NCBI GenBank assembly: GCA_029556545.1
Contig: JAKQEQ010000056.1
Coordinates: 1 to 64,000, forward strand
DNA from: Candidatus Hydrogenedentota bacterium
GTDB taxonomy: Bacteria; Hydrogenedentota; Hydrogenedentia; Hydrogenedentales; JAGMZX01
DNA: 64,000 nucleotides
Direction: 5' to 3'
Positions 1 to 64,000 of this stretch are shown here, in pieces. Every line of letters begins with the position of its first letter. Within the stretch, counting starts at the first letter, position 1. Made by a program: the position numbers and the translations under genes. The notes beneath the pieces are model-generated. The model saw only the letters and a list, made by a program, of their open reading frames with translations. It had not been told where the DNA came from and did not search any database.

Positions 1-2
1 AA

Positions 3-776
3 GGCGAGGGCGAGGGCGAGGAACCGCTTCCAGGGCAAACGCGCGTGTTCGCGAATATGGCGTTCGTTTGGATTCCGCCCGGCGAGTTCATGATGGGGTC
101 CGCCATGTCGCCCGAGGATGTGTACGCGACCTACGGCGGCGACAGCCCGCTGATATTCGAGAACGAGCACCCGCGCCACCGCGTGGTCATCACGCGGGGG
201 TTCTGGCTCGGCCGGTACGAGGTGACGCAGGCCGAATGGACGCGCCACATGCCGGACAATCCGTCGACGCATCGCGGCGACGACCTGCCCGTCGAAAGTA
301 TCTCATGGGACGATTGCCAGAGCTTCATCGCCGCGCTGAACGCCTTGGGCGAGGGCGCGTTCCGGCTTCCGACGGAAGCCGAGTGGGAGTACGCCTGCCG
401 GGCCGGCGCGGAGACCGAGTTCTTCTTCGGGGACGACGCGGCGCTCCTGGATGACTATGGGTGGCACGTCTTCAGCAGCGGAATGCCGTTTCCACCGACA
501 ACGCAGCCGGTCGGCCGCAAACTGCCTAGTCCCTGGAATCTATATGATATTCATGGCAATGTATGGGAGTTCTGTCAGGACCGGTATGGGGCGGACTACT
601 ATGCGGCGAGTCCCGAGATCGATCCCCAAGGCCCGGAAGCGGGGTCGTTGCGGGCGCTGCGCGGCGGCACGATGATGCGCACCGCCGTGCGCTGCCGCGC
701 CGCGTTCCGGTCCAGGAATGCGCCGTCGTTCGTTACGGCGGACCAGGGCGTTCGAATCTGCCGCGAGGCGGATTGA
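3..776 (+). CDS. SUMF1/formylglycine-enzyme-like protein, 5' end outside window
   Basis: The frame is open from the window edge and reads a Gly-Glu repeat (GEGEGEEPLPG) before the domain, so the gene starts upstream; the GTG at 45 is only an internal codon. From about residue 20 the sequence has the layout of the FGE-sulfatase (C-type-lectin-like) family: FVWIPPGEFMMGS, RHRVVITRGFWLGRYEVTQAEW, then RLPTEAEWEYACRAG, NVWEFCQDRYG and a final RALRGGTMM..RCRAAFR segment. Family members oxidise a sulfatase Cys to formylglycine, but most bacterial paralogues with this layout are secreted proteins without shown enzyme activity. The Gly-Glu linker suggests a modular surface protein whose N-terminal domains are not visible. 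Confidence 0.85.
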   Translation, partial: GEGEGEEPLPGQTRVFANMAFVWIPPGEFMMGSAMSPEDVYATYGGDSPLIFENEHPRHRVVITRGFWLGRYEVTQAEWTRHMPDNPSTHRGDDLPVESISWDDCQSFIAALNALGEGAFRLPTEAEWEYACRAGAETEFFFGDDAALLDDYGWHVFSSGMPFPPTTQPVGRKLPSPWNLYDIHGNVWEFCQDRYGADYYAASPEIDPQGPEAGSLRALRGGTMMRTAVRCRAAFRSRNAPSFVTADQGVRICREAD

Positions 777-784
777 GACCTCGG

Positions 785-1588
785 CTACTTCCGCTGGGCA
801 ATGGCTTTCGCCGCGATCCGGTCCATCAGTCCGGGAGCCAGGAATGCCAGCCAGTGCCCCATCTTGCCGCGCCGCGAGGTAAGCAGCAGCCGCTTGCGGC
901 GGCGCATCGCCTCGATGATGAGCCGGGCGCACGCATCCGCCGTCATGATCTGGTCTTCCTGCATGGGGCTCTTGCCGAGTGCGCCGCCGGCGCCGTTGAA
1001 CGCGCGGCGGTGCATCTCGGAGAGCACGAAATCTGGGGCCGCCATCGTGACCGATACGCCCGCCGCCGCGAGTTCGATGCGTAACGAGTTGAAGAACCCG
1101 AACATGGCGTGTTTGCTGGCGCTGTATCCGGTGCGCGTGGGCACGCCCGCGAGCCCCGCGACGCTGGACACGGCGACGATACGGCCGCGCGACTGTTTCA
1201 GATGCGGCAGGGCGTAATAGGTGCAATAGACGCAACTGAGATAGTTCAGACGCATCAACTGCTCGAAGATGGACAAGTCGGTTACGTCTTCGAGGGTGGT
1301 CCACATGGTGCGGCCCGCGTTGTTTACCAGCGCGTCGATGCGGCCGAATCGCGCGACCGTCTGGTCGATCAGCGCCTTGCAGGCGTCCTGCGAGGTAACG
1401 TCGGTCGGTGCGACCAACGCCTCCGCGCCGTGCGCTTCACACTCAGCCTTCAAGGATTCGAGCCGAACGACGTTGCGCGCGGCGAGCGCTAGTTTCGGTT
1501 TCTCCGGCGCGAGGCCGAGGCATATGGCACGGCCGATGCCCTCCGATGCGCCGGTGACGACGATGACTTGGTCGCGAAAAGTCTCCAT
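785..1588 (-). CDS. Short-chain dehydrogenase/reductase (classical SDR)
   Basis: This 267-residue protein has all classical SDR landmarks: the dinucleotide-binding TGASEGIG motif at residues 12-19, NNAG at 89-92, a Ser pair near 141-142 and the catalytic YSASK at 155-159. Length is normal for the family. It should reduce or oxidise an alcohol/carbonyl with NAD(P)(H); the substrate cannot be read from sequence. The C-terminus (GLMDRIAAKAIAQRK) is amphipathic and resembles SDRs annotated as DltE/YqjQ-like. It is the last gene of a minus-strand run with Dabb, Rieske and thioredoxin-like genes, though a 77-bp gap with a hairpin separates it from the Dabb gene. Confidence 0.9.
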   Translation of the reverse strand: METFRDQVIVVTGASEGIGRAICLGLAPEKPKLALAARNVVRLESLKAECEAHGAEALVAPTDVTSQDACKALIDQTVARFGRIDALVNNAGRTMWTTLEDVTDLSIFEQLMRLNYLSCVYCTYYALPHLKQSRGRIVAVSSVAGLAGVPTRTGYSASKHAMFGFFNSLRIELAAAGVSVTMAAPDFVLSEMHRRAFNGAGGALGKSPMQEDQIMTADACARLIIEAMRRRKRLLLTSRRGKMGHWLAFLAPGLMDRIAAKAIAQRK

Positions 1589-1638
1589 GCGCCCTCCCTT
1601 ATGCTACGTGTGGCAAGAGCATCCCGCGCATGATATGT

Positions 1639-1657
1639 CACGGGCGGGACGCCCGTG
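1639..1657. repeat. Perfect 8-bp hairpin between two minus-strand genes
   Basis: CACGGGCG and CGCCCGTG flank a 3-base loop. There is no T-tract on either side, so it is not a classical intrinsic terminator. It may be a small dispersed palindromic repeat or a processing site between the Dabb and SDR genes. Confidence 0.5.
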
Positions 1658-1665
1658 CCACGAGG

Positions 1666-1965
1666 TCAGATTACATCATAGACCAGCACCTTCGCCCAGT
1701 AGTTCGAGAACTGCTTGAGGAAGGCCTTGTGCAGCGGATGCGCCTGGTAGCGGTCGTGCGCATCGAGTTCTTCGAGCACGACGACAAGGCCGAACGTGTA
1801 TGATGCGTCCACGACGGGCCGCGGCGGCGTGGCGGCGGGCACGCCGACGTACAGGTCGACGACGCCCGGGATATCGCGCAGCGATTCGAGTCCCGCGCGG
1901 AACGCTTCGTATTCCGTCGCGTCGATGTCCTCTTTCAGCCAGAAGTATACGCTGTGTACAAGCAT
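1666..1965 (-). CDS. Dabb (stress-responsive alpha/beta-barrel) domain protein
   Basis: A 99-residue single-domain protein. It starts MLVHSVYFWLKED, typical of Dabb ferredoxin-like proteins, and contains the conserved D-A-SYTFGLVVVLEELDAHDRYQAHPLHKAFL segment (described in pieces; the HP before the last helix is characteristic). Members form dimeric alpha/beta barrels; some are cyclases or small-molecule-binding proteins, most are uncharacterised. It lies 33 bp downstream of the Rieske gene on the same strand and may be co-transcribed with it. Confidence 0.85.
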   Translation of the reverse strand: MLVHSVYFWLKEDIDATEYEAFRAGLESLRDIPGVVDLYVGVPAATPPRPVVDASYTFGLVVVLEELDAHDRYQAHPLHKAFLKQFSNYWAKVLVYDVI

Positions 1966-1998
1966 GCCGCCGCGCCTTTCAGGTTGTGGCCGCGTAAC

Positions 1999-2301
1999 TC
2001 AGTCTGGAACCTCGACCTGGAGCAAATCGCCCTCGACAATGACCCGGTAACGGCGAACACCATCCCACGGGGCCTTCGGCGCCGCCGCCAGGTCGAAGGC
2101 CCAGCCGTGCCACGGGCAGGTCACCGTTGTGCCCTCGACAAATCCCTCATGCAGCGATCCACCCGCGTGCGGACACGTGTCGTCGCAGGCGTAGAACGCG
2201 CCGCCGATGTTGAAGACCGCGATCGGCGCGTTGCCGTGCGACACGCAGCGGGCCATGCCCGGCGGCAGCTCGCTCGCTTTCCCCGCCTTAATCAGCGCCA
2301 T
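1999..2301 (-). CDS. Small Rieske [2Fe-2S] ferredoxin
   Basis: A 100-residue protein that is essentially one Rieske domain. Cluster ligands are visible as CPHAGG and CPWHGWAFD (Cys-x-His ... Cys-x-x-His). I start it at the ATG at 2301 (MALIKAGK), since the upstream extension is basic and atypical and the family normally starts just before the first strand. Such stand-alone ferredoxins (NirD/CarAc/BphF type) pass electrons to an oxygenase or reductase; no oxygenase is visible nearby. Gaps are 33 bp to the Dabb gene and 60 bp to the thioredoxin-like gene. Confidence 0.9.
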   Translation of the reverse strand: MALIKAGKASELPPGMARCVSHGNAPIAVFNIGGAFYACDDTCPHAGGSLHEGFVEGTTVTCPWHGWAFDLAAAPKAPWDGVRRYRVIVEGDLLQVEVPD

Positions 2302-2361
2302 CAGGACACTCCGAACGCGCGTTTGCAGGCGCCTGCATGGCAATCATCCACAGGCGGCCGT

Positions 2362-2943
2362 TCACTGCGTGAAGTAGTCGGGCGCATTGCCGGCTTTCCA
2401 CTTGATGTTGCAGCCGATACTCGCGCGCTGCACCACCGGCGGCTCCTCTCCGGCGAGCAGGGCGCGAAGGGCGACGCGCAGGTCATTGCCCGTGACGGGT
2501 ACGCCGTTACCGGGGCGGCTGTCGTCCAACTGGCCGCGATAGAAGAGCCGAAGGTCCGCGTCGAAGAGATAGAAATCGGGCGTGCAGGCCGCGCGGTATG
2601 CCTTCGCGACGGCCTGGGTTTCGTCGTAGAGATACGGGAACGTATAGCCGGCGTCTTGCGCTTCCTGCTTCATCTTAGCGGGGCTGTCGTCGGGGTAGTT
2701 CGCCACGTCGTTCGGCATGACGGCCACGACGCCGACACCCTCCCGCTGAAAGTCGTGCCCCAGGCGCGCAAGCTCCGCGCGCACGTGCTTGACGAACGGG
2801 CAATGATTGCAGATGAACATGACGAGCAGCCCTTTCTTGCCGCGGAAATCGGCCAAGGATACCGTGCCGCCGTCGACGTTGGGCAGGCTGAAGTCGGGCG
2901 CCTGCGTGCCCAGCGGAAGCATTGTCGAGTTTACAGCGACCAT
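2362..2943 (-). CDS. Thioredoxin-fold AhpC/TSA-like protein with CNHCP motif
   Basis: The 193-residue protein opens like a peroxiredoxin (LGTQAPDFSLPNVDGGTVSL) and carries CNHCPFVKH at about residues 45-53 where thioredoxins have CxxC. Further conserved parts are the segment around DETQAVAKAYRAACTPDFYLFD and YRGQLDDSRPGN. It matches the widespread 'thioredoxin family protein' group (PRX_like2 type), presumed to be soluble thiol-disulfide or peroxide-handling enzymes. It is the first gene of the minus-strand run Trx-Rieske-Dabb-(SDR). The 249 bp upstream of it show no further gene. Confidence 0.85.
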   Translation of the reverse strand: MVAVNSTMLPLGTQAPDFSLPNVDGGTVSLADFRGKKGLLVMFICNHCPFVKHVRAELARLGHDFQREGVGVVAVMPNDVANYPDDSPAKMKQEAQDAGYTFPYLYDETQAVAKAYRAACTPDFYLFDADLRLFYRGQLDDSRPGNGVPVTGNDLRVALRALLAGEEPPVVQRASIGCNIKWKAGNAPDYFTQ

Positions 2944-3192
2944 GATTCAGTTCTCCCTTGCTTGCGGCCTCGCCCAAGAAAACAAACACGAGGCACTATA
3001 GAAAGGATTTCTGCGTGTTGCAAGTCGGGAAGGCGCGCCTGCAATGCCGCTCAGAAAGTGTCTCGCCGCGTGGCGGCGTCGCTACGCTGCTTGTCGCGTG
3101 CGGCGAGACGAGCGCGGGTCATTCGCTCCCGCAGCCCGCCCTGGGCCAGAAACTCCTTTTCGAGCCGCTTGAGGCTGCGCGCCGGTCGTGCG

Positions 3193-4095
3193 TCACGAAC
3201 CGGCGTCAGTCCCGCGGACGAAGGGTTTCACTTGCGCCTTGCCCAGTGTGCCGCGATAGGCCTCGACGCGCTGGAGCCAAGTGGTCCCCAGACTGAGGGA
3301 GCGCGCGCCGCGCGGGCTTTGCGTCGGGGCGACGCTCAAGTTGCTCCGCACGTCGGCGGGCAGTGTGCGATAGCTGAGCGGCGGCGCTTCGGCTTTGGCG
3401 TAACTCGCGCCGCGGATGGCCGGGACCTCGCGTCCGGTCGGGTGCCGCAAGACACGGGTGGACTTGATCAGGTCCATGGGGTCGGTCCCGTATTCGTACA
3501 GGTAAACGGGGCCGTAAACGCCGGTGCCGATCTCGCGGTTGTTCGCGTCCACGACGATCAGGTCCGTTCCATACCGATAATCGAGCATCGCGTCCAGCCA
3601 GTCGAAGGGCAGGCCGGTTTCGTAGTCATACGCGCCGAAGATACGTCCCTCCGAGAAGCCGTCGTTGTAGCCGTCGCTGAAGCCGCCGTCCAGCCACTCG
3701 ATGTGTTCGTCGCCCGCGATGTACTGCGGCCAATCAATGGCGAAAGCGGCGTCGTAGCCTTCGCTGAACCCGATGGTGAAGGCGTAGTCGTAATCGACGA
3801 AGTAGCCGTCGTTATAGGCGTACCATACTCCGTCCCAGAAGCCCGCCTCGTATGAGCCGTCGTCGTAATAGGGGATATCCGAGCCCTGGTAGTAGATGGG
3901 GCCGCCGTCGACGGTGTAGTAGCCGTCGTCGAAACCGGTCCAGTACCAGTCATCCTGGAGAAAGCCCTCGTCAAAACCAGCGTCATATTCGGGATTCGCG
4001 ATTTCGTCAATCGGGCAGCCGGCGAGCATCGCGGCCACGGCAACCATGCCGGGAAAGGCTAACGCCCGCGTGTTGGAGGAGAGTTTCCGCATCAT
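3193..4095 (-). CDS. Gly/Asp/Tyr-rich repeat lipoprotein
   Basis: I place the start at 4095 (MMRKLSSNTRALAF...), preceded by AAAGG about 10 bases upstream; this gives a signal peptide ending in the lipobox LAGC. The mature part (about residues 30-190) consists of irregular, very acidic and aromatic repeats of the type GF-x-DGY/GF-x-EGY (FDEGF, GFDDGYY, GFSEGYD, GFSDGYNDGFSEG), followed by a more ordinary basic C-terminal 100 residues. I recognise no family. It lies 53 bp downstream of the FecR/DUF6600 gene on the same strand, so the two are probably co-expressed and could form an envelope-associated pair. Confidence 0.8.
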   Translation of the reverse strand: MMRKLSSNTRALAFPGMVAVAAMLAGCPIDEIANPEYDAGFDEGFLQDDWYWTGFDDGYYTVDGGPIYYQGSDIPYYDDGSYEAGFWDGVWYAYNDGYFVDYDYAFTIGFSEGYDAAFAIDWPQYIAGDEHIEWLDGGFSDGYNDGFSEGRIFGAYDYETGLPFDWLDAMLDYRYGTDLIVVDANNREIGTGVYGPVYLYEYGTDPMDLIKSTRVLRHPTGREVPAIRGASYAKAEAPPLSYRTLPADVRSNLSVAPTQSPRGARSLSLGTTWLQRVEAYRGTLGKAQVKPFVRGTDAGS

Positions 4096-4148
4096 AGTGC
4101 TTGTACCTTTGTTCTCTGACACTAATTCACTATTCCAATTGCACGCCA

Positions 4149-6266
4149 TTATCGGCCCCGCCCGCCGGGGGCAGACCGGGTTGGGGCGCTCGAACCACGG
4201 GACGGCGCAGGGCTGCTCGGCGCGGTGTACGTGCGCGACGGCGCAGGGGCGCTCGGGGCCGTGTAGCTGCGCGATGGCGCGGAACTACGCGGGACCGTAT
4301 ATGTGCGCGACGGCACAGGGGCGCTCGGGGCCGTGTATGTGCGCGATGGCGCAGGGCTGCTGGGCGCGGATCGCGTAACCGGCGCACTGGGCGTCGGCGC
4401 GGCCGTGCGCGGGCTCGGGGCCGACCGAGTGGGCGCCGTGCGCACGGAGGTGCTGTCCGAGCGCGAAGGACCCGGAACCGTCCGCGTCACGGATGGCCCG
4501 GACGGGGTCGGCGTGGTCCTGATGGTCGGGCCGGTGGACCGCGACGGTCCCGAAGGGGCGGTCCGACCCGTGGAAGAAGCCGCCGGGGGCTCCGTGCGAA
4601 TTGACGGGCCCTTACGCTCGCCCGGTGTCCGCGGCGACACGGCGTCGGGCCGGGTCACCGAGGGCGCGGTGCGTTCCGGAGGCGACGCCGACGGCGCGCC
4701 TGGCGCGCCCGAACGGTCCGTGCGCGTGCGCCCGCGCGCGGCTTCGTTATCGACGTCGCTGCGCGCATTACGCACGGCGGCCGGCGCGCCGTCGCGGCCA
4801 ACGTCACCGCGCAGGAAGGCGTCGCGGCTGGGGCGTTCGATTTGGTTGATGGTGCGCACGTTCGCGCTGCGCCCGCCGGTGGCCGAGGCGGTGCGGACGC
4901 TACGCGGCGCGGCGGGGTCCACCGTGGAGAAGCGTTCGCGTCCGGCGCTGGCTTCGAGGACTCGCACACGATCAGTGGCGGCGCGCCCCGAAGGGCCATA
5001 GACTTCCGGTCCGCGGATGCTGCGCGGGGGATTGTAGTCGCGCACGGTGAGCCGGTTGTCCTGATAGGGGATGCGGTGGCGGTCGGGGTAACGGCTGCCG
5101 CCGTAGATGTTCCATATGGTCACGTTGTTGGCGTAAATGGTGGGGATGTTACTCCCATACAGCGGGCGAATGTAGCTCGGGCCCCAGTAGACGTAGTCAA
5201 CGGGCGCGAAGCTGCATGCATAGAAGTTCCATCGCAGGCCGCCGAGAGAGAAATACGACGCATTGCCCCAGAACACGGGCCTGTTGTAGAAGTCGATGGG
5301 CGTCCAGACGAAGTAGGGTCCATAGCGCGCGGTGGCGACCCAGGCCGGCGCCCAGATGGGGTCGTAACTCCAGCACCAGCCGTAGGTCGGGAAGTAGTTC
5401 CAGCGTCCGTAGTGCGACGTGATGTAGGAGAAGCCGTAGTGGCCGACCCAGACGTGGCCGTATGTCGGGACGTAGCTCCAATGGCCGTAGCGATACGGCA
5501 CGTAGTCCACGACAACGGTGGGACGCCAGTAGTGGCGATTCTCGACGTACACCCACTCGCCGGACGAGGCGAGTTCCGCCGCGCCCAGTGTGGTCGGCGT
5601 CACCGTGACGGTGCTGGGGACGCGACTGATGCCATTGACGAGGATTTCACAGCGCTCCCGGTTCCATGTATCGAAGGCGTCCTCGACCGCCCGGTCGAAG
5701 GCGACGGGGAGCGAGGGGAGCATACCGGGGTCGACGTACACACGCTGGGCGTCGACCACGGTAACGGGCTGGTCCCCGTTTGCACGGACAGTGGCGCGGC
5801 CCCAGCGCACCGACACCACCGTCGCGCCGTTTGCCGCGACGTCCACGCGGGAGTTCGTGTTCTTGTCCACCTGGACCGTGCCGGCCGGCGTGGTCACAAC
5901 GAACTCGCCGGTGGCGCGGTTAAGCCGATGAACATAGACCGACCCGACCCAGACACGCACGGTCGCGCTCGGGGGCAAGGCGGTGATTTCCGCCTTGCTG
6001 CCGTCGGCCATGCGGAGGTACGAGCCGCCGGCGAACTCGACCTCGGCAGTGCCCCGCTGGTCCACCCAGAGGGTGTCCCCGCCGAAGACCAACGTATTCG
6101 TCGGCGCATTGGCCCAGTCCGCGTCCTCGCGTCCCTGGACCATCGTGCTGCCGGCGTCAAAACTCACGCGCGCGTGCAACGCCTCCTGCGCGGAGACTGT
6201 CGGCGCCATAAGCAGGCTTGCGCCAAGGAGTAGCGCCAATCCTGGTAGTGTGCGACTGTTCTTCAT
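4149..6266 (-). CDS. Secreted FecR-domain / DUF6600-like protein with Pro-Ser-rich tail
   Basis: The 705-residue protein starts with a clear signal peptide (MKNSRTLPGLALLLGASLLM..VSAQE). Residues about 30-180 resemble a FecR domain (GDTLWVDQRGTAEVEF, GSYLRMADGSKAEI, VWVGSVYVHRL, TPAGTVQV). Residues about 230-400 are a Trp/Tyr-rich block (HWSYVPTYGHVWVGHYG, WAPAWVATARYGP) typical of DUF6600-type proteins. From about 410 the chain becomes low-complexity Pro/Ser/Arg/Thr with imperfect SAPSRTYTAP repeats to the end. The whole points to an envelope or surface protein. The repeated 3' end explains the repetitive DNA at 4190-4430. Confidence 0.85.
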   Translation of the reverse strand: MKNSRTLPGLALLLGASLLMAPTVSAQEALHARVSFDAGSTMVQGREDADWANAPTNTLVFGGDTLWVDQRGTAEVEFAGGSYLRMADGSKAEITALPPSATVRVWVGSVYVHRLNRATGEFVVTTPAGTVQVDKNTNSRVDVAANGATVVSVRWGRATVRANGDQPVTVVDAQRVYVDPGMLPSLPVAFDRAVEDAFDTWNRERCEILVNGISRVPSTVTVTPTTLGAAELASSGEWVYVENRHYWRPTVVVDYVPYRYGHWSYVPTYGHVWVGHYGFSYITSHYGRWNYFPTYGWCWSYDPIWAPAWVATARYGPYFVWTPIDFYNRPVFWGNASYFSLGGLRWNFYACSFAPVDYVYWGPSYIRPLYGSNIPTIYANNVTIWNIYGGSRYPDRHRIPYQDNRLTVRDYNPPRSIRGPEVYGPSGRAATDRVRVLEASAGRERFSTVDPAAPRSVRTASATGGRSANVRTINQIERPSRDAFLRGDVGRDGAPAAVRNARSDVDNEAARGRTRTDRSGAPGAPSASPPERTAPSVTRPDAVSPRTPGERKGPSIRTEPPAASSTGRTAPSGPSRSTGPTIRTTPTPSGPSVTRTVPGPSRSDSTSVRTAPTRSAPSPRTAAPTPSAPVTRSAPSSPAPSRTYTAPSAPVPSRTYTVPRSSAPSRSYTAPSAPAPSRTYTAPSSPAPSRGSSAPTRSAPGGRGR

Positions 6267-6640
6267 GGTTCATTCTCCTCTGTGCGCCTTCAGGCGCTTC
6301 GTCATACCAGACGAAGCGGGCGCGCCGCCATTCAATAGTGGCCTGGCGTTTGCGCGAGGCTGGGTGCAGGAGAAGGGCCGCAATCGGCCGCCGCCAACGT
6401 GGCGGGCGGGAGGCAAGACCGTCTCCCCTGCCCCGATCCAGGCGCTGTGCACCGCGTCGGTCTACGAGGCGATCTAAGCGGCTGTTGGCGCAGCGGGGCG
6501 TGTCGGTTTTGTCTTTCCTGTCAGGCACATCGTTTGATCTATTGTGTTTCTCGCCAGCCTTCATTCTTGTTACACTACGGTTGCGAATCGGTCGGGACAC
6601 TTTCGCGGCGAGTCGCACAAACACACGATAATATACGCTA
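6267..6640. other. Divergent intergenic region
   Basis: This stretch separates the divergent FecR/DUF6600 and P1B-ATPase-like genes. It holds the ribosome-binding region of the former (GAGGAGAATG on the minus strand). Directly before the ATG at 6641 the plus strand has an AT-rich GATAATATA, possibly a -10 element. No gene or clear terminator was found. Confidence 0.4.
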
Positions 6641-8443
6641 ATGAACGCAAACATACATAAAAGTCTGCATATCATCATTTCCCGATCACCGATCTTGGCG
6701 TGGAGCCTGGCCGCCGTCGTGGTTGCGTTGCATATCATCAGCACGCAGGCGCCGTCACAGAAGATACTCTGGCTGGGCGGAATATGCGGGGCGATCTTCC
6801 TGCTGACCGTGGGGGTACCGCTGGCTTCGTGGGGGCTTCGGGATGCGTGGCGTCGCTGGCACTCCGAAGCGTCGTTGTTTGCGGTTCCTCTATTCATTGT
6901 CCTGCTTTGCAGTCTTTCGGCGCGGTTGGGGCCGCCGCTGGCCGTCGCCGCGGCGACGGCGGCGGCGATGCACGTCACACAGCGTCGCATATACGGCCCG
7001 TTCAGGAGGCTGGAGACGGACGAGGCGGGCGCGCCTGCTCACGACGCAGAAGCAGCCGGCCGAGACGATACGGATGCGAGCGCGTGCGTCGGCACAGAAG
7101 AAGGGGGGGCGATTTCGAGCGAGCAGGCGGCGCGCGCGGTGGGTTGGGCCGGGCTCTGCTGTGCCGTCTTGGCGCTGGTTCTGTGGTTGCTTGTGCCCGC
7201 CCTGTCCGAGTTCTGGCGGTCCTGGGGCGGACCTTGGGCGGCGTTCCGGTTGATGGACGATGCGCCGGCCTGGACGCGCGGGGTGTATGCCGCCCTCGCG
7301 GCGCTGTCGGTATTAAGTCCCTTCGCGGTGCGTACGGGTTTTCGCGCGGTGATGGCGCAAGCGTGCGAGACGGGTCGCGCGTGGGGCATGCTGTTCCGGG
7401 ACGCTTCGGCGACGCGGACGCTGGGCGGAGTGACGCTCGCGGTCTTCGATAAGACCGGCACGCTGACCGAAGGGCGGCCATCGGTGCGCGAGGTTGCTTG
7501 CACGCGCGGCGTGACGGATCGGGGAATCCTGGCATGGGCCGCGGCGGTCGAGGCCCATGCGGCCCATGCGCTGGCGCGGGCCGTTATCGAGAGGTGTCAA
7601 CGCGACGGTATCTCCATCGAAGCGGCGGAAGATTACGAACCGGTTCCGGGGTTGGGCGGGGCCGCGCGGAAGGGCGAGGCAACGGTGCTGGTGGGGCGAC
7701 CCCGCCTGCTTCGGGAACGCGGCGTGGACTTGTCGGAGATGGAAGACGTCATCGCCGGACACCAGTCTCGGGGGGAGACCGTCGTCGTGGTGGCGGTAAA
7801 CGGACGTTTGGTGGGCGCGCTGGCGATGCACGACGCCTTGCGGCGTGATTCGGTCCGCGCGACGAAACTGCTGCGGGCTCTCGGCGTGCGCGCCGCGCTC
7901 ATCAGCGGCGACAACAAGGCGACGGCGACCGTGCTCGCGGAGCAGGCCGGGATCGAGCAAGTGGTCGCGGACGTGTTGCCCGGGGACCGCGCCTACGCGC
8001 TGGACCAGTTGCGGAGCGAGACCATCGGCAAGACGCTGTTTGTGAGCGCCTCTCCGGAAGACCGGGGCTTGTTGGCGCACGCGGACGCGGGGGCGGCGCT
8101 GTGCCCGGGGAAGGAATGCGGACCGCCGGAAGCGTCCGTCACCTTGACGGGGGGAGCATTGATTGGCGTTCCGTATGCGGTGCTGCTTGCCCGCGAGGCG
8201 CTGTCGAAAGCCATGATCAACGCGGTCTGGATCGTCGCGTACCATATCGTGGCGCTGGCGCTCGCGGTACTGGGTTTCATCCATCCGGCGGTCGGCGTTG
8301 GGATCTCGACGCTTGCGTGGGCGATAACGCATTGGAACGCGCGGCGCTTGGGGCGCTTCGATCCCGAGGCGTTCGGGCGGGAGATACTCGAGCGCGCGGC
8401 CCGGCGCGGCTTCACGGACGGATGGACGGGGGCTTGCCGCTGA
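6641..8443 (+). CDS. Degenerate P1B-type ATPase-like protein (no actuator, no CPC, no GDGxND)
   Basis: The 600-residue protein is recognisable as a heavy-metal P1B ATPase from the phosphorylation motif DKTGTLTEG (Asp270), the following P/N-domain layout and SGDNKATATVLAEQAGI (Asp424). Key family features are missing. The membrane CPC region reads LSPFAVRTG. Where the roughly 100-residue actuator with TGE should be there is only a short acidic/Ala-rich linker (about residues 125-170). The nucleotide-domain HP of S-x-HPLA is HALA. The hinge GDGxND reads SASPED (its first Asp replaced by Ala470). Hydrophobic helices remain at both ends. It may be a non-transporting regulatory or scavenging pseudo-ATPase rather than a pump. 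The arsenic genes lie several kb away on the other strand. Confidence 0.75.
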   Translation: MNANIHKSLHIIISRSPILAWSLAAVVVALHIISTQAPSQKILWLGGICGAIFLLTVGVPLASWGLRDAWRRWHSEASLFAVPLFIVLLCSLSARLGPPLAVAAATAAAMHVTQRRIYGPFRRLETDEAGAPAHDAEAAGRDDTDASACVGTEEGGAISSEQAARAVGWAGLCCAVLALVLWLLVPALSEFWRSWGGPWAAFRLMDDAPAWTRGVYAALAALSVLSPFAVRTGFRAVMAQACETGRAWGMLFRDASATRTLGGVTLAVFDKTGTLTEGRPSVREVACTRGVTDRGILAWAAAVEAHAAHALARAVIERCQRDGISIEAAEDYEPVPGLGGAARKGEATVLVGRPRLLRERGVDLSEMEDVIAGHQSRGETVVVVAVNGRLVGALAMHDALRRDSVRATKLLRALGVRAALISGDNKATATVLAEQAGIEQVVADVLPGDRAYALDQLRSETIGKTLFVSASPEDRGLLAHADAGAALCPGKECGPPEASVTLTGGALIGVPYAVLLAREALSKAMINAVWIVAYHIVALALAVLGFIHPAVGVGISTLAWAITHWNARRLGRFDPEAFGREILERAARRGFTDGWTGACR

Positions 8444-8510
8444 ATCGAAGTTGATCCACCGGTGCTGCCGGTGAGAATTCATTAGGCCCTGCCGTCCCCG
8501 CGCAGTAATT

Positions 8511-8629
8511 CGTGCTCGTAGTCGTGCTCGTGCTCGTAATCGGGAGTCCGATTCGTTGTCGTGCTCTGGCTCGTTCACTTGCACGAGCGGAAGACTCGAT
8601 TACGATTACGAGCACGAGCACGAGCACGC
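8511..8629. repeat. Long imperfect inverted repeat of CGTGCT/CGTAAT units
   Basis: The left arm (8511-8541) is built of CGTGCT and CGTAAT hexamer-like units; the right arm (8597-8629) is its near-perfect reverse complement (CGATTACGATTACGAGC...). About 55 bases separate the arms. It sits in the 346-bp gap between the P1B-like gene and the GDPD gene. It could fold into a large cruciform or RNA hairpin. The rest of the gap (8444-8510 and 8630-8789) shows no gene. Confidence 0.7.
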
Positions 8630-8789
8630 AATCGGTTCTTTGGCCCCTTGATGGGGCCTTCCTCATACCACGCGTTCTACGGGTGGTTACTGATCCCGGA
8701 TTGTCGTCCGCCGCGGGCGCGATGCATTCCATTCCGGGGTTCGGTATACTTCGGCCACGTTTCACGATTGTGGAAGGGAGCAAGCCGCC

Positions 8790-9737
8790 ATGAAAGGAAT
8801 AGAGAGCCGGATTATGTCTATTGTAGTAGCCGGGCTGATCGTGGGAAGCGGGTGCGCCACGGGTACGAGGCCGGAGCGCGCGGCGGGCGCGGTCGAGATC
8901 ATCGCGCACCGCGGGGCGAGCGCGTACGCGCCGGAGAACACGCTGGCGGCGTTTCGACTCGCCATCGAAATGAACGCCGATTGGTTCGAACTGGATTGCA
9001 CGCTGACGAAGGACGACGAGGCGATCGTAATCCATGACGACGAGATCGAGCGCACGACGGGCGTGAAGGCGAGGGTTGAAGATTTGACGCTCGCGGAGTT
9101 GAAGGCGCTCGAGGCGGGGGCGTGGTTCGACCCGCAATTCGCGGGCGAACCGATTCCGACCCTGGCGGAGGCGCTCGAGTTGGCGCGCGGCCGCATCGGC
9201 GTCTACGTCGAGATCAAGAACAGCGCGGACGACACGGCGCTCATCGCACAGGTGCTGCGGACGGCGGCGGGTCACGAGACGATGACGCTCGACTTGCAGA
9301 TGACGCTGATGGGGCTGGTCGCGAAGAGCGGCACGCGCAACCTGGCGTTGACGCGGCAGGTCATCCGCGAGATACGCGCGCAGGGCATGCAGTCCCAGGT
9401 GACAATTCAGTCGTTCTCGCCGGTGATCTGCCTGATTGCGGTGTCGGAGGCGCCCGAACTGCGAACCGAACTGCTCACCATCGACGAGGAAGAGGATCCC
9501 GACCGGTGGCCGCGGTCCGTGTGGTTCAGTCGGTTGATTGGCGCGAAGGGCGTGAATGCGAGGCACGACTCGTGGACGCCGGAGCGGATCGCCGACTTTC
9601 ACGCGCACGGGCAGACGGCCGCGGTGTGGACCGTGGACGAACCGGCGGACGTCAAGCGTTTCGCTTCCTGGGGCGTGGACAAGATCATCACGAACAAGCC
9701 GGACGTGTGCCGCGCGGCGCTGCCGCAGGCAAGATAG
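8790..9737 (+). CDS. Glycerophosphodiester phosphodiesterase, lipoprotein form
   Basis: The 315-residue protein has a short signal sequence with lipobox-like VGSGC (about residues 18-22), then the GDPD TIM-barrel landmarks: IIAHRGASAYAPENTLAAF with the catalytic HRG..PEN set, FELDCTLTKDDEAIVIHDD (metal-binding E/D and His), YVEIK, and VWTVDEPADVKRF..WGVDKIITNKPD at the end. The enzyme hydrolyses glycerophosphodiesters to sn-glycerol-3-phosphate and an alcohol, here probably periplasmic and membrane-anchored. GGAAGGGAG lies about 10 bases before the ATG. The next gene begins 17 bp downstream, so the two probably form a unit. Confidence 0.92.
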   Translation: MKGIESRIMSIVVAGLIVGSGCATGTRPERAAGAVEIIAHRGASAYAPENTLAAFRLAIEMNADWFELDCTLTKDDEAIVIHDDEIERTTGVKARVEDLTLAELKALEAGAWFDPQFAGEPIPTLAEALELARGRIGVYVEIKNSADDTALIAQVLRTAAGHETMTLDLQMTLMGLVAKSGTRNLALTRQVIREIRAQGMQSQVTIQSFSPVICLIAVSEAPELRTELLTIDEEEDPDRWPRSVWFSRLIGAKGVNARHDSWTPERIADFHAHGQTAAVWTVDEPADVKRFASWGVDKIITNKPDVCRAALPQAR

Positions 9738-9754
9738 GAAACGGGTCCAAGATC

Positions 9755-10441
9755 ATGAACACCTCGACGTTTTGCGCGTTGTTTGACCGGTTTTTTCCGC
9801 CACAGGAGCGGGACGCGCCGACGCCGGGTTTCGAGCAGGCGTTCGTTCGCAGTTTCTTTGACCCGTGCTTCCTCGTGCAGGGGATGACGTCGGTCAAGAA
9901 CCAGCACGTCATGCGGTTGGCGTTCTCGTGTTTGCCGGAGAGCGAGTGTTATTTCGAGATTGGCACGTTGCAGGGGAAGATATTGGTGAGCGTGCTTGTG
10001 AACAATCCGCCGCGCAAGGCCTACGCCTGCGACAATTTCTGCGAGTTCACGGACAGCGCGGAGCGGTCGGCGCAGGTGTTGCGGAACAACCTGCGCATGT
10101 TCGGCGTCGAGGACCGCGTCACGTTCTACAACGCGGACTTCCGCGGGATCATGGACCGGGAACACGTGCCGGAGCCGGTGGGGCTGTATCTCTACGACGC
10201 CATGCACACGGCTGAGATGCAGTATGACGGGATCAGACTGGCGGAGCCGCTGCTCGCGGACGAGGCGCTGGTGGTCGTGGATGACTGGAACTGGGGCGAG
10301 GCCGTCGAAGGGACGAACAGGGCCATCGCGGAGTCCCGGCACGAGTGGACGCTGCTCTACGAGTTGCGCAATGACGGCGAGAGCAATCTGGCGAAGTGGT
10401 GGAACGGGTTGGGGATTTTTCGATTCCGTCGGCGCGGGTGA
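9755..10441 (+). CDS. Class I SAM-dependent methyltransferase (Methyltransf_24-like)
   Basis: The start at 9755 (MNTSTFCALFDRFF) has TAGGAAACGG about 12 bases upstream. The 228-residue protein shows the methyltransferase motif I as FEIGTLQGKI, followed by AYACDNFCEF (motif II acidic residue), VTFYNADFRGI, and GLYLYDAMHTAEMQYDGI then ALVVVDDWNWGEA. This is the pattern of class I methyltransferases of the Methyltransf_24/CmcI kind, in which the YDAMHT and DDW acidic residues often bind metal. The substrate is unknown. It follows the GDPD gene at 17 bp. Confidence 0.8.
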   Translation: MNTSTFCALFDRFFPPQERDAPTPGFEQAFVRSFFDPCFLVQGMTSVKNQHVMRLAFSCLPESECYFEIGTLQGKILVSVLVNNPPRKAYACDNFCEFTDSAERSAQVLRNNLRMFGVEDRVTFYNADFRGIMDREHVPEPVGLYLYDAMHTAEMQYDGIRLAEPLLADEALVVVDDWNWGEAVEGTNRAIAESRHEWTLLYELRNDGESNLAKWWNGLGIFRFRRRG

Positions 10442-10527
10442 GGTGCGCGATCGGCCGTGAGCTGGCCGGGTCCGGTGTATAATGCGTGAGCGGTCGGCAG
10501 GTCGGCGAAGGCCGGGGAGTAGACTGG

Positions 10528-11562
10528 ATGCCTGCGGAACAGAAGGAGATCGAGCGCTTCCTCGAAGTGGGCGCGGTCGTCATGTTGCATACGGAGCCCG
10601 GCCGCAAGGACGGGCCGCGCTTCAAGTCGGTGCTGCGCGGTTGGCGCAAGCCGGCGCATTTGTTGCTCGACCGCCCGAAGACGGAGTCGGGCCTGTTCGC
10701 GGCGATGCAGGAGGGCAGTTCCTGCGTTGTGCGTTTTCTGCACGAGGGGCGCGCGTGTGCCTTCGACGCGATCATCATCGATTGGGACGCGCGGCGCAAC
10801 AGCCCGTATCTGCGGATAACGTGGCCGACGGAAGTGCAGTATGTCCTCTTTCGCAAACATGAACGGGTGAAGTTACAGGCGCCGTGCAAGGTGGCGTTTT
10901 CGGGCGGCCGGGAGATCGAGGGGGAAATTCGCGACGTCAGCGCGGGCGGCTGCGGCGTGGAGTGCGCGGAGGCGCCGGCCGAGGTCCCGGAGAAAGCGCG
11001 GCTGACGTTCGCGCTGCCGGACGGGGTGACCGTTGAGAACGTGGGCACAGTGGTGCGCAGTGTGCGCCGCGGGGCGGACGGCGTGTTTCTCGGGCTCGAA
11101 TTCGAGCCAAATCAGGAGCGGGCGCAGAACGATATTCTCTTCTTTGTCACGTCTCGGCTTGAACGGGTTTCCGGGCACGAGAAGCCGGGCGCGTGGGTGC
11201 TCGTGATTGATGAAAACGCGGATTTCGCGTCGCGGCTGCGTCGGTGTTTCGAACGGCGCAACACCGACGTGATCGTGTCCGCGAATACGCTAGATGGGCT
11301 TCTTCATCTGCGCGGCGCATTGCCGCGGGCGTTACTGATCAGCGGGGCGATGCGCGACTTGTCCGCTGTGGATACCTGCCGCCTGGTCCGCGGATCGAAG
11401 GGTCTCGAGACGCTTAACGTCTATATCTACGGGGGCGAGGCAGGCCAGGTCGAGGCCGCGGCCCGTGAGGCGGGCGCGCGGAAGTATTTCGCGCCGAAGC
11501 CGTCGCTTGCGCCGGAGATGGCGTTGGAGGTGGGCCAGGAAATCGAGAGGACGCCGGGCTGA
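10528..11562 (+). CDS. YcgR-like/PilZ c-di-GMP protein fused to a degenerate receiver domain
   Basis: I start it at 10528 (MPAEQKEIERF), nine bases after GGGGAG. The N-terminal about 110 residues resemble the YcgR-type flagellar-brake N domain. Residues about 110-220 are a PilZ domain with the c-di-GMP motifs RKHERVKL (RxxxR) and DVSAGGCGV (DxSxxG). Residues about 230-345 fold like a receiver: VLVIDENADF keeps the acidic pocket and FAPKP keeps the conserved Lys, but the phospho-acceptor position in ALLISGAM is Ser272 instead of Asp. I infer a c-di-GMP-responsive protein with a phosphorylation-independent receiver used for protein contacts. Confidence 0.8.
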   Translation: MPAEQKEIERFLEVGAVVMLHTEPGRKDGPRFKSVLRGWRKPAHLLLDRPKTESGLFAAMQEGSSCVVRFLHEGRACAFDAIIIDWDARRNSPYLRITWPTEVQYVLFRKHERVKLQAPCKVAFSGGREIEGEIRDVSAGGCGVECAEAPAEVPEKARLTFALPDGVTVENVGTVVRSVRRGADGVFLGLEFEPNQERAQNDILFFVTSRLERVSGHEKPGAWVLVIDENADFASRLRRCFERRNTDVIVSANTLDGLLHLRGALPRALLISGAMRDLSAVDTCRLVRGSKGLETLNVYIYGGEAGQVEAAAREAGARKYFAPKPSLAPEMALEVGQEIERTPG

Positions 11563-11580
11563 GGGGGAGAGGGGAGGAAT

Positions 11581-11604
11581 CGGATCGGTCGGATCGGACG
11601 GATC
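11581..11604. repeat. Short 9-bp tandem repeat of the ATCGGACNG family
   Basis: Just after the PilZ gene are two and a half copies of a 9-base unit (ATCGGTCGG, ATCGGACGG, ATC). The same unit forms a longer array at 19605-19653, so it is a recurrent intergenic microsatellite-like element in this genome. Confidence 0.6.
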
Positions 11605-11653
11605 TTTTCCCTTGGGGAGAGGGGATCGACGAGGAGGATGGCAGGGGAAGCGC

Positions 11654-12997
11654 TTACGCGGTGGGGGCGTGGCGGCGGTGGGCGATGCGGACGCGCCAGA
11701 GGAGCACGAGCATGAGTGCGACGAAGGCGATGCTGAGGGCAAGCCCCATCAGGTTCGTGTTTTGGATAGCGGCCTGGCGTTGCACGTCTTCCGGCAAGGA
11801 GGGGTCGATCTTCATGAGCCAGCCGATTACTTCCTCTTGAACGACCGGCCCGATGCTCGCGATGCCGTTCACGATGCCCGCGAGGGCCACGCCGTTGCGC
11901 TCGCCGGCGACGGTGACGGAGGCCGCGCCGCAGAGGATGGTGTCGGGGCCGTACATCATGAATCCGACGAGTCCGAAACTCACGGCCAGCGCGACCGGGT
12001 TGGCGCCGAGCTGTGTCACCACGTAATACCCTGCGACCATGCCCAATCCCATCGTAAAGCAGAGCGCGGCCCAGTTGCCGCGGAAGACGCGGTCGAGCGC
12101 CCACCCGGCCAGGATGGCGCCGGCGAGTCCGGCGAAATCGAAGATTTGCGAGTAGTAGGCGGCGCTGTCCACGTTCATGCCCTGGAGGTCGAGGAAGGTG
12201 GGAAGCCATGAGTCCAGCGCGTAACGCAGGAACTTGATGAAGAAGTAGCTCAACCCCATGAGCGGCACCACGGGATTGAGCAGGAGCCGCATATACTCGC
12301 GAAAGGTGATTTGTTCCTCGTTCGAGGCGCGGACCGCGCGGAGTTCGTCCGAGGCGTCGTCGATGATGGGGGCCAGTCCCACGTCTTCGGGCTTGTCGCG
12401 TTGCCAGGCATAGACGAGCCACCAGATCGCGAAGGCGATGAGGGTCGTGCCGAAGAAGGCGTAACGCCAACCTAGATTGGCGAGCAGGAAGCCGCCCGCG
12501 GACTTCACCATGATGTTGCCGACGAGGTAGCTGGTGGACCAGACGCCCATGATCGAGCCGCGTTCCTTCGGTCGCAGCCACTGGGCGACGCCGCCGACGA
12601 CGCCGGGCCATCCGGTGGCCTGAAGGAGGCCCATGAAGACCATAAAGGCCATGAAGGTCCAGTAGGAGTCGGTAAACCCGAAGATGAGGTTGATGACGAT
12701 GGTGCCGCCGAAACCGCCGAGGATCAGCGCGCGGGGGCCGTACTTGCGGCCGAGGAAGCTGTTCATGAACTGGCCGACCATGTAGGCGACGAGGTAGGCG
12801 GTCCAGATGTGGGCGATCCTGTCCAGACCGACGGCGAATTCGGCGGCGAGCGTCGTCTTGCAGATCGTGAAGACCTTGCGGGTGAGGTAATACCCGGCGT
12901 AGGCCAAGTAGGTCGAGATTAGGATGCGCCAGCGCCACACGCGGTGATCGCGCGACAACCCGGAGGGATGCATCGTGCCCTTGGATTCCGTGGTCAT
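11654..12997 (-). CDS. MFS transporter, organophosphate:phosphate antiporter (GlpT/UhpT-like) family
   Basis: The 447-residue protein has about 12 hydrophobic helices. Its N-terminus has the OPA-family signature: YLAYAGYYLTRKVFTICK, then WTAYLVAYMVGQFMNSFLGRKYGPR and the GLLQATGWPGVVGGVAQW loop, with WSTSYLVGNIMVKSAGG. GGAAGGAGCG precedes the ATG at 12997. OPA carriers exchange phosphorylated organic compounds for phosphate. It lies 110 bp downstream of acr3 on the same strand, so it may be the distal gene of the arsenic unit and could export an arsenate-containing organic ester, as ArsJ (another MFS member) does; that link is inference only. Confidence 0.8.
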   Translation of the reverse strand: MTTESKGTMHPSGLSRDHRVWRWRILISTYLAYAGYYLTRKVFTICKTTLAAEFAVGLDRIAHIWTAYLVAYMVGQFMNSFLGRKYGPRALILGGFGGTIVINLIFGFTDSYWTFMAFMVFMGLLQATGWPGVVGGVAQWLRPKERGSIMGVWSTSYLVGNIMVKSAGGFLLANLGWRYAFFGTTLIAFAIWWLVYAWQRDKPEDVGLAPIIDDASDELRAVRASNEEQITFREYMRLLLNPVVPLMGLSYFFIKFLRYALDSWLPTFLDLQGMNVDSAAYYSQIFDFAGLAGAILAGWALDRVFRGNWAALCFTMGLGMVAGYYVVTQLGANPVALAVSFGLVGFMMYGPDTILCGAASVTVAGERNGVALAGIVNGIASIGPVVQEEVIGWLMKIDPSLPEDVQRQAAIQNTNLMGLALSIAFVALMLVLLWRVRIAHRRHAPTA

Positions 12998-13107
12998 GCG
13001 CTCCTTCCGCTCCCCGTTTTCCGTTGTTCATGCGGCGCGCGCCGGTTTCGCGGCGACGCCGCCCGAGCATAGCATTGTCGGCGGCGTGAGATCCCGTCAG
13101 GGGCGGG

Positions 13108-14298
13108 TCAGGCGAACCAGCGGCGGGTCCTCAGGCAGAATCGCACGAGCATGAGCATGACGGGCACCTCGATGAGCACGCCGACCACGGTGGCCAGGGC
13201 CGCGCCGCTCGAGAGCCCAAAGAGCATGACGGCCGTCGCGATGGCCACCTCGAAATGGTTGGAGGCGCCGATCATGGCGGCGGGCGCGGCGTCCTCGTAA
13301 CGGAGTCGCAAGAGACGGGCCGCGGTATAGGCCAACGCGAAGATGAAGCAGGTCTGGAGGAAGAGGGGGACGGCAATCCAGAGGATGGTCAGGGGATTTC
13401 CGAGGATGACCTCGCCCTTGAAGGAGAATAGCAGCACGAGCGTAATGAGCAGGGCGATGATGGTGATGGGGGTCAGGATGTGCAGGAATCGCTCCCTGAA
13501 CCAGGTCTCGCCCCTTGCCGCGATGATCCACTTGCGGGACAGATACCCGGCGACGAGGGGCAGCGCCACGTAAACGGCGATGGACAGCGCGAGCGCCTGC
13601 CACGGCACAGGCAGCCGCCCGACGCCGAGCAGGAATCCGCCGAGCACGCCGTAGAGCAGCAGCATGGTCAAGGAGTTAATGGCGACCATGACGAGGGTGA
13701 GGCCGTCGTTGCCGCGGGCGAGATAGCCCCAGACGAGCACCATGGCGGTGCACGGCGCAATTCCGAGGAGGATGCATCCCGCGAGGTAGCTGCGCCAGAG
13801 CGGTACTTCGAGCATCTTCACGCCCTCGTGCAGCACAACCGTGCCCGCGCCGTAGGCCGCGCCGACGGGGAGGTCGAGTCCGAAGGGCATCTTCACGAGG
13901 TCCGTGGCGTCCGCGCCAATGAAACCCCGAAACAGCACGCCGAGAAAGAGGAGCGCGATGGCGTACATGGTGAACGGCTTGATCGCCCAGTTGACGAAGA
14001 GCGTCAGCAGGACGGGCTTGCCGCTCTTGCCCGCGGCGATGACGCTCGCAAAGTCGATCTTGACCATGATGGGGTACATCATGAAGAAGAGGCAGACGGC
14101 GATGGGGATGGACACCACCGGCGCGTTGTTCACGCGGATCGCGAGGCTGTCGAGGTAGGCGGCCACGCCGGGCGCGATCTTGCCGAGCACAATGCCGCCC
14201 ACGATGCAGAGTCCGACCCACAAGGTCAGGTACCGCTCGAAGATGCTCATCGACGCTTTCGACGAAGGCGCACAGGTCGCGTCGTTCACGGTTGCCAT
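13108..14298 (-). CDS. acr3: Acr3-family arsenite efflux permease
   Basis: The 396-residue, about ten-helix protein has the Acr3 signature [21 protein letters not shown] with the essential thiolate Cys183, preceded by [14 protein letters not shown] and NWAIKPFTM and followed by [18 protein letters not shown]. It exports As(III) from the cytoplasm. Compared with many Acr3 proteins there is extra sequence around residues 125-165, before the helix carrying the Cys, which suggests a less-studied subclass. GGAGCGG precedes the ATG. It lies downstream of arsM in the arsR1-arsC-arsM-acr3 run, after a 99-bp gap containing a hairpin. Confidence 0.93.
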
Positions 14299-14345
14299 GT
14301 TTACCGCTCCATTTGCAGTCCGTTAAGGGTCATGTGTCATGTTCT

Positions 14346-14374
14346 CTGGATTCCCGCGAATGCGGGGAATCCAG
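14346..14374. repeat. Hairpin (10-bp perfect stem) between arsM and acr3
   Basis: CTGGATTCCC and GGGAATCCAG pair around a 9-base centre that contains a further GC/GC pair. No T-tract follows on the minus strand. It may attenuate or protect the transcript between arsM and acr3, or be a dispersed palindromic repeat. Confidence 0.6.
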
Positions 14375-14397
14375 TACAACTCCTCTTCACCGCGCGA

Positions 14398-15240
14398 TTA
14401 CCGCGTATCCGGCTTGCGCGCATCCACTTCGAGGCTCACGACGTAGTCCGAGGGCTTCGCGCCGGCGGGCAGCGCTTCGAGCATCCGCCGATAGAGCGGG
14501 TCGTTGACGTTTGTCATCGCGTCCACGTATCCGGGCTTCTTCGCGAGTCGAATGTCCGTCAGTCCCGCGGCGTGGGCCATGCGCTCGGTGTCCTCGACGA
14601 GCGCCGCGCCGGCCACGCAGCCCACCAGCGCCTCGACCATGGCCGCCACGGCGTCGGGAATCGGTTGGAGAAGCGCGAGGTCCGAGACGGCGACGCGCCC
14701 GCCGGGTTTGAGGACGCGGGCGATCTCGCGCCAGACTTGGGGCTTGTCCGGGGACAGGTTGATGACGCAGTTCGATATGACCACATCCACCGAGTTGTCG
14801 GGGACGGGCAGGTGTTCGATTTCGCCGAGGCGGAACTCGACGTTGTCCCAGCCGGTGCGTTCGCGATAGGCGGCGGCGTTCTTTCTGGCCTTGCCTACCA
14901 TTTCCGGCGTCATGTCCACGCCAATCACGCGGCCGTCTGGTCCAACCTTCTTGCCTGCAATGAACACGTCGAAGCCGCCGCCGCTGCCGAGGTCGAGCAC
15001 GACCTCGCCGGGCCGCAGCGAGGCGAGCGCGACGGGGTTCCCGCACGACAGGCCCATGTTCGCGCCGTCAGGCAAACTCGCCAATTCTTCCGTGTCGTAG
15101 CCTATGGATTGCGCGAGCTGCGTCGCGTTGTCGCCGCCGCCGCAACAGGACTTCGCCGGGCCGCAGCACGAACCGCCGGATTCGGCAATCGCGGCGTAAC
15201 CCTGACGCACCTTCTCTCGAACTGTTTCCTTATCGCTCAT
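14398..15240 (-). CDS. arsM: Arsenite S-adenosylmethionine methyltransferase
   Basis: The 280-residue protein carries all ArsM hallmarks: an N-terminal Cys-rich stretch (GGSCCGPAKSCCGGG), GLSCGNPVALASL, the SAM motif VLDLGSGGGFDVF, GVDMTPEMVGKAR, SNCVINLSPDK and ALVGCVAGA. The Cys of SCGNP, NCVINL and GCVAG correspond to the As(III)-binding cysteines. It methylates arsenite to mono-, di- and trimethylated species. Its ATG overlaps the arsC stop as ATGA, so translation is coupled. The frame extends far upstream without stop, but that part overlaps arsC and arsR1 antisense to their real frames and is not used. Confidence 0.95.
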   Translation of the reverse strand: MSDKETVREKVRQGYAAIAESGGSCCGPAKSCCGGGDNATQLAQSIGYDTEELASLPDGANMGLSCGNPVALASLRPGEVVLDLGSGGGFDVFIAGKKVGPDGRVIGVDMTPEMVGKARKNAAAYRERTGWDNVEFRLGEIEHLPVPDNSVDVVISNCVINLSPDKPQVWREIARVLKPGGRVAVSDLALLQPIPDAVAAMVEALVGCVAGAALVEDTERMAHAAGLTDIRLAKKPGYVDAMTNVNDPLYRRMLEALPAGAKPSDYVVSLEVDARKPDTR

Positions 15241-15692
15241 GATGGTGCTCCTCTCGTAAAAGATTCCGGCAGTTGTTCCACAAACACCCTGATTTCGTCG
15301 CGCACGCGGCGGTAATGGCGCAGCGCCTGTTCTTCCGTCTTGGCGTCGCGGGCGAGGCGGGGCGGGTCGTCGAACGGCGCGTGGACCACCTTCGCCGAGC
15401 CCGGAAAACGGGGACACGACTCGTGCGCGTCGGCGCACACGGTCACAACGTAATCGAAGGGGACTTCCTTCAACTCGTCCACATGCTTCGAGCGGTGGCC
15501 CGATATATCCACGCCGACCTCTGCCATGACGCGAACGGCGATCGGGTTCAGTCCGTGGGTCTCGATGCCGGCGGAGTGGGCCTCGATGACGTCGCGCTTG
15601 AGGGCGCGCGCCCAGCCTTCGGCCATCTGGCTCCGGCACGAATTGCCCGTGCAGAGGAAAAGTACCTTCACTTTGCGTTCTTCGTCTTGCAT
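15237..15692 (-). CDS. arsC: Arsenate reductase, low-molecular-weight phosphatase fold, thioredoxin-coupled type
   Basis: The 151-residue protein (start MQDEERKVKVLFL) has the CX5R active site CTGNSCR followed by SQMAEGWARA, SAGIETHGLNPIAV, and the second and third redox cysteines in VTVCADAHESCPRFPG. This is the thioredoxin-linked ArsC class of Gram-positive type (Cys10/Cys82/Cys89 in Staphylococcus and Bacillus). It reduces As(V) to As(III), which ArsM methylates and Acr3 exports. It overlaps the 3' end of arsR1 by 25 bp and the start of arsM by 4 bp, so the three genes form a tightly coupled operon. Confidence 0.95.
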   Translation of the reverse strand: MQDEERKVKVLFLCTGNSCRSQMAEGWARALKRDVIEAHSAGIETHGLNPIAVRVMAEVGVDISGHRSKHVDELKEVPFDYVVTVCADAHESCPRFPGSAKVVHAPFDDPPRLARDAKTEEQALRHYRRVRDEIRVFVEQLPESFTRGAPS

Positions 15693-16057
15693 CGGCTCGG
15701 TGTTCTCCCTGCGGCGCAACCGGGCTTGGACCGCCGCGCGGCCGCACTCGGCGGCGTACCGCATAATTCCGCGCGGCCTTGGCAACAATCCTCCTGCAGG
15801 TACTCGACCAGTGTCCGAAACCCGGCGAAATCCACGGAGTACCACAAGGACCGCCCGTACCGCCGCCGCTCGAGCAGTCCGGCGTCGTGCAAATGCGACA
15901 GGTGAAACGACAACGTCGCGGGGGGCGCGCCGAGCGTTTCGGCGATGGCGCCGGCGGGCATGCCGTCGGGCCCTGCGCGCACGAGGAGTCGGAACACGGC
16001 GAGTCGGGTTTCCTGCGCGAGTGCGGCGAGTGCGCGTATGGCGTCTTGTATTTCCAT
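15668..16057 (-). CDS. arsR: ArsR/SmtB-family arsenic-responsive repressor (first copy)
   Basis: I start this at ATG 16057 (MEIQDAIRALAALAQETRLAVFRLL); the earlier in-frame ATG lies inside the -35 box. The winged HTH is clear (AIAETLGAPPATLSFHLSHLHDAGLL, then RRYGRSLWYSVD). The probable As(III) site is a C-terminal trio, Cys91, Cys92 and Cys99 (DCCQGRAELC), reminiscent of the Acidithiobacillus ferrooxidans ArsR type rather than the helix-5 CVC type. The residues after about 105 are basic and overlap arsC, possibly read-out of the overlap rather than folded domain. The promoter reads directly into the ATG (see the promoter entry). Confidence 0.92.
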   Translation of the reverse strand: MEIQDAIRALAALAQETRLAVFRLLVRAGPDGMPAGAIAETLGAPPATLSFHLSHLHDAGLLERRRYGRSLWYSVDFAGFRTLVEYLQEDCCQGRAELCGTPPSAAARRSKPGCAAGRTPSRCKTKNAK

Positions 16058-16064
16058 GTTTCCA

Positions 16065-16093
16065 ATATTATCAAAATATACGGCGCTTGTCAA
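16065..16093 (-). promoter_or_regulatory. Sigma70 promoter of arsR1-arsC-arsM-acr3, likely leaderless
   Basis: On the minus strand a consensus -35 TTGACA (16088-16093) is followed at exactly 17 bp by TAATAT (16065-16070). Only 7 bases separate the -10 box from the ATG at 16057, so the expected transcription start falls at or next to the A of the ATG and no Shine-Dalgarno fits. The AT-rich spacer (ATATTTTGATAATAT) contains a dyad that could be the ArsR operator. Confidence 0.8.
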
Positions 16094-16120
16094 GCCTCGG
16101 CCCGGCGCCGCGTCCGACGG

Positions 16121-16801
16121 TCAGCCGAGCACATGGGTCAGGGTCAGGTAGACGCCCACGAGGATGAACACAACGCCCGTGGCGCGACGGGCCCAGTAGC
16201 CGAAGGCGTTGAGGCGGTTGAACCAGAGGCCGACCGAGCGCGCGCCGAAGGCGATGAGGAGTCCGAAGAGCAACACGGGCAGGGCGGTGCCCGCGCCGTA
16301 CAGCGCCGGCAGCAAGAGCGGGGACTGTTGCTCGACGGCGATGGGGAGCAGGCTGCCGAAGTACAACGCGGCGGAAATGGGGCAGAAGGAGAGGGCGAAC
16401 ACGAACCCGAGCAGGGCGGCCCCGGCGACGCCGAGGGACGCGGCGCGTCGCTGCCATGCCGCGCCGGTGCGCGCGCCGAAACTTGGGAGCGTGAGCAATT
16501 CGAGCAGGAACATGCCCGCGATCACGAGGATCGGCCCGAGGGCCATGCCGAGATACTTCTGGAGGAAGTGGCTGACCTGCGGCGCGGAAAGCAGGCTGGT
16601 CACCAGCACCGCGGCGAGGAGCACGTAGGCGGCGGCGCGGCCCAAGGTATAGGCGAGGCCCGAGGCCACTACGCGCGCGGGCGTATCGAGCAGGCGCGCG
16701 ATGAACGAGACGGCGGCGATGTTGGTCGCGAGGGGGCACGGGCTGATCGATGTGAGGATGCCGAGCCACAGGGCGGCCGCGACGGCTGCAAGCGCGCTCA
16801 T
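16121..16801 (-). CDS. arsG: ArsG-type permease (CcdA/DsbD-like transmembrane protein)
   Basis: The 226-residue protein with about six helices begins with WLGILTSISPCPLATNIAAV and has a second Pro-Cys motif FALSFCPISAALYFG; this paired CP layout is that of CcdA/DsbD transmembrane electron carriers. It corresponds to the group annotated as ArsG, which together with ArsE and ArsF has been linked to handling of nitro/amino-aromatic arsenicals. It starts 3 bp after arsF on the same strand. Export of aromatic arsenicals versus electron transfer across the membrane cannot be decided here. Confidence 0.85.
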   Translation of the reverse strand: MSALAAVAAALWLGILTSISPCPLATNIAAVSFIARLLDTPARVVASGLAYTLGRAAAYVLLAAVLVTSLLSAPQVSHFLQKYLGMALGPILVIAGMFLLELLTLPSFGARTGAAWQRRAASLGVAGAALLGFVFALSFCPISAALYFGSLLPIAVEQQSPLLLPALYGAGTALPVLLFGLLIAFGARSVGLWFNRLNAFGYWARRATGVVFILVGVYLTLTHVLG

Positions 16802-16804
16802 GGC

Positions 16805-17320
16805 TTACCCTTCCCCGATGAACCGTTGGATTTCCGTTGTGAGGTAATCGCGGAGTTTCTCGGGCTCATGGGCCAGTTTCCAGACGTCCTCGAGGTTCTT
16901 CCATCGCAGGATCTTGCCGTCCTGTTCTTCGGCGATTATCACACCGCTGAACAGTAGTTCGAAGTCGCGGACGAAGTGCTCGTGGCGCGGTTCATCCACG
17001 TTGCACGGGGCCCACGTCAGCGCGCCTTGACCGAGTTCCGGCGCGAAGCGATCGCGCAGGACCGCCTCCGTATGCGACTCGATGCCGAGGCAGGTCGAGC
17101 AACGCTGGGTTCGGTGAAAGTAATACACGTGGCGGACAGGCGAGGCATGCGCCGTCGCGTCCGCCAGAGCGTCTTCCGCCTGCGACGCATTTGCAGCGAT
17201 CGCGTCAGGACGTTCCCGCGCCGTCTCGTCGGTCGATCGCGCGTCGCGCGCGACCATGTACCCGACGCTGCCCACGACAAATGCCAATAACACGACAGTA
17301 ACCACGGCTTTCAATTGCAT
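16805..17320 (-). CDS. arsF: ArsF-family membrane-anchored thioredoxin-like protein
   Basis: The start at 17320 (MQLKAVVTVVLLAFVVGSVGYMVARD) follows GAGGAGACGAGGT and gives a single N-terminal membrane helix. The 171-residue protein has RHVYYFHRTQRCSTCLGIESHTE with a CxxC pair near residues 80-84, then GQGALTWAPCNVDEPRHEHFVRDFEL and SGVIIAEEQDGKILRWKNLEDVW, typical of the ArsF ('nitrophenyl compound nitroreductase subunit') family. It probably works in the periplasm with ArsG and ArsE as a thiol relay. The arsE-arsF gap (17321-17448) carries a duplicated piece of arsE. Confidence 0.85.
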   Translation of the reverse strand: MQLKAVVTVVLLAFVVGSVGYMVARDARSTDETARERPDAIAANASQAEDALADATAHASPVRHVYYFHRTQRCSTCLGIESHTEAVLRDRFAPELGQGALTWAPCNVDEPRHEHFVRDFELLFSGVIIAEEQDGKILRWKNLEDVWKLAHEPEKLRDYLTTEIQRFIGEG

Positions 17321-17390
17321 ACCTCGTCTCCTCGTCCAGTTGTCGCGCTTTCGCGCGCAATGCACTCTTCAAGCATTCCCAAGGCTATAG

Positions 17391-17497
17391 ACCTTCGAGC
17401 AGCGCCTTCATTTCATCGAGCGACGGACCGCACGGGCGTCGACATGTATTACACCTTCTCACCTTCGAGCAGCGCCTTCATTTCATCGAGCGACGGC
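17391..17497. repeat. 36-bp direct repeat: duplicated 3' end of arsE
   Basis: Bases 17391-17426 are repeated perfectly at 17461-17496, exactly 70 bp apart. The second copy is the 3' part of arsE (reading PSLDEMKALLEG on the minus strand). The first copy lies downstream of the arsE stop and encodes the same residues followed by a Leu and a stop. It is a remnant of a partial tandem duplication. Confidence 0.9.
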
Positions 17498-17694
17498 ACG
17501 CGCCCGGCGACCTTGACCTCGCCGTCGACGACGATCGCGGGCGTGGTCATGACGCCGAAATCGAGTATCTTCTCGATGTCGGTCACCTTCTCGAGCTCGC
17601 ACGGGACGCCCAAGGCCTCGATGGCGGCCTCCGCGGTCTCCGCCAGTTTCCGGCACTTCATGCATCCCGTTCCCAGGACGTGTACCTTCCTCAT
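17449..17694 (-). CDS. arsE: ArsE-type small thioredoxin-like redox protein
   Basis: The 81-residue protein starts MRKVHVLGTGCMKCRKLAETAEAA, with a CxxC at residues 11-14, and continues VMTTPAIVVDGEVKVAGRVPSLDEMKALLEGEKV. This is the 'small redox-active disulfide protein 2' family (MTH895-like). In ars loci it sits next to ArsF and ArsG as ArsE and is expected to exchange electrons with them in the cytoplasm. AAAGGATG precedes the ATG, and it starts 46 bp after the permease gene. Confidence 0.87.
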   Translation of the reverse strand: MRKVHVLGTGCMKCRKLAETAEAAIEALGVPCELEKVTDIEKILDFGVMTTPAIVVDGEVKVAGRVPSLDEMKALLEGEKV

Positions 17695-17740
17695 CAGTTC
17701 ATCCTTTCATTCAGGCGCTTCCGGGCCATATGCCCAGGGT

Positions 17741-19039
17741 TCAGAAAACGGTTCCGTAGACGATACCAGCGATTGTCGCCATGACCACCACGAGCAAGAC
17801 GAATACGACGGTCTTCCGCGTGCCGAGTACGCCGCGGATAACGAGCATGTTCGGCAGGCTCAAGGCCGGGCCCGCCAGCAGCAGCGCCAGCGCGGGGCCT
17901 TTCCCCATGCCGCTGCCGATCAGGCCTTGCAGGATGGGGACTTCGGTGAGGGTCGCGAAGTACATGAACGCGCCCACTACGGACGCGAAGAGGTTCGCCC
18001 GGACGCTGTTGCCGCCCACGAGCCCGGCAATCCATTCCGAGGGGATGAGCCCCTCTTCGCCCGGACGGCCCAGGAGCAGCCCCGCGGCGAGCACGCCGAG
18101 AAGGAGCAGGGGCAGAATCTGTTTGGCGAAGGTCCAGGTGGACGCAAACCAGGCCTGCATTCCTTCGCCGTTGGTGTTGGTGATGTACGCGAGGCCGAGC
18201 ACGCCTACGAGAAACGGAACCATGGGCGCGTGCGGGACCAGCAGCGCCGCGGCGACCGTGGCCGCGGCGGTGGCCGCGACCTTCCACCAGCGCACGCCGA
18301 ACCACGCCACAAGCATGGCGCCGAGGCCCAGCGCAGCTATCCCGGTAAGCGCCCATTTCGACGCATACAAGACGTACCAGAAGCCTTCGGTCCCATCCGG
18401 CTTGCCCCAATTCGCGAAGACGAGGATTGCCACCATCGACGCGAAGTAGAGGGCGTTCTTCCACAATGGGCGGTCCACCTCGACCTCGGGCAGTATTGCC
18501 GCGGCCTTGGCCTTCTCGAGTTCTTCGTTGCGGAAAATCAGGTGCATCAGCAAGCCGATGACGATGCTGAACAGGATGGCGCCCACGGCGCGCGCAATGC
18601 CCAGTTGCAGCCCGAGCACGCGCGCGGTAAGGATGATGGCCAGCACGTTGATGGCGGGACCCGAATACAGGAAGGTTGTGGCGGGGCCGAGGCCCGCGCC
18701 CATGCGGTAGATGCCCATGAATAGGGGCAGCACCGTGCAGGAGCACACCGCCAGAATGGTTCCCGAGACGGACGCCACACCGTAGGCGAGCGCCTTCGGC
18801 GCGTTGGCCCCGAGGTATTTCATCACGGACGCCTGGCTGACGAACACGGCGATCGCGCCCGCGATGAAGAAGGCCGGGATGAGGCAGAGCACGACGTGTT
18901 CGCGGGCGTACCATTTGACCAGGTGCAGCGCCTCCATGACGGCGTCGTCGAAGCGTGCCCAGCCGACGGGGAGGTAGAAGCAGACGAGAAACGCCGCGGC
19001 GATGGCCGCGAGGGGCCTCCATTCCTTGTTCCATTCCAT
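17741..19039 (-). CDS. ArsP-like/UPF0718 permease (COG0701)
   Basis: The 432-residue multi-helix protein contains TILAVCSCTVLPLFMGIYRMGAG, FLYSGPAINVLAIILTARVLG and, in the second half, GGNSVRANLFASVVGAFMYFATLTEVPI and GPALSLPNMLVIRGVLG. This is the DUF318/COG0701 permease family that includes ArsP, an exporter of trivalent organoarsenicals. The CSC motif is suited to bind trivalent arsenic. It lies between arsR2 and arsE on one strand, with CGGAG before the ATG. The neighbouring ArsM makes methylated arsenicals, a plausible substrate source. Confidence 0.85.
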   Translation of the reverse strand: MEWNKEWRPLAAIAAAFLVCFYLPVGWARFDDAVMEALHLVKWYAREHVVLCLIPAFFIAGAIAVFVSQASVMKYLGANAPKALAYGVASVSGTILAVCSCTVLPLFMGIYRMGAGLGPATTFLYSGPAINVLAIILTARVLGLQLGIARAVGAILFSIVIGLLMHLIFRNEELEKAKAAAILPEVEVDRPLWKNALYFASMVAILVFANWGKPDGTEGFWYVLYASKWALTGIAALGLGAMLVAWFGVRWWKVAATAAATVAAALLVPHAPMVPFLVGVLGLAYITNTNGEGMQAWFASTWTFAKQILPLLLLGVLAAGLLLGRPGEEGLIPSEWIAGLVGGNSVRANLFASVVGAFMYFATLTEVPILQGLIGSGMGKGPALALLLAGPALSLPNMLVIRGVLGTRKTVVFVLLVVVMATIAGIVYGTVF

Positions 19040-19127
19040 CGGGGCACTCCGTGTCTATTTGGCGCAATTACCAAGGAAGCGCCAGTAAAACGCTCGCTCC
19101 TGATCACCGGGTCCACCTGCGGCCGCG

Positions 19128-19454
19128 TTACGCCTTCCCCACAGCCGCAAGGTGCGCCTGGGCGTTCGATTCGAGGACGCCCTCGACGCAACCGAAGAGG
19201 TTGAGCACGCACGGCACCTTCAGGTGGTAGAAAACCTGGAGGCCGCGCTTTTCGTCATCGACCACGCCCGCCGCCTTGAGCACCGCCAGATGCCGGGATA
19301 CGGTGGACATGTCGAGGCCGAGCAGCTCCGTCAATTCGCAGACGCAGCGTTCGCCCTTGCCGAGTTCCTCTACCATGTAGAGGCGCGCGGGATGTCCGAG
19401 GGCCTTGAAGACCCTGGCGCGGGCGTCGCATCGGGCTTGTGCGTTTGGATTCAT
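19128..19454 (-). CDS. arsR: ArsR-family repressor (second copy, CVC-type)
   Basis: The 108-residue winged-HTH protein has FKALGHPARLYMVEELGKGERCVCELTELLGLDMSTVSRHLAVLKAAGVV. The CVC motif within ERCVCEL is the classical metal/arsenite site in the helix before the recognition helix (ELCVCDL in E. coli-type ArsR). Additional cysteines lie near the C-terminus (VPCVLNLFGC). It therefore senses ligand at a different place from the first ArsR of this island. It heads the arsR2-permease-arsE-arsF-arsG run and has a palindromic operator in its promoter. Confidence 0.92.
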   Translation of the reverse strand: MNPNAQARCDARARVFKALGHPARLYMVEELGKGERCVCELTELLGLDMSTVSRHLAVLKAAGVVDDEKRGLQVFYHLKVPCVLNLFGCVEGVLESNAQAHLAAVGKA

Positions 19455-19471
19455 GGGGTGCGTATCCTTTG

Positions 19472-19509
19472 CTATTTGGTATTTTAGCCAAATAGCTGCC
19501 CGGTGTCAA
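19472..19509 (-). promoter_or_regulatory. Promoter and palindromic operator of the arsR2 operon
   Basis: On the minus strand TTGACA (19504-19509), a 17-bp spacer and TAAAAT (19481-19486) form a strong sigma70 promoter. A perfect 8-bp inverted repeat, CTATTTGG and CCAAATAG with an 8-base centre, spans 19472-19495 and so covers the -10 box: a repressor bound there would block RNA polymerase. AAAGGA lies 8 bases before the arsR2 ATG. Confidence 0.88.
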
Positions 19510-19604
19510 GTCGCGGCGTAATCGCCCCCCCACGGGAGCGGGGGCATCCTGCCCCGGGAAAATATGACGCGGGACGCGCCAGCCGTGCGCGCGTCCTCTT
19601 ACCG

Positions 19605-19653
19605 ATCCGACCGATCGGACAAATCGGACAGATCGGACCGGGCGGACAGATTG
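19605..19653. repeat. 9-bp tandem repeat array
   Basis: Five full units (ATCCGACCG, ATCGGACAA, ATCGGACAG, ATCGGACCG, GGCGGACAG) and a partial sixth run head to tail in the 341-bp gap between the arsR2 promoter and the next promoter. The same unit occurs at 11581-11604. The remainder of this gap has a short GC-rich inverted repeat (GGGGCA/TGCCCC around 19537-19552) and no gene. Confidence 0.7.
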
Positions 19654-19795
19654 GCCCCCTCTTCCCGAGGGATAGGGCCAGGATGCTTCTTGCCGCACTG
19701 AAGCCGGCCGCGCTTCGTCGCCGCGCACCACGCTGATTACGCGAAGCGTTCCTTGAACTGTGTTCTTCCGGACGCCTCCGCCCAAGGTCCGCGTG

Positions 19796-19804
19796 TGCTA
19801 TAAT
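19796..19804 (+). promoter_or_regulatory. Extended -10 promoter for the ACT-domain gene
   Basis: TGCTATAAT is a perfect extended -10 element 55 bases before the ATG at 19860; no good -35 box is present at the expected distance, as usual for this class. GGAGGGAGG about 6 bases before the ATG is a strong ribosome-binding site. Confidence 0.65.
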
Positions 19805-19859
19805 AATGGCCCGAACGGCGCGAGTCGTTACAACAACCTGAACGGAGGGAGGTCGCATC

Positions 19860-20282
19860 ATGCCCTACACCATCGAAAAAGTCGACGTATTCAGCGGCGG
19901 CATTGACGACAAGCCCGGCGCGCTTGCGGCGGTGCTGACGCCCCTGGCGGAGGCGAAGGTCTGCCTGCAATTTCTGCTGGCCCGGCGCGACGCGCCCGGA
20001 CGCGGCATCGTTTTCGCCGCGCCGGTGAAGGGCGCCGCCGCCGTGCGCGCGGCCCGAAGCGCGGGGCTCACGAAGGACGCCAAGATCGCCGCGCTGCGCG
20101 TCGAAGGACCGGACAAGACCGGCGTCGGCGCGTGCATGGCGCAAGCACTGGCGGGCGCGGGGATCAATCTTCGCGGCATCTCGGCCATGGCTCAGGGCAG
20201 GAAGATGGTCGCCTGCATCGCCTTTGACAGCGCCGGGGACGCGGCGAAAGCGCGCGCCATCCTGAAGAAAGCCCTCGGGTAA
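19860..20282 (+). CDS. Tandem ACT-domain protein
   Basis: The 140-residue protein is made of two ACT modules: residues about 1-66 (VDVFSGGIDDKPGALAAVLTPLAEAKVCLQF) and about 75-140 (LRVEGPDKTGVGACMAQALAGAGINLRGISAMAQGRKMVACIAF). The DKPGAL and DKTGVG turns are the ligand-binding loops of ACT domains. There is no attached enzyme, so it is probably a small amino-acid-binding regulatory protein. The gene is well signalled with an extended -10 promoter and a strong Shine-Dalgarno. Confidence 0.85.
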   Translation: MPYTIEKVDVFSGGIDDKPGALAAVLTPLAEAKVCLQFLLARRDAPGRGIVFAAPVKGAAAVRAARSAGLTKDAKIAALRVEGPDKTGVGACMAQALAGAGINLRGISAMAQGRKMVACIAFDSAGDAAKARAILKKALG

Positions 20283-20410
20283 GCACGGATTCGGGATAGC
20301 GATATCAAACGTTGCGGGCGGTTGGCGGCTTGCCCGTCGAGGTTGTGGGTGGTTTCTTGTTCTTGACCCATACTTGACACACGGACGGCGGCCGATGAAG
20401 CCGCGGCGCG

Positions 20411-21265
20411 CTACTCCCCCACTGCTTTCATCGCCGCAGTCAACGCGCGTATGCCCTGGGCAATATCGCCAAGCCGGTTCTCGCCCGCTTCGCGTTCGAA
20501 GATGAAGCCGCCGTCGAAGTCCGCCTCGGCCAGGATTCGGACAAAGGCGATCCAGTCCACTTCGCCCGTGCCGACAACGACTTCCTCGCCCCACTGGCCT
20601 TTGACGGTCGTTCGCCGGGCGTCCTTGACGTGAACTTGGCGGACGTGCGGCACGAGCAGCCGCAGCGCTTCGATGGGATTGTCCATATCGTAGAGGATCA
20701 TGTTGGCGGGGTCGAAGTTCACCGCGACGCTCTCGACGCCGCGCTTCTTCATTTCTCCGAGGAATGCGAGCAGCGATTGCGCGGTCTCCTGCCCGGTTTC
20801 GAGCAGCAGGGTGACGCCGTTGTCCCCAAACACCTTGGCGAGCGCCACGACGCGGAGGCAAAGCTTCTCGTACTGGGGGGTCTCCGGGTCATGGGGCAGG
20901 AAGCCGGCGTGCGCATTGACATAGCTCAAGCCCATCGCTTTGGCTGTCGCGGCAGTGGCCATCGCCAACCGGAGATTCTCCTCCCAGTGTTCATCGCGCA
21001 CGACACCGCCCGTCCTGCGGATGGTCTCGGGCGTGGTGTAGTCCTCCCCCACCGTCGAATACATGCCGGACACGATGCGAATGCCCGCCTCGGCCAGAAT
21101 CTCCCGGACACCGTCCCAGGCGCCCGGATCATCGCGGTGCGGCGTAAGGCCCAATTGCACCTTATCGAGGCCGAGCGCGGTTACCTTCTCCGCCAGGTCC
21201 CGCGGCCCGGCGGCTTGAAGCGACCAACTGCAAACCCCGATTTGTCCCACCGATTGCGTTCTCAT
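20411..21265 (-). CDS. Xylose isomerase-like TIM-barrel protein (sugar phosphate isomerase/epimerase family)
   Basis: The 284-residue protein (MRTQSVGQIGVCSWSLQ) follows the AP-endonuclease-2/xylose-isomerase-like barrel: SGMYSTVGEDY, LSYVNAHAGFLPHD, TLLLETGQETAQSLLAFLGEM, VAVNFDPANMILYDMDNPIEALRLLVPHVRQVHVKD, and GTGEVDWIAFVRILAEADFDGGFIFERE at the C-terminus. The metal-ligand pattern E (LLLETG), D (NFDPANM), H (VHVKD), E (FIFERE) is visible. Family members isomerise or epimerise sugars and inositols; the substrate is unknown. It is convergent with the ACT gene across a 128-bp gap. Confidence 0.85.
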   Translation of the reverse strand: MRTQSVGQIGVCSWSLQAAGPRDLAEKVTALGLDKVQLGLTPHRDDPGAWDGVREILAEAGIRIVSGMYSTVGEDYTTPETIRRTGGVVRDEHWEENLRLAMATAATAKAMGLSYVNAHAGFLPHDPETPQYEKLCLRVVALAKVFGDNGVTLLLETGQETAQSLLAFLGEMKKRGVESVAVNFDPANMILYDMDNPIEALRLLVPHVRQVHVKDARRTTVKGQWGEEVVVGTGEVDWIAFVRILAEADFDGGFIFEREAGENRLGDIAQGIRALTAAMKAVGE

Positions 21266-21676
21266 TGAAACCTACCTCCCGTCTACCGCGACGATGTCCA
21301 TGGATTGGCAAATTCGACTCGCTTGTGTCCTGGCTGGTTCCTCGTGACCGGGAAACCGCCTCTATTGTCCCGAGGACGTCAGTTTACCCCACTTATCGTC
21401 TGCGCACAAGGACTCTTCCGCCACGGCTTCGCCAAGTTTTTCGCAGATTGGGCGTGCTTAGGCGGCCACTTCGGCAAAGAGGGTAAGTTGGACGCTACTC
21501 GTGGCGCGTATGCGGGGGATGGGAAGGAACCCCGGGCAACGACTTTGCGAGGCCAGTCATGGGACACGACACTGGAATTCCTTCTCTTGTAACAGCGGCC
21601 CAGTATTACAAGCGCTTACCGTAGAAGGCTTCTGAGACAGCGATCAAGAAACGCAGGCTGCTCTTGCGACACGCTC
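21266..21676. other. Intergenic region without a supported gene
   Basis: About 410 bases separate the TIM-barrel gene start from the 3' end of the cardiolipin synthase gene. Short open frames occur on both strands but have no ribosome-binding site or recognisable product. I saw no tRNA-like fold and no clear terminator. Confidence 0.4.
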
Positions 21677-23131
21677 TTACAGAATGGAGTTTGCCAAGCG
21701 GGCAATGCTTTGACATGTCCTTTTTGCCGCAGGCCGTTTGGCCCATTCCTCGACCGTCAGGATGCTGCTATGGGCAAAGTAGCGTTCCTGGATTTGTCTC
21801 AAGGCGTTCAGCACGTCCGCGTCGTACACGAGCAGGTTGACCTCGCTGTTGAGCGCGAAAGACCGTATGTCTACGTTGCTGGACCCGATGAGCGCCACGG
21901 CGTTGTCAATACTCACGTGTTTGGCGTGGAGAAACCGCGGGCGGTAAAGGTGAATCCGGACGCCTATAGTAAGCAACTGGTCGTAGTACGACCGCTGCGC
22001 GAAGGATACGAATACCTGGTCGGCTTTTTCAGAGACCACCAAGTGCACCTCGACTCCGCGTAATACGGAGGTCTCGATGGCCTGCAAGAGTGGTTCGTCC
22101 GGCACGAAATACGGCGTGGCAATGACGACGCGCTGCTGCGCCCCGTGGATGAGCGCCACCAAGACCATCTGAGCGTTTGTGCGTCCATAGCCCGGCCCGC
22201 TCGGCAGTACCTGGGCTAGCGAATGTCCTGCGGCACCCTGCGGTTCGAGGAGTTTGTCATCTTGAATGATCGTATCGGACTCGTAGGACCAATCCGCCAG
22301 GAAAACAACCTGTAACTGTGAGACCACGGGGCCGCGCGCCCGCACGACCACATCCTCGTAAGAAATCCCCGGCTTGTATTCCGCGTTCACGATGTTCTGA
22401 GACCCCACGTAGCCTATTTCCCCGTCGATGACGGCAATCTTACGGTGATTGCGCAGGTCAAACCGGACGGTTTTGCTGCGCAGGCTACCGACGGGCATCA
22501 TTCCCAGTACGTCCACCCCGGAGGCGCGCAGTCTCGGGGCAAGGGTCTTCAGCGCGCCGCGGGAGCCCAAGGAATCCATAAGAACACGGCAACGGACCCC
22601 GCGCTGAGCGGCGCGGATCAACGCCCCCTCGACTGCCTGTCCGGAGTCATCATCTGCAAGAATGTAATATTGCAGGTGAACACTATGCCGGGCGCCATCA
22701 ATGTCTCGTAGCAGTCGGTCCATGGACGCGTCGTATTCGTCCAGAAGCTCGATGGCGTTTCCCGCCTCCACCCCGAGATCTCCGAGCGTCTGCACCAAGT
22801 GCGCCATATAACGAAGGTCGGGATAGCGTTTTGGCAGTTGCTTGAGGCCCCGCCGCCATTGGGCCTGCACCTGCCGGATGCGTTGCGCGGCTTTGATGTG
22901 AATGCGCGAGCGTTGCCGGGGGAGGTATATCCGGCCGAAGATCAGATAGAGCATCAACCCGATCCAAGGCAAGAAGAAGACCAGCAGCAGCCATGTGCGC
23001 GCAGCCTCGGGGCTTCTCCGCCTTGGCACATAGATGAGCATGATAACGCAGATGATCCACTTGCTCGCCAAGAGAATCGATTCAACCCAGAGAATCACGT
23101 TGACTTCCATCCAACTTATCATGTTCTTCAA
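21677..23131 (-). CDS. cls: Cardiolipin synthase (phospholipase D superfamily)
   Basis: The 484-residue protein has two N-terminal membrane helices (residues about 10-70, WLLLVFFLPWIGLMLYLIFGRIYLPR) and two PLD active sites: HRKIAVIDGEIGYVGSQN and HAKHVSIDNAVALIGSSNVDIRSF, both of the HxKx4D form with the downstream G-S-N. Length and order match bacterial ClsA-type enzymes that make cardiolipin from phosphatidylglycerol at the membrane. The C-terminal EEWAKRPAAKRTCQSIARLANSIL is also typical. Alternative starts exist at the second and third Met. Confidence 0.93.
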   Translation of the reverse strand: MKNMISWMEVNVILWVESILLASKWIICVIMLIYVPRRRSPEAARTWLLLVFFLPWIGLMLYLIFGRIYLPRQRSRIHIKAAQRIRQVQAQWRRGLKQLPKRYPDLRYMAHLVQTLGDLGVEAGNAIELLDEYDASMDRLLRDIDGARHSVHLQYYILADDDSGQAVEGALIRAAQRGVRCRVLMDSLGSRGALKTLAPRLRASGVDVLGMMPVGSLRSKTVRFDLRNHRKIAVIDGEIGYVGSQNIVNAEYKPGISYEDVVVRARGPVVSQLQVVFLADWSYESDTIIQDDKLLEPQGAAGHSLAQVLPSGPGYGRTNAQMVLVALIHGAQQRVVIATPYFVPDEPLLQAIETSVLRGVEVHLVVSEKADQVFVSFAQRSYYDQLLTIGVRIHLYRPRFLHAKHVSIDNAVALIGSSNVDIRSFALNSEVNLLVYDADVLNALRQIQERYFAHSSILTVEEWAKRPAAKRTCQSIARLANSIL

Positions 23132-23676
23132 TCCTCTTGACTGTTCACAACCGCGCGCACCCCGCGGTTCCGACGCATATTACCCGAACATTGGCAGTAG
23201 TCGCATGCGTTGACGCTGGCTCCAGTCGTCGTCTTCACAGATACTCAGGCTAGCGTCGATCTCACAAGGAGCTATCGCTGCGGTGCAGACGGTCACGTCA
23301 TCAATCCGCTGCGTTCCCGTGATTGCCAGGCTGTTGTAAAGACGGCCGGCCGATACTGTATGGCCGTTAACAGGACCTAATCCTGCTGTTGAATGCCGTG
23401 ACAGCGCGCCAAATGTAACACCCACGACGCATAGCGACACCGGAGACTCTTTCTATGCTGATGTTTGGAGTATTATAGCTGGCCATATTGCTCTGGTTGC
23501 GTAATCCGGGCGATCTTGCTCGATGATTCGGAGGGAATCCAGAGACGGCGGCATGGGCTGCAAGCAATGCTCAATAACATGTATCTGTCATAGTGGTTCT
23601 GAAGTTCTTTAAATCAAGGAGAGAACAGCGACGGCGGAGCGGTTGAAGAACCGGCGATCAGATCACTCAATAACGT
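23132..23676. other. Intergenic region, no supported gene
   Basis: 545 bases between the cardiolipin synthase start and the NYN-LOTUS gene end. An 86-codon frame on the minus strand (23180-23440) has no recognisable domain; a TATAAT on the minus strand at 23471-23476 lies upstream of it without a matching -35. The sequence is less GC-rich than the neighbours. I do not call a gene. Confidence 0.35.
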
Positions 23677-24498
23677 CTACGGCGCGGCGGAGCTCTTGAT
23701 GATGAAACCGCCCGACTTGTCATCACGTTCCAGTTTGAGGATTCCATGCGCTTCCGCCTCTTCGAGTAGCTGGCTGAAAGAGCGGAAGCCGTAGTGGGCC
23801 TCACTAAAACCTGGGTTGCGGCGCTTCAGGGCCTGCTTGACCATGGAACCCCATATCCGCTCTTCCTCGCCGCGTTCCTCCAAGAGCGCCTCGTAGGTCT
23901 CCGTGATCAACTCCCATGCCTTTTGTTTCTTGTCATCGACCGGATGGGCGCCTTTGCCCTTCGGCGCCCGTGGCGAGGCATGGTTTTTCTTTACGGCGCC
24001 AAGCTTTGTGCGGGGTTTCTGAGGGCGGATGAGGTCGTCGTAGCAGATGAACTCGTCGCAGTTCGCGATCAGTAAATCAGACGTCGAATTCTTTACGCCA
24101 ACGCCGATGACGGTCTTATTGTTTTCCCTGAGCTTGCTGACGAGGGGGGAGAAATCCGAATCGCCGCTGATGATGACAAAGGTATCTACGTGTTCCTTCG
24201 TGTAGCATAGGTCGAGCGCATCCACAACCATACGGATATCAGCGGAGTTCTTGCCGGACTGCCGCACGTGAGGGATTTCGATTAGCTCGAAGGACGCTTC
24301 GTGCATCGCCGCCTTGAATTCCGCGTAGCGGGCCCAGTCGCAATACGCCTTCTTCACGACAATATTGCCCTTGAGCAGGAGGCGCTCAAGCACTTTGGCG
24401 ATGTCGAACCGGGCATAGGCTGCGTCTCGGACGCCCAGCGCGATGTTTTCGAAGTCGCAGAAAAGAGCCATATTTCTGGTTTCGGCCGTCCGTGACAT
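23677..24498 (-). CDS. NYN-domain ribonuclease-like protein with C-terminal LOTUS/OST-HTH domain
   Basis: The 273-residue protein has an N-terminal NYN (PIN-like) domain with acidic residues in LFCDFENIALG (Asp about 15), KNSADIRMVVDALDLCY and VIISGDSDFSPLVSKLRE, the set that binds Mg2+ in LabA/Limkain-type nucleases. After a Lys/Pro-rich linker (about 155-190), residues 195-270 (AWELITETYEALLEERGEEERIWGSMVKQALKRRNPGF...YGFRSFSQLLEEAEAHGILKLERD) form an OST-HTH/LOTUS RNA-binding domain. Together this suggests an RNA-processing or -degrading protein. It stands alone next to the IS630 element. Confidence 0.88.
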   Translation of the reverse strand: MSRTAETRNMALFCDFENIALGVRDAAYARFDIAKVLERLLLKGNIVVKKAYCDWARYAEFKAAMHEASFELIEIPHVRQSGKNSADIRMVVDALDLCYTKEHVDTFVIISGDSDFSPLVSKLRENNKTVIGVGVKNSTSDLLIANCDEFICYDDLIRPQKPRTKLGAVKKNHASPRAPKGKGAHPVDDKKQKAWELITETYEALLEERGEEERIWGSMVKQALKRRNPGFSEAHYGFRSFSQLLEEAEAHGILKLERDDKSGGFIIKSSAAP

Positions 24499-24623
24499 GG
24501 GTACAACTCCTCCGACTTACAAGCATTCTGCGTAAATGGCCTGTCACAAGTCATTGTGGCCTAAATCAGACGATGCGTCAACTATCTGGATTCGATCCGT
24601 GACTGTCCGTCAGATAGATCAAA

Positions 24624-25758
24624 TTACTAATCCGGACATAATTTATGTAGTAATTTCTTGTGCGTTCTGCTATACTCGGGGCTATGAGAACAGACACGCG
24701 CACACTTTCCCCAAACACGCAAGAATCGATTCGACGCAAAGCCGTGGTGGCGGTGAATGCGGGCATGTCCCAGACCAAGGCGGCCGAGATCTTCGGTGTC
24801 GCGCAGAAGACGATCTGGATGTGGTTGAAGGCGTTTCGCGCTGGCGGGCGGGATGCGCTGAAATCGCGTAAACGCGGACCGAAGAGCGAGCGCGGCATGT
24901 TGAAGGGCTGGCAAGCCGCGACCATTTGCGGCATCATCCGCGACCGGCATCCGGAGCAGCTGAAGCTGCCGTTCGTGTTGTGGACGGCGGGCGCGGTGCG
25001 GCAATTGATTCAGCGCAAGTTCAAGGTGCGCGTTTCGGAACGGACGGTTCGGCGCTATCTGGCCCGATGGGGCTTTACCCCTCAGAAACCGGTGCGGCGC
25101 GCCTACGAACAGAATGATGCGGCGGTACAACGCTGGCTCAACGAGGAATATCCGGCTATCCGCGTGGCGGCGAAGAAGGAGCGAGCCTTGATTTACTGGG
25201 CCGACGAGATGGGCGTGCGTTCGGATCATCAAGCAGGCCGCTCGTACGCCCCCAAGGGCAAAACGCCGGTGATTCCTGGCACGGGCCAACGATTCGGCTG
25301 TAATGTCGTGTCGGCCCTGACGAACCGGGGCGATCTGAGCTTCATGGTCTATCAGAGGGGTTTTACCGCCGCGGTGTTCCTGCGCTTTCTTAAGCGGTTG
25401 GTCCAACAGGCCCTCCGCAAGGTATTTGTCATTGTGGACCGCCATCCAGTTCACCGCAGCAGAGCCGTGAAGAGGTGGGTGGCGCGGCATGGCCAGCGGA
25501 TTCGGCTGTTTTTCCTTCCGGGATATAGCCCGGAATTGAATCCGGACGAGATGGTAAACCAGGACGTGAAAGCCAATGCGGTGGGCCGCAAGCGTGCACG
25601 CAACCGACCTCAGCTGATGCGCAATGTGCGCCGTTACCTCAGCCGGCGACGAGCGCAGCCCGATGCCGTAAAACGGTACTTTCATGAACCTTCCGTCCGG
25701 TACGCAGCCGAATGAAACCTAGTCTGCACCTTTACATAAACTGTGGCCGACGTAGTAA
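24624..25758 (+). mobile_element. IS630-family insertion sequence with imperfect 27-bp terminal inverted repeats
   Basis: The left end (24624-24650) and the reverse complement of the right end (25732-25758) match at 20 of 27 positions, sharing TTACTA, CGG and TTTATGTA in register. TA dinucleotides occur at both ends (for instance 24625-24626 and 25756-25757), as expected for IS630/Tc1-mariner TA target duplication. Between them is one intact transposase gene. The element appears complete. Confidence 0.85.
24684..25715 (+). CDS. IS630-family DDE transposase
   Basis: The 343-residue protein starts MRTDTRTLSPNTQESIRRKAV and has two N-terminal HTH segments (SQTKAAEIFGVAQKTIWMWLK and SERTVRRYLARWGF), a YxxDE-like WADEMG (Asp174), VIVDRHPVH (Asp252) and LPGYSPELNPDE (Glu289): the DDE triad of the IS630/Tc1 superfamily with its typical PELNP. 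No frameshift is visible, so it is probably active. No programmed frameshift is needed as in some IS630 members. Confidence 0.93.
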   Translation: MRTDTRTLSPNTQESIRRKAVVAVNAGMSQTKAAEIFGVAQKTIWMWLKAFRAGGRDALKSRKRGPKSERGMLKGWQAATICGIIRDRHPEQLKLPFVLWTAGAVRQLIQRKFKVRVSERTVRRYLARWGFTPQKPVRRAYEQNDAAVQRWLNEEYPAIRVAAKKERALIYWADEMGVRSDHQAGRSYAPKGKTPVIPGTGQRFGCNVVSALTNRGDLSFMVYQRGFTAAVFLRFLKRLVQQALRKVFVIVDRHPVHRSRAVKRWVARHGQRIRLFFLPGYSPELNPDEMVNQDVKANAVGRKRARNRPQLMRNVRRYLSRRRAQPDAVKRYFHEPSVRYAAE

Positions 25759-25828
25759 CTTCAAGACAAATTGGTGCAGGTCCGATTTCAACCGTGTGCA
25801 AGCACGGTCCATCATGGTATAATTTCCT

Positions 25829-26035
25829 GTGAGTACATCACAAGCTACGCATCCAGTCAAAGGCGGTCAAGAGGATTCACTCCGGGAAGAGCGATCTTTC
25901 TACCACCGGGCGCTTGAGTCCCGGGCGTACGATTCCATGACCGATGAAGCATGGGCAGTCCTGTGCGAACACGTGGCCACGGAAGCCCGCGAACTCGTGG
26001 AACGAGATGACACGGTGGCGCGTCTCGCGTTGTAG
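25829..26035 (+). CDS. Small hypothetical protein downstream of the IS
   Basis: A 68-residue frame starting at GTG (MSTSQATHPVKGGQEDSLREERSF..., ending ELVERDDTVARLAL). A TATAAT at 25818-25823 lies only 5 bases before the GTG, so the transcript would be leaderless; the -35 region is weak. I recognise no family. The acidic helical composition and the neighbouring small gene support but do not prove that it is real. Confidence 0.4.
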   Translation: MSTSQATHPVKGGQEDSLREERSFYHRALESRAYDSMTDEAWAVLCEHVATEARELVERDDTVARLAL

Positions 26036-26067
26036 AAACAACGGACAGAGGGAAAAGGAGCTGGGCT

Positions 26068-26259
26068 ATGGGAGACAAAGGCAAGAAGGATAAGGAAAAG
26101 GGACGCAAGCAGAAAGTAATCAAGGAGGGACAAAAGACTAAGGATAAGCTGGAAAAGCAACACCCAAGAGCCCCGCAAGAAGGCGTCGTAAGGTTTCCGT
26201 CTCGCTCGTATACAGCCATATCGAGTTGCCGCTCATTTGAGGCAGTCAGTCGGCATTGA
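26068..26259 (+). CDS. Small Lys-rich hypothetical protein
   Basis: The first about 32 residues (MGDKGKKDKEKGRKQKVIKE...DKLEKQ) are strongly basic and regular, with GGAAAAGGAG well placed before the ATG. After KQHPRAPQ the frame loses this character, which may mean a frameshift or that the natural protein ends nearby in relatives. Similar short Lys-rich proteins are common but of unknown function. It lies 32 bp after the preceding small gene. Confidence 0.45.
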   Translation: MGDKGKKDKEKGRKQKVIKEGQKTKDKLEKQHPRAPQEGVVRFPSRSYTAISSCRSFEAVSRH

Positions 26260-26547
26260 GCATGGTACAGTTGGTTAGATCTGGAGGGCTAGTCTGTACG
26301 TACTCATTCGCTCGTTTTGCTTCCGGGTGGAGCTATACGTCCCGAGAGGTAGATGAAGTCTCCGACCAGGACAAAGCAGCAACAAGCGCTGGAGCCACAG
26401 CGAATCAAGCGCGCAAGACCATTCGGCAAATCGAATAGGCGGCGTTAAGTAAGTTCGTCCCGGCAGAGACTGTTCAGATTGTCCTTGAAGGACGACGCGG
26501 GAAACATCGATACCAGTGTTGCGCCGAGGCGCGCCGGAGAAGAACAC

Positions 26548-27354
26548 ATGGCAGCACCGAAATGTCTGGCAATTCTGAGACAGGGCATAGAGTCTTGGAA
26601 TGCCTGGCGTAAGGAAAATCCGAGTATTCGACCGGACCTCCACGGGGCGCTGCTAATGGGGACTCAGCTCGCCGGCGTGTACCTTCACGAGGCGAATCTC
26701 GCCGAGGCGAACCTTGCCAGGGCAAACCTCGCCAGAGCGAAGCTTGCCAATGCGCTGCTTGCCGGCGCACACCTGCCGGAGGCAGACCTCACCTACGCAC
26801 ACCTCACCAAGGCGGACCTCCGTGAGGCGGACCTTCACGGGGGGAATCTTACTGAGGCGAACCTGACTTGGGCGGACTTCCGCGGGGCGGACCTTTCCAA
26901 AACAAACCTGACGAAAGCAAACCTCCGCCGCGCGGACCTCCGCAAGGCAAATCTCCAGGGTGCGATACTTGTCGCGGCAGACCTCCGCGGGGCAGACCTC
27001 ACAGCGGCAAACCTGCAGGGGGCAATCCTAGCCAGGGCGGACCTCCGCAGGACGGACCTGGTCGAGGCGAACCTGGCCGATGCGAATTTGGACAGGGCGA
27101 ACCTCACCAAGGCGGACCTTACCAAGGCAAACCTCCAGGGGGCGCATCTCGCCGAGGCAGACCTCACTCAGGCAAACCTGACCGAGGCAAACCTCCGGGG
27201 GGCGCATCTGACCCGCACGAACCTCACTCAGGCGAACCTCGACGGCGCAGAACTCCAAGGGGCGGACCTGAGCAGCGCGATCATCGTCGCGGCGAAGCTT
27301 GACCGAACGCTCCGCATGAACAAGAAAAGAAATCAATGTTTTAGATATAAATAG
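26548..27354 (+). CDS. Pentapeptide-repeat protein
   Basis: I start at 26548 (MAAPKCLAILRQGIESWNAWRKENP), 8 bases after GGAG; an upstream GTG/ATG extension lacks a ribosome-binding site. After about 30 residues of helical leader, residues about 32-258 are almost unbroken A(D/N)LXX pentapeptides (e.g. ANLAEANLARANLARAKLAN), giving about 45 repeats and a right-handed quadrilateral beta-helix. Most such proteins are of unknown role; some mimic DNA and protect gyrase. The leader INAWRKENPSIRPDLHGA-like form is the one common in environmental bacteria. The DNA is a 15-bp-periodic repeat. Confidence 0.9.
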   Translation: MAAPKCLAILRQGIESWNAWRKENPSIRPDLHGALLMGTQLAGVYLHEANLAEANLARANLARAKLANALLAGAHLPEADLTYAHLTKADLREADLHGGNLTEANLTWADFRGADLSKTNLTKANLRRADLRKANLQGAILVAADLRGADLTAANLQGAILARADLRRTDLVEANLADANLDRANLTKADLTKANLQGAHLAEADLTQANLTEANLRGAHLTRTNLTQANLDGAELQGADLSSAIIVAAKLDRTLRMNKKRNQCFRYK

Positions 27355-27914
27355 AGTGTATGTGTGAGTAGCGGTCGAGAAGTCCGCGGATGGCAGTCCA
27401 TGGGTGAGAGGCATGAGGGGTCCATTGTGCCGGTGTGGCTGCACCAGAACATCATTCAGAGGGTCGAGAAGTCCTCTCTCTTGACTGCTGGTCGAGACTG
27501 ACACCCTGCAAGTCTTTCGACTGGCGGCCCATGGGTCACCGGGACAGATGCGCGCCTCCCTTGTCCCCGATCGCCACCTCGATGCCAACATGACGCCACT
27601 TCGGCACGGGGATCGGGGGTCGGGGGTTGCGCCAGACGTCCGCCGCCAAGACACGCAAGCGCACCGTGAGTACGGCTTCAGCCCGCTAGAAACGACGCGG
27701 GGACATCAGGGGGGCACTCTACCCTTGGCGCATCGAAGGGCGAGCGCATCGGATGGCCGCCAAGGGTATCGCGGCGGCGGCTATTTGCGGACATTGGCGG
27801 CCCGGGCAGGCAATATGGCGATGCCGCCCGAAGCGTCTTGGCCGCGCTGCTCCGTCCATTTTCCGCGCGATGCGCCGGACTGCTTGCCCCGCAAGGCCGA
27901 CGACGGTCCGGGGG
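27355..27914. other. Intergenic region with a solo copy of an IS21-end-like sequence
   Basis: Bases 27371-27400 match 34611-34640, the border of the IS21 remnant, at 27 of 30 positions; a 13-base core (GGTCGAGAAGTCC) recurs at 27462-27474. The rest of the 560 bases is GC-rich with open frames on both strands that have no recognisable product or ribosome-binding site. It is probably insertion-sequence scar plus non-coding DNA. Confidence 0.5.
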
Positions 27915-30881
27915 CTATGGAAGCCGCACAATCGCCGCCGACCACCCTTCCGCGATGCGCACCTCACTGTAGCGTTTGCCGTCCCGTTCCATCTGTGGAA
28001 CCACGAAATCGGGCCTTTCCCGTCCCGTATCGTCGAAGACGTGCGCTTCATGCCGCGACGCGTCGTTCCAACCGAAACTGCCGCTCTTCTTCGTGATGAT
28101 CTGTTCGCGCCCAATGATGTATCCCTCGTGCAATTCGACGGGCGTGATAGGGAACATGTATTGCGTCAGGTGCGGGTGGGTCGGGGTGACCGTCATGTCG
28201 TTGTACCAATGGTAGACGCAGCCGTAATCGAGCGCGGCCAGCATCACGGCGTAGGCGTCCGTCTCGCTTTGTTCCGTGAGATGGTCACCGAGGGCGATGG
28301 GAGAATACAGGTGTGCCTGCGCGCAGTGGGTAATGCTGCCCGTCTCGACGAAGCAGGGGTAATGCAGCGCGGCCATGGCGCGCGTGAAGGGGACGCCGTT
28401 TCCGATGAGCGGCCCGCGTTTCAGGATGCGTCGCGCCAGCGCCACGCGCCACGACTCTGACAACAGCGTTACGGACGACTTGAGGCGGTTGAGGGTGAAA
28501 CGGACCGGGTCTATATCGCCTGAACAGCCGTCCCACGGTTCGCCGTAGTGATACCCCCACCGGCTGTACTCGTGTTCGTCCCAATACACGCCATTCGCGC
28601 CGATTTCATCGAAGATGATGTCGATATTCTTGGCAATCGCCCGGCCATAGCTGTTTGTCTCCGTTGGAATGAAGATTCGGTAGTAGGATTCGCCGTAATC
28701 GGCTTGCGTGCCGTCGGATCGGAGCAATCGCGCGTCGGCATAGCGTTCCGGCGCCTCGTCCAGCACGTCAATGAAGCAATGGAAGTAGACGAGACACTGG
28801 ATGCCCGAAACAAGGCCGCGCCAGCGCTGGAAGGAGGCCGTGTAGTTGTCATGCGTTACTTCCTGGAACGAAGTGCCGTGCGTATAGTGGCCTTTGTAGC
28901 GCGGGTAATCGATGGATGCGCACGCGTATCGCACACTCTTGAAACGCAGGAAATCCGCTATCTGCCGGTCGGACCATGCGTCGGTGAGCGGGCCGGCGCG
29001 CAGGAAGGCAAAGCCGCCGTCGATCGTGAAGTTGGCGTCCGTGAGCCGCCGCGCCGCGTTCAAGAAGACCCAGTAATCCGGCGCATCGGCGGGAACAACG
29101 GCCCACTCCGCCGTGTACGACGCGCCCGGGCGCAGCACAAGGTTGTTGTTCGCGATACCGGCCTTGCCCTCCACCGCGAAATTGGCAATGTGCACGCGGA
29201 ACACGTCGTCAAGCGGCAGCAGCCCTATTCCTCCTTGATCCGTCGCGGCAAACGTCGTCGGGTTCGATGGGTCGGCGCGCGACCCGCTGTTGCCTCCCTG
29301 TTCAAGTCCGGACAGCCACAACCTTCGCAGCCGGTCACCGAGCACGACGTGATGCCGGTGGATGATCGGCAGGTTCGCGTCGGTCTTGTTGGTCCAGGTA
29401 TCTCGGATGACGACGGCCTCCGGGCCGCCTTCCGTTCGGCGCAGTTCGAGGGTGCGATCATGATCGAAGTATGAACACCCGCTATGCACCCACGCGCCGT
29501 CGGGCGTCGAGAACCGGCTCTCGATGCGAAACGTCTCGTCGTTCACGAGGACTTCGAGGACGGCGTCCGGCGATTCTTTGACCTCGAATGCGACGGCGTG
29601 CGTGCGCGGCGCAATGATCGGCAGTTCTCCCGAGGGCGCCTTGGCCTTCTCCTTCGCGGCGGGCGGCCGCACGCGGAACAGCAACTGTCCGTTCGCGGCG
29701 ATGAGCGTGTTCTTCACGGACGCCGGGGCCGCGTGTTCGACGACGAGCGCATTTTCGCCCGGCCGCACCAATGCGGTGACATCCCACGCAAATGTACACG
29801 CCTTGACGCCGTCTAACAGGCCGTAATGCGGGTCGGCGTCCACGCTGGTGAAATCGGGCGCGTAGAAGATGTTGAACACGTTGCCGCCGCACGTCGAATA
29901 CACGTCGCCCCCGCGCGCCTTCACGCGCGCCGGCTTGTTGGCAAGCATCGCGGCCATAACCGGCGCATCGTTCAGCGTCAGCCGCAACGCGCCGGCAAAT
30001 CCCGCGGGGCGATCAAAATCGAGCCGCGCTTCCATGGACAGGATCGCCTGTTTCCCTTCCGGAACCCGCGCCACCGCGAATGTGCGGGATTGTTTGCCCC
30101 CTTGTTCCACCTGCAACGCGTCGAAGACACGCAACGGGGGATCAGCGGCGGGCGCGGCGCCGTCCGCTTTGGCCAGCACCGCTGGACGCAACCGCGCGCG
30201 CGTGAGCGCCCATTTCGCGGACGATGTCGTCATGAGCGATTCCTGCCGCGGTTCCGCGCAATCGGTGTCCGAAATGCCCACTTCAATACGAAGCGTGATG
30301 CCAATCTCCGGATCGATCACGCCAAGAACGCACCACGGAATCGCCGCTTCCAAGGCATAGCCCGATGCCGTCCGCCTGGCCGCCACCGCAATATCCGCAA
30401 CGGGCGCGCCCGACGGGCGATAGATGTAGACCTCTGGCGGACAATCCACGAGCGGGTCGCCGGCGGTCCCGAAATTACCGGGACTGAGCGCAATCTGAAA
30501 CTGGCCCGTGCCGAACGCGTCGCGCGCGGGTTCCAGGTCCGGTTGCGCGTCGATGTAGAGTTCCACGTGATCGCCTTGCCAGATACCGTCGCCGCGCTGC
30601 GTCTGGCGCACGTTGTCGTCCGTCACGTCCACCGCAACAAACAGCGATTCCGTGCGCCAGGCCAAGCGGACGTTACCGCTCAGGTCTTCGGGCGCGCGCC
30701 AACTGCTCGCGCCCCACACCACGTGCTGCGGCTGGTCGCGCATGATGACATTCGGGACGACCGCCCATTCGTCGAGCACGCCGTCCACCGCGATAGGCGG
30801 GTCCGGACGAAGCGGTATCGCGATGATGTCAGGCGTCTGTCCGACAGTCGCAAGACACAAGCAAACAAATGCTGGAATCAT
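27915..30881 (-). CDS. Large secreted protein with CBM9-like domain and glycosidase-like barrel
   Basis: The start at 30881 (MIPAFVCLCLATVGQTPD) follows GGGAGGTGG and gives a short signal peptide; 988 residues. Residues about 20-215 resemble a family 9 carbohydrate-binding/DOMON-like fold (IAVDGVLDEWAVVP, VRLAWRTESLFVAVDVTDDNV, DHVELYIDAQPD, YALEAAIPW). A central part is beta-rich. Residues about 650-950 look like a TIM barrel of a glycoside hydrolase (FKSVRYACASIDYPR, FDEIGANGVYWDEHEYSRWGYHYGEPWD, LIGNGVPFTRAMAALHYPCFVET), where the Asp/Glu of YWDEHE may be catalytic. No known family could be fixed by eye. It diverges from the HzsA-related gene. Confidence 0.7.
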   Translation of the reverse strand: MIPAFVCLCLATVGQTPDIIAIPLRPDPPIAVDGVLDEWAVVPNVIMRDQPQHVVWGASSWRAPEDLSGNVRLAWRTESLFVAVDVTDDNVRQTQRGDGIWQGDHVELYIDAQPDLEPARDAFGTGQFQIALSPGNFGTAGDPLVDCPPEVYIYRPSGAPVADIAVAARRTASGYALEAAIPWCVLGVIDPEIGITLRIEVGISDTDCAEPRQESLMTTSSAKWALTRARLRPAVLAKADGAAPAADPPLRVFDALQVEQGGKQSRTFAVARVPEGKQAILSMEARLDFDRPAGFAGALRLTLNDAPVMAAMLANKPARVKARGGDVYSTCGGNVFNIFYAPDFTSVDADPHYGLLDGVKACTFAWDVTALVRPGENALVVEHAAPASVKNTLIAANGQLLFRVRPPAAKEKAKAPSGELPIIAPRTHAVAFEVKESPDAVLEVLVNDETFRIESRFSTPDGAWVHSGCSYFDHDRTLELRRTEGGPEAVVIRDTWTNKTDANLPIIHRHHVVLGDRLRRLWLSGLEQGGNSGSRADPSNPTTFAATDQGGIGLLPLDDVFRVHIANFAVEGKAGIANNNLVLRPGASYTAEWAVVPADAPDYWVFLNAARRLTDANFTIDGGFAFLRAGPLTDAWSDRQIADFLRFKSVRYACASIDYPRYKGHYTHGTSFQEVTHDNYTASFQRWRGLVSGIQCLVYFHCFIDVLDEAPERYADARLLRSDGTQADYGESYYRIFIPTETNSYGRAIAKNIDIIFDEIGANGVYWDEHEYSRWGYHYGEPWDGCSGDIDPVRFTLNRLKSSVTLLSESWRVALARRILKRGPLIGNGVPFTRAMAALHYPCFVETGSITHCAQAHLYSPIALGDHLTEQSETDAYAVMLAALDYGCVYHWYNDMTVTPTHPHLTQYMFPITPVELHEGYIIGREQIITKKSGSFGWNDASRHEAHVFDDTGRERPDFVVPQMERDGKRYSEVRIAEGWSAAIVRLP

Positions 30882-31136
30882 CACACATCCACCTCCCGCC
30901 TTCCGGTCAGGTTCACGAATGGTTCCTGACCACCATGGCCACGTTTTCCGGGCGCCGCGGCAACCGTTCACACGAGAATACCACGACCGGCGCGTTCCTG
31001 GAAGGCGTCTGGAGACTTTTTTCATGCCCGAGCGCGGGACTACGCGGCATTGCGCTTTCACGCGGTCTGCGATAAAGTAGGACGCGAAGCAAGGAGTTTA
31101 GTGTTGCTTTGCACATGCAGGCCGGGGAGAACCGCA

Positions 31137-34055
31137 GTGAGAACATTCGCGTTGGCGCTGTTCCTGGTTGCGTTGTTCGGGGTACGGGGGGCCGAGGGGG
31201 CCGCCGTTGAAGCGGACATGGCGGCCACGGTCGGACAGGCGGGGCCCGCCGCGCCCGCCTTCGACGTGGCGCAAGTATTGCTCTGCGGCGATCTCGCGCC
31301 CGTCCCGAGTATGGCTGTCTGTGGGTTCTCGTTGATCGCGGGTGAATCGGGGCCGCAGGTGGCCTCGCTGGGCCGCGACGCATTTGCTGCGTGCATTCGG
31401 GAAGGGGAAAGGGTTGATATCGAGGTCCCGCTGACGGGCTTCATGTCCGGGGCGAGGCTGCAGGCGGCGGTTAGCGTCCTGAAAGGGGGCACTGCGCAGG
31501 CCGGGCTTTCGCTGGATGCTGCGCCGGCGCTTCGACAGATCGCCTCGGGGGAAACGGTTATTCTGGAAGCGCGCGCGGACGCAACTGCGACGGAAGGGCG
31601 GATCCGTATCGTGGTCGTGGGAGGCCCGGGTGAATCGGTGGTGCGCTGGCGCCAAGTCCGGCTTATTCAGGGACAAGACGCCCGGCCGGTTCCGGTGCTG
31701 CCCGCGCCGCCGGAGGACGAAGTGTTTCCGCCGCCGGTCTTGCCTGACTTGCGCCCCGGAATGGAGGGCGTGCTGATCGAATGGGATTGGCGCATGCGGG
31801 ACGGCATCAGCACGGAACGGGAGCCGACGCCTTACGCGCGGGCCATTGAACGCACGTTGCGGCAGGGCAACGCGCTTATCGCGAGCCTGATCGCGGACCA
31901 TGTCGCGCTGGATGACGCACTGCCGCCATGGCGCGCGCTGGAAGAAGAGTTCGCCGGTCTCTCCGCCGCGGCGCCGCCCAACGACGACCCACGCTGGGAA
32001 GCGGTGTGGGTGAAGACCCACGAATTGCGCCGGTCGATCATGTTCTTGAACCCGATCGCGCGGACCGGCCCGCTGGTTTTCGCGAAACACGCGCATTCCG
32101 TTTTCAGCCACCAATTGACGCAGTACTACGGGCGCCTTGCGCGCCCGGGCGGCGGGATTTTCGTGCTTGAGAAGCCGGGCGAATCCATGATGTGCCGCCC
32201 GCTGACGTCCGGGCAGCTTCCCGAGGGCAGTTACATGCAGCCTGAAACGACCCACGACGGCGACCGCATTCTGTTTGCCTTCTGCGATGCGCCCTCCGTG
32301 CCGACTTGGGACGATATAGAAGCCTATCGAGGCCGATACTACCATTTGTACGAAGTACGCCGGGACGGTTCGGGGCTGCGGCAGTTGACGGACGGACCGT
32401 ACGACGACTTCTCCCCGCGTGAACTGCCGGACGGGAAGATCGTCTTCATCTCGACGCGGCGCGGCGGTTTTCATCGGTGCGGGCGCGGTCCATGCGATGT
32501 GTATACGCTCGCGCTGGCCGAGGCGGACGGAACGAACCCGCGCACGATTTCGTACCATGAGACCCAGGAGTGGGATCCGGCAGTGCTTGCCGACGGGCGG
32601 ATCATCTACACGCGATGGGATTATGTGGACCGGAATGCGGTGCACTATCAGCAACTCTGGACGGCAAGGCCGGACGGTTCCGCGCCCGCCGCCTATTACG
32701 GTAACAACACGTTCAATCCCGTGGGCGTGTGGGAAGCGCGGCAAGTGCCGGGTTCGCCCTTGATTATGGCCACGGCGGCGGCGCATCACGCGATGACGGC
32801 GGGATCGATCATCCTGGTGGACAGGTCCAGGGGCGTGGACGGCCAGGAGCCGCTGCGGCGCTTGACGCCGGATGCGCCATTCCCGGAGAGCGAGACCATC
32901 GTCGCGCCCGCCAATTGGCACGCGCCGGGCAGCCCGAAGGAGTATGCGACGCCGGAAGAGGCGCGGCGATGGCCCGGTCACTGCTACCGGTCGCCGTATC
33001 CCCTGTCGGAGACGGTTTTCCTGGCGGCCTACAGTTTCGATCCGCTGCTCGGCGAGCCGGTGGCGAACAAGGCGAACATGTTCGGCCTGTACATGGCGGA
33101 CGCCTTCGGCAATCGCGAGCTCGTGTACCGCGATCTCGATATTTCGAGCCTGTGGCCGGCGCCGCTGCGGCCGCGTCCGAGGCCGGGGGTCCTGCCGCCG
33201 ATCCGCGACGATCAGCTTGCCGCCGAGGGGCTGGTCTACATGCAGGACGTTTACGCCGGCAACTATGACCTGCCCGAGGGATCGGTGAAGCGCTTGCGCA
33301 TCGTGCAGGTGCTGCCGAAGACCACATGGCACGCGAACGACCCGACGGTCGGTCTGGCGAATGCCTCGCCCGGAAAGCAGGTATTGGGCACGGTGCCCGT
33401 GGAGGCGGACGGTTCCGCGTGCTTCTATGCGCCCGCGCACATCCCGATCAGCTTCCAGGCCTTGGACGAACTGGGCCGCGCCGTGCAGACCATGCGGAGC
33501 CTGACCTATCTCCAGCCGGGGGAGCGGGTGTCGTGTGTGGGGTGTCACGAGCCGCGCCTGAGCGCGGCGCCCTCCTCGCGCGCCGCGCTGGCCGCGCGAC
33601 GCCCGCCTTCGCGGATCGCGCCGGGACCCGACGGATCAAACCCGCTGAGCTATCCGCTGCTGGTGCAACCGGTACTCGACCGACACTGCGTGCGCTGTCA
33701 CGGCGGCGAGACGCCATCGGGTCCCGGAGGGCAGCCGGTGGTGCTGACCGGCGACCCGGAAGGACGCTACACGAGGTCCTACAACGCACTCGCGCCGCGC
33801 GTGCCGTTCTCCTCTTGGGGCGAACTTGCCGCGAACGGCGAACCGGAGACGCAGCCAGGCCGATTCGGCGCGCGCGCGAGCCGTCTGATGGACATGTTGA
33901 TCGAAGGTCATCACGAGGTCCGTATGAACGCGGAGGAGATGGATCGCCTTGTCACGTGGATGGACGCGAATGCGCTGTTCTACGGCACGTTCGATCCGGC
34001 GGATCAGGCGCGCCAGCTTCTCGGCGAGCGAATCGCCGGCCCGGCGCTCAACTGA
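31137..34055 (+). CDS. HzsA-related secreted PD40/cytochrome c-like protein
   Basis: I use the GTG at 31137, seven bases after GGGGAG, which yields a clean signal peptide (RTFALALFLVALFGVRGAEG); 972 residues. The central part has PD40/TolB-like strands (DDFSPRELPDGKIVFISTRRGG, WDPAVLADGRIIYTRWDYVDRN). Near the C-terminus are two heme-binding CxxCH motifs, CVGCH (800-804) and CVRCH (851-855). This arrangement is that of proteins annotated 'HzsA-related', similar to the hydrazine synthase alpha subunit but widespread in planctomycetes and related bacteria without anammox. A role in hydrazine chemistry should not be assumed. The next gene follows after 52 bp. Confidence 0.82.
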   Translation: MRTFALALFLVALFGVRGAEGAAVEADMAATVGQAGPAAPAFDVAQVLLCGDLAPVPSMAVCGFSLIAGESGPQVASLGRDAFAACIREGERVDIEVPLTGFMSGARLQAAVSVLKGGTAQAGLSLDAAPALRQIASGETVILEARADATATEGRIRIVVVGGPGESVVRWRQVRLIQGQDARPVPVLPAPPEDEVFPPPVLPDLRPGMEGVLIEWDWRMRDGISTEREPTPYARAIERTLRQGNALIASLIADHVALDDALPPWRALEEEFAGLSAAAPPNDDPRWEAVWVKTHELRRSIMFLNPIARTGPLVFAKHAHSVFSHQLTQYYGRLARPGGGIFVLEKPGESMMCRPLTSGQLPEGSYMQPETTHDGDRILFAFCDAPSVPTWDDIEAYRGRYYHLYEVRRDGSGLRQLTDGPYDDFSPRELPDGKIVFISTRRGGFHRCGRGPCDVYTLALAEADGTNPRTISYHETQEWDPAVLADGRIIYTRWDYVDRNAVHYQQLWTARPDGSAPAAYYGNNTFNPVGVWEARQVPGSPLIMATAAAHHAMTAGSIILVDRSRGVDGQEPLRRLTPDAPFPESETIVAPANWHAPGSPKEYATPEEARRWPGHCYRSPYPLSETVFLAAYSFDPLLGEPVANKANMFGLYMADAFGNRELVYRDLDISSLWPAPLRPRPRPGVLPPIRDDQLAAEGLVYMQDVYAGNYDLPEGSVKRLRIVQVLPKTTWHANDPTVGLANASPGKQVLGTVPVEADGSACFYAPAHIPISFQALDELGRAVQTMRSLTYLQPGERVSCVGCHEPRLSAAPSSRAALAARRPPSRIAPGPDGSNPLSYPLLVQPVLDRHCVRCHGGETPSGPGGQPVVLTGDPEGRYTRSYNALAPRVPFSSWGELAANGEPETQPGRFGARASRLMDMLIEGHHEVRMNAEEMDRLVTWMDANALFYGTFDPADQARQLLGERIAGPALN

Positions 34056-34107
34056 TGATCAAGACGGACCATAAGATATCTGTTTCCAAATGTCAGGAGG
34101 TCAGCGG

Positions 34108-34647
34108 ATGAAATCGACGCGACGCGCCTTCATGAGAACCGGCGCGCTATCGGTCTGCGCGATCTCGGCTCGTGCCGCCGCGCAGGGGCAGGCGGACCTC
34201 CCCGCGGAGATGCCGCCGCTCGATTACGGCCTTTCGTTCATCTGCCACAGCGCGGCATTCAATTCCGTGCGATTCTGGGTAGAGAGCCGGACCCGGTTCA
34301 TCGACGACCGCGACGGGACCTGGATCGACTTTCACCAATGCGGCGCCTGCAAGAGCGAAAACACGTTTGCGGAGCGCGATCTGTTCATGGCGGACAATTA
34401 CGATTTCCTGCCCGTTTTCGGCGGAGGCGACGTGCTCGTCTTCCGCCGTCCGGCGCGCATCAGCGATTGGTACCGCACCGTCAAGAAAACCGCCGAGCTC
34501 TGGGGATATCCGACGCTGAAATTACAAGAAGGCGCGCGTTGCGAGGAGCTAGCGACATGGGACAATATCGCGCGCGCGACCGCCGACGCAATCCCGATCG
34601 TATGTCTGCGGCGGTCGAGAAGTGCGCGGGTGGCGGTCCAAAAGTGA
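34108..34647 (+). pseudogene. Tat-signal hypothetical protein, 3' end replaced by IS21 sequence
   Basis: The start at 34108 follows AGGAGG. The N-terminus (MKSTRRAFMRTGALSVCAISARAAAQ) is a twin-arginine signal. The next about 140 residues (DYGLSFICHSAAFNSVRFWVESRTRFID, FHQCGACKSENTFAERDLFMADNYDFLPVF) belong to no family I recognise, but the tract around residues 70-95 has paired Cys. At about base 34610 the frame enters the IS21 border and runs out in a basic tail (RSRSARVAVQK), so the protein is truncated. It follows the HzsA-related gene at 52 bp and was probably its operon partner. Confidence 0.65.
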
Positions 34648-35700
34648 AGCACCCGCTGGATTCATTATGTAGGTGTTGATGCGGGTTGTCAAGGGGTTCT
34701 TGGGGGCTCTCTTCCCCTCTCTCCCTCCCCCTAGGGGGAGGCGGGTTTTTCTGGAGTTTCTTTTTATTCTCTTTTCTTGCGTTTCTTGGCGCTTTTGAGC
34801 CGGTAACTCTCTCCATTGGCTTCGATGATGTGGACCCGATGGGTAAGCCGGTCGAGCAACGCACCTGTGAGTCGTTCGTTCCCGAGTATCTCGGTCCAGT
34901 TTTCGAAGGGCAGGTTCGTAGTGAGGATGACGCTCTGTCGTTCGTAGGCGCGGCTGAGCGCTTCGAAGAGGAGTTCGGCGCCGGTCTTGGAAAAGGGAAC
35001 ATAGCCGAATTCGTCGAGGATGAGGAGGTGGCATCGCGCCAAGCGTTTGAAGAGCCGTTCGAGTTGGCGGTTGTCGCGGGCTTCGAGGAGCTGGGTGACA
35101 AGCGCGGTGACGGTATGGAAGCGGACATGTTTACCCTGGGCGCAGGCAGCATGGCCCAGCGCGGTGGCGAGGTGGGTCTTGCCCGTGCCGGGATTGCCCA
35201 TGAACAGGATGTTCTCGCGCTCCTCGAGGTATTCGCCGCGCATGAGCTGCGTAATGAGCGGCCGGTTGATGGAGGGCTGGGCGGAGAAATCGAAGGTGTC
35301 CAGCGTCTTGAGGATGGGAAAGCCCGCGGCGCGGATGCGGCGTTCGGCGGCTCGTTGCTCGCGTTCGAGGCATTCGCGCTCACACAACCGGGCGAGGAAC
35401 TCGATGGCGGCGTGGCCGTCTTTGGCGCAGATAGCGGCGACGGCCTTGTACTCCCGTTTGATGGTCGGCAGTTTCAGAAGCTTGAGGTAATGATCGAGCA
35501 GCACCGTGGGGCGTTCGGGGTCCATCAGTTGAGCCCTCCGAGCAGGGCGGCATAGGCGCTCACGTCGGGGGAGTGCACAGAGATGCCTTGGAGGTGTTCG
35601 TGGCCGTCGAGCAGGAACGTCGGCGCTACCGGTCCTTCGTCCGGATGAAATGGGTGGATATCCGGGAGCGGGGCCATGGTCTGACGCCAGTTGTCACGGT
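34611..35700 (-). mobile_element. IS21-family remnant: intact istB, only the tail of istA
   Basis: The element carries a full-length istB, but upstream of it only the last about 55 codons of istA remain, joined to unrelated sequence near 35700. The istA stop and istB start overlap as TGATG, the usual IS21 arrangement. The 34611 end shares 27 of 30 bases with a solo sequence at 27371. Between it and istB are a perfect 18-bp palindrome (34724-34741) and a short T-run on the plus strand. With istA gone the element cannot transpose by itself. The 35700 limit is approximate. Confidence 0.75.
34764..35525 (-). CDS. istB: IS21 helper ATPase IstB
   Basis: The 253-residue protein is of normal length. 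It has the N-terminal helical segment (LLDHYLKLLKLPTIKREYKAVAAICAKDG), the Walker A GNPGTGKTHLA, Walker B LLILDEFGYVPF and sensor region SVILTTNLPFENWTEIL, ending DRLTHRVHIIEANGESYRLKSAKKRKKRE. IstB is the DnaA-like AAA+ partner that selects target DNA and activates the IstA transposase. Its partner is deleted here. Confidence 0.95.
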   Translation of the reverse strand: MDPERPTVLLDHYLKLLKLPTIKREYKAVAAICAKDGHAAIEFLARLCERECLEREQRAAERRIRAAGFPILKTLDTFDFSAQPSINRPLITQLMRGEYLEERENILFMGNPGTGKTHLATALGHAACAQGKHVRFHTVTALVTQLLEARDNRQLERLFKRLARCHLLILDEFGYVPFSKTGAELLFEALSRAYERQSVILTTNLPFENWTEILGNERLTGALLDRLTHRVHIIEANGESYRLKSAKKRKKRE

Positions 35701-35929
35701 CACCCTCGCCGCACACCTTTACCGTCACCGTGACCTCGCAGGTATCCGTCAGACCTGCGGCGTCTGTCGCAGTAAGCGTGACCGCGCTATCCGTCGAGAT
35801 CATCGTGCCGCCTGGCGGGGTCTGAGTGATGACCGGTACGCCACAGTTCTCCGTGGCCACTACCTGACCCGTCAGATCGGGCAACGCCGCCTCGCAGTTC
35901 CCGTCCAGGCTCAACGGACTCTGATACAA
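35525..35929 (-). pseudogene. Chimaeric frame: HYR-domain fragment fused to the IstA C-terminus
   Basis: The frame reads about 75 residues of a hyalin-repeat (HYR) domain (CGVPVITQTPPGGTMI, SAVTLTATDAAGLTDTCEVTVTV) and then switches to PLPDIHPFHPDEGPVAPTFLLDGHEHLQGI...DVSAYAALLGGLN, a typical IstA tail, ending in the TGATG overlap with istB. The join near 35700 is probably an internal deletion or recombination that brought a surface-protein fragment next to istA. No ribosome-binding site or signal peptide precedes it. Confidence 0.7.
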
Positions 35930-36123
35930 TTGGCCGCCTCGGTTAATGTGCCGTTACCCCTCCCAGGGGCCCGATATTGGCCCGGGGTCTTACGCGACGC
36001 GTAAGTGACGCATGGTACTGTCAGGGGAGTCGGCCAAGACGAGGCAAGCCGCGGGGGGACAAGGGGGTATAATGAGGCCGTGTCGGGAACCTCTGTCATG
36101 ATATCGGCCGCGGAGTCGGGCAT

Positions 36124-37944
36124 ATGGGCGTGTATCTTGTATGTACGGCGGGAAACAGCCAGGGCAGAATCTGGCGATTTGGGCAGGGCTGGGCGACCCT
36201 GGGCCGGGCCGATGACTGTGAAGTAGTCTTGGACGACAATCTGGTGTCGCGGCAACATTGCCGGTTCCATGCCGATGCGAACGAGGTCACGTTCGAGGAT
36301 CTGAAGGGGCTTAATCCGGTGCTTGTGAACGGATTACCGGTGACGCGCGCGGTCTTGCGGCCCGGGGATCAGATCGCCATTGGATCCAGTCAACTCCTAG
36401 TTGCCGGGGATGCAGCCATGCCGGGGTCCGCAGGCGGCGGCATGTCTTCGCGGCCGACCGTTTCGTGGAACGACGCAGCGCCCATATGGATGCACTCCGA
36501 TACGGCGAGAGACCAGATTTCAAAGCGGCCGGGTACGATCCAGGACTTGGTGTTTCTTTACGATACCGTTCGCGTGCTGGACACCCTCCGCGGCCTTGAT
36601 GAGGTTCTGCTCGAACTGAAAGAGCGGTTGTATGAACGGTTCCATCCGACGCGCCTTTGGATAGCGCGTGTGGCGGGAAGAGAGGTCGACCTTGCCGGCA
36701 TGGATGAGCAGAATAAGGCCGCGTTCCCTCATACGATGGCGCGCGACGCCGTGCAGCGCGGGCATGGGCTACTCGTGCCGGAGGTGTTGTCCGGGGACGG
36801 CCCGAGGTCCTGTAGATTCACCCTTGCGGCGCCGGTGTCGGGTGGCGGCGCGACCACCGGCATCATCGTAATGCAGACAGAGACGCCTGAAGGGGCGTAT
36901 GACGAGGAAGACCTGCGGTTGCTGGTGCTGCTGAGCCAACTGCTGGGCCCAATCCTGTATTCCGTGGAGGCGTTTGAGCAACTGCGGCGGGATAACGAGT
37001 GTCTGCGTCTGGGACCGGAATATCCGCTTGAACTGATAGGGCAAAGCCGGGCCATGGGTCACATCCGGCGGTTGGCGCATCAGGCTGCGACATCGGACCT
37101 TCACATAGTCGTCACCGGGGAAACCGGCACCGGGAAGGAACTGGTCGCTCGGCTTATCCATCAACAGGGGCCGAATCGAACGCAACCCTTTATCGTTGTC
37201 AACTGCGCCGCAATTCCGAAGGACCTGTTCGAGAGCGAGTTTTTCGGCTATGAAAAGGGCGCGTTCACTGGGGCCGCGCAGCGTGCGGAGGGGATGCTTG
37301 CCCAGGCCAACGGCGGCAGCCTCTTTCTGGATGAAGTAGGAGACCTCTCGATCGAGAATCAAGCGCGCATACTGCGGGCCATCGAACTGGGAACGTTCCG
37401 GCGTATAGGCGGCAAGCATGAAGAGAAAGTCCGGGTGCGCGTGATCGCGGCGACGAACAAGGATCTCGCGGCAGCCATCGCGCAAGGCCAATTCAGAAAG
37501 GATTTGTATCATCGGCTCAGCGGGTTTGAAATCCACATTCCGCCGTTGCGGGAACGTCCCAGCGACATACCGGTCCTTGCGGAATACTTTCTGCAAGCGG
37601 CGCGGCACAAGTCGAAGCGCCCCTTGAGAGGTTTCTCCCCGCAAGCCATCGAGCTGCTCAAAGAGCGGCTCTGGCCGGGCAATGTGCGCGAACTGCGGAC
37701 CTGCATTCTGCGCGCCGTATCCGTCACCGGTAGCGAAGAGATTCAACCCAGGGATATCCAAAGCGGGATGGCGGTCGCTATGTCGGAAGACGGTCAACCG
37801 ATGATTAGTCTGGCCGACATGGAGAAACAATACATTACAACCGCTCTGCGCATGTGCGGCGGAAGCATTCGCGAAGCCGCCAAGCTTCTGCAGATTGGGC
37901 GAAGCACCCTCTACGTCAAGATCGCCGAGTACGACATCAAATAG
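36124..37944 (+). CDS. FHA-GAF-sigma54 activator (bacterial enhancer-binding protein)
   Basis: The 606-residue protein has four modules. Residues 1-95 are an FHA domain (GRADDCEVVLDDNLVSRQHCRF). Residues about 145-290 look like a GAF domain (MARDAVQRGHGLLV, DLRLLVLLSQLLGPILY). Residues about 300-535 are the sigma54 AAA+ domain with Walker A GETGTGKE (332-339), GAFTGA (379-384), LFLDEVGDLS and RKDLYHRLSGFEIHIPPLRER. The end is a Fis-type HTH (CGGSIREAAKLLQIGRSTLYVKIAEYDIK). FHA binds phosphothreonine, so a Ser/Thr kinase such as that at 47273 may control it. It lies directly upstream of a sigma54 promoter and two palindromes. Confidence 0.95.
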   Translation: MGVYLVCTAGNSQGRIWRFGQGWATLGRADDCEVVLDDNLVSRQHCRFHADANEVTFEDLKGLNPVLVNGLPVTRAVLRPGDQIAIGSSQLLVAGDAAMPGSAGGGMSSRPTVSWNDAAPIWMHSDTARDQISKRPGTIQDLVFLYDTVRVLDTLRGLDEVLLELKERLYERFHPTRLWIARVAGREVDLAGMDEQNKAAFPHTMARDAVQRGHGLLVPEVLSGDGPRSCRFTLAAPVSGGGATTGIIVMQTETPEGAYDEEDLRLLVLLSQLLGPILYSVEAFEQLRRDNECLRLGPEYPLELIGQSRAMGHIRRLAHQAATSDLHIVVTGETGTGKELVARLIHQQGPNRTQPFIVVNCAAIPKDLFESEFFGYEKGAFTGAAQRAEGMLAQANGGSLFLDEVGDLSIENQARILRAIELGTFRRIGGKHEEKVRVRVIAATNKDLAAAIAQGQFRKDLYHRLSGFEIHIPPLRERPSDIPVLAEYFLQAARHKSKRPLRGFSPQAIELLKERLWPGNVRELRTCILRAVSVTGSEEIQPRDIQSGMAVAMSEDGQPMISLADMEKQYITTALRMCGGSIREAAKLLQIGRSTLYVKIAEYDIK

Positions 37945-37955
37945 CACCTCCGCGG

Positions 37956-38005
37956 AAGTCCAGACCCTGGACTTCGCCCGCCTTCTCCCCGTCCAGAATA
38001 TGGAC
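37956..38005. promoter_or_regulatory. Two palindromic activator sites (GTCCAGAnnCTGGAC type)
   Basis: Site 1 at 37958-37972 reads GTCCAGACCCTGGAC, with perfect arms extending to AAGTCCAG/CTGGACTT (37956-37974). Site 2 at 37991-38005 reads GTCCAGAATATGGAC. Their centres are 33 bp apart, about three helical turns, and lie roughly 140-175 bp upstream of the predicted sigma54 start. This is the usual place for enhancer sites of sigma54 activators. A third copy lies at 38393-38407. Confidence 0.75.
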
Positions 38006-38115
38006 GCCTGATGCACCGCGAGAAGCCGCCGGGATCACTCCCGCAGACCGCTGAGCCGCGCAAGGACACGTAAAGATAGCGTTAAATGCCGTGGCGGCGC
38101 TTCCCGCCGCCCGTC

Positions 38116-38129
38116 GGCACGATTCCTGC
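38116..38129 (+). promoter_or_regulatory. Sigma54 (-24/-12) promoter
   Basis: GGCACGATTCCTGC has GG at 38116-38117 and GC at 38128-38129 with exactly ten bases between, and keeps the GGCACG half and the TGCT of the consensus. Transcription would start near 38140 and read into the HTH gene at 38191 and the surface-protein genes beyond. Confidence 0.75.
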
Positions 38130-38190
38130 TTTTAGTAACCGTTGTCGGGGGCCTTAATCAGAGGCAGTGGACATCTCCGGTGAGGACAAC

Positions 38191-38442
38191 ATGGGGAGTG
38201 TGGAGCGGACGACCATGAGCGGCATGCAGAGTGCGGATAGTAACTCATTGAATGCCAAGAAGAAGGCCCATATCGAGCGGGCGCTGACAATGGCGCACTC
38301 CGACCTTCAACGGGCGGCGGAACTGCTCCAGATATCCCCGCCGCGACTCCGGTACTGGATCAGGAAGCTCCAGATCGACATCTGCATTCAGAGTCCAGAT
38401 TCTGGACGCCCGGGACATAGAACCCCAAGTGAGAAGGGGTGA
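38191..38442 (+). CDS. Stand-alone Fis-type (HTH_8) DNA-binding protein
   Basis: The ATG at 38191 is preceded by GGTGAGG; 83 residues. Residues about 22-60 ([40 protein letters not shown]) match the C-terminal Fis/NtrC HTH, closely resembling the end of the upstream activator (IREAAKLLQIGRSTLYVKI), but there is no AAA+ domain. It could bind the same palindromes and compete with or assist the activator. The third palindrome lies inside its own 3' end. It is the first gene after the sigma54 promoter and 47 bp before the large surface-protein gene. Confidence 0.8.
38393..38407. promoter_or_regulatory. Third palindrome, inside the HTH gene
   Basis: GTCCAGATTCTGGAC has the same outer arms as the two upstream sites and is a perfect dyad apart from its centre. 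It lies about 250 bp downstream of the predicted sigma54 start and 97 bp before the next gene. A bound protein here could act as a downstream enhancer, roadblock or loop anchor. Confidence 0.6.
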
Positions 38443-38489
38443 CTTGGCGGAATTACGACCAACGTGATGGAACTGTGGAGGCAATAGCA

Positions 38490-41400
38490 ATGAGAGTAGG
38501 TCTTCGACGGTCGGGTTTGAGAGGTGTTCTTGCAGTGCTTGTGATCCTGAGCGCAAGGACCACTCAGGCAACCGTATACTACGTCGATTCGGCCCAGCGG
38601 AACGACACCGGAGACGAATTGACATGGGGAATGGCAAAAGAGACGATCCAGGCAAGTATCAACGCCGGGGCTGGAACTGGCGAGGTCTGGGTTACCGCTG
38701 GCACTTATGGGGAGACACTTTCTCTAAGGGGCAACTGCCCCGACTTTGGCGGGTTTACGGGGACCGACACGTTGCTCGGGGAGCGAAATCGGACCTCCAA
38801 TAAGACCGTGGTCGATGCGTCCACCGCCTTACCCCGCTATCACGTGGTGACAATTGCCGGAACCACAAATTCGCGGCTAGAGGGCTTCAGGATTACGGGG
38901 GCCCTTGGGGTACGCGGTACGGAATCCTATGCTATGGGTGCCTATGAGCTAGACTTGCCGACGCCGCCGGAGGTTTTGTCGTTTGGCAATCCGTGGTTTG
39001 TAGATACTGCTGGGGCTTACGGGGTCTTTCCAACGAGTGTCCCCGGATATCTTGATCTACAGGGGCTCGTCAATTTTGGCGCCGATGATAGTCTGTGTGC
39101 TATCGCATACAATTCATATGATGGTCTCAACTTGGGTCCGTGGGCACCGCTAAACACGTTCACCATTGGCGCACAAAAAGGGATCCTGTGGCGTCCCGTT
39201 ATGAATGACGAAGGCGTCGAAGGCGCGGCTGGTGTGTCCGTGCCCGACAGGCCCATCCTTGCGCCACCTCCGCAAGGCGCCAATAAGAGAAACGGCAGTT
39301 TTAACGTATGGTGGATTGGCGATCCGGACCTTGTGCGAGGAATGGAGCTCAGGAGCGGGATGGCCACCTATCCCTACGACGCCCCGGCTCGTTGGCTTAC
39401 GGGGGAGAGGGACGCATCTGTAAGCACGTCTATTTGTGTTCCCTATTTCGAAGACAGCACACCGGCTGCCGCAAGCCTTCCGCCATTGGTATCCGGCACC
39501 ACCAGCCTCATATACGTTAGGAATCACGGTGGCGACTTGCTTTGCAGTATCAGTTACCGTGATCTGGACGGGAACGATACAACGGGGACGCCAGACACGT
39601 TTGTAATCCCCGCCAATAACGTTGTTGCCTTTCGTCCCTGCATGGACGATCCATCTACTGTGCCGGGAGGCCAGGAGACTCCCCTGGGGCAGGCGGTTCC
39701 TGACATGGTCGGTCCCCGCAAACGGGGCAGCGTGATTATCCGTTGCGAGGACGGCCCGTACCTAAGCGGTGAACTGCTCATGAGCGCAAACAACACGTTG
39801 GGCATGTGCCAGGAGACTCTTCCAACCGCCGAGGGATCAAGTTCGCTGGTGGTTCCCTACTTCCGAGATGACGCAGCTGCCGGGGGCACATGGTATCCAA
39901 GCGCGGGCGTGACAGCTATCGTTTCGATCCACAATCTCGCCAGCAATCCCGTCACCTTTAATATCACTTATCGAAACGTCAACGGAGTCGATCACACGCC
40001 TGTGCCATCCAACTACACGCTTGCGGCGAACGCGACCGTTCTGTGGCGTCCGCACGCCGCCGATCCTGGGGTGGAAGGAGCCGCCGGTTCTGAGGTACCC
40101 GACATGACAGGGCCGGATGCGGAAGGCAGTATTTTGATCCAGTCTGCCGGGGGGCAGCTTGCGGGATTCTTGTTTCTTTCGGACGCGAAGGATAGCGCCC
40201 TTCAGACGCTTCAGCCGGCAGTGGGCCTTGGCCTGCTTGCCGCGCCGGTTTTCTGGGATGATGCAGCCGCTGATGGGAGGCTCCACCCGGGCTCGGGTGT
40301 GAAGACCGCCGTCCAACTGACGAATCTCTCCGACGCTCCAGTAACGTTGACCGTCACCTATAACGATCCGGACGCAACCGATCGGACCCCGACCTGGAAA
40401 CACTTCACCATGAAACCGTACGAGGCGATCTCGTGGCGTCCCTCAACACGGGATTTGTCATTCGAAGGACGTGGTGTTTTCATGCCGAAGATGACATTCG
40501 GAACGTTCCGTTCCGGAAGCGTGTTCATTTCAGCCTCTTCGCCCAATCTCGTGGGTTCGATCATGACCACTTCGGACGAAGGGATTGCGCTCGCGGCACT
40601 GGTGTCTAACAGCTCGGTCTACGTCACGCCGCCCGATACGGACAACGACGGCATCCCGAATAGTATCGAGGGCACTGGCGATGTGGACGGCGACACGACT
40701 GCAAATTACCTGGATCCGGATAGCGACGGCGACGGTCTGTCAGACGCTATAGAGGGGGCCACCGACGTTGACGGCGATGGAATCCCGAATTTTCTGGACT
40801 CCGATTCCGACGGGGATGGCGTTTCCGACGCGGCGGAACGAATTGCCGGCACGGACCCGTACGGCGGCCCGCCGCTGCAAATTACCTCCCACCCCGGAAG
40901 CATTATCCGGACCGGTGGCCAAACGGCTTCCTTCAGTGTTACAGCGACTGGCGGTTTTCCGCCACTGGGATATCAGTGGCAAAAGGACGCCGTCGATATC
41001 CCCGGTGCTTTGGACTCCACATACGCAATACCGGCAGTCTCCTGCGGTGACGCCGGCCAGTATCGGTGTATTGCCAGCACGTATGGGGCTTCAATTCCGT
41101 CTGATGAAGCGACTCTAACGTTAACGGGGCCTACGGGCACCATTGTCATCAATGGAGACGCCGAATACGCCAATTCGAGTTTCGTAAGCCTGACTCTGTC
41201 GGCAGAGAGTTGCGCGGGTTCAAGTGTGGCCGACGTGCAGTTCAGTAACGATAACGTAACGTGGAGCGCATGGGAACCGTATAGCGTCAACATGACGTGG
41301 ACGCTGGCAGCTGGTGACGGCATGAAGACCGTGTATGCCCAGTACCGCGACGCCGTAGGTACGGTATCGTCAGGTGATATATCGGACAGCATCACGCTGG

Positions 41401-42926
41401 ATAGCACGCCGCCGAATCCGCCAAACGTAACCGGGCCGACGCCGACAAACAACACAACGCCCACCTGGTCCTGGACTTCGGGGGGCGGCGGCAGCGGGGC
41501 GTATCTCCATCAACTTGATAATGACTCGGAGAGTGGCACATTTCTGACCAAGTGGGGAAGTTATGGACACGCTGACGGACTGTTTGATTCGCCTGTCGAC
41601 GTGGCAGCGGACAGGACGGGCAATGTGTATGTTGCCGATGTCGGTAACCACCGCGTCCAAAAGTTTTCAGCGGCTGGGGCCTATTTGGCCCAGTGGGGCA
41701 CTCAGGGGAACGGCGACGGTCAATTCACTTTCCCATTAGGCGTGGCGGTGGACCGATCGGGCAACGTCTACGTCACCGAGCTGGGCGATCGTGTCCAGAA
41801 GTTCACCTCCATTGGGATGTATTTGACGCAGTGGGGAGGTTCTGGAAGCGGCGAGGGGCAGTTTTCCTATCCCAACGGCGTGGCCGTGGACCAGTCGGAT
41901 AACGTATATGTGACTGACTGTTACAACCACCGCATCCAGAAGTTTTCATCGTCCGGGACCTATATCGCCCAGTATGGAAGTGAGGGGAGCGGCGAGGGGC
42001 AGTTTTCCTATCCCAACGGCGTGGCGGTCGATAAGGAAGGGAATGTCTATGTAGCCGACAGCGGCAACCACCGTGTCCAGAAGTTTTCATCGTCCGGAAC
42101 CTACCTGGCCCATTGGGGAGGAAATGGGAACGGCGACGGCCAATTCAATTTACCCTGTGGCATATCGGTCGATCAGAATGGCATGGTGTATGTCGCAGAC
42201 ACAGAAAACTGGCGTATTCAAGTCTTCACCTCAACCGGTACATATTTTGCCAAGTGGGGAAGTTGGGGGGACGATGACGGTCAGTTCCAGTATCCAACAG
42301 GCATATCGACTGATGGGATGGGCAACGTCTATGTGGCTGACAACGCGGTCTGCCTCATTAAGAAGTTCAGCGGAGGCGGCGCTTGGACAACTGCCACGAA
42401 CTTCACGCCCGGGGTGCCCCTTCCCGAGGGGCCGCACCGACTCTATGTACGGGAGTGTGACGATTTAGGCAACTGGTCCGCGAACGGCTTCTTCGACATT
42501 GTCGTGGATGCAACATTGCCGGTCTATACGAACGTTGTCGCCGACCCGGCGGAGGCGAGCGAAGGCGACGTGGTGATCCTCACGTTTGATGTGTCGGAGC
42601 CGTTGATTGGCGCACCCGAGGTGACGGTGAACGGGAATCCGGCGGTCCACAGTTCCGGCAAGGCCGGCTATTGCTACCTCTATAGCGTGCTTGGCGTAGC
42701 GGACGACCCGCCGGGCCCGGCGTACATCGAGATCAGCGGCGCGGACCTGGCCGGCAACCTCGGGGCGGCGGGTAATTCCAGCGCCTTGACCATTGTCGAA
42801 GGAGACACGCAGACGGTTCCGGCGGCCGGACGCGGCGCGCTCATTTTGCTGGTCCTCGGCTTCCTACTGGCCGGGATGTGGACCGTGACGATGCGGAGAC
42901 CGGCTTGGGCCAAATCGAAACGGTGA
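38490..42926 (+). CDS. Giant modular surface protein (beta-helix-like, TSP3, Ig-like, NHL, C-terminal anchor)
   Basis: The start at 38490 has GGAGG nine bases upstream and a signal peptide ([15 protein letters not shown]); 1478 residues. In order: a pectate-lyase-like start ([41 protein letters not shown]); three or four related beta domains of about 130 residues ([39 protein letters not shown]); calcium-binding thrombospondin type 3 repeats at about 713-790 ([23 protein letters not shown]); an Ig-like domain about 797-878; six or so NHL blades at about 1017-1297 ([16 protein letters not shown]); and an end with [20 protein letters not shown] plus a basic tail. It is the main product behind the sigma54 promoter and probably cell-surface displayed. 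Confidence 0.85.
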
Positions 42927-43054
42927 GGAAGGAAGCCGCTTGCTATTCGGAAAGCGATATCAGGCCGGGGCAGCCTGGACGGCCCGCCCCGGCACAGGAC
43001 ATAGGCAATACCTGGAACGACTTCAGGGACTGTAAGCAGTACGAGGAACTCGTC

Positions 43055-45103
43055 ATGAGGAAGATCAGGAATAGCGGTATAAGAAAGTCATGGCGCGGGC
43101 TTTCCGTCACTTTGCGGAGCCGGATCGCTATCGCAGGGTGGTTCGCCGTGATTGCTGTTTTGGCATTGGCGCCGCGGGCTTGGGCCGTGGGGACCTATGA
43201 ATTCGTTCGGCAATGGCCGGCGGATCAGTGGGCCTTCATCTACCCGACGGGCGTGGCCACGGACAGTTCAGGTCACGTATATGTGGCTGATTACAGCAGC
43301 CACTGTGTCCGGAAGTTCGCTGCGACTGGGGAGTACCTCCGCACGCTGGGGCGGAACGGGACCGCGGACGGGGAGTTCAGCGGGCCTTTCGGCATAGCCG
43401 TGGACGGTTCGGACAACGTCTACGTAGCGGACACGGAGAATCATCGGATTCAGAAGTTTGACGGCAACGGTGCCTGGCTTTTCACGTTCGGGGGCTACGG
43501 TAATGGCGACGGGGAATTCTATCGTCCTACTGGCGTGACGGTGGACGTTTCGGGCAATGTTTACGTGGCCGATTCGGCGAACCACCGGATACAGAAGTTC
43601 GATTCGAACGGCGTGTTTCTGGGTAAATGGGGCGACTTCGGACCGGGGGATGGACAATTCAGCACCCCGGGCGGCGTAGCGACTGACGCCGCGGGAAACG
43701 TCTACGTTGCCGACGTGGACAACAACCGCATCCAGAAGTTCAGCGCCGGCGGCATAGTTCAGCCCCCCGCATACACGATGGGCTGCGGCGGTGTTGCGTT
43801 CAGCAGGCCCCACGCCTTGGCGGTGGACGGGCCGGGCAACCTGTATGTGTCCGATTACGAGAACGGCCGTATCCACAAACTGAATTCGGGCGGAACATGT
43901 CAGTTCGAATGGGCCACGAGCGGACCGCCTCTTGGCGTGGATCTGGACGCATCGGGCAACCTCTATGTGGCCGAATCCAGCAGAGCTGTCGTAGAGGTGT
44001 TTGCGCCGGACAACACCACCCCCGTTGCTACTTGGCCCCCTTTCGGCGCGGGGCAATTCAACTGGCCGTATGGCGTCGCGGTGACTGCCGGGGGAACAAT
44101 GTACGTGGCCGACTCCCGCAACAACCGCATCCAGAAGTTCGATGCTGACGGCGCGTTTGTTATGGAATGGGGGAGTTCCGGCGGCGGCAACGATCAATTT
44201 CTGTTGCCCGTCGGACTCGCCCTTGACAAAGACGGCAATGTCTATGTGACCGATCGCGACAACCAGCGTATCCAGAAGTTCAGTCCCGCGGGGACGTACT
44301 TGCGAACATTTGGGGGGGCCGGTCAACTTACCCTGCCGAATGATGTGGCGGTGAATGCTTCCGGTTATGTCTACGTGGCCGACTACGGCGGCAACAGCGT
44401 GGCAGTATTTGATCCGGACGGAACGTATTCAGGCGCGTTGACCGGCGGGCTGGGAATCGTTGCGCCCACCGGCGTAGCGGTCGACGGCGACGGTAACGTC
44501 TACGTGTCGGGTTCAGCGTCGTCCCTAGACTACTGTATACAGAAATTCGATTGGAACGGTGAATTTGTGATGTCCTGGGGAAGTTCCGGCACGGGTGAGG
44601 GACAGTTCACGCAGCCTGTCGGTGTTGTTGTGGACGGTTTTGGCAATGTGTATGTGGCGGAATGGGGCAACGCGCGTGTGCAGAAATTCGACCCTGACGG
44701 CCGGTTCATGACCTCGTGGGGATCCTGGGGCGGCGGGCCCGGCCAGTTCCAGGAGCCAACAATGGCGGCGGTGGACGGATTATGCAATGTCTATGTGGCG
44801 GACCCGGATAATCACCGCATTCAGAAGTTTACGTCCACCGATACGGACGACGACGGCATATCCAACGTTGATGAAGGTTTCGACGATCCTGATGAAGACG
44901 GCATCCCCAACTATTTGGACCGGGACTCCGACAATGACGGGGTGTCCGACGAAGAAGAACATGCGTTGAACACGGACCCCTATGACCCCGCTCATCCGGA
45001 CACACTACCCCTGCACGCCTGGCCGCTTCTGCTGATGATGCTGTTTGTCATGCTGGCCGGCGCAGGGCGGTGCAAGTGTTGGACATTACGCGGCCGCCAC
45101 TGA
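43055..45103 (+). CDS. NHL-repeat surface protein with TSP3 repeats and C-terminal anchor
   Basis: I start at 43055 (MRKIRNSGIRKSWRG), seven bases after GAGGAA; the longer upstream frame overlaps the previous gene. A signal peptide ends near PRAWAVG. Residues about 49-595 are some 12 NHL blades ([37 protein letters not shown]), enough for two six-bladed propellers. Residues 596-645 are TSP3 repeats (DTDDDGISNVDEGFDDPDEDG). The end (LPLHAWPLLLMMLFVMLAGAG, then a basic tail) parallels the neighbouring proteins. NHL propellers bind protein, RNA or glycans. It starts 128 bp after the previous stop. Confidence 0.87.
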   Translation: MRKIRNSGIRKSWRGLSVTLRSRIAIAGWFAVIAVLALAPRAWAVGTYEFVRQWPADQWAFIYPTGVATDSSGHVYVADYSSHCVRKFAATGEYLRTLGRNGTADGEFSGPFGIAVDGSDNVYVADTENHRIQKFDGNGAWLFTFGGYGNGDGEFYRPTGVTVDVSGNVYVADSANHRIQKFDSNGVFLGKWGDFGPGDGQFSTPGGVATDAAGNVYVADVDNNRIQKFSAGGIVQPPAYTMGCGGVAFSRPHALAVDGPGNLYVSDYENGRIHKLNSGGTCQFEWATSGPPLGVDLDASGNLYVAESSRAVVEVFAPDNTTPVATWPPFGAGQFNWPYGVAVTAGGTMYVADSRNNRIQKFDADGAFVMEWGSSGGGNDQFLLPVGLALDKDGNVYVTDRDNQRIQKFSPAGTYLRTFGGAGQLTLPNDVAVNASGYVYVADYGGNSVAVFDPDGTYSGALTGGLGIVAPTGVAVDGDGNVYVSGSASSLDYCIQKFDWNGEFVMSWGSSGTGEGQFTQPVGVVVDGFGNVYVAEWGNARVQKFDPDGRFMTSWGSWGGGPGQFQEPTMAAVDGLCNVYVADPDNHRIQKFTSTDTDDDGISNVDEGFDDPDEDGIPNYLDRDSDNDGVSDEEEHALNTDPYDPAHPDTLPLHAWPLLLMMLFVMLAGAGRCKCWTLRGRH

Positions 45104-45204
45104 TCTATTCTGTCCAAGCAGGATGCTTGGAGCGGGGCGCGGAAGCGAAGGTATGAAACAAGTGGTCTTGAGGTCATGACATGACCGGTAGAAAGGAAGA
45201 AGCG

Positions 45205-47163
45205 ATGCGAACGGAGATAACAGAAACGGCAAGGGTCTTTCTGCTTGTGGCGTTGCTTTTGACGGGACTCGTCGGCGGGCGGGCCTTCGCGGGCACGACA
45301 TACGCTTTGGGGCCCGAAACGGAACTGCTCGATGCGGCATTTTATGCCGGCCAGCCCGAGGACGGATCGAATATCGCGGGCCGAATGGCATATATGGGTG
45401 GCACGTCGCATGACGGGAAGACTGTCGCGTTTATCGCGGTGAATCGCGCGACTGGGTATATGGCGTTCTTTTTGGTGACTCTCGGCGATCCGTCCAGTTG
45501 GCGGCGGCTTACAGCAGATTATCCGCTTCAAGGGGGAGCACCGATCCGTTGGACGCAGGACGATTCCCACTTTATGGTGCACGACCTGCTCGTTTCGGCG
45601 ACTACCGGCGCGTTTGTCCAGATGCGGCCGTTCGGCATCATGCCGCGCTATTCGAGCATGACCCACCTGCCGGATAACAACTGGATGGCCGCGGGTCAAG
45701 TCTACTACGGCTGGAACATCGTTCTGTTTCCCCTGTTGCCGAATGGCCAAACCGATACTTCGCGCGATTACGTGGTAGTCACCGATTGGCGCGCCACGGC
45801 GCCGGGTGCCGGCACCTGGCCCTCCATTTCGCCCGACGGCGACACCATCACCTTTGTCGACTCCGCGACAAGCGACACACCGGGGGTGCCCGACACGGCC
45901 GACGTTTACGTGCTCCGCAACGTGCGCCAGATCCTGGCTGCGCCCAAGAAGCCAGGAACAAAGATCAGCTCGCTCGCACCAACCAGTCTCGATGACCCCA
46001 ATGTCATCGCCATTCGAGCCTCGGAGTCGCCAAATCCCGCCACTGCTCCCGATTTCTCATGGGACGGCAGCCTCGTCTTCTACAGCGAAGATTTCAACAA
46101 CCAATTCCGATTCAATGATTTCCTCTACACGCTCACTCTGTCGGATTTCGACATTCTGATCTCGAATGCGGATGGTTCCGGGGAGGACGTACGCCTTGCC
46201 AGGCCCGGAAACCAGTTTCTGATGATTCCGACTCCAGGGGGCACACGTATTGTGTATTCCCGCGACGTGGGCTCCGCCTTGCACCTGTTTGCCACCACGC
46301 TCGTAATCAGCAACAGCGTCAGCGGCGATCCGGTCGGCGACCCCGCCGAGAATGACATCCTTACGTTGGAGCCGCAGCAGGCGTCCGACGCCAGCAATAC
46401 CTCGCTTGCCGTTCCCGCCGATACTTTGGTCAATTTCCCGCCGGGAGCGCCCCAGGAGATTGCGGTCAGCACGCCGATCGAACCCGCCGTCACCCCCGAA
46501 CTGCCGCCGGACGTGGACGCGATTCCAACCTTGCGGGAATTTGGGCCTCCGGGAACGACCTTTGACAAACCCGTGGTGGTCACCATCTCTTATACGGATG
46601 CCGAGGTCGCCGGTATGAACGAGGCCGAACTTCGGGTCTTCGCGTATAACAGCGTCTCCGGCCTGTTCGATATCGAAATCACCACCATCGTCGCCCGCGA
46701 CCTGGTCAACAACACGATCTCGTATACGCTGGACCATTTCTCCCTGTACGGCATCGGGGGGGACTTCTATATGGACCTGGATATGGACGGCATTCCGGAC
46801 AATGAGGATCCGGACGACGACAATGACGGTATTATCGATACGGAAGACTCGCGGCCCTTTGACACCGACAATGACGGGCTGGATAACCCCGTGGATCCGG
46901 ATGACGACAATGATGGAATCTCGGACTGGGGGGAGAGCGACGTGTACCATACCGATCCCTTGCGTCCGGATACCGATGGGGACGGGGTCGATGACGGCGT
47001 CGAGGTGCGAGAGGGCTATGACCCGCTGGATTCGGAAGACACCCCGGTACTGCCGGCGGCCGGCATCCTTGGCCTTTTCATGATCACCCTGGGCTGTGGG
47101 CTTGCCGGTCTGTTGAAAATGCGCGGACGCAGTGGTTCAAGATCCGGGTCCGAACGGCGATAG
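45205..47163 (+). CDS. TolB/PD40-like surface protein with TSP3 repeats and C-terminal anchor
   Basis: The start at 45205 (MRTEITETARVFLLVALLLTG) follows AAAGGAAG; an in-frame ATG at 45181 is also possible. Residues about 30-330 resemble WD40/PD40 blades (GRMAYMGGTSHDGKTVAFIAVNRATG, WPSISPDGDTITFVDSA, DFSWDGSLVFYSED). Residues about 350-510 are a beta-sandwich-like region with IGGDFYMDLDMDGI leading into TSP3 repeats at about 522-612 (DNEDPDDDNDGIIDTED, DTDGDGVDDGVEV). The end is LPAAGILGLFMITLGCGLAG with a basic tail. It is the third gene of the surface set. Confidence 0.82.
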   Translation: MRTEITETARVFLLVALLLTGLVGGRAFAGTTYALGPETELLDAAFYAGQPEDGSNIAGRMAYMGGTSHDGKTVAFIAVNRATGYMAFFLVTLGDPSSWRRLTADYPLQGGAPIRWTQDDSHFMVHDLLVSATTGAFVQMRPFGIMPRYSSMTHLPDNNWMAAGQVYYGWNIVLFPLLPNGQTDTSRDYVVVTDWRATAPGAGTWPSISPDGDTITFVDSATSDTPGVPDTADVYVLRNVRQILAAPKKPGTKISSLAPTSLDDPNVIAIRASESPNPATAPDFSWDGSLVFYSEDFNNQFRFNDFLYTLTLSDFDILISNADGSGEDVRLARPGNQFLMIPTPGGTRIVYSRDVGSALHLFATTLVISNSVSGDPVGDPAENDILTLEPQQASDASNTSLAVPADTLVNFPPGAPQEIAVSTPIEPAVTPELPPDVDAIPTLREFGPPGTTFDKPVVVTISYTDAEVAGMNEAELRVFAYNSVSGLFDIEITTIVARDLVNNTISYTLDHFSLYGIGGDFYMDLDMDGIPDNEDPDDDNDGIIDTEDSRPFDTDNDGLDNPVDPDDDNDGISDWGESDVYHTDPLRPDTDGDGVDDGVEVREGYDPLDSEDTPVLPAAGILGLFMITLGCGLAGLLKMRGRSGSRSGSERR

Positions 47164-47272
47164 GCGGTTCGAGGACGCCGGCAAACAATACATCCGGCCT
47201 GTCGCAGGCCGGGCGGAACACGTGCTATGATGCGGGCGCGAGATTTGCGTTAGTCCGAGACGCAAACGTAGA

Positions 47273-49423
47273 GTGGTACGCGTGCCGCTTCAGCCGAATA
47301 TGCAACTGGGCAAGTATCGCCTCCTGCGCCAGCTTGGCCGCGGAGGGATGGGGGTTGTGTACCTCGCGCAGGACGAGACGCTGGGCCGGCAAGTGGCGCT
47401 GAAACTCCTGGATCGGCCTTTGGCCGGGGGAAGAGATTTCGTCGGCCGTTTTCGCGAAGAAGCGCGGTTAATCGCGCACCTTAATCATCCCAACATTGTG
47501 CAAATTCATGCGCTGGAGCAATTCGGCGAAGACACCGCCATTGTCATGAGCTATATCGAAGGGGGATCGCTCGCGGACATAATGGCCGCCGGCAAGATCG
47601 GAGCGGCGCGGGCAGTAGCATGGATTCACGACATATCGTTGGCGCTGGCCGCGTGCCATGTGGAAGGAATAGTCCATCGAGATGTGAAACCGGGCAACAT
47701 TCTGCTGGCGAAAGACGGCCGGGCGTTGCTGTCGGACTTCGGCCTTGCAAAACTGCTGTCGGATCTCTATTCCGAGTCTTTTCGAGGAAGCCGATCAAGC
47801 GGATTCTTCGTAGGCACGCCGCAGTATTCTCCTCCCGAGGCGTGGGAAGGATGTGCCCTTAGCCCGGCTTGCGACGTGTATTCGCTCGGCATGGTTTTGT
47901 ATGAAATGTTGACGGGGCGGTTGCCCTATGACGCCGAGTCGCCGCTGGCGTTGATGAAGCAGATGATCGAGCGCCCCATTCCCCCGCTGCTCGACGTGGC
48001 GCCGGGAATCTCGCCCGAGTTGAGCCGGCTTGTTGCGGCCATGTCGGAGAGGAATCCTGCGGAGCGCAGCCAGGACGCAGGCGAGGTGCTGGAGCAGTTG
48101 CGTCTACTTCCCGAATTCGGCACGGCGACGGGGTCCTATGCGCCGCCGAACCCGTCCAGGCGATTGGCCAGACTCCCATTCCGCAGCGCGAAGACGCGGC
48201 GCAGACAATGGGGGCCCGCCTTGGTGATCGTGCTGTTATGTGCGCTCCTGGCGGGACTTGTCGTCCTTAACTTACGTAAGCGACCGGTTGCGGAGTCGGA
48301 ATCTCGGGCTGTATCAACGGCGGCCGAGCCCTTTCTGCAAGGGCAACCCAAGATTTGCGATACTATTGATCTTCATGCCCGGCAGGTCTGGCAGGGGCAC
48401 TGGCTGATGGTGCCGGTTGCCGCCCAGGATCTTCAGGGAACCCAATCCCCGTCCTGGGATGTCTTAGCTTCGCAGGGGACACATATTTGGCAACTCCGAG
48501 CCGATTTTCTGGACGCACAGAATGTGACTTTCACTGGATACTGGGGCGAATACTCCGATCCTTCCGCGCGCACTTTCCGCCATGGCACCGTATCAGGCAG
48601 CGGCCGATACGTATCAGCCGATCAGGAGATGGCTGTGTCGCTCCTCTTCCGCAGTGAGTTGGACGGTTCCCAGCAGGAGCGTTCCTTCTTGGTGAAGCCC
48701 GCCAACCGCGTTGAACCCGAGGCCGCTCTAATTGGACGTCTCGAGCGGAATGCGTATTTTCAGCCGCTCTTCTACAACGAGCTTATCCCACGCCGACTGG
48801 CCTGGGCTCAAGTGGTGGAATCGACGTTCCTGCGCAGGGCCTCTGCTTTCGCACGCATACCGCGACTCCCCGATACGGCCACTCAACCTGTGATTGACGG
48901 CGCGATCACCCGTGATGATTGGCCCGCGATGCCGGTGGACCGGTTCGACGAGGCGGGTATTGTGACGGCCCCTGCCGGCGGGACGGGAAACACGCTGCGG
49001 TTCTGCTGCAACAAGGAGTTTCTTTATGTGGGTATTGAAATCCGGCAGCCGTTGCAGGAGCCTGTGGTCACCCTGGCCATACTGAGCCGATTCAATATCC
49101 CGATCTCTGCGTCGCCAAGTTGGTCAGCCATCATTGAAAATGGGCGCATACAAGCACAGCAGGCGATGGCGGCGGGAACGCTCGCGCAATGGACCTGCGA
49201 GTGGGAAGAAGCTCATACGAAGCATGAGGACGGGTGGCAGTTCGAGATCAGGGTGCCCTTTGAAAACATCAACCTGAAGACAGCGCCAGGCCCTGAAACA
49301 CGATGGCGATGCAATGTAAGTGTCAGGGAGCGAAGCTCACAGTCGGAGGAACCGCCGTGCTATTGGGGCACCCGGGACCATGCCAACACCGCCCAAGGTG
49401 TAATCCTATGTTTTGGCGGGTAG
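47273..49423 (+). CDS. Transmembrane Ser/Thr protein kinase with extracytoplasmic CBM9-like domain
   Basis: The 716-residue protein has an N-terminal Hanks-type kinase (about 10-280): GRGGMGVVYLAQD, VALKLLD (ATP-binding Lys), HRDVKPGNILL, SDFGLAK and GTPQYSPPEAW are all intact. A membrane helix follows at about 313-334 (GPALVIVLLCALLAGLVVLNL). The outer part ends (about 536-716) in a CBM9/DOMON-like fold (QPVIDGAITRDDWPAMPVDRF, FEIRVPFENINL), which could sense a sugar or other ligand. The FHA domain of the upstream activator is a plausible phosphorylation-dependent partner. The start (GTG 47273, or ATG at 47300) has no strong ribosome-binding site. Confidence 0.9.
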   Translation: MVRVPLQPNMQLGKYRLLRQLGRGGMGVVYLAQDETLGRQVALKLLDRPLAGGRDFVGRFREEARLIAHLNHPNIVQIHALEQFGEDTAIVMSYIEGGSLADIMAAGKIGAARAVAWIHDISLALAACHVEGIVHRDVKPGNILLAKDGRALLSDFGLAKLLSDLYSESFRGSRSSGFFVGTPQYSPPEAWEGCALSPACDVYSLGMVLYEMLTGRLPYDAESPLALMKQMIERPIPPLLDVAPGISPELSRLVAAMSERNPAERSQDAGEVLEQLRLLPEFGTATGSYAPPNPSRRLARLPFRSAKTRRRQWGPALVIVLLCALLAGLVVLNLRKRPVAESESRAVSTAAEPFLQGQPKICDTIDLHARQVWQGHWLMVPVAAQDLQGTQSPSWDVLASQGTHIWQLRADFLDAQNVTFTGYWGEYSDPSARTFRHGTVSGSGRYVSADQEMAVSLLFRSELDGSQQERSFLVKPANRVEPEAALIGRLERNAYFQPLFYNELIPRRLAWAQVVESTFLRRASAFARIPRLPDTATQPVIDGAITRDDWPAMPVDRFDEAGIVTAPAGGTGNTLRFCCNKEFLYVGIEIRQPLQEPVVTLAILSRFNIPISASPSWSAIIENGRIQAQQAMAAGTLAQWTCEWEEAHTKHEDGWQFEIRVPFENINLKTAPGPETRWRCNVSVRERSSQSEEPPCYWGTRDHANTAQGVILCFGG

Positions 49424-49461
49424 CGTCAAGCACGGGCCGTATTGGTGTACAAGATAGCGGA

Positions 49462-52155
49462 ATGGGTCGGCTACGCGTGCAAGTGTGCATTTGCCTGTTA
49501 GTTGCGGGGGTAGCCGTGACGGTGTCGTCTCAGGAAATGCCTGCGCGGGATGTGTCCGCACCCTCTTCTGAGCCAAGAGAGCTCAAAGTGGTCGGAGATG
49601 TCCTCTTTTTCAGCGCCAACGACGGGATTCATGGCCGGGAATTATGGCGGTGGCGGCGAGATCCCCAGATGGGTGTGACGGGGCGCGTCGAACTTGTGGA
49701 CGACCTATACGTGGGTACGCAAGGATCAGAGCCACGATTCTTGTTCGTGTATGGGAACTGGCTGTATTTCGTCGCCGCCATTTCCGAGGGTAAAGACGTT
49801 CTATGGATATGCGGGTCTCATGAGGGGACGCCGCGCCCCGTAAAGACGGCGGCCGGCGGTTACGCGACCATGCATGTCCTTTGCGGCGCGGGTTCGAGGT
49901 GGGTCTACTTCTTTGGTCCCGACGACAGCGGAGATGCGTCCATCTTCCGGACGGAACTGGGGTCATCAATAGCCGAACGTATCGGCTTGGACGACATCCG
50001 TCCAGAGCCGCATCAATTAGCGGCCACAACCATAGATAATATTCTCTATTTTTATAGCCACACTGGATATATCTGCTGTCTGGACGGTTCCGGTCGCGTC
50101 ACTCGAATCGCGGCACTGGAGTCCAAGTTCATACCCGGCCTGCCGGGGCTTCCGGGGGGCATGTTCTTGTGGGGAGTTACCTCCGACCACGGGTGGGAGC
50201 CTTATATCACGGGCGGGACCACGGAGACGACCCGTTTGCTTCGGGATATCAAGCCAGGGCCGGCAACGTCTGTGCAGCACTTGGGTGCGACGGTTTTTGA
50301 ACACGCCGCCTATTTTGCCGCCGACGACGGCGCACATGGAATCGAACTTTGGAAGACTGACGGAACCTCCGATGGCACCGTGATGATCAAGGATGTTTGT
50401 TCCGGAAGTTCGTCGAGTGATCCGCGATACTTCACGGCTGCGGGAGGGTGCCTCTTTTTTGTTGCCGATGACGGGCGGCACGGACCAGAACTGTGGACGA
50501 CTGGTGGATCGCATGAAAACACTCATCTTGTACAAGACTCGATTGCAGGCCCCCAAGGTTCCGGGCCATGGTCGCTTACGGAGTTCAAAGAACGCGTATG
50601 GTTTTGCGCAAAGTCGCCGCTCAGTGGCGAAGAAATACTTTGTTCCGATGGTACGGAGGAGGGGACAAGGGTTGCTTTAGACCTTGTACCGGGACCGGGT
50701 GATTCCAGCCCGCATAATCTCACTCCATTTGTAGATGTGATGCTATTTACTTGCGATGACGGGATTCATGGGGAAGAGTTGTGGGTCAGCGACGGCACCA
50801 TGGAACAGACACGTCTGGTGCTGGATATCTGGCCGCCGTCAGCGAATCCCGGCTCAACTCCGCGTCACCTGACCGCCTTTGGCGGCAGACTTTTCTTCAC
50901 GGCGAATGATGCCGAGCACGGAGAAGAATTGTGGTCAAGCGACGGCACTGAAAGCGGCACTGCACTTGTCGCCGACTTGGCGGCGGGAACAAATTCATCG
51001 TTGCCCGTGGGGCTGACACCTTCGGCGACCGGCTTGTACTTTGCCGCGGACCACGGACTGTGGATCATCAGGGATGCGGAGTCTCCCAAGCCGGAAAGAA
51101 TTGTCGGCGGCGAGACGGCCCAAGACTTCGAGCACTTGACTGTTCTTGGAAGTCGGCTTTTCTTCACGGCAAAGGAAGCTTCACACGGACGGGAACTCTG
51201 GGCGCTGGACAGTACGCGGCGGGATGCCCATGTCGTCAAGGACATATCGTCTGGACCTGACGACACCCACTTCATCAACGTTTTCACCCTCTGGGACGCC
51301 CTTTGGCTTTATGTGCAGGATTCAGAGAATCAGGCTGCATTATGGGTAACAGATGGTACTGAATCGGGCACGGAGCGCCTCTTGAGCATCGCCATACCCT
51401 GCCAGGACTGGGATATAGACCATGTGGAGGCCATTGCGCTTCAGATCGAGAACACGACCACGCGAGAATTGACCGAAAAGGAATTGCTTGTTCCCTTAGT
51501 CTGTCCCATCCCCGGTGCACCCGAGTCGACTCGGCCGGTGTCAATCGACGGTTGGACGTATTTTGTCTGTCGCACCACCAACTATGGCGCCGAACTCTGT
51601 CGCACTGACGGAACCTTGGACGGCACGCGGCTCGTCTGCGACTTATTTCCAGGCGTCTCCAGTTCAAGCCCCAGTCATCTATGTGCCCTGGAAGACCGCA
51701 TCTGTTTCATTGCCGAGCATCCACGTGAAGGACGCGTAGTCTGCGACACGGACGGAACCCCGGATGAAACGCGTCCGATGTTGGCCCGTGTGGGCGACGT
51801 GCCGGTAATTGCCGTCCGCGCGGCCGCGCTCATTTCAAGTGGCCGCTGCCTGTATGTTGTGGCCACGGATCTCCCCAACGACGCCAGTCAATCGTATTCG
51901 CTTTACGCGCTCAGAGCCGAGAAAGGGCACGCGGCTTCTATTAACGGTCTATACACACCGATGGCGGCGTCGAATCAGTTTAGACAGATTACCCCGTTGG
52001 CGGATCGCGTCTACCTCACATTTGATGATGGAATTCATGGCGAGGAATTGTGGACCGCAGTGGATATCCCGGAATTGGCCGTCAATCCGGTGCCTCAGCT
52101 TGTCAAGGACATTCTGGTACCTGCCCAAGGTGGACCTCGCGAATCGGGCCCGTGA
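49462..52155 (+). CDS. ELWxxDGT-repeat secreted protein
   Basis: I choose the ATG at 49462, giving a signal peptide (MGRLRVQVCICLLVAGVAVTVSSQ); an ATG at 49408 overlapping the kinase end is possible. The 897 residues are made of about 50-residue units with ELWKTDGTSDGT, ELWVSDGTMEQT, ELWSSDGTESGT and LFFTANDAEHGEELW, the ELWxxDGT repeat family, likely a beta-propeller. Some units are degenerate (LCRTDGTLDGT). Such proteins are secreted and of unknown function. It directly follows the kinase and may be the last gene of the surface region; a hairpin follows. Confidence 0.87.
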   Translation: MGRLRVQVCICLLVAGVAVTVSSQEMPARDVSAPSSEPRELKVVGDVLFFSANDGIHGRELWRWRRDPQMGVTGRVELVDDLYVGTQGSEPRFLFVYGNWLYFVAAISEGKDVLWICGSHEGTPRPVKTAAGGYATMHVLCGAGSRWVYFFGPDDSGDASIFRTELGSSIAERIGLDDIRPEPHQLAATTIDNILYFYSHTGYICCLDGSGRVTRIAALESKFIPGLPGLPGGMFLWGVTSDHGWEPYITGGTTETTRLLRDIKPGPATSVQHLGATVFEHAAYFAADDGAHGIELWKTDGTSDGTVMIKDVCSGSSSSDPRYFTAAGGCLFFVADDGRHGPELWTTGGSHENTHLVQDSIAGPQGSGPWSLTEFKERVWFCAKSPLSGEEILCSDGTEEGTRVALDLVPGPGDSSPHNLTPFVDVMLFTCDDGIHGEELWVSDGTMEQTRLVLDIWPPSANPGSTPRHLTAFGGRLFFTANDAEHGEELWSSDGTESGTALVADLAAGTNSSLPVGLTPSATGLYFAADHGLWIIRDAESPKPERIVGGETAQDFEHLTVLGSRLFFTAKEASHGRELWALDSTRRDAHVVKDISSGPDDTHFINVFTLWDALWLYVQDSENQAALWVTDGTESGTERLLSIAIPCQDWDIDHVEAIALQIENTTTRELTEKELLVPLVCPIPGAPESTRPVSIDGWTYFVCRTTNYGAELCRTDGTLDGTRLVCDLFPGVSSSSPSHLCALEDRICFIAEHPREGRVVCDTDGTPDETRPMLARVGDVPVIAVRAAALISSGRCLYVVATDLPNDASQSYSLYALRAEKGHAASINGLYTPMAASNQFRQITPLADRVYLTFDDGIHGEELWTAVDIPELAVNPVPQLVKDILVPAQGGPRESGP

Positions 52156-52190
52156 AGCGGCGCATGGGCCCTTTTCGGGCACAAAAAAAG

Positions 52191-52214
52191 AGGACTTACG
52201 TCGCCGTAAGTCCT
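52191..52214. terminator. Rho-independent terminator, possibly bidirectional
   Basis: A perfect 10-bp stem (AGGACTTACG/CGTAAGTCCT) with loop TCGC has seven A's just before it on the plus strand, i.e. a T-run after the stem for minus-strand transcripts, and CCTTTGAT after it on the plus strand. It lies 35 bases after the ELWxxDGT gene and shields it from the IS21 debris. Confidence 0.8.
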
Positions 52215-52231
52215 TTGATACCAATTGGTAT

Positions 52232-52346
52232 GCGGATTCCGGCGAAAGCGATCAGCCAATCCGGGGGAAGACGACCACGTGTTCCGCAGGAAGGTGATCA
52301 GTCAATCCGGAGGAAGGCGATCACGCGTTCCGTGACATCGCATTCG
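52232..52346. repeat. 23-bp direct-repeat array of IS21-end type
   Basis: Five head-to-tail units of 23 bases (starts at 52232, 52255, 52278, 52301, 52324) share TTCCG/ATCCG, GGAAG and GATCA blocks in the same register; the fifth is degenerate. There are no unique spacers. IS21 elements carry such multiple short direct repeats near their termini, and an istB fragment lies next to it, so this is most likely an IS21 end. Confidence 0.75.
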
Positions 52347-52386
52347 TTGGTTTGAGCCGGAGCGAAGCGACGCGGGTGTTTCAACT

Positions 52387-52608
52387 TTAGTCGGCTTTTG
52401 TGTTTGAGTTCAAGCTGTTCTTTTTCTTTCGCATGGATTCTCCCTTGAGTTCGAACTTGTGGGCGTTATGCAAGAGTCTGTCCAGAATGGCGTCGGCCAG
52501 GGTGGGGTCGCCGATGCGTTCGTGCCAGCGGTTGAGTGGCGGTTGTGCGGCGATGAGGGTGGAGCGCCGCCCGTAGCGGTCCTCGGTGATTTCGAGGAGG
52601 AATAGCAT
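52387..52608 (-). pseudogene. istB: C-terminal fragment of IstB
   Basis: The frame reads [55 protein letters not shown], the conserved C-terminal third of IstB, but lacks the AAA+ Walker motifs. It is not identical to the intact IstB at 34764, so it comes from a different IS21 element. The 5' part is lost at about 52610, where a methyltransferase fragment begins. Confidence 0.85.
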
Positions 52609-52611
52609 GCC

Positions 52612-52718
52612 GAGAAATCCGGCGTCAGGGCCATCAGCACGCCGTCGAACGACTGCGGCGCAAAGGGAAGCGCTTCGGCACTGGCTTCGTGCGTCACAAT
52701 GCCACGCGCCGCCGCCAT
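52612..52718 (-). pseudogene. Fragment of a class I SAM methyltransferase
   Basis: About 35 codons ([20 protein letters not shown], then GVLMALT) match the post-motif-II region of Methyltransf_11 enzymes, where AEALPF...SFD is highly conserved. No SAM-binding motif I precedes it within the next 100 bases. The frame runs into the istB fragment at its 3' side, so an IS21 element probably inserted into and then eroded with a methyltransferase gene. Confidence 0.6.
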
Positions 52719-52819
52719 GTATAGTGAAAGCAGACCACTGACACGTTCGGAGGCACGACGCCCGTCAATGGCGTCCTTTTCCCCCTGGCGCGATATGGGA
52801 TTTGCCGTTATTGCTCCGC

Positions 52820-55798
52820 TCAGAGCGTCGGGTCAGAAATGACTATCGGAATGTCGCGCGTCATCAGTTGAATTTCCAGCCAGGGTAGGGTTCCTTCTTC
52901 GTCCGAAGTGATTCGACACTCGAATTCGCCCGTGGGTATAAGGAAGCCGTCAGCAATCACGGGCAAATTTCCCATGTGATTCCAATTGGAATCGTAGACC
53001 GTGGCTGTCGGCCCGCCTTCCCAGGTGAGGTATTGCCCGCTGGCTACCGCGCCTTGGACTTCCAGTTTTGCATCTCCAGCGTGCATTACGGGATTGTGCA
53101 GCTCCGTGGGAATCTCCTGCAGGGCGGTCAAACCTTCGACAGCGCCCCGCACATTGCTGCGCGGCGGAATATAGCCAAAGCCCAGCTTGAGAAATTGGAC
53201 GCGTTCGTAGTGGCTCCGTTTGCTGCCCATCCGCCAGCCCCAAGCGCCGTCTGCCCAAGCGGCCTGTGCATTCGGAATCTCAATGTAGCGGCGGTCCATG
53301 AAGGTAAGCGGCACAACGTAGTCACCGCCGGGGATCTGGAAAACGAGGACCGCGCCGCTGCCGTCGCCGGTGACCCACATGCCGACGCCCCGGCGCGCCG
53401 TCATGTTGATCGTGCGGCTCCACTCCGGCAGGTTGTCCTCGTTCACCAAGGGGTGGTCGAAGGGATTGCCGGCCTCGAGCGTAAGTGTCGTGTCTTTGCC
53501 CTCGATGCGGGTGTCGCCCGGATTGCGCATCTCGCCCGGCGCGGGTTGGAGGAGCACGTTGCCGGCCGCCCCTTTCGTGCCGGCGCGCGACGACGCCATT
53601 CTGGCGTAATCGAAGGCGCTGTCGGCGCCCCGTTCGTCGGTGCCGCCTCCCACGTGCGCCGTCTCGGTCCGGTCACTGGAATCAAAGCCCCAAAGCACCC
53701 GAAGTATCACCCGGGGAGCCTGCGCGACAAAGGGGTTGACGAGCTGGAGCGACTCACCCGGCTTCACGAATTGCCGGGGAGAAATGGCGCCGTGTTCCTG
53801 GCCGTCCTGCCAGCGCACGTCTTCACTGCCCGGGCGCGTGAGCACCTGGGTGGGGTGAATCTCCCATTGCGCGACACCCCGGGTAAGCACGTGCACCAAG
53901 GCGGACTGTTCGTGGTGGCCCGCCTGACCCAGCAGGTCTTCCTCATGGAACATGGTTTTGCGCATCTGTTCGCGCTGTTCCGGAGAGATAATCTGGTTGA
54001 CGCGCTTCCAGTTGCTTGCCGTCTCCAGTATCTGGCCGGTCTGGCCGTGCCCCCGTAGCGTGTCGATATTGATCCCGAAGAGCGGTTCCGGCTTTAGAAT
54101 GTTGTACATCGTGAAGCCGTGGGCGCATGTCTGGCTCATGCCCCAGTGCACATCGAGCACATGGCTGGCCGGACGGAAAGGCTGATCCAGCAAGATCGGG
54201 ACATTCCCCTTATGACGGCCGCGTCCTGCGTTTCTAGTAGCGTTCAGCCGGTACTCCATATGAGCGGGCGGCGCATTGCCGCCACTGCTGCCGGCCGTCA
54301 CGGGGTGATCAAGATGACTGTAAACCAGAGAGGCGAATTTGAAAGCGCCCCAACTGCGGCCATTGTAGGCGTGCAATTCCAGGCCGTCGTATTCCACGTT
54401 GGCGATGCCGCACCGGTTCAGCATCTCCGCGTAATTGCGGGCCATCTCTTCCAGCAGGGACGAGTCGTTCTCGGGGAGGAGCTGCTGACCATAGGCGGAA
54501 ATGAGGCCGCGCACGGCTTCGCCCGTCTCATGGGCGGCCCGGCGCGTCGCCCCCGCGCCGCGCTGGCAGTCCATCAGTCGCCACACGTCCTGGTCCGTGT
54601 CTTCGAAGGCCCCTACCCGGATGAGTTCGTCGCCGACGACCATGAATTCGTAATCGTATTCCCGGTGCAGCGCCGGCGGGTAAGTATAGCGGCGCCCAAA
54701 ATCCCCGGCCGGCAACCGGAAGGGCGCGGACACGCCAGGCTCGGGACGGAACTGGATCGTGCGGTCGGCTGGACCAACGTCTGCGGCCAGCGTTCCCCGT
54801 CCCCAGCTTGCGAGCCGCGGATCAGGCGCGTTTCCCACATACTTCGGGTCTCGTAAACCGATGCCGCCGCTGACCCAGTGTAATTTCAGGTGCATGTCCC
54901 GCGCGCGGAGATGCTCCGAAAAGGCGCGCAGGTCTTCCTCGCCGCGCGGAAACACGGCCGTATTGATGCCCCAGTTCAACTGCCGGGATGTCCAAAACGG
55001 CTCCAGGTCTCCCCCGCGCCAGGTGTCGGTGAAAAGGTAAACTTCACGCACGCCGGCTTTCTCGGCATACGGTACGGCGGCATACAACTCCTCGGGCGTG
55101 CGCGCCGATATGTAGAAACGGCTCTGGTCATTGTACTCAGCCAGCCATTGATCCACCCACGCACGTGCCGCCGCCAAGTCCCAGTTCCCTTCCACCCGCG
55201 GATGGGGCAGACCCTCGTTCACCCATATTCGCAGGATTGTCTCGTCCTCATCCGCCTCATCCTTTGGCTGATAGAGGGCAAAGCCGCCTTTGGGATTCTC
55301 CGGATCGCGGTTCCAGAGATGCCGCCAATCTACCTTCACCTCGTTGCCGCCCCGAGCCTCGGTCATGTAATCCAATTCGAAAGCACGCACGGGCTGGGTC
55401 AGTTTCATCTCGAAATGCATCGAGTATTCAGGTGAAGCGGGTATCCCTTCGAGTCGTTCCACACGAAACGCGAGGTAGGATTCGCTCTGATGCATCGTCA
55501 TGGTCACCCGCGGCAATCCGTCGCCACACGATGCCACCAGTGTTCCGTTTTCAATGCGCACATGGTCAAAGCGCAACGGGACGTTGTCCCGGGACATAAG
55601 ATAAAAGCCAAGACCGGGGTCGCTTGTTAGCAACAATTCCTGACCCTCCATGTGAGTTTTGAAGGATGCAGGATGTCCGTCTGAAGAGAACTGAAAAATG
55701 AACCGTGAGGTATCCAGCGGTGTTGTCGCCGACATGGAGACTGTCTGTGGCGTAAGGGCAAGGAACACTACAACCATCAGATATACATTATTTCTCAT
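52820..55798 (-). CDS. Large secreted glycosidase-like protein of unknown family
   Basis: The 992-residue protein has a signal peptide (MRNNVYLMVVVFLALTPQTVSMSA). An N-terminal beta domain (about 30-200, FELDYMTEARGGNEVKVDWRHLWNRD) is followed by what looks like a TIM barrel (about 210-620): VREVYLFTDTWRGGDLEPFW, HLKLHWVSGGIGLRDPKY, CGIANVEYDGLELHAYNGRSWGAFKF and LFGINIDTLRGHGQTGQI. The acidic pair in VEYDGLE is a candidate active site. The C-terminal part is beta-rich. The overall form resembles polysaccharide-degrading enzymes, but I cannot assign a family. The start has GGGAATCC-like weak signals upstream. Confidence 0.65.
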   Translation of the reverse strand: MRNNVYLMVVVFLALTPQTVSMSATTPLDTSRFIFQFSSDGHPASFKTHMEGQELLLTSDPGLGFYLMSRDNVPLRFDHVRIENGTLVASCGDGLPRVTMTMHQSESYLAFRVERLEGIPASPEYSMHFEMKLTQPVRAFELDYMTEARGGNEVKVDWRHLWNRDPENPKGGFALYQPKDEADEDETILRIWVNEGLPHPRVEGNWDLAAARAWVDQWLAEYNDQSRFYISARTPEELYAAVPYAEKAGVREVYLFTDTWRGGDLEPFWTSRQLNWGINTAVFPRGEEDLRAFSEHLRARDMHLKLHWVSGGIGLRDPKYVGNAPDPRLASWGRGTLAADVGPADRTIQFRPEPGVSAPFRLPAGDFGRRYTYPPALHREYDYEFMVVGDELIRVGAFEDTDQDVWRLMDCQRGAGATRRAAHETGEAVRGLISAYGQQLLPENDSSLLEEMARNYAEMLNRCGIANVEYDGLELHAYNGRSWGAFKFASLVYSHLDHPVTAGSSGGNAPPAHMEYRLNATRNAGRGRHKGNVPILLDQPFRPASHVLDVHWGMSQTCAHGFTMYNILKPEPLFGINIDTLRGHGQTGQILETASNWKRVNQIISPEQREQMRKTMFHEEDLLGQAGHHEQSALVHVLTRGVAQWEIHPTQVLTRPGSEDVRWQDGQEHGAISPRQFVKPGESLQLVNPFVAQAPRVILRVLWGFDSSDRTETAHVGGGTDERGADSAFDYARMASSRAGTKGAAGNVLLQPAPGEMRNPGDTRIEGKDTTLTLEAGNPFDHPLVNEDNLPEWSRTINMTARRGVGMWVTGDGSGAVLVFQIPGGDYVVPLTFMDRRYIEIPNAQAAWADGAWGWRMGSKRSHYERVQFLKLGFGYIPPRSNVRGAVEGLTALQEIPTELHNPVMHAGDAKLEVQGAVASGQYLTWEGGPTATVYDSNWNHMGNLPVIADGFLIPTGEFECRITSDEEGTLPWLEIQLMTRDIPIVISDPTL

Positions 55799-56451
55799 GG
55801 AGGGAATCCTTTCATTCCTGTTTTAATTTCGGTGCAATCTCTGCCTGCCTAAGCGAAAATAGTGGTCAGCCTCTTCATAAGAAAAGCAATGGCTGCCATT
55901 GATCTAAGTGCCTCGATTTTGCCGGTCTTGGAGGATGCCTGTCTGCCAGAACTGACCCAACTCGATTAAAGATGGTTTCGGCATGCACAATTTATCCACA
56001 GTCCCGGTAGGAGTATATGGTGGGGTAAATTTGTGGCTCGATAGGCAGGAACTGTCCTCTCCGTGCGGATAATGATGCAGGGCGAGTCTTCGCGTTCTTG
56101 GTTTAATGGACCTTGAGTTGGGGTAGGGCGGGACAGACAACGAAAGGGATGTGTGACGAAGAGAGAAAGGCCCAAAGACACCCCTTGACTGCCCGCGGCA
56201 ATACCTACATAATGAACACATCGGGCGCTTCAGTTCTAGACCGGGACCCGCGCGTGTCTCGACCGCTATAGACGGCCTCGCGTGGGCACAGGCAGGAGAG
56301 GGGGACCGAATTGGAGTAGGCCCGGCGTCGTGAGGGTTTCGAGGGCAGGGCGGTGAGGGGGTAGTTCCGTACTTGAAGGACAAGATGAACCGCGCCGGAT
56401 AATTTCGCAGTTGAGTCCCAGCCACAAGTCTCGCAAAGAGGAGGGCGTGGT
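55799..56451. other. Divergent intergenic region with a plus-strand promoter
   Basis: The region separates the minus-strand glycosidase-like gene from the plus-strand kinase/TPR gene. TTGACT (56185-56190), 17 bp, CATAAT (56208-56213) forms a good sigma70 promoter pointing to the gene at 56452 and would leave a leader of about 230 bases. The leader has no clear gene. AAAGAGGAGGGCG precedes the ATG at 56452. The DNA is visibly less GC-biased than in the left half. Confidence 0.55.
56185..56213 (+). promoter_or_regulatory. Sigma70-type promoter upstream of the kinase/TPR gene
   Basis: TTGACT and CATAAT each match the consensus at five of six positions and are 17 bp apart. The predicted start is near 56220, about 230 bases before the ATG at 56452. 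Confidence 0.55.
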
Positions 56452-58686
56452 ATGGCTACGAGGAGAGCATTTGTGAACTGGCTTTCGAGGGCCAGAGAGG
56501 GCCTGCCCAACGATTTCGTCAAGCGATTGGAGAAGGAGCTTCAGGCAGTGTTTCCTGAGGCGCGGAGCATTACCGTCTGCGATCAGTTTCACGGGTACAC
56601 AAACATACCCGAGCGAAAGATAGTTCTGGGCGTTGAGGTCAGGGCGCCGGAGAGCTACTCAACGCATGTGGTGAAGATTGGCGCCACTGAGGAAGTGCTG
56701 CCCGATTATGAAGGCTGGCGAGCGTGCACCGCCAAGCGCCTTTTCGCGAGCCGGATATTCTTGCCGGTGACGAAGACCGACCTGCGCGGGGACCGTGCCG
56801 CCGTGCGGTATGAGAATGCATACGTCCTCTTTGGGCCGAATGAGCGTCTGCAAAGCCCCGTCTCGCTGGAAGACGTTGTGTCCTGGACGGTGAAGGATGA
56901 TAAACCCGACCCGCGTTCCGTCGAGCGCGTGATCCGGCAGATTTACACCGACCTGGGACACTGGTTCTACGATCAAGCCAAGGACGACCCTAAGGGTGCG
57001 CTGGACTTCTACCGACGGCGCGTCCGCAAAGCCACCGGTATCTGGCGGACGGATCAGTGGCGGCACGACTTGCGACGTGACATCATTTGGCTCCTCGCGG
57101 GCGAGAAACATCCGAAGGATAGGCTGCTGTATCTCGATCCGTGCGACTTCGTTTGCTGGGCGTGCCATACCGGGACCATTCCCCACACGTTGGTGGGTCG
57201 ATCCCACGGCGACCTCCATGGCCGCAATATCCTCGTCGGCGTGCAGCGCGGCGAGGCGGAATATCCGACGGTCTTCGACTACGGTGAGATGAGTAGCAAG
57301 AACGTAATCGCCTGGGACTTCGTCAAGTTGGAGACTGAACTCAAGACCCGACTCCTGCTTGATCTCTTCAAGGATGAATCGGTCCGGGGAACCCTCCGCA
57401 ATTTTGAGGAAGACGGCGCGGCAGCTCTGACCGATGGCAATGGTTCCGCCCCGGGAAGAGTGATCCCGCGACGGATTCTCGCTTCCATGTTACGGTTTGT
57501 ATTTCAATTTGAATCGCTCCTGGCCGATCTGACCGCGCAGATCTACCGGCTGGACGCCCCGGAATCCACGGAGCCGCTTTGTAGTCACTCTCCAAGCGGT
57601 AATGAGAAGTTGGATAGGGCCTTGTGCATTCTGCTTCGCATCCGCCGGGAAGCCGCTCTGGCCTTGGCCGAAGTCCACACGAACGTCCCGCATGAGCTGT
57701 GGCGCGAGGAATACAACTTTGCTTTGGCCGTTTATGCCGTGAGCACGGGCAAGTTCAACTACCGGGAATACGAATCCGCTTTCGCCCTGATTTCCGGCGG
57801 TGTGGCTGCCGCGCGCCTCGATATGGCGCAGGAGGCTGTGCTGCGGCAGATCAACGCGAAGCGGCTGTCGCTACCGACGAGAGGGGCGGCGGCGCACTAC
57901 CCATATCCAAGCTACCACGTTCCGATGATCCGTGCCCATCGGCTTTGGGCCGGCAAGCATAGCCGGCAAGCCCTCAACAGCGCTCTCGAGGCACTTGAAC
58001 ACGCCACGCAATGCTATGAACATGCTGTGCCACTGCTTCAAGAACAGGCCCTCCTCCTGGCGGAGGCAGGACGTCACGCCGAGGGCCAGGACCTATTGCG
58101 TCCGCTTCAGGCGCTTTGCGAGGCGTTCGGCGACTTCGAGACCCTATGCCGCATCGCGCGCTTGGCAAAAGACTTTGGAGATATCGCTCTTGATCGCGAT
58201 CCGGTGCCCATTGACGAGTTGCCGAGCCATCCAGCCGCCCAGGAATACAACACGGCTTACGACGTCTACATGCGCGCCTTCAAACTGCGCAAGGACTACT
58301 ACCCAGGTGTCAACGCGGCCACCTTGGGGATCATGTTGGCGAAACCGACGGCGCGGGACACTGCGAGCGAAGTCGCCCGGCTTTGCCAACCGCTCCGCGT
58401 GGGATCACTCCCACAATCGGAGCGTTTCTGGGTCTTCGCCACCGAGGGCGAATGCGCGCTCCTCCTCGGAAAGAGCAAAGAGGCCGCGCGCTTCTATCGC
58501 CAAGCCTTGGCAGTGCTTGGTGAAAAGCAGGTGGGCATGGCGCAAAGTGCCTACAACCAAGTGTGCCGGCTGTACTGGGCGTTGGGTGAGCAACGGGTCA
58601 CACCGGTGACCCGCGTGTTCAAGACCTCGCATTTTTGGTCGAATCTCGCGGCGGGCCCCTTGGGAAACTGCGATTTTGATGAGTAG
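56452..58686 (+). CDS. APH/kinase-like (TCAD9-like) protein with TPR-like C-terminus
   Basis: The 744-residue protein has a kinase-fold core of the aminoglycoside-phosphotransferase kind. VGRSHGDLHGRNILVGV gives the catalytic loop His252-Gly-Asp254-x4-Asn259, and VFDYGEM gives Asp276 in the DFG position; VVKIGATEE near residue 75 may hold the ATP-binding Lys. Residues about 430-740 are helical repeats (ARLDMAQEAVLRQINAKR, ALNSALEALEHATQCYEHA, AYDVYMRAFKLRKDYYPGVNAATLGIMLA, EAARFYRQALAVLGE), resembling the MAP3K TRAF-binding/DUF4071-type TPR. Both modules are known from predicted multi-component conflict systems. It may phosphorylate or nucleotidylate a partner. Family names are by eye. Confidence 0.7.
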   Translation: MATRRAFVNWLSRAREGLPNDFVKRLEKELQAVFPEARSITVCDQFHGYTNIPERKIVLGVEVRAPESYSTHVVKIGATEEVLPDYEGWRACTAKRLFASRIFLPVTKTDLRGDRAAVRYENAYVLFGPNERLQSPVSLEDVVSWTVKDDKPDPRSVERVIRQIYTDLGHWFYDQAKDDPKGALDFYRRRVRKATGIWRTDQWRHDLRRDIIWLLAGEKHPKDRLLYLDPCDFVCWACHTGTIPHTLVGRSHGDLHGRNILVGVQRGEAEYPTVFDYGEMSSKNVIAWDFVKLETELKTRLLLDLFKDESVRGTLRNFEEDGAAALTDGNGSAPGRVIPRRILASMLRFVFQFESLLADLTAQIYRLDAPESTEPLCSHSPSGNEKLDRALCILLRIRREAALALAEVHTNVPHELWREEYNFALAVYAVSTGKFNYREYESAFALISGGVAAARLDMAQEAVLRQINAKRLSLPTRGAAAHYPYPSYHVPMIRAHRLWAGKHSRQALNSALEALEHATQCYEHAVPLLQEQALLLAEAGRHAEGQDLLRPLQALCEAFGDFETLCRIARLAKDFGDIALDRDPVPIDELPSHPAAQEYNTAYDVYMRAFKLRKDYYPGVNAATLGIMLAKPTARDTASEVARLCQPLRVGSLPQSERFWVFATEGECALLLGKSKEAARFYRQALAVLGEKQVGMAQSAYNQVCRLYWALGEQRVTPVTRVFKTSHFWSNLAAGPLGNCDFDE

Positions 58687-58708
58687 ACGCCGACAAGAAT
58701 CGGGAGAC

Positions 58709-58751
58709 GACACATGTTCCTACGGACTCAATGAATTCTTGAACACGTGTC
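58709..58751. terminator. Hairpin in a convergent gap
   Basis: GACACATGTTC and GAACACGTGTC form an 11-bp stem with one mismatch and a 21-base loop between the convergent kinase/TPR and Nudix genes. There is no clear T-run, so terminator function is only suggested by position. Confidence 0.4.
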
Positions 58752-58793
58752 CTCGGAACGATTTGCGATACAATCGAGTTTCCTGACTATAGG

Positions 58794-59291
58794 CTATTCC
58801 TCCTCCGTTTCCCCCTCATGGCGGCAACCTTTCATCCACTCTACGCTATTCAGCAATCGCTTCGCCGTCTCGCTGACAGGCCGTCCGTCCGTCGCCAGTT
58901 CCTTTCGAATCTCCGCCTCGCTCATCCAGCGGTTGTGTGGTTCACGATGCACAACATCCACTGCCTCAGGCCGAATTAACTTCACCTCGAACAACTCCAT
59001 CGTGTAGGCCGTATCGGACCTGGCGCTCGCGGACCACGCCACGAACTCAAGGTGGGCGACCGGCCGCGGCGACACCACGAAGTCGATATCCGGCTGTAAT
59101 CCGAGTTCCTCCGTTACCTCGCGAATAATGCAATCACGGAAGGATTCGCCCGGCTCAAGATGGCCGCCCACAAGGCTGTAGGCCCGCCACTTGTCATTCC
59201 AGCGGGTCAACCATTTCGTGTCGGCTTGATCTTGATATCGAATCAACGCGACGGAAGCAATGGATTCTCTCATCGTAGTTTCGTCTACCAT
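58794..59291 (-). CDS. Nudix hydrolase
   Basis: Starting at 59291 (MVDETTMRESIASVALIRYQD) the protein has 165 residues. The Nudix box is canonical: Gly43-x5-Glu49-x7-Arg57-Glu58-Val-Thr-Glu61-Glu62-Leu-Gly64-Leu, so metal binding and pyrophosphate hydrolysis are expected. The substrate is open; Nudix members near TIR and deoxyribosyltransferase-like genes often act on NAD or ADP-ribose derivatives. The C-terminal PVSETAKRLLNS motif recurs in the neighbouring paralogue. Longer starts (to 59336) are possible because no strong ribosome-binding site marks the start. Confidence 0.88.
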   Translation of the reverse strand: MVDETTMRESIASVALIRYQDQADTKWLTRWNDKWRAYSLVGGHLEPGESFRDCIIREVTEELGLQPDIDFVVSPRPVAHLEFVAWSASARSDTAYTMELFEVKLIRPEAVDVVHREPHNRWMSEAEIRKELATDGRPVSETAKRLLNSVEWMKGCRHEGETEEE

Positions 59292-59606
59292 TCGGTGTAA
59301 CACGTACATTACGCATGCCGCGCGAAGACGCCACACGCATCATTGAGCATCCGCCATTGCCTTACCCTTGATCGAGTGGCTGACGAAGACATCGTGGGGC
59401 ATAGGGTTCTATTTCCCGTGGCGCTCACAACGGAGCCGATAAACAGGATACCTCCGGACGCAAACTGATACGTGCCGTGATTCTGGCGGCTCTACACATC
59501 CAATGTCCCTTTCGGCACGAAACACCGGCAAGCCTGTTCTGGAAGACACCGGCTTCGGAACGCCGATCCGCCGGCGCCCGCGGCTCCGTTGCCAAACCAC
59601 CCGACC

Positions 59607-60212
59607 TCAAGGGAAGCTCTTATTTTGCTTCCTCGCGTTCTCATCGAGACTGCTAACCAGGAAACGCGCCGTATCGGAGATGGGTTGCAGTTGGCTATCG
59701 AGTATTTCTTCAACGGTAAGCCATTTTGTGAGACTATCCATATGCACCTTCGGCTTCCGCTCGAAATCCATTTGATAGACCCTGAAGTTATACTTCTTGA
59801 TCAAACCATCGCGGTCGCCCTGGGACAGGCTGGCCGCAATCAACACTTCCCTCATGTGGTGAAAACGCGGCTTTTCTTCTTCCGCTGACGCCTTCGTGGT
59901 CACCAGGCCGCCCAACCATTCCGTCGCCGCGCGGGCGGCCGCGTGCACCCAGTCCTCCCTTCGCGCCGGTCTGCCCGGGAACGCCGGGTCCAGCCACTCC
60001 CGCTGCTTCGTCATGGGCAAGGTGAAAGATCGCCACTTCTCGTTATACACAGTCAGAATTCTCTTCCCCCACGTGATCGCGACGACAGCCACGAAGGCAT
60101 CCCGTTGATGCTGCTGCAATTGCGCCAAAACCTCCGCCAGTCGCGCCTCCAGCCCGGCCAACAGCGCGGCCGTCTGAGCTTCCGGCTGCATCTTCTTCGC
60201 TTTCTGTTCCAT
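59607..60212 (-). CDS. Pseudo-Nudix paralogue with inactivated Nudix box
   Basis: The ATG at 60212 (MEQKAKKMQPEAQ) follows GAGGAAGAG; 201 residues. After a coiled-coil-like Ala/Gln/Leu-rich leader (about 10-38) comes a Nudix-like core (FVAVVAITWGKRILTVYNEKWRSFTLP). The box is in exact register with the neighbour: Gly80-x5-Glu86-x7-Arg94-Ala95-Ala-Thr-Glu98-Trp99-Leu-Gly101, with two of the metal-binding Glu replaced by Ala and Trp. The ending PISDTARFLVSS parallels the active paralogue. It is probably a non-catalytic binding or regulatory partner. It lies on the same strand, 315 bp upstream of the active Nudix gene. Confidence 0.75.
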   Translation of the reverse strand: MEQKAKKMQPEAQTAALLAGLEARLAEVLAQLQQHQRDAFVAVVAITWGKRILTVYNEKWRSFTLPMTKQREWLDPAFPGRPARREDWVHAAARAATEWLGGLVTTKASAEEEKPRFHHMREVLIAASLSQGDRDGLIKKYNFRVYQMDFERKPKVHMDSLTKWLTVEEILDSQLQPISDTARFLVSSLDENARKQNKSFP

Positions 60213-60538
60213 GATCTCTTCCTCGAACCTTGCCGCACCTGCTTCTCGCCAAACGATCCCCCCAAACGGCGTCACACAGAATTGACAGTTCCCGACTCTC
60301 AAATGTACAAGACTTGGTCCATTGATTCAAGCCCTTCCCTCGTCGCGCTTCACCCGTTGCCGTTCACCCCTTTCCGCGCCCGTCACACACGGGGTCAGTC
60401 TCCTTGGTGGAACGTGCGCCACACTCTTACATAATACCTTCATCAGCGCACGACGATTTGCCAAGCGAGCGTGGGCGCCGTCGGCTACCGATCGCTTGGC
60501 CACAGATCGTCATCCGTGCATTGCTTTTCGTATCCGCC
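60213..60538. other. Intergenic region with a 9-bp inverted repeat
   Basis: 326 bases between two minus-strand genes. GCCAAGCGA (60460-60468) and TCGCTTGGC (60492-60500) form a perfect stem with a 23-base loop, 38 bases past the stop of the upstream gene; without a T-run its role as terminator is uncertain. No gene was seen. Confidence 0.4.
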
Positions 60539-62608
60539 TCATGCCCGACTCGCACCTGACCGCCGGGACGCAGAAGTACGCATGCTACGCTTAGACCGTT
60601 TTGGCGGTTCGATCTTCGCAGCGCCCGCGTCGTTTCCGAATAGTGGCTGTACGTCAACAATGGTGTAATTGACGGGCATCCGCGAATCATGTTTCTTGGG
60701 TTGTTCACCAGACCTGTATTGGACCGAAAGAAGGACCTGCGCACCCTCCCTCTCCAAGTCCATAGACTTATCCACCAAGAGGCTCTGAAGCAACCTCCCC
60801 GTCTTGGCCTCATCATTCGTTTCAGTCTGGACTGTTAGCGAGGTTAATAGCTTCGCCAGTCCATATGTTGCAATACCGGTGAAACCACAAAGCAGGACAA
60901 TCCATCTATTCGCCGACGGACTTACCGCCCCCTGGAGCTTGAAGAGTCCCGGACGATCCTTGAGAACCGTGAGAACTCCAAACGTCGTGCCTTCCGCCGG
61001 CCGTGTCCCGCGTATGCTGTGGACACACTCAAATTGCTCCCCATACCATATTACGCAGTCCTTCTCCCCTTTTGGCGGCTTCTGGAAAAAGCAGCTTGCC
61101 TCTCGTTCAGGACAATTCTCCGTGGTCTTGTAGAAAAGATATCCGTGTTTTCCAATGCATGCTGGTTCCGCGATGTCGCATTCCCAACATCTGTTCTGTC
61201 TCCTGGAGTCCTTGTGCCGACATCGCGTTGGGTGATAAGGCGGAATTTCGTACGCTCGCGCGAGTACAAGCTCTGCGTAGTCGCTGACATCCGGGCTGCC
61301 AATGATGATTACGCTATTCGGTATCCTTTGTATCTTAGCCTCGATGGAATTAGCCAACGTCTCCCTCTCGGCTTCCGAGTCCAGACCCTCCGTCACCTTC
61401 TCCTCCGGTGGAGCGATTGCTATCCCTGCATCGCGATAGTTGCGAGCAAGAAAAGCCGCGAGTTCACCGACTGCGGCATAATCCCACTTGTCCACATTCG
61501 TTCTGCCGCCGGGACGGTTCTTGTTGTCCGCCGCGGCGGCGCGGGCGCAGGTCAACAGCGTTAGCCCGGCCGGGGGCTTCAGCACCTTGTCCCAGATGGC
61601 CCTCAAGGGATAATCGCGCCTCTCGATGGTAAAATTGCCGTCGATCTCCGTAAGAATACTCTTTAGTTCCCTGTGCAGCGTACTCAGCCTCTTGAAGTGG
61701 ATCTGCCAAAGTCCCCTGACGTCAAAAGGCGATGGCGCTCCGCATATATCTATGTTCGTTATCGGTATGGTGTCCCTGCCCAAGGCGTGCGAAAGCCCGA
61801 GAACAAAGTAGATGCCGACATTCGCCTTTCCATCATAGTGCGTCGCGTCCACGACAAAGACCTTGGATGACGACAGTTGCCTCAGTTGATCCGAAGGCGA
61901 CTCGTCGAGAAGCCCTTCGGTGATTGGTACCGCCTTAACTGTCCAAGAGCCGCTCCTATTCTGCTCTTCGACCTTTCCCGCGGCATCGACAAGTACCCGT
62001 AGATATAACTTCTTGTCTGGGAGTCCCTCACGACAACAGAAGGAAATGTTCTTTTCCGCAATGTACGACTCCTGTCGTCGCATTGCCTCCATATGGTACG
62101 AGGCCTGTACGTCAACGGTTCTGTGCTCTAGAAACTGCATGAATGTACCGTGGTCGTTCTCAGGCAATTCAAGCGGCAGTAACTCACCATAGGACAGCAC
62201 CTTTCCCGCGCGCGCCAAACCACCGAGTATCTGTTCGAACCCTGAAGTAGCCGCCGCGTCGGCATCCCTGAGTATCAGCACTGTCTTGCCGAATCCCCAG
62301 GCCAGGCCCAACTCGTAGTAGACATTTGGATTTTCCTCGGTCACATCCGCTATGACCCAGTCGGCCTGCTGCATTAGCTTGCATATCTGCTGACACATCA
62401 CGAAGCCTAGCTGGGATGCCTGGTCAGCGCGTTGCGGGCTGATGTGAGCACGCTCGGCCGCCTTCTTGATAACGTTCAAGTAGATGTCATCGTATGGAAA
62501 GCCGTATGGAGAGATCACAAAGAGTTTTCTTTCGCCAGTACTCGGTTCCGGATGTTGCGGGGCTGATCTCCCCAAGATGCAATCCTGATTGGTCATGAAG
62601 CATTTCAT
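60539..62608 (-). CDS. Nucleoside deoxyribosyltransferase-like (DRHyd-like) protein with a degenerate second copy
   Basis: The 689-residue protein begins (about 28-125) with a domain like nucleoside 2-deoxyribosyltransferases: LFVISPYGFPYDDIY, then ADWVIADVTEENPNVYYELG with Asp88 and the presumed catalytic Glu99, then GFGKTVLIL. A second copy (about 190-285) repeats the pattern as KVFVVDATHYDGKANVGIYFVLGLSHALG, with Val269 where Glu99 should be. A third segment (about 380-460) has a TIR/SLOG-like strand VIIIGSPDVSDYAELVLARAYE. The end (about 560-620) has FGVLTVL...RWIVLLCGFTGIATYGLAKLL, a motif seen in predicted sensor domains of conflict systems. I infer a nucleotide- or NAD-cleaving effector or sensor. 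AGGAAGG precedes the ATG. Confidence 0.65.
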   Translation of the reverse strand: MKCFMTNQDCILGRSAPQHPEPSTGERKLFVISPYGFPYDDIYLNVIKKAAERAHISPQRADQASQLGFVMCQQICKLMQQADWVIADVTEENPNVYYELGLAWGFGKTVLILRDADAAATSGFEQILGGLARAGKVLSYGELLPLELPENDHGTFMQFLEHRTVDVQASYHMEAMRRQESYIAEKNISFCCREGLPDKKLYLRVLVDAAGKVEEQNRSGSWTVKAVPITEGLLDESPSDQLRQLSSSKVFVVDATHYDGKANVGIYFVLGLSHALGRDTIPITNIDICGAPSPFDVRGLWQIHFKRLSTLHRELKSILTEIDGNFTIERRDYPLRAIWDKVLKPPAGLTLLTCARAAAADNKNRPGGRTNVDKWDYAAVGELAAFLARNYRDAGIAIAPPEEKVTEGLDSEAERETLANSIEAKIQRIPNSVIIIGSPDVSDYAELVLARAYEIPPYHPTRCRHKDSRRQNRCWECDIAEPACIGKHGYLFYKTTENCPEREASCFFQKPPKGEKDCVIWYGEQFECVHSIRGTRPAEGTTFGVLTVLKDRPGLFKLQGAVSPSANRWIVLLCGFTGIATYGLAKLLTSLTVQTETNDEAKTGRLLQSLLVDKSMDLEREGAQVLLSVQYRSGEQPKKHDSRMPVNYTIVDVQPLFGNDAGAAKIEPPKRSKRSMRTSASRRSGASRA

Positions 62609-62946
62609 GGTTATGTTTTCCTTCCTCTCTCGTGCGAATTGGGCGGTATACTTACGGCGGGGTCGTTATTGGTGCTTCGCGGAGGCATGGACACTTCGAA
62701 GGAGCCTCGATTGAATGCTGCGATCCTCGTCTGACAATTGCTGGACAAATCATTGTATCTTGGTGTCGCCTGCGCATGTCAAGGTCCAACGTAGCGGGAC
62801 GAGGGCAACAGGATGCAGCATCGCTATTGCGAACTCGTGGAAGCGGCGGCCCGGCGGTATTAAGTATAATGAGGGCAATGCGGGTTTCGTCAGACCTGCT
62901 ACACGATTGCCGAACATGACGCGTACTGACGAATGAGGGAACCGCC
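62609..62946. other. Divergent control region between the deoxyribosyltransferase-like and TIR genes
   Basis: 338 bases with starts pointing outwards in both directions. A perfect TATAAT at 62865-62870 on the plus strand precedes the TIR gene by 77 bases but has no matching -35. GAGGGAA stands just before the GTG at 62947. The shared spacer would allow coordinate control of the two genes. No gene inside. Confidence 0.5.
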
Positions 62947-63993
62947 GTGCATCCCTATCGGGTGTTTGTAAGCTATTCTCGTGAAGACCGCGAGATGGTT
63001 GAGAATCTCGTTATCAGCATGGAGCGTAGCGGCCTGCGACCAGTGTGGGACAGGGATATCCGCCCAGGGGACCCATTCTCTGAGGTCATTAAACATGGGA
63101 TCAGCCATGCCCACGTGTTCATCCCGGTGCTGACCCGCAAGGGCGTGAAACGGCCTTGGGTACATCAGGAGACCGGTTACGCGATGGGATTGGAGGTCCC
63201 CGTGCTGCCCATCGCCGTCGGCCAAGTCCCCAAACAGATGATCGCCGACTTGCATGCCCTGGAGGTCAGTCCCGAACTTACGGACCTTGTCGGTGAGGTC
63301 CTGGCTGAGGCAATCGAGAGTCTGCTGAATCGCGAGCCTCAAGAATCGGAGGCGACGTTCCGCGCCGCGCCGCTGCCCGAGATGCGTGCTGAACTGCTCG
63401 CCCGCTACACCCGCCAGGCTACGAAGCTCAATCCCTTTGGGCATGCCTTTGGACCCATGCGCCAAGCGGGGGCGCTGTCGTCCTTCTGTCTTCCCAAGGA
63501 CCCGCCCGATCACCCGGTCTGGGTGTTGCGCGACGGCAGGCTGCCCCGCAGTAAGTTCCTCTATGAACGCCTGCAGAAGGAAAGGCTTGCTTTTGAGGAA
63601 TATGTACGGGGGCATGGGTGCGACCTCATCCTGGATCCGTCAATTCCGTTCGAGCAGAACGGACCCGAAGCCCGCAAGCAGCGCCTGACGACCCTGTTGG
63701 AGTTTCTCAAAGACGAGAGCATCCAGAATGTGCAGGTGGCCATTCGGCCACGCCAGGCGGCCGGCAGCCTGACGATCTGTGGGGACTGGTTCAGCGCCGA
63801 GTCGATAGCCCCGCGTCCGGGAGAAGGCTATTGGGGTACGATCTTCAGTTGGCATGCTCCCACGGTGTTGCGGAGACTTCACGAGTTCGAAAGTGATTTT
63901 GCCCGGATTCTAGAGAGCTCGGGCGTGAACGGTGCGGCTTCCAGGGAAGCCGCCATCCGTGTGGTGGAAGAGCAACTTGCGGCGACCGAATAA
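62947..63993 (+). CDS. TIR-domain protein with a novel C-terminal domain
   Basis: The GTG start at 62947 follows GAGGGAA; 348 residues. Residues 4-130 are a TIR domain: VFVSYSREDREMVENL, LRPVWDRDIRPGDPF, HVFIPVLTRKGVKRPWVHQETGYAMGLEVPVLPI. The WxxxE position Glu75 matches the catalytic Glu of NAD-cleaving TIRs. Residues about 140-348 (ELLARYTRQATKLNPFGHAFGPMRQAG, FEEYVRGHGCDLILDP, FLKDESIQNVQVAIRPRQAAGSLTICGDWFSAESIA) are a soluble alpha/beta region I cannot assign; it may sense a signal. The stop lies 7 bases before the window end, so the gene is complete. Confidence 0.85.
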   Translation: MHPYRVFVSYSREDREMVENLVISMERSGLRPVWDRDIRPGDPFSEVIKHGISHAHVFIPVLTRKGVKRPWVHQETGYAMGLEVPVLPIAVGQVPKQMIADLHALEVSPELTDLVGEVLAEAIESLLNREPQESEATFRAAPLPEMRAELLARYTRQATKLNPFGHAFGPMRQAGALSSFCLPKDPPDHPVWVLRDGRLPRSKFLYERLQKERLAFEEYVRGHGCDLILDPSIPFEQNGPEARKQRLTTLLEFLKDESIQNVQVAIRPRQAAGSLTICGDWFSAESIAPRPGEGYWGTIFSWHAPTVLRRLHEFESDFARILESSGVNGAASREAAIRVVEEQLAATE

Positions 63994-64000
63994 CTGGATG

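Follow-up and report, generated by a model that had tools for sequence, protein, structure and literature searches.

What has become of a P1B-type ATPase gene whose product lacks the parts that make it a pump? The question is raised by an open reading frame at positions 6641-8443 (plus strand) of the window, i.e. the 64,000-nucleotide stretch of a Candidatus Hydrogenedentota contig that we analysed. The frame comprises 600 codons, starts with ATG and has 0 internal stops. A preliminary description, made from the letters alone, had read it as an intact frame that has lost the actuator, the metal site and the GDGxND hinge but kept DKTGT, Asp270 and SGDN, and had suggested a preserved pseudo-pump with another function, perhaps phosphorylation-based regulation or metal buffering. 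It proposed a search for orthologues with the same losses, dN/dS across them and a comparison of an AlphaFold model with CopA; orthologues with intact motifs would instead mark the gene as merely decaying. In what follows, the genome from which the window contig comes (6.1 Mb, 96%-complete) is G000 and its copy of the gene L001, the same-genus genome is G001 and its copy L002, and L015 is a third actuator-less member from genome G014, which belongs to another family of the phylum. The features of the locus are:

6641-8443, plus strand: actuator-less, P1B-ATPase-derived probable pseudo-pump, 600 aa (open reading frame; TIGR01525/PF00702; syntenic same-genus orthologue L002)
6689-6994, plus strand: transmembrane helices 1-4, corresponding to MA, MB, M1 and M2, about residues 17-118 (AlphaFold, hydropathy peaks)
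6995-7117, plus strand: short disordered linker replacing the actuator, about residues 119-159 (pLDDT < 50 at 123-156; no PF00122)
7118-7381, plus strand: M3 and M4 helices, with CPC changed to SPF at 7316-7324 (alignment, motif table, model)
7448-7462, plus strand: retained DKTGT, residues 270-274; AAPGA in L002, EKTGV in L015 (motif table)
7481-7810, plus strand: N (nucleotide-binding) domain, AAHA for SEHP, PGxG retained (alignment, model; dN/dS 0.50)
7811-8149, plus strand: second P-domain segment, the most constrained; SGDN retained, Lys450Arg, SASPED at 8045-8062 (60% identity to L002; dN/dS 0.23, core 0.19)
8150-8440, plus strand: helices M5 and M6 with the C-terminal tail; YH for YN, STLAW for MAxSS (alignment, model)
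4149-6266, minus strand: divergent neighbour, FecR/DUF6600 protein (a 72% identical orthologue flanks the G001 pseudo-pump)

By descent, the gene is a P1B-type ATPase: homology, fold match and tree nesting agree. TIGR01525 matches the window protein with E=8e-62, although the 209.8 bits do not reach the family cut-off of 346 bits; PF00702 (HAD) matches with E=6e-22, and in a phmmer search the protein matches a CopA of known structure with E=1e-39, far beyond chance. In the tree, L001 and L002 are nested in a Hydrogenedentota HMA-CPCAMG subgroup, L003-L007 (98/95, 99/96). An AlphaFold model built from an input of 20 sequences (mean pLDDT 80.8) has eight membrane helices, the first four at residues 17-36, 40-70, 76-91 and 97-118. 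The N and P domains are modelled with confidence, and residues 119-159, which stand in the actuator's place, form a disordered linker. The comparison with CopA proposed beforehand gave a close match for the P and N head (Foldseek against 3a1d, TM 0.94, 1.6 A). According to the model, the N and P domains are folded, the membrane helices are present and the sole missing part would be the actuator. The protein thus resembles the CopA-type Cu+ P1B-1 ATPases (TIGR01525/TIGR01511; 3rfu, 7r0g) in fold, in MA-to-M6 order and in its N/P head, and differs from them in lacking HMA, actuator, CPC, TGE, PxxK and GDGxND and in scoring below the family cut-off.

Profile searches of the window protein found neither the PF00122 actuator nor the PF00403 HMA domain, and the remaining losses were read by aligning it with 35 intact relatives of the same phylum. 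SPF takes the place of CPC at 226-228, no TGE is present, and the relatives' SEHP has become AAHA at 307-310, which removes the Pro of the HP motif of the N domain. The third HAD motif, PxxK, reads PGDR at 447-450, with Lys changed to Arg at 450, and GDGxND reads SASPED at 469-474, so that the first Asp is now Ala and Asn is Glu while the last Asp is retained. At 534-535 YN has become YH, and, also in the part with M5, M6 and the C-terminal tail, MAxSS has become STLAW. DKTGT with Asp270 (270-274) and SGDN (422-425) are retained. The preliminary reading of the frame and of its motifs is confirmed; it had missed the Lys to Arg change, the lost HP-motif Pro and the missing HMA domain. Of what a functional pump needs, the window copy has DKTGT, and it has lost the actuator with its TGE, the GDGxND motif together with the Lys, and CPC together with the M5/M6 ligands. 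Judged by the established P-type mechanism, a protein that has neither actuator nor Mg-site Asp nor Cu site should be incapable of a transport cycle.

A search for orthologues with the same losses recovered L002, which is likewise 600 aa long and 44% identical to the window copy over its full length. In both genomes the pseudo-pump lies beside the same divergent FecR/DUF6600 gene, and the orthology of this neighbour (72% identity) supports that of the pseudo-pumps; no other conserved gene context was found between the G000 and G001 loci. L002 lacks the actuator and HMA domains as well and carries the identical changes SPF, YH, Lys450Arg and SASxED, from which it follows that the catalytic machinery was already broken in the common ancestor. 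We could thus reject an assembly artefact or the wreck of a single genome, given that an independent genome of the same genus has the same domain loss. L002 has gone further, with DKTGT changed to AAPGA, SEHP to GGDM and TGDN to AGED, and DKTGT is therefore not a conserved feature of the pseudo-pump family. Within the genus, the search turned up no orthologue that keeps its motifs; homologues that do are confined to other families. Neither GTDB contigs nor viral contigs yielded further orthologues with the pseudo-pump patterns, and the 65 genomes of the phylum that were examined besides those of L001, L002 and L015 contain no pseudo-pump.

Several features around the two loci were recorded. 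In the window, the FecR/DUF6600 gene adjoins a gene for a 318-aa protein (3196-4149, minus strand) with repeated D-x-GF/Y-x-DG-type motifs and without a Pfam match. An imperfect long palindrome 3' of the pseudo-pump (8510-8635) contains hexamer-like repeats (CGTGCTCGTGCTCGTAATCG / CGATTACGAGCACGAGCACG) and has a folding z-score of -5.7; with a 22-mer that occurs six times in exact copy across the genome, it is a REP- or MITE-like element. In G001, the end of a Ser/Thr kinase gene (L031:11245-12891, minus strand; zinc-ribbon-like N-terminus and MshEN) overlaps the pseudo-pump start by 8 nt. We rejected this kinase as an operon clue: it is absent beside the window copy and has no close orthologue in G000.

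Are these genes on their way out? Comparison of L001 with L002 gave dN=0.55, dS=1.25 and dN/dS=0.43 (bootstrap 0.33-0.54), a ratio that was obtained by simple counting on two sequences and could also cover a weakly constrained gene heading for loss. Since other orthologues of the G000/G001 pair have dS of 0.67-1.5, the dS of the pseudo-pump is not badly saturated. Most of these orthologues have dN/dS of about 0.1-0.2, and intact pumps of a sister genus have 0.11-0.13 at dS 1.2-1.3. Constraint on the pseudo-pump is relaxed in comparison with intact pumps, but it is clearly purifying. A neutral simulation predicted 6-17 stops per branch, the number varying with base composition, as opposed to the 0 observed, and indels between the two copies are of whole codons throughout. 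The divergence of L001 and L002 postdates the shared losses in full. The pair does not look like ordinary pseudogenes, with both frames open and dN/dS below 1 across two species; rather, as in a pseudo-pump, catalytic residues are gone and the frame is under purifying selection.

The main rival explanation, which we consider unlikely, is a slowly decaying relic, redundant after takeover by another exporter (the SO_0444 family, below), drifting to loss and constrained only against toxic membrane misfolding. A dN/dS that exceeds the value of intact pumps three- to fourfold is in line with it, as are the stronger erosion and longer branch of L002 (1.29 versus 0.6 for the window copy). The same holds for the equal rate at which catalytic and other residues have been lost: among columns invariant in intact pumps, 13/24 catalytic ones are kept versus 41/96 others (Fisher P=0.36). 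No special preservation of catalytic residues is seen, and the retention of DKTGT in the window copy is thus unexceptional. Against a relic speak losses that predate the species split, with frames that are nevertheless both open across a dS of 1.25, and the low dN/dS of the second P-domain segment, 0.23 with a core at 0.19; the first helices have 0.54 and the N domain 0.50.

Thus the suggestion of a preserved pseudo-pump gains from the shared losses, the open frames and a dN/dS well below 1, whereas neither of the two functions offered for it stands as a conserved role. Against metal buffering stand the loss of CPC and HMA and the fact that C319 and C488 are the only cysteines that the window copy has in common with L002. 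A phosphorylation-based regulator, in which Asp270 is still phosphorylated and its state is read by a partner, draws on the intact DKTGT and SGDN of the window copy; with Asp270 lost to AAPGA in L002 and replaced by Glu in the EKTGV of L015, with all three proteins lacking the catalytic Lys and the Asp that binds Mg, and with the dephosphorylating actuator missing, we regard it as very improbable.

Could some transport or metalloregulatory role remain, be it as a split or weak pump with a helper actuator or HMA protein, or as a passive or sensor channel? The helix residues H111 and H535 are common to both copies, and there is a precedent in PINA, the pineal night-specific splice form of ATP7B, which lacks the metal-binding domains and the first four helices and for which weak Cu transport in yeast has been reported (PMC3750203). 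PINA resembles the window protein in being a P1B ATPase without N-terminal metal-binding domains. The window protein, unlike PINA, keeps the first helices, and its actuator deletion and catalytic-motif substitutions are written in the genome; PINA, missing the N-terminal part only, should retain the catalytic and Cu-site residues that are lost here. Neither copy retains CPC, the hinge Asp or the catalytic Lys. A split pump whose actuator is encoded elsewhere was rejected, as a profile search found no PF00122 anywhere in the 96%-complete G000; G000 therefore encodes no complete P-type ATPase, and the pseudo-pump is its sole P-type ATPase relative. An HMA domain supplied by a second gene fared no better, the sole other HMA in G000 being the tail of an SO_0444-type Cu/Zn exporter. 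Taken together, a residual role appears improbable; by analogy, PINA may still serve as a warning that truncated P1B forms call for an experimental test before transport is judged.

Both genomes of the genus encode an SO_0444-family Cu/Zn efflux transporter that scores above the curated cut-off:

L160:4116-5387 (G000:C36) and L161:3869-5152 (G001:C19): SO_0444-family Cu/Zn efflux permease with a C-terminal HMA domain

Across 68 genomes, the SO_0444 exporter is present in 1/27 genomes with an intact CopA-type pump versus 27/41 without (P=1e-7, uncorrected for phylogeny). The distribution of SO_0444 in Hydrogenedentota is, in other words, largely complementary to that of intact CopA-type pumps. 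We propose that pumping became dispensable because the SO_0444-type exporter, with an HMA domain of its own, handles efflux.

A second lineage of the phylum preserves such a gene too, which argues against the relic explanation. L015 is a 665-codon open frame with a confident structure model from which the actuator is gone; CPC has become APC, DKTGT has become EKTGV, PxxK and GDGxND are lost, and an HMA domain is retained without its Cys pair. Like the window copy, it lacks actuator, PxxK and GDGxND in an open frame; its deletion boundaries, as aligned, and its locus differ. It is found by an M20 peptidase gene, at the place that an intact pump occupies in its relatives G037 and G007, and in the tree it groups with its own genus (87/89), apart from L001/L002 and with intact pumps as nearest relatives. 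A single origin of L015 and L001/L002 is not rejected (AU p 0.41), and the case for independence is therefore made by the locus and the deletion boundaries; given the locus, the simpler reading is that L015 probably arose separately. G014 lacks SO_0444 and has other intact P-type ATPases. A PF03601 membrane protein gene (L032:6969-8300) sits between the M20 peptidase gene and L015, whereas peptidase and intact pump are adjacent in the relatives. Tentatively, actuator-less P1B pseudo-pumps might form a recurrent maintained class, in which at least two Hydrogenedentota CopA-type pumps would have become non-catalytic P-domain membrane regulators.

On balance, we favour the explanation that the window gene is a CopA-derived, catalytically disabled pseudo-pump under selection, which would act as a scaffold or regulator through its P domain; it is probably a non-pumping membrane protein that has been preserved rather than a recent wreck. 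Its ancestor would have been a CopA-like copper-exporting P1B-1 ATPase with HMA, actuator, CPC and DKTGT, a type that sister families still have in intact form. Before the split of the two known species of the genus, HMA, actuator, Cu site, catalytic Lys and Mg-binding hinge Asp would have been lost, after which ATP hydrolysis could no longer have been coupled to transport. Purifying selection would then have retained the eight-helix membrane part and the folded N/P head, acting hardest on the later half of the P domain. The product may be anchored in the membrane as a non-catalytic scaffold or regulator, with a P-domain surface that docks a putative partner or senses a ligand with no phosphorylation cycle. 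DKTGT and SGDN, kept in the window copy and needless for a pure scaffold, count against this proposal, as does a gene context of which just the FecR neighbour is conserved. Among membrane pseudoenzymes, iRhoms have likewise lost their catalytic residues and kept the membrane fold, which is put to regulatory use; they belong to an unrelated family, the rhomboid proteases, in which the function is known, and we take the likeness as a lead only.

P-type ATPases are usually seen as all-or-nothing machines whose cycle depends on the actuator, and a literature search, mostly outside the subscription papers, found no description of an actuator-less or pseudo P-type ATPase. If our reading is true, a primary ion pump has here turned into a pseudoenzyme, in a genome without any other P-type ATPase, and selection can act on a function of its P domain and membrane part that involves no transport.
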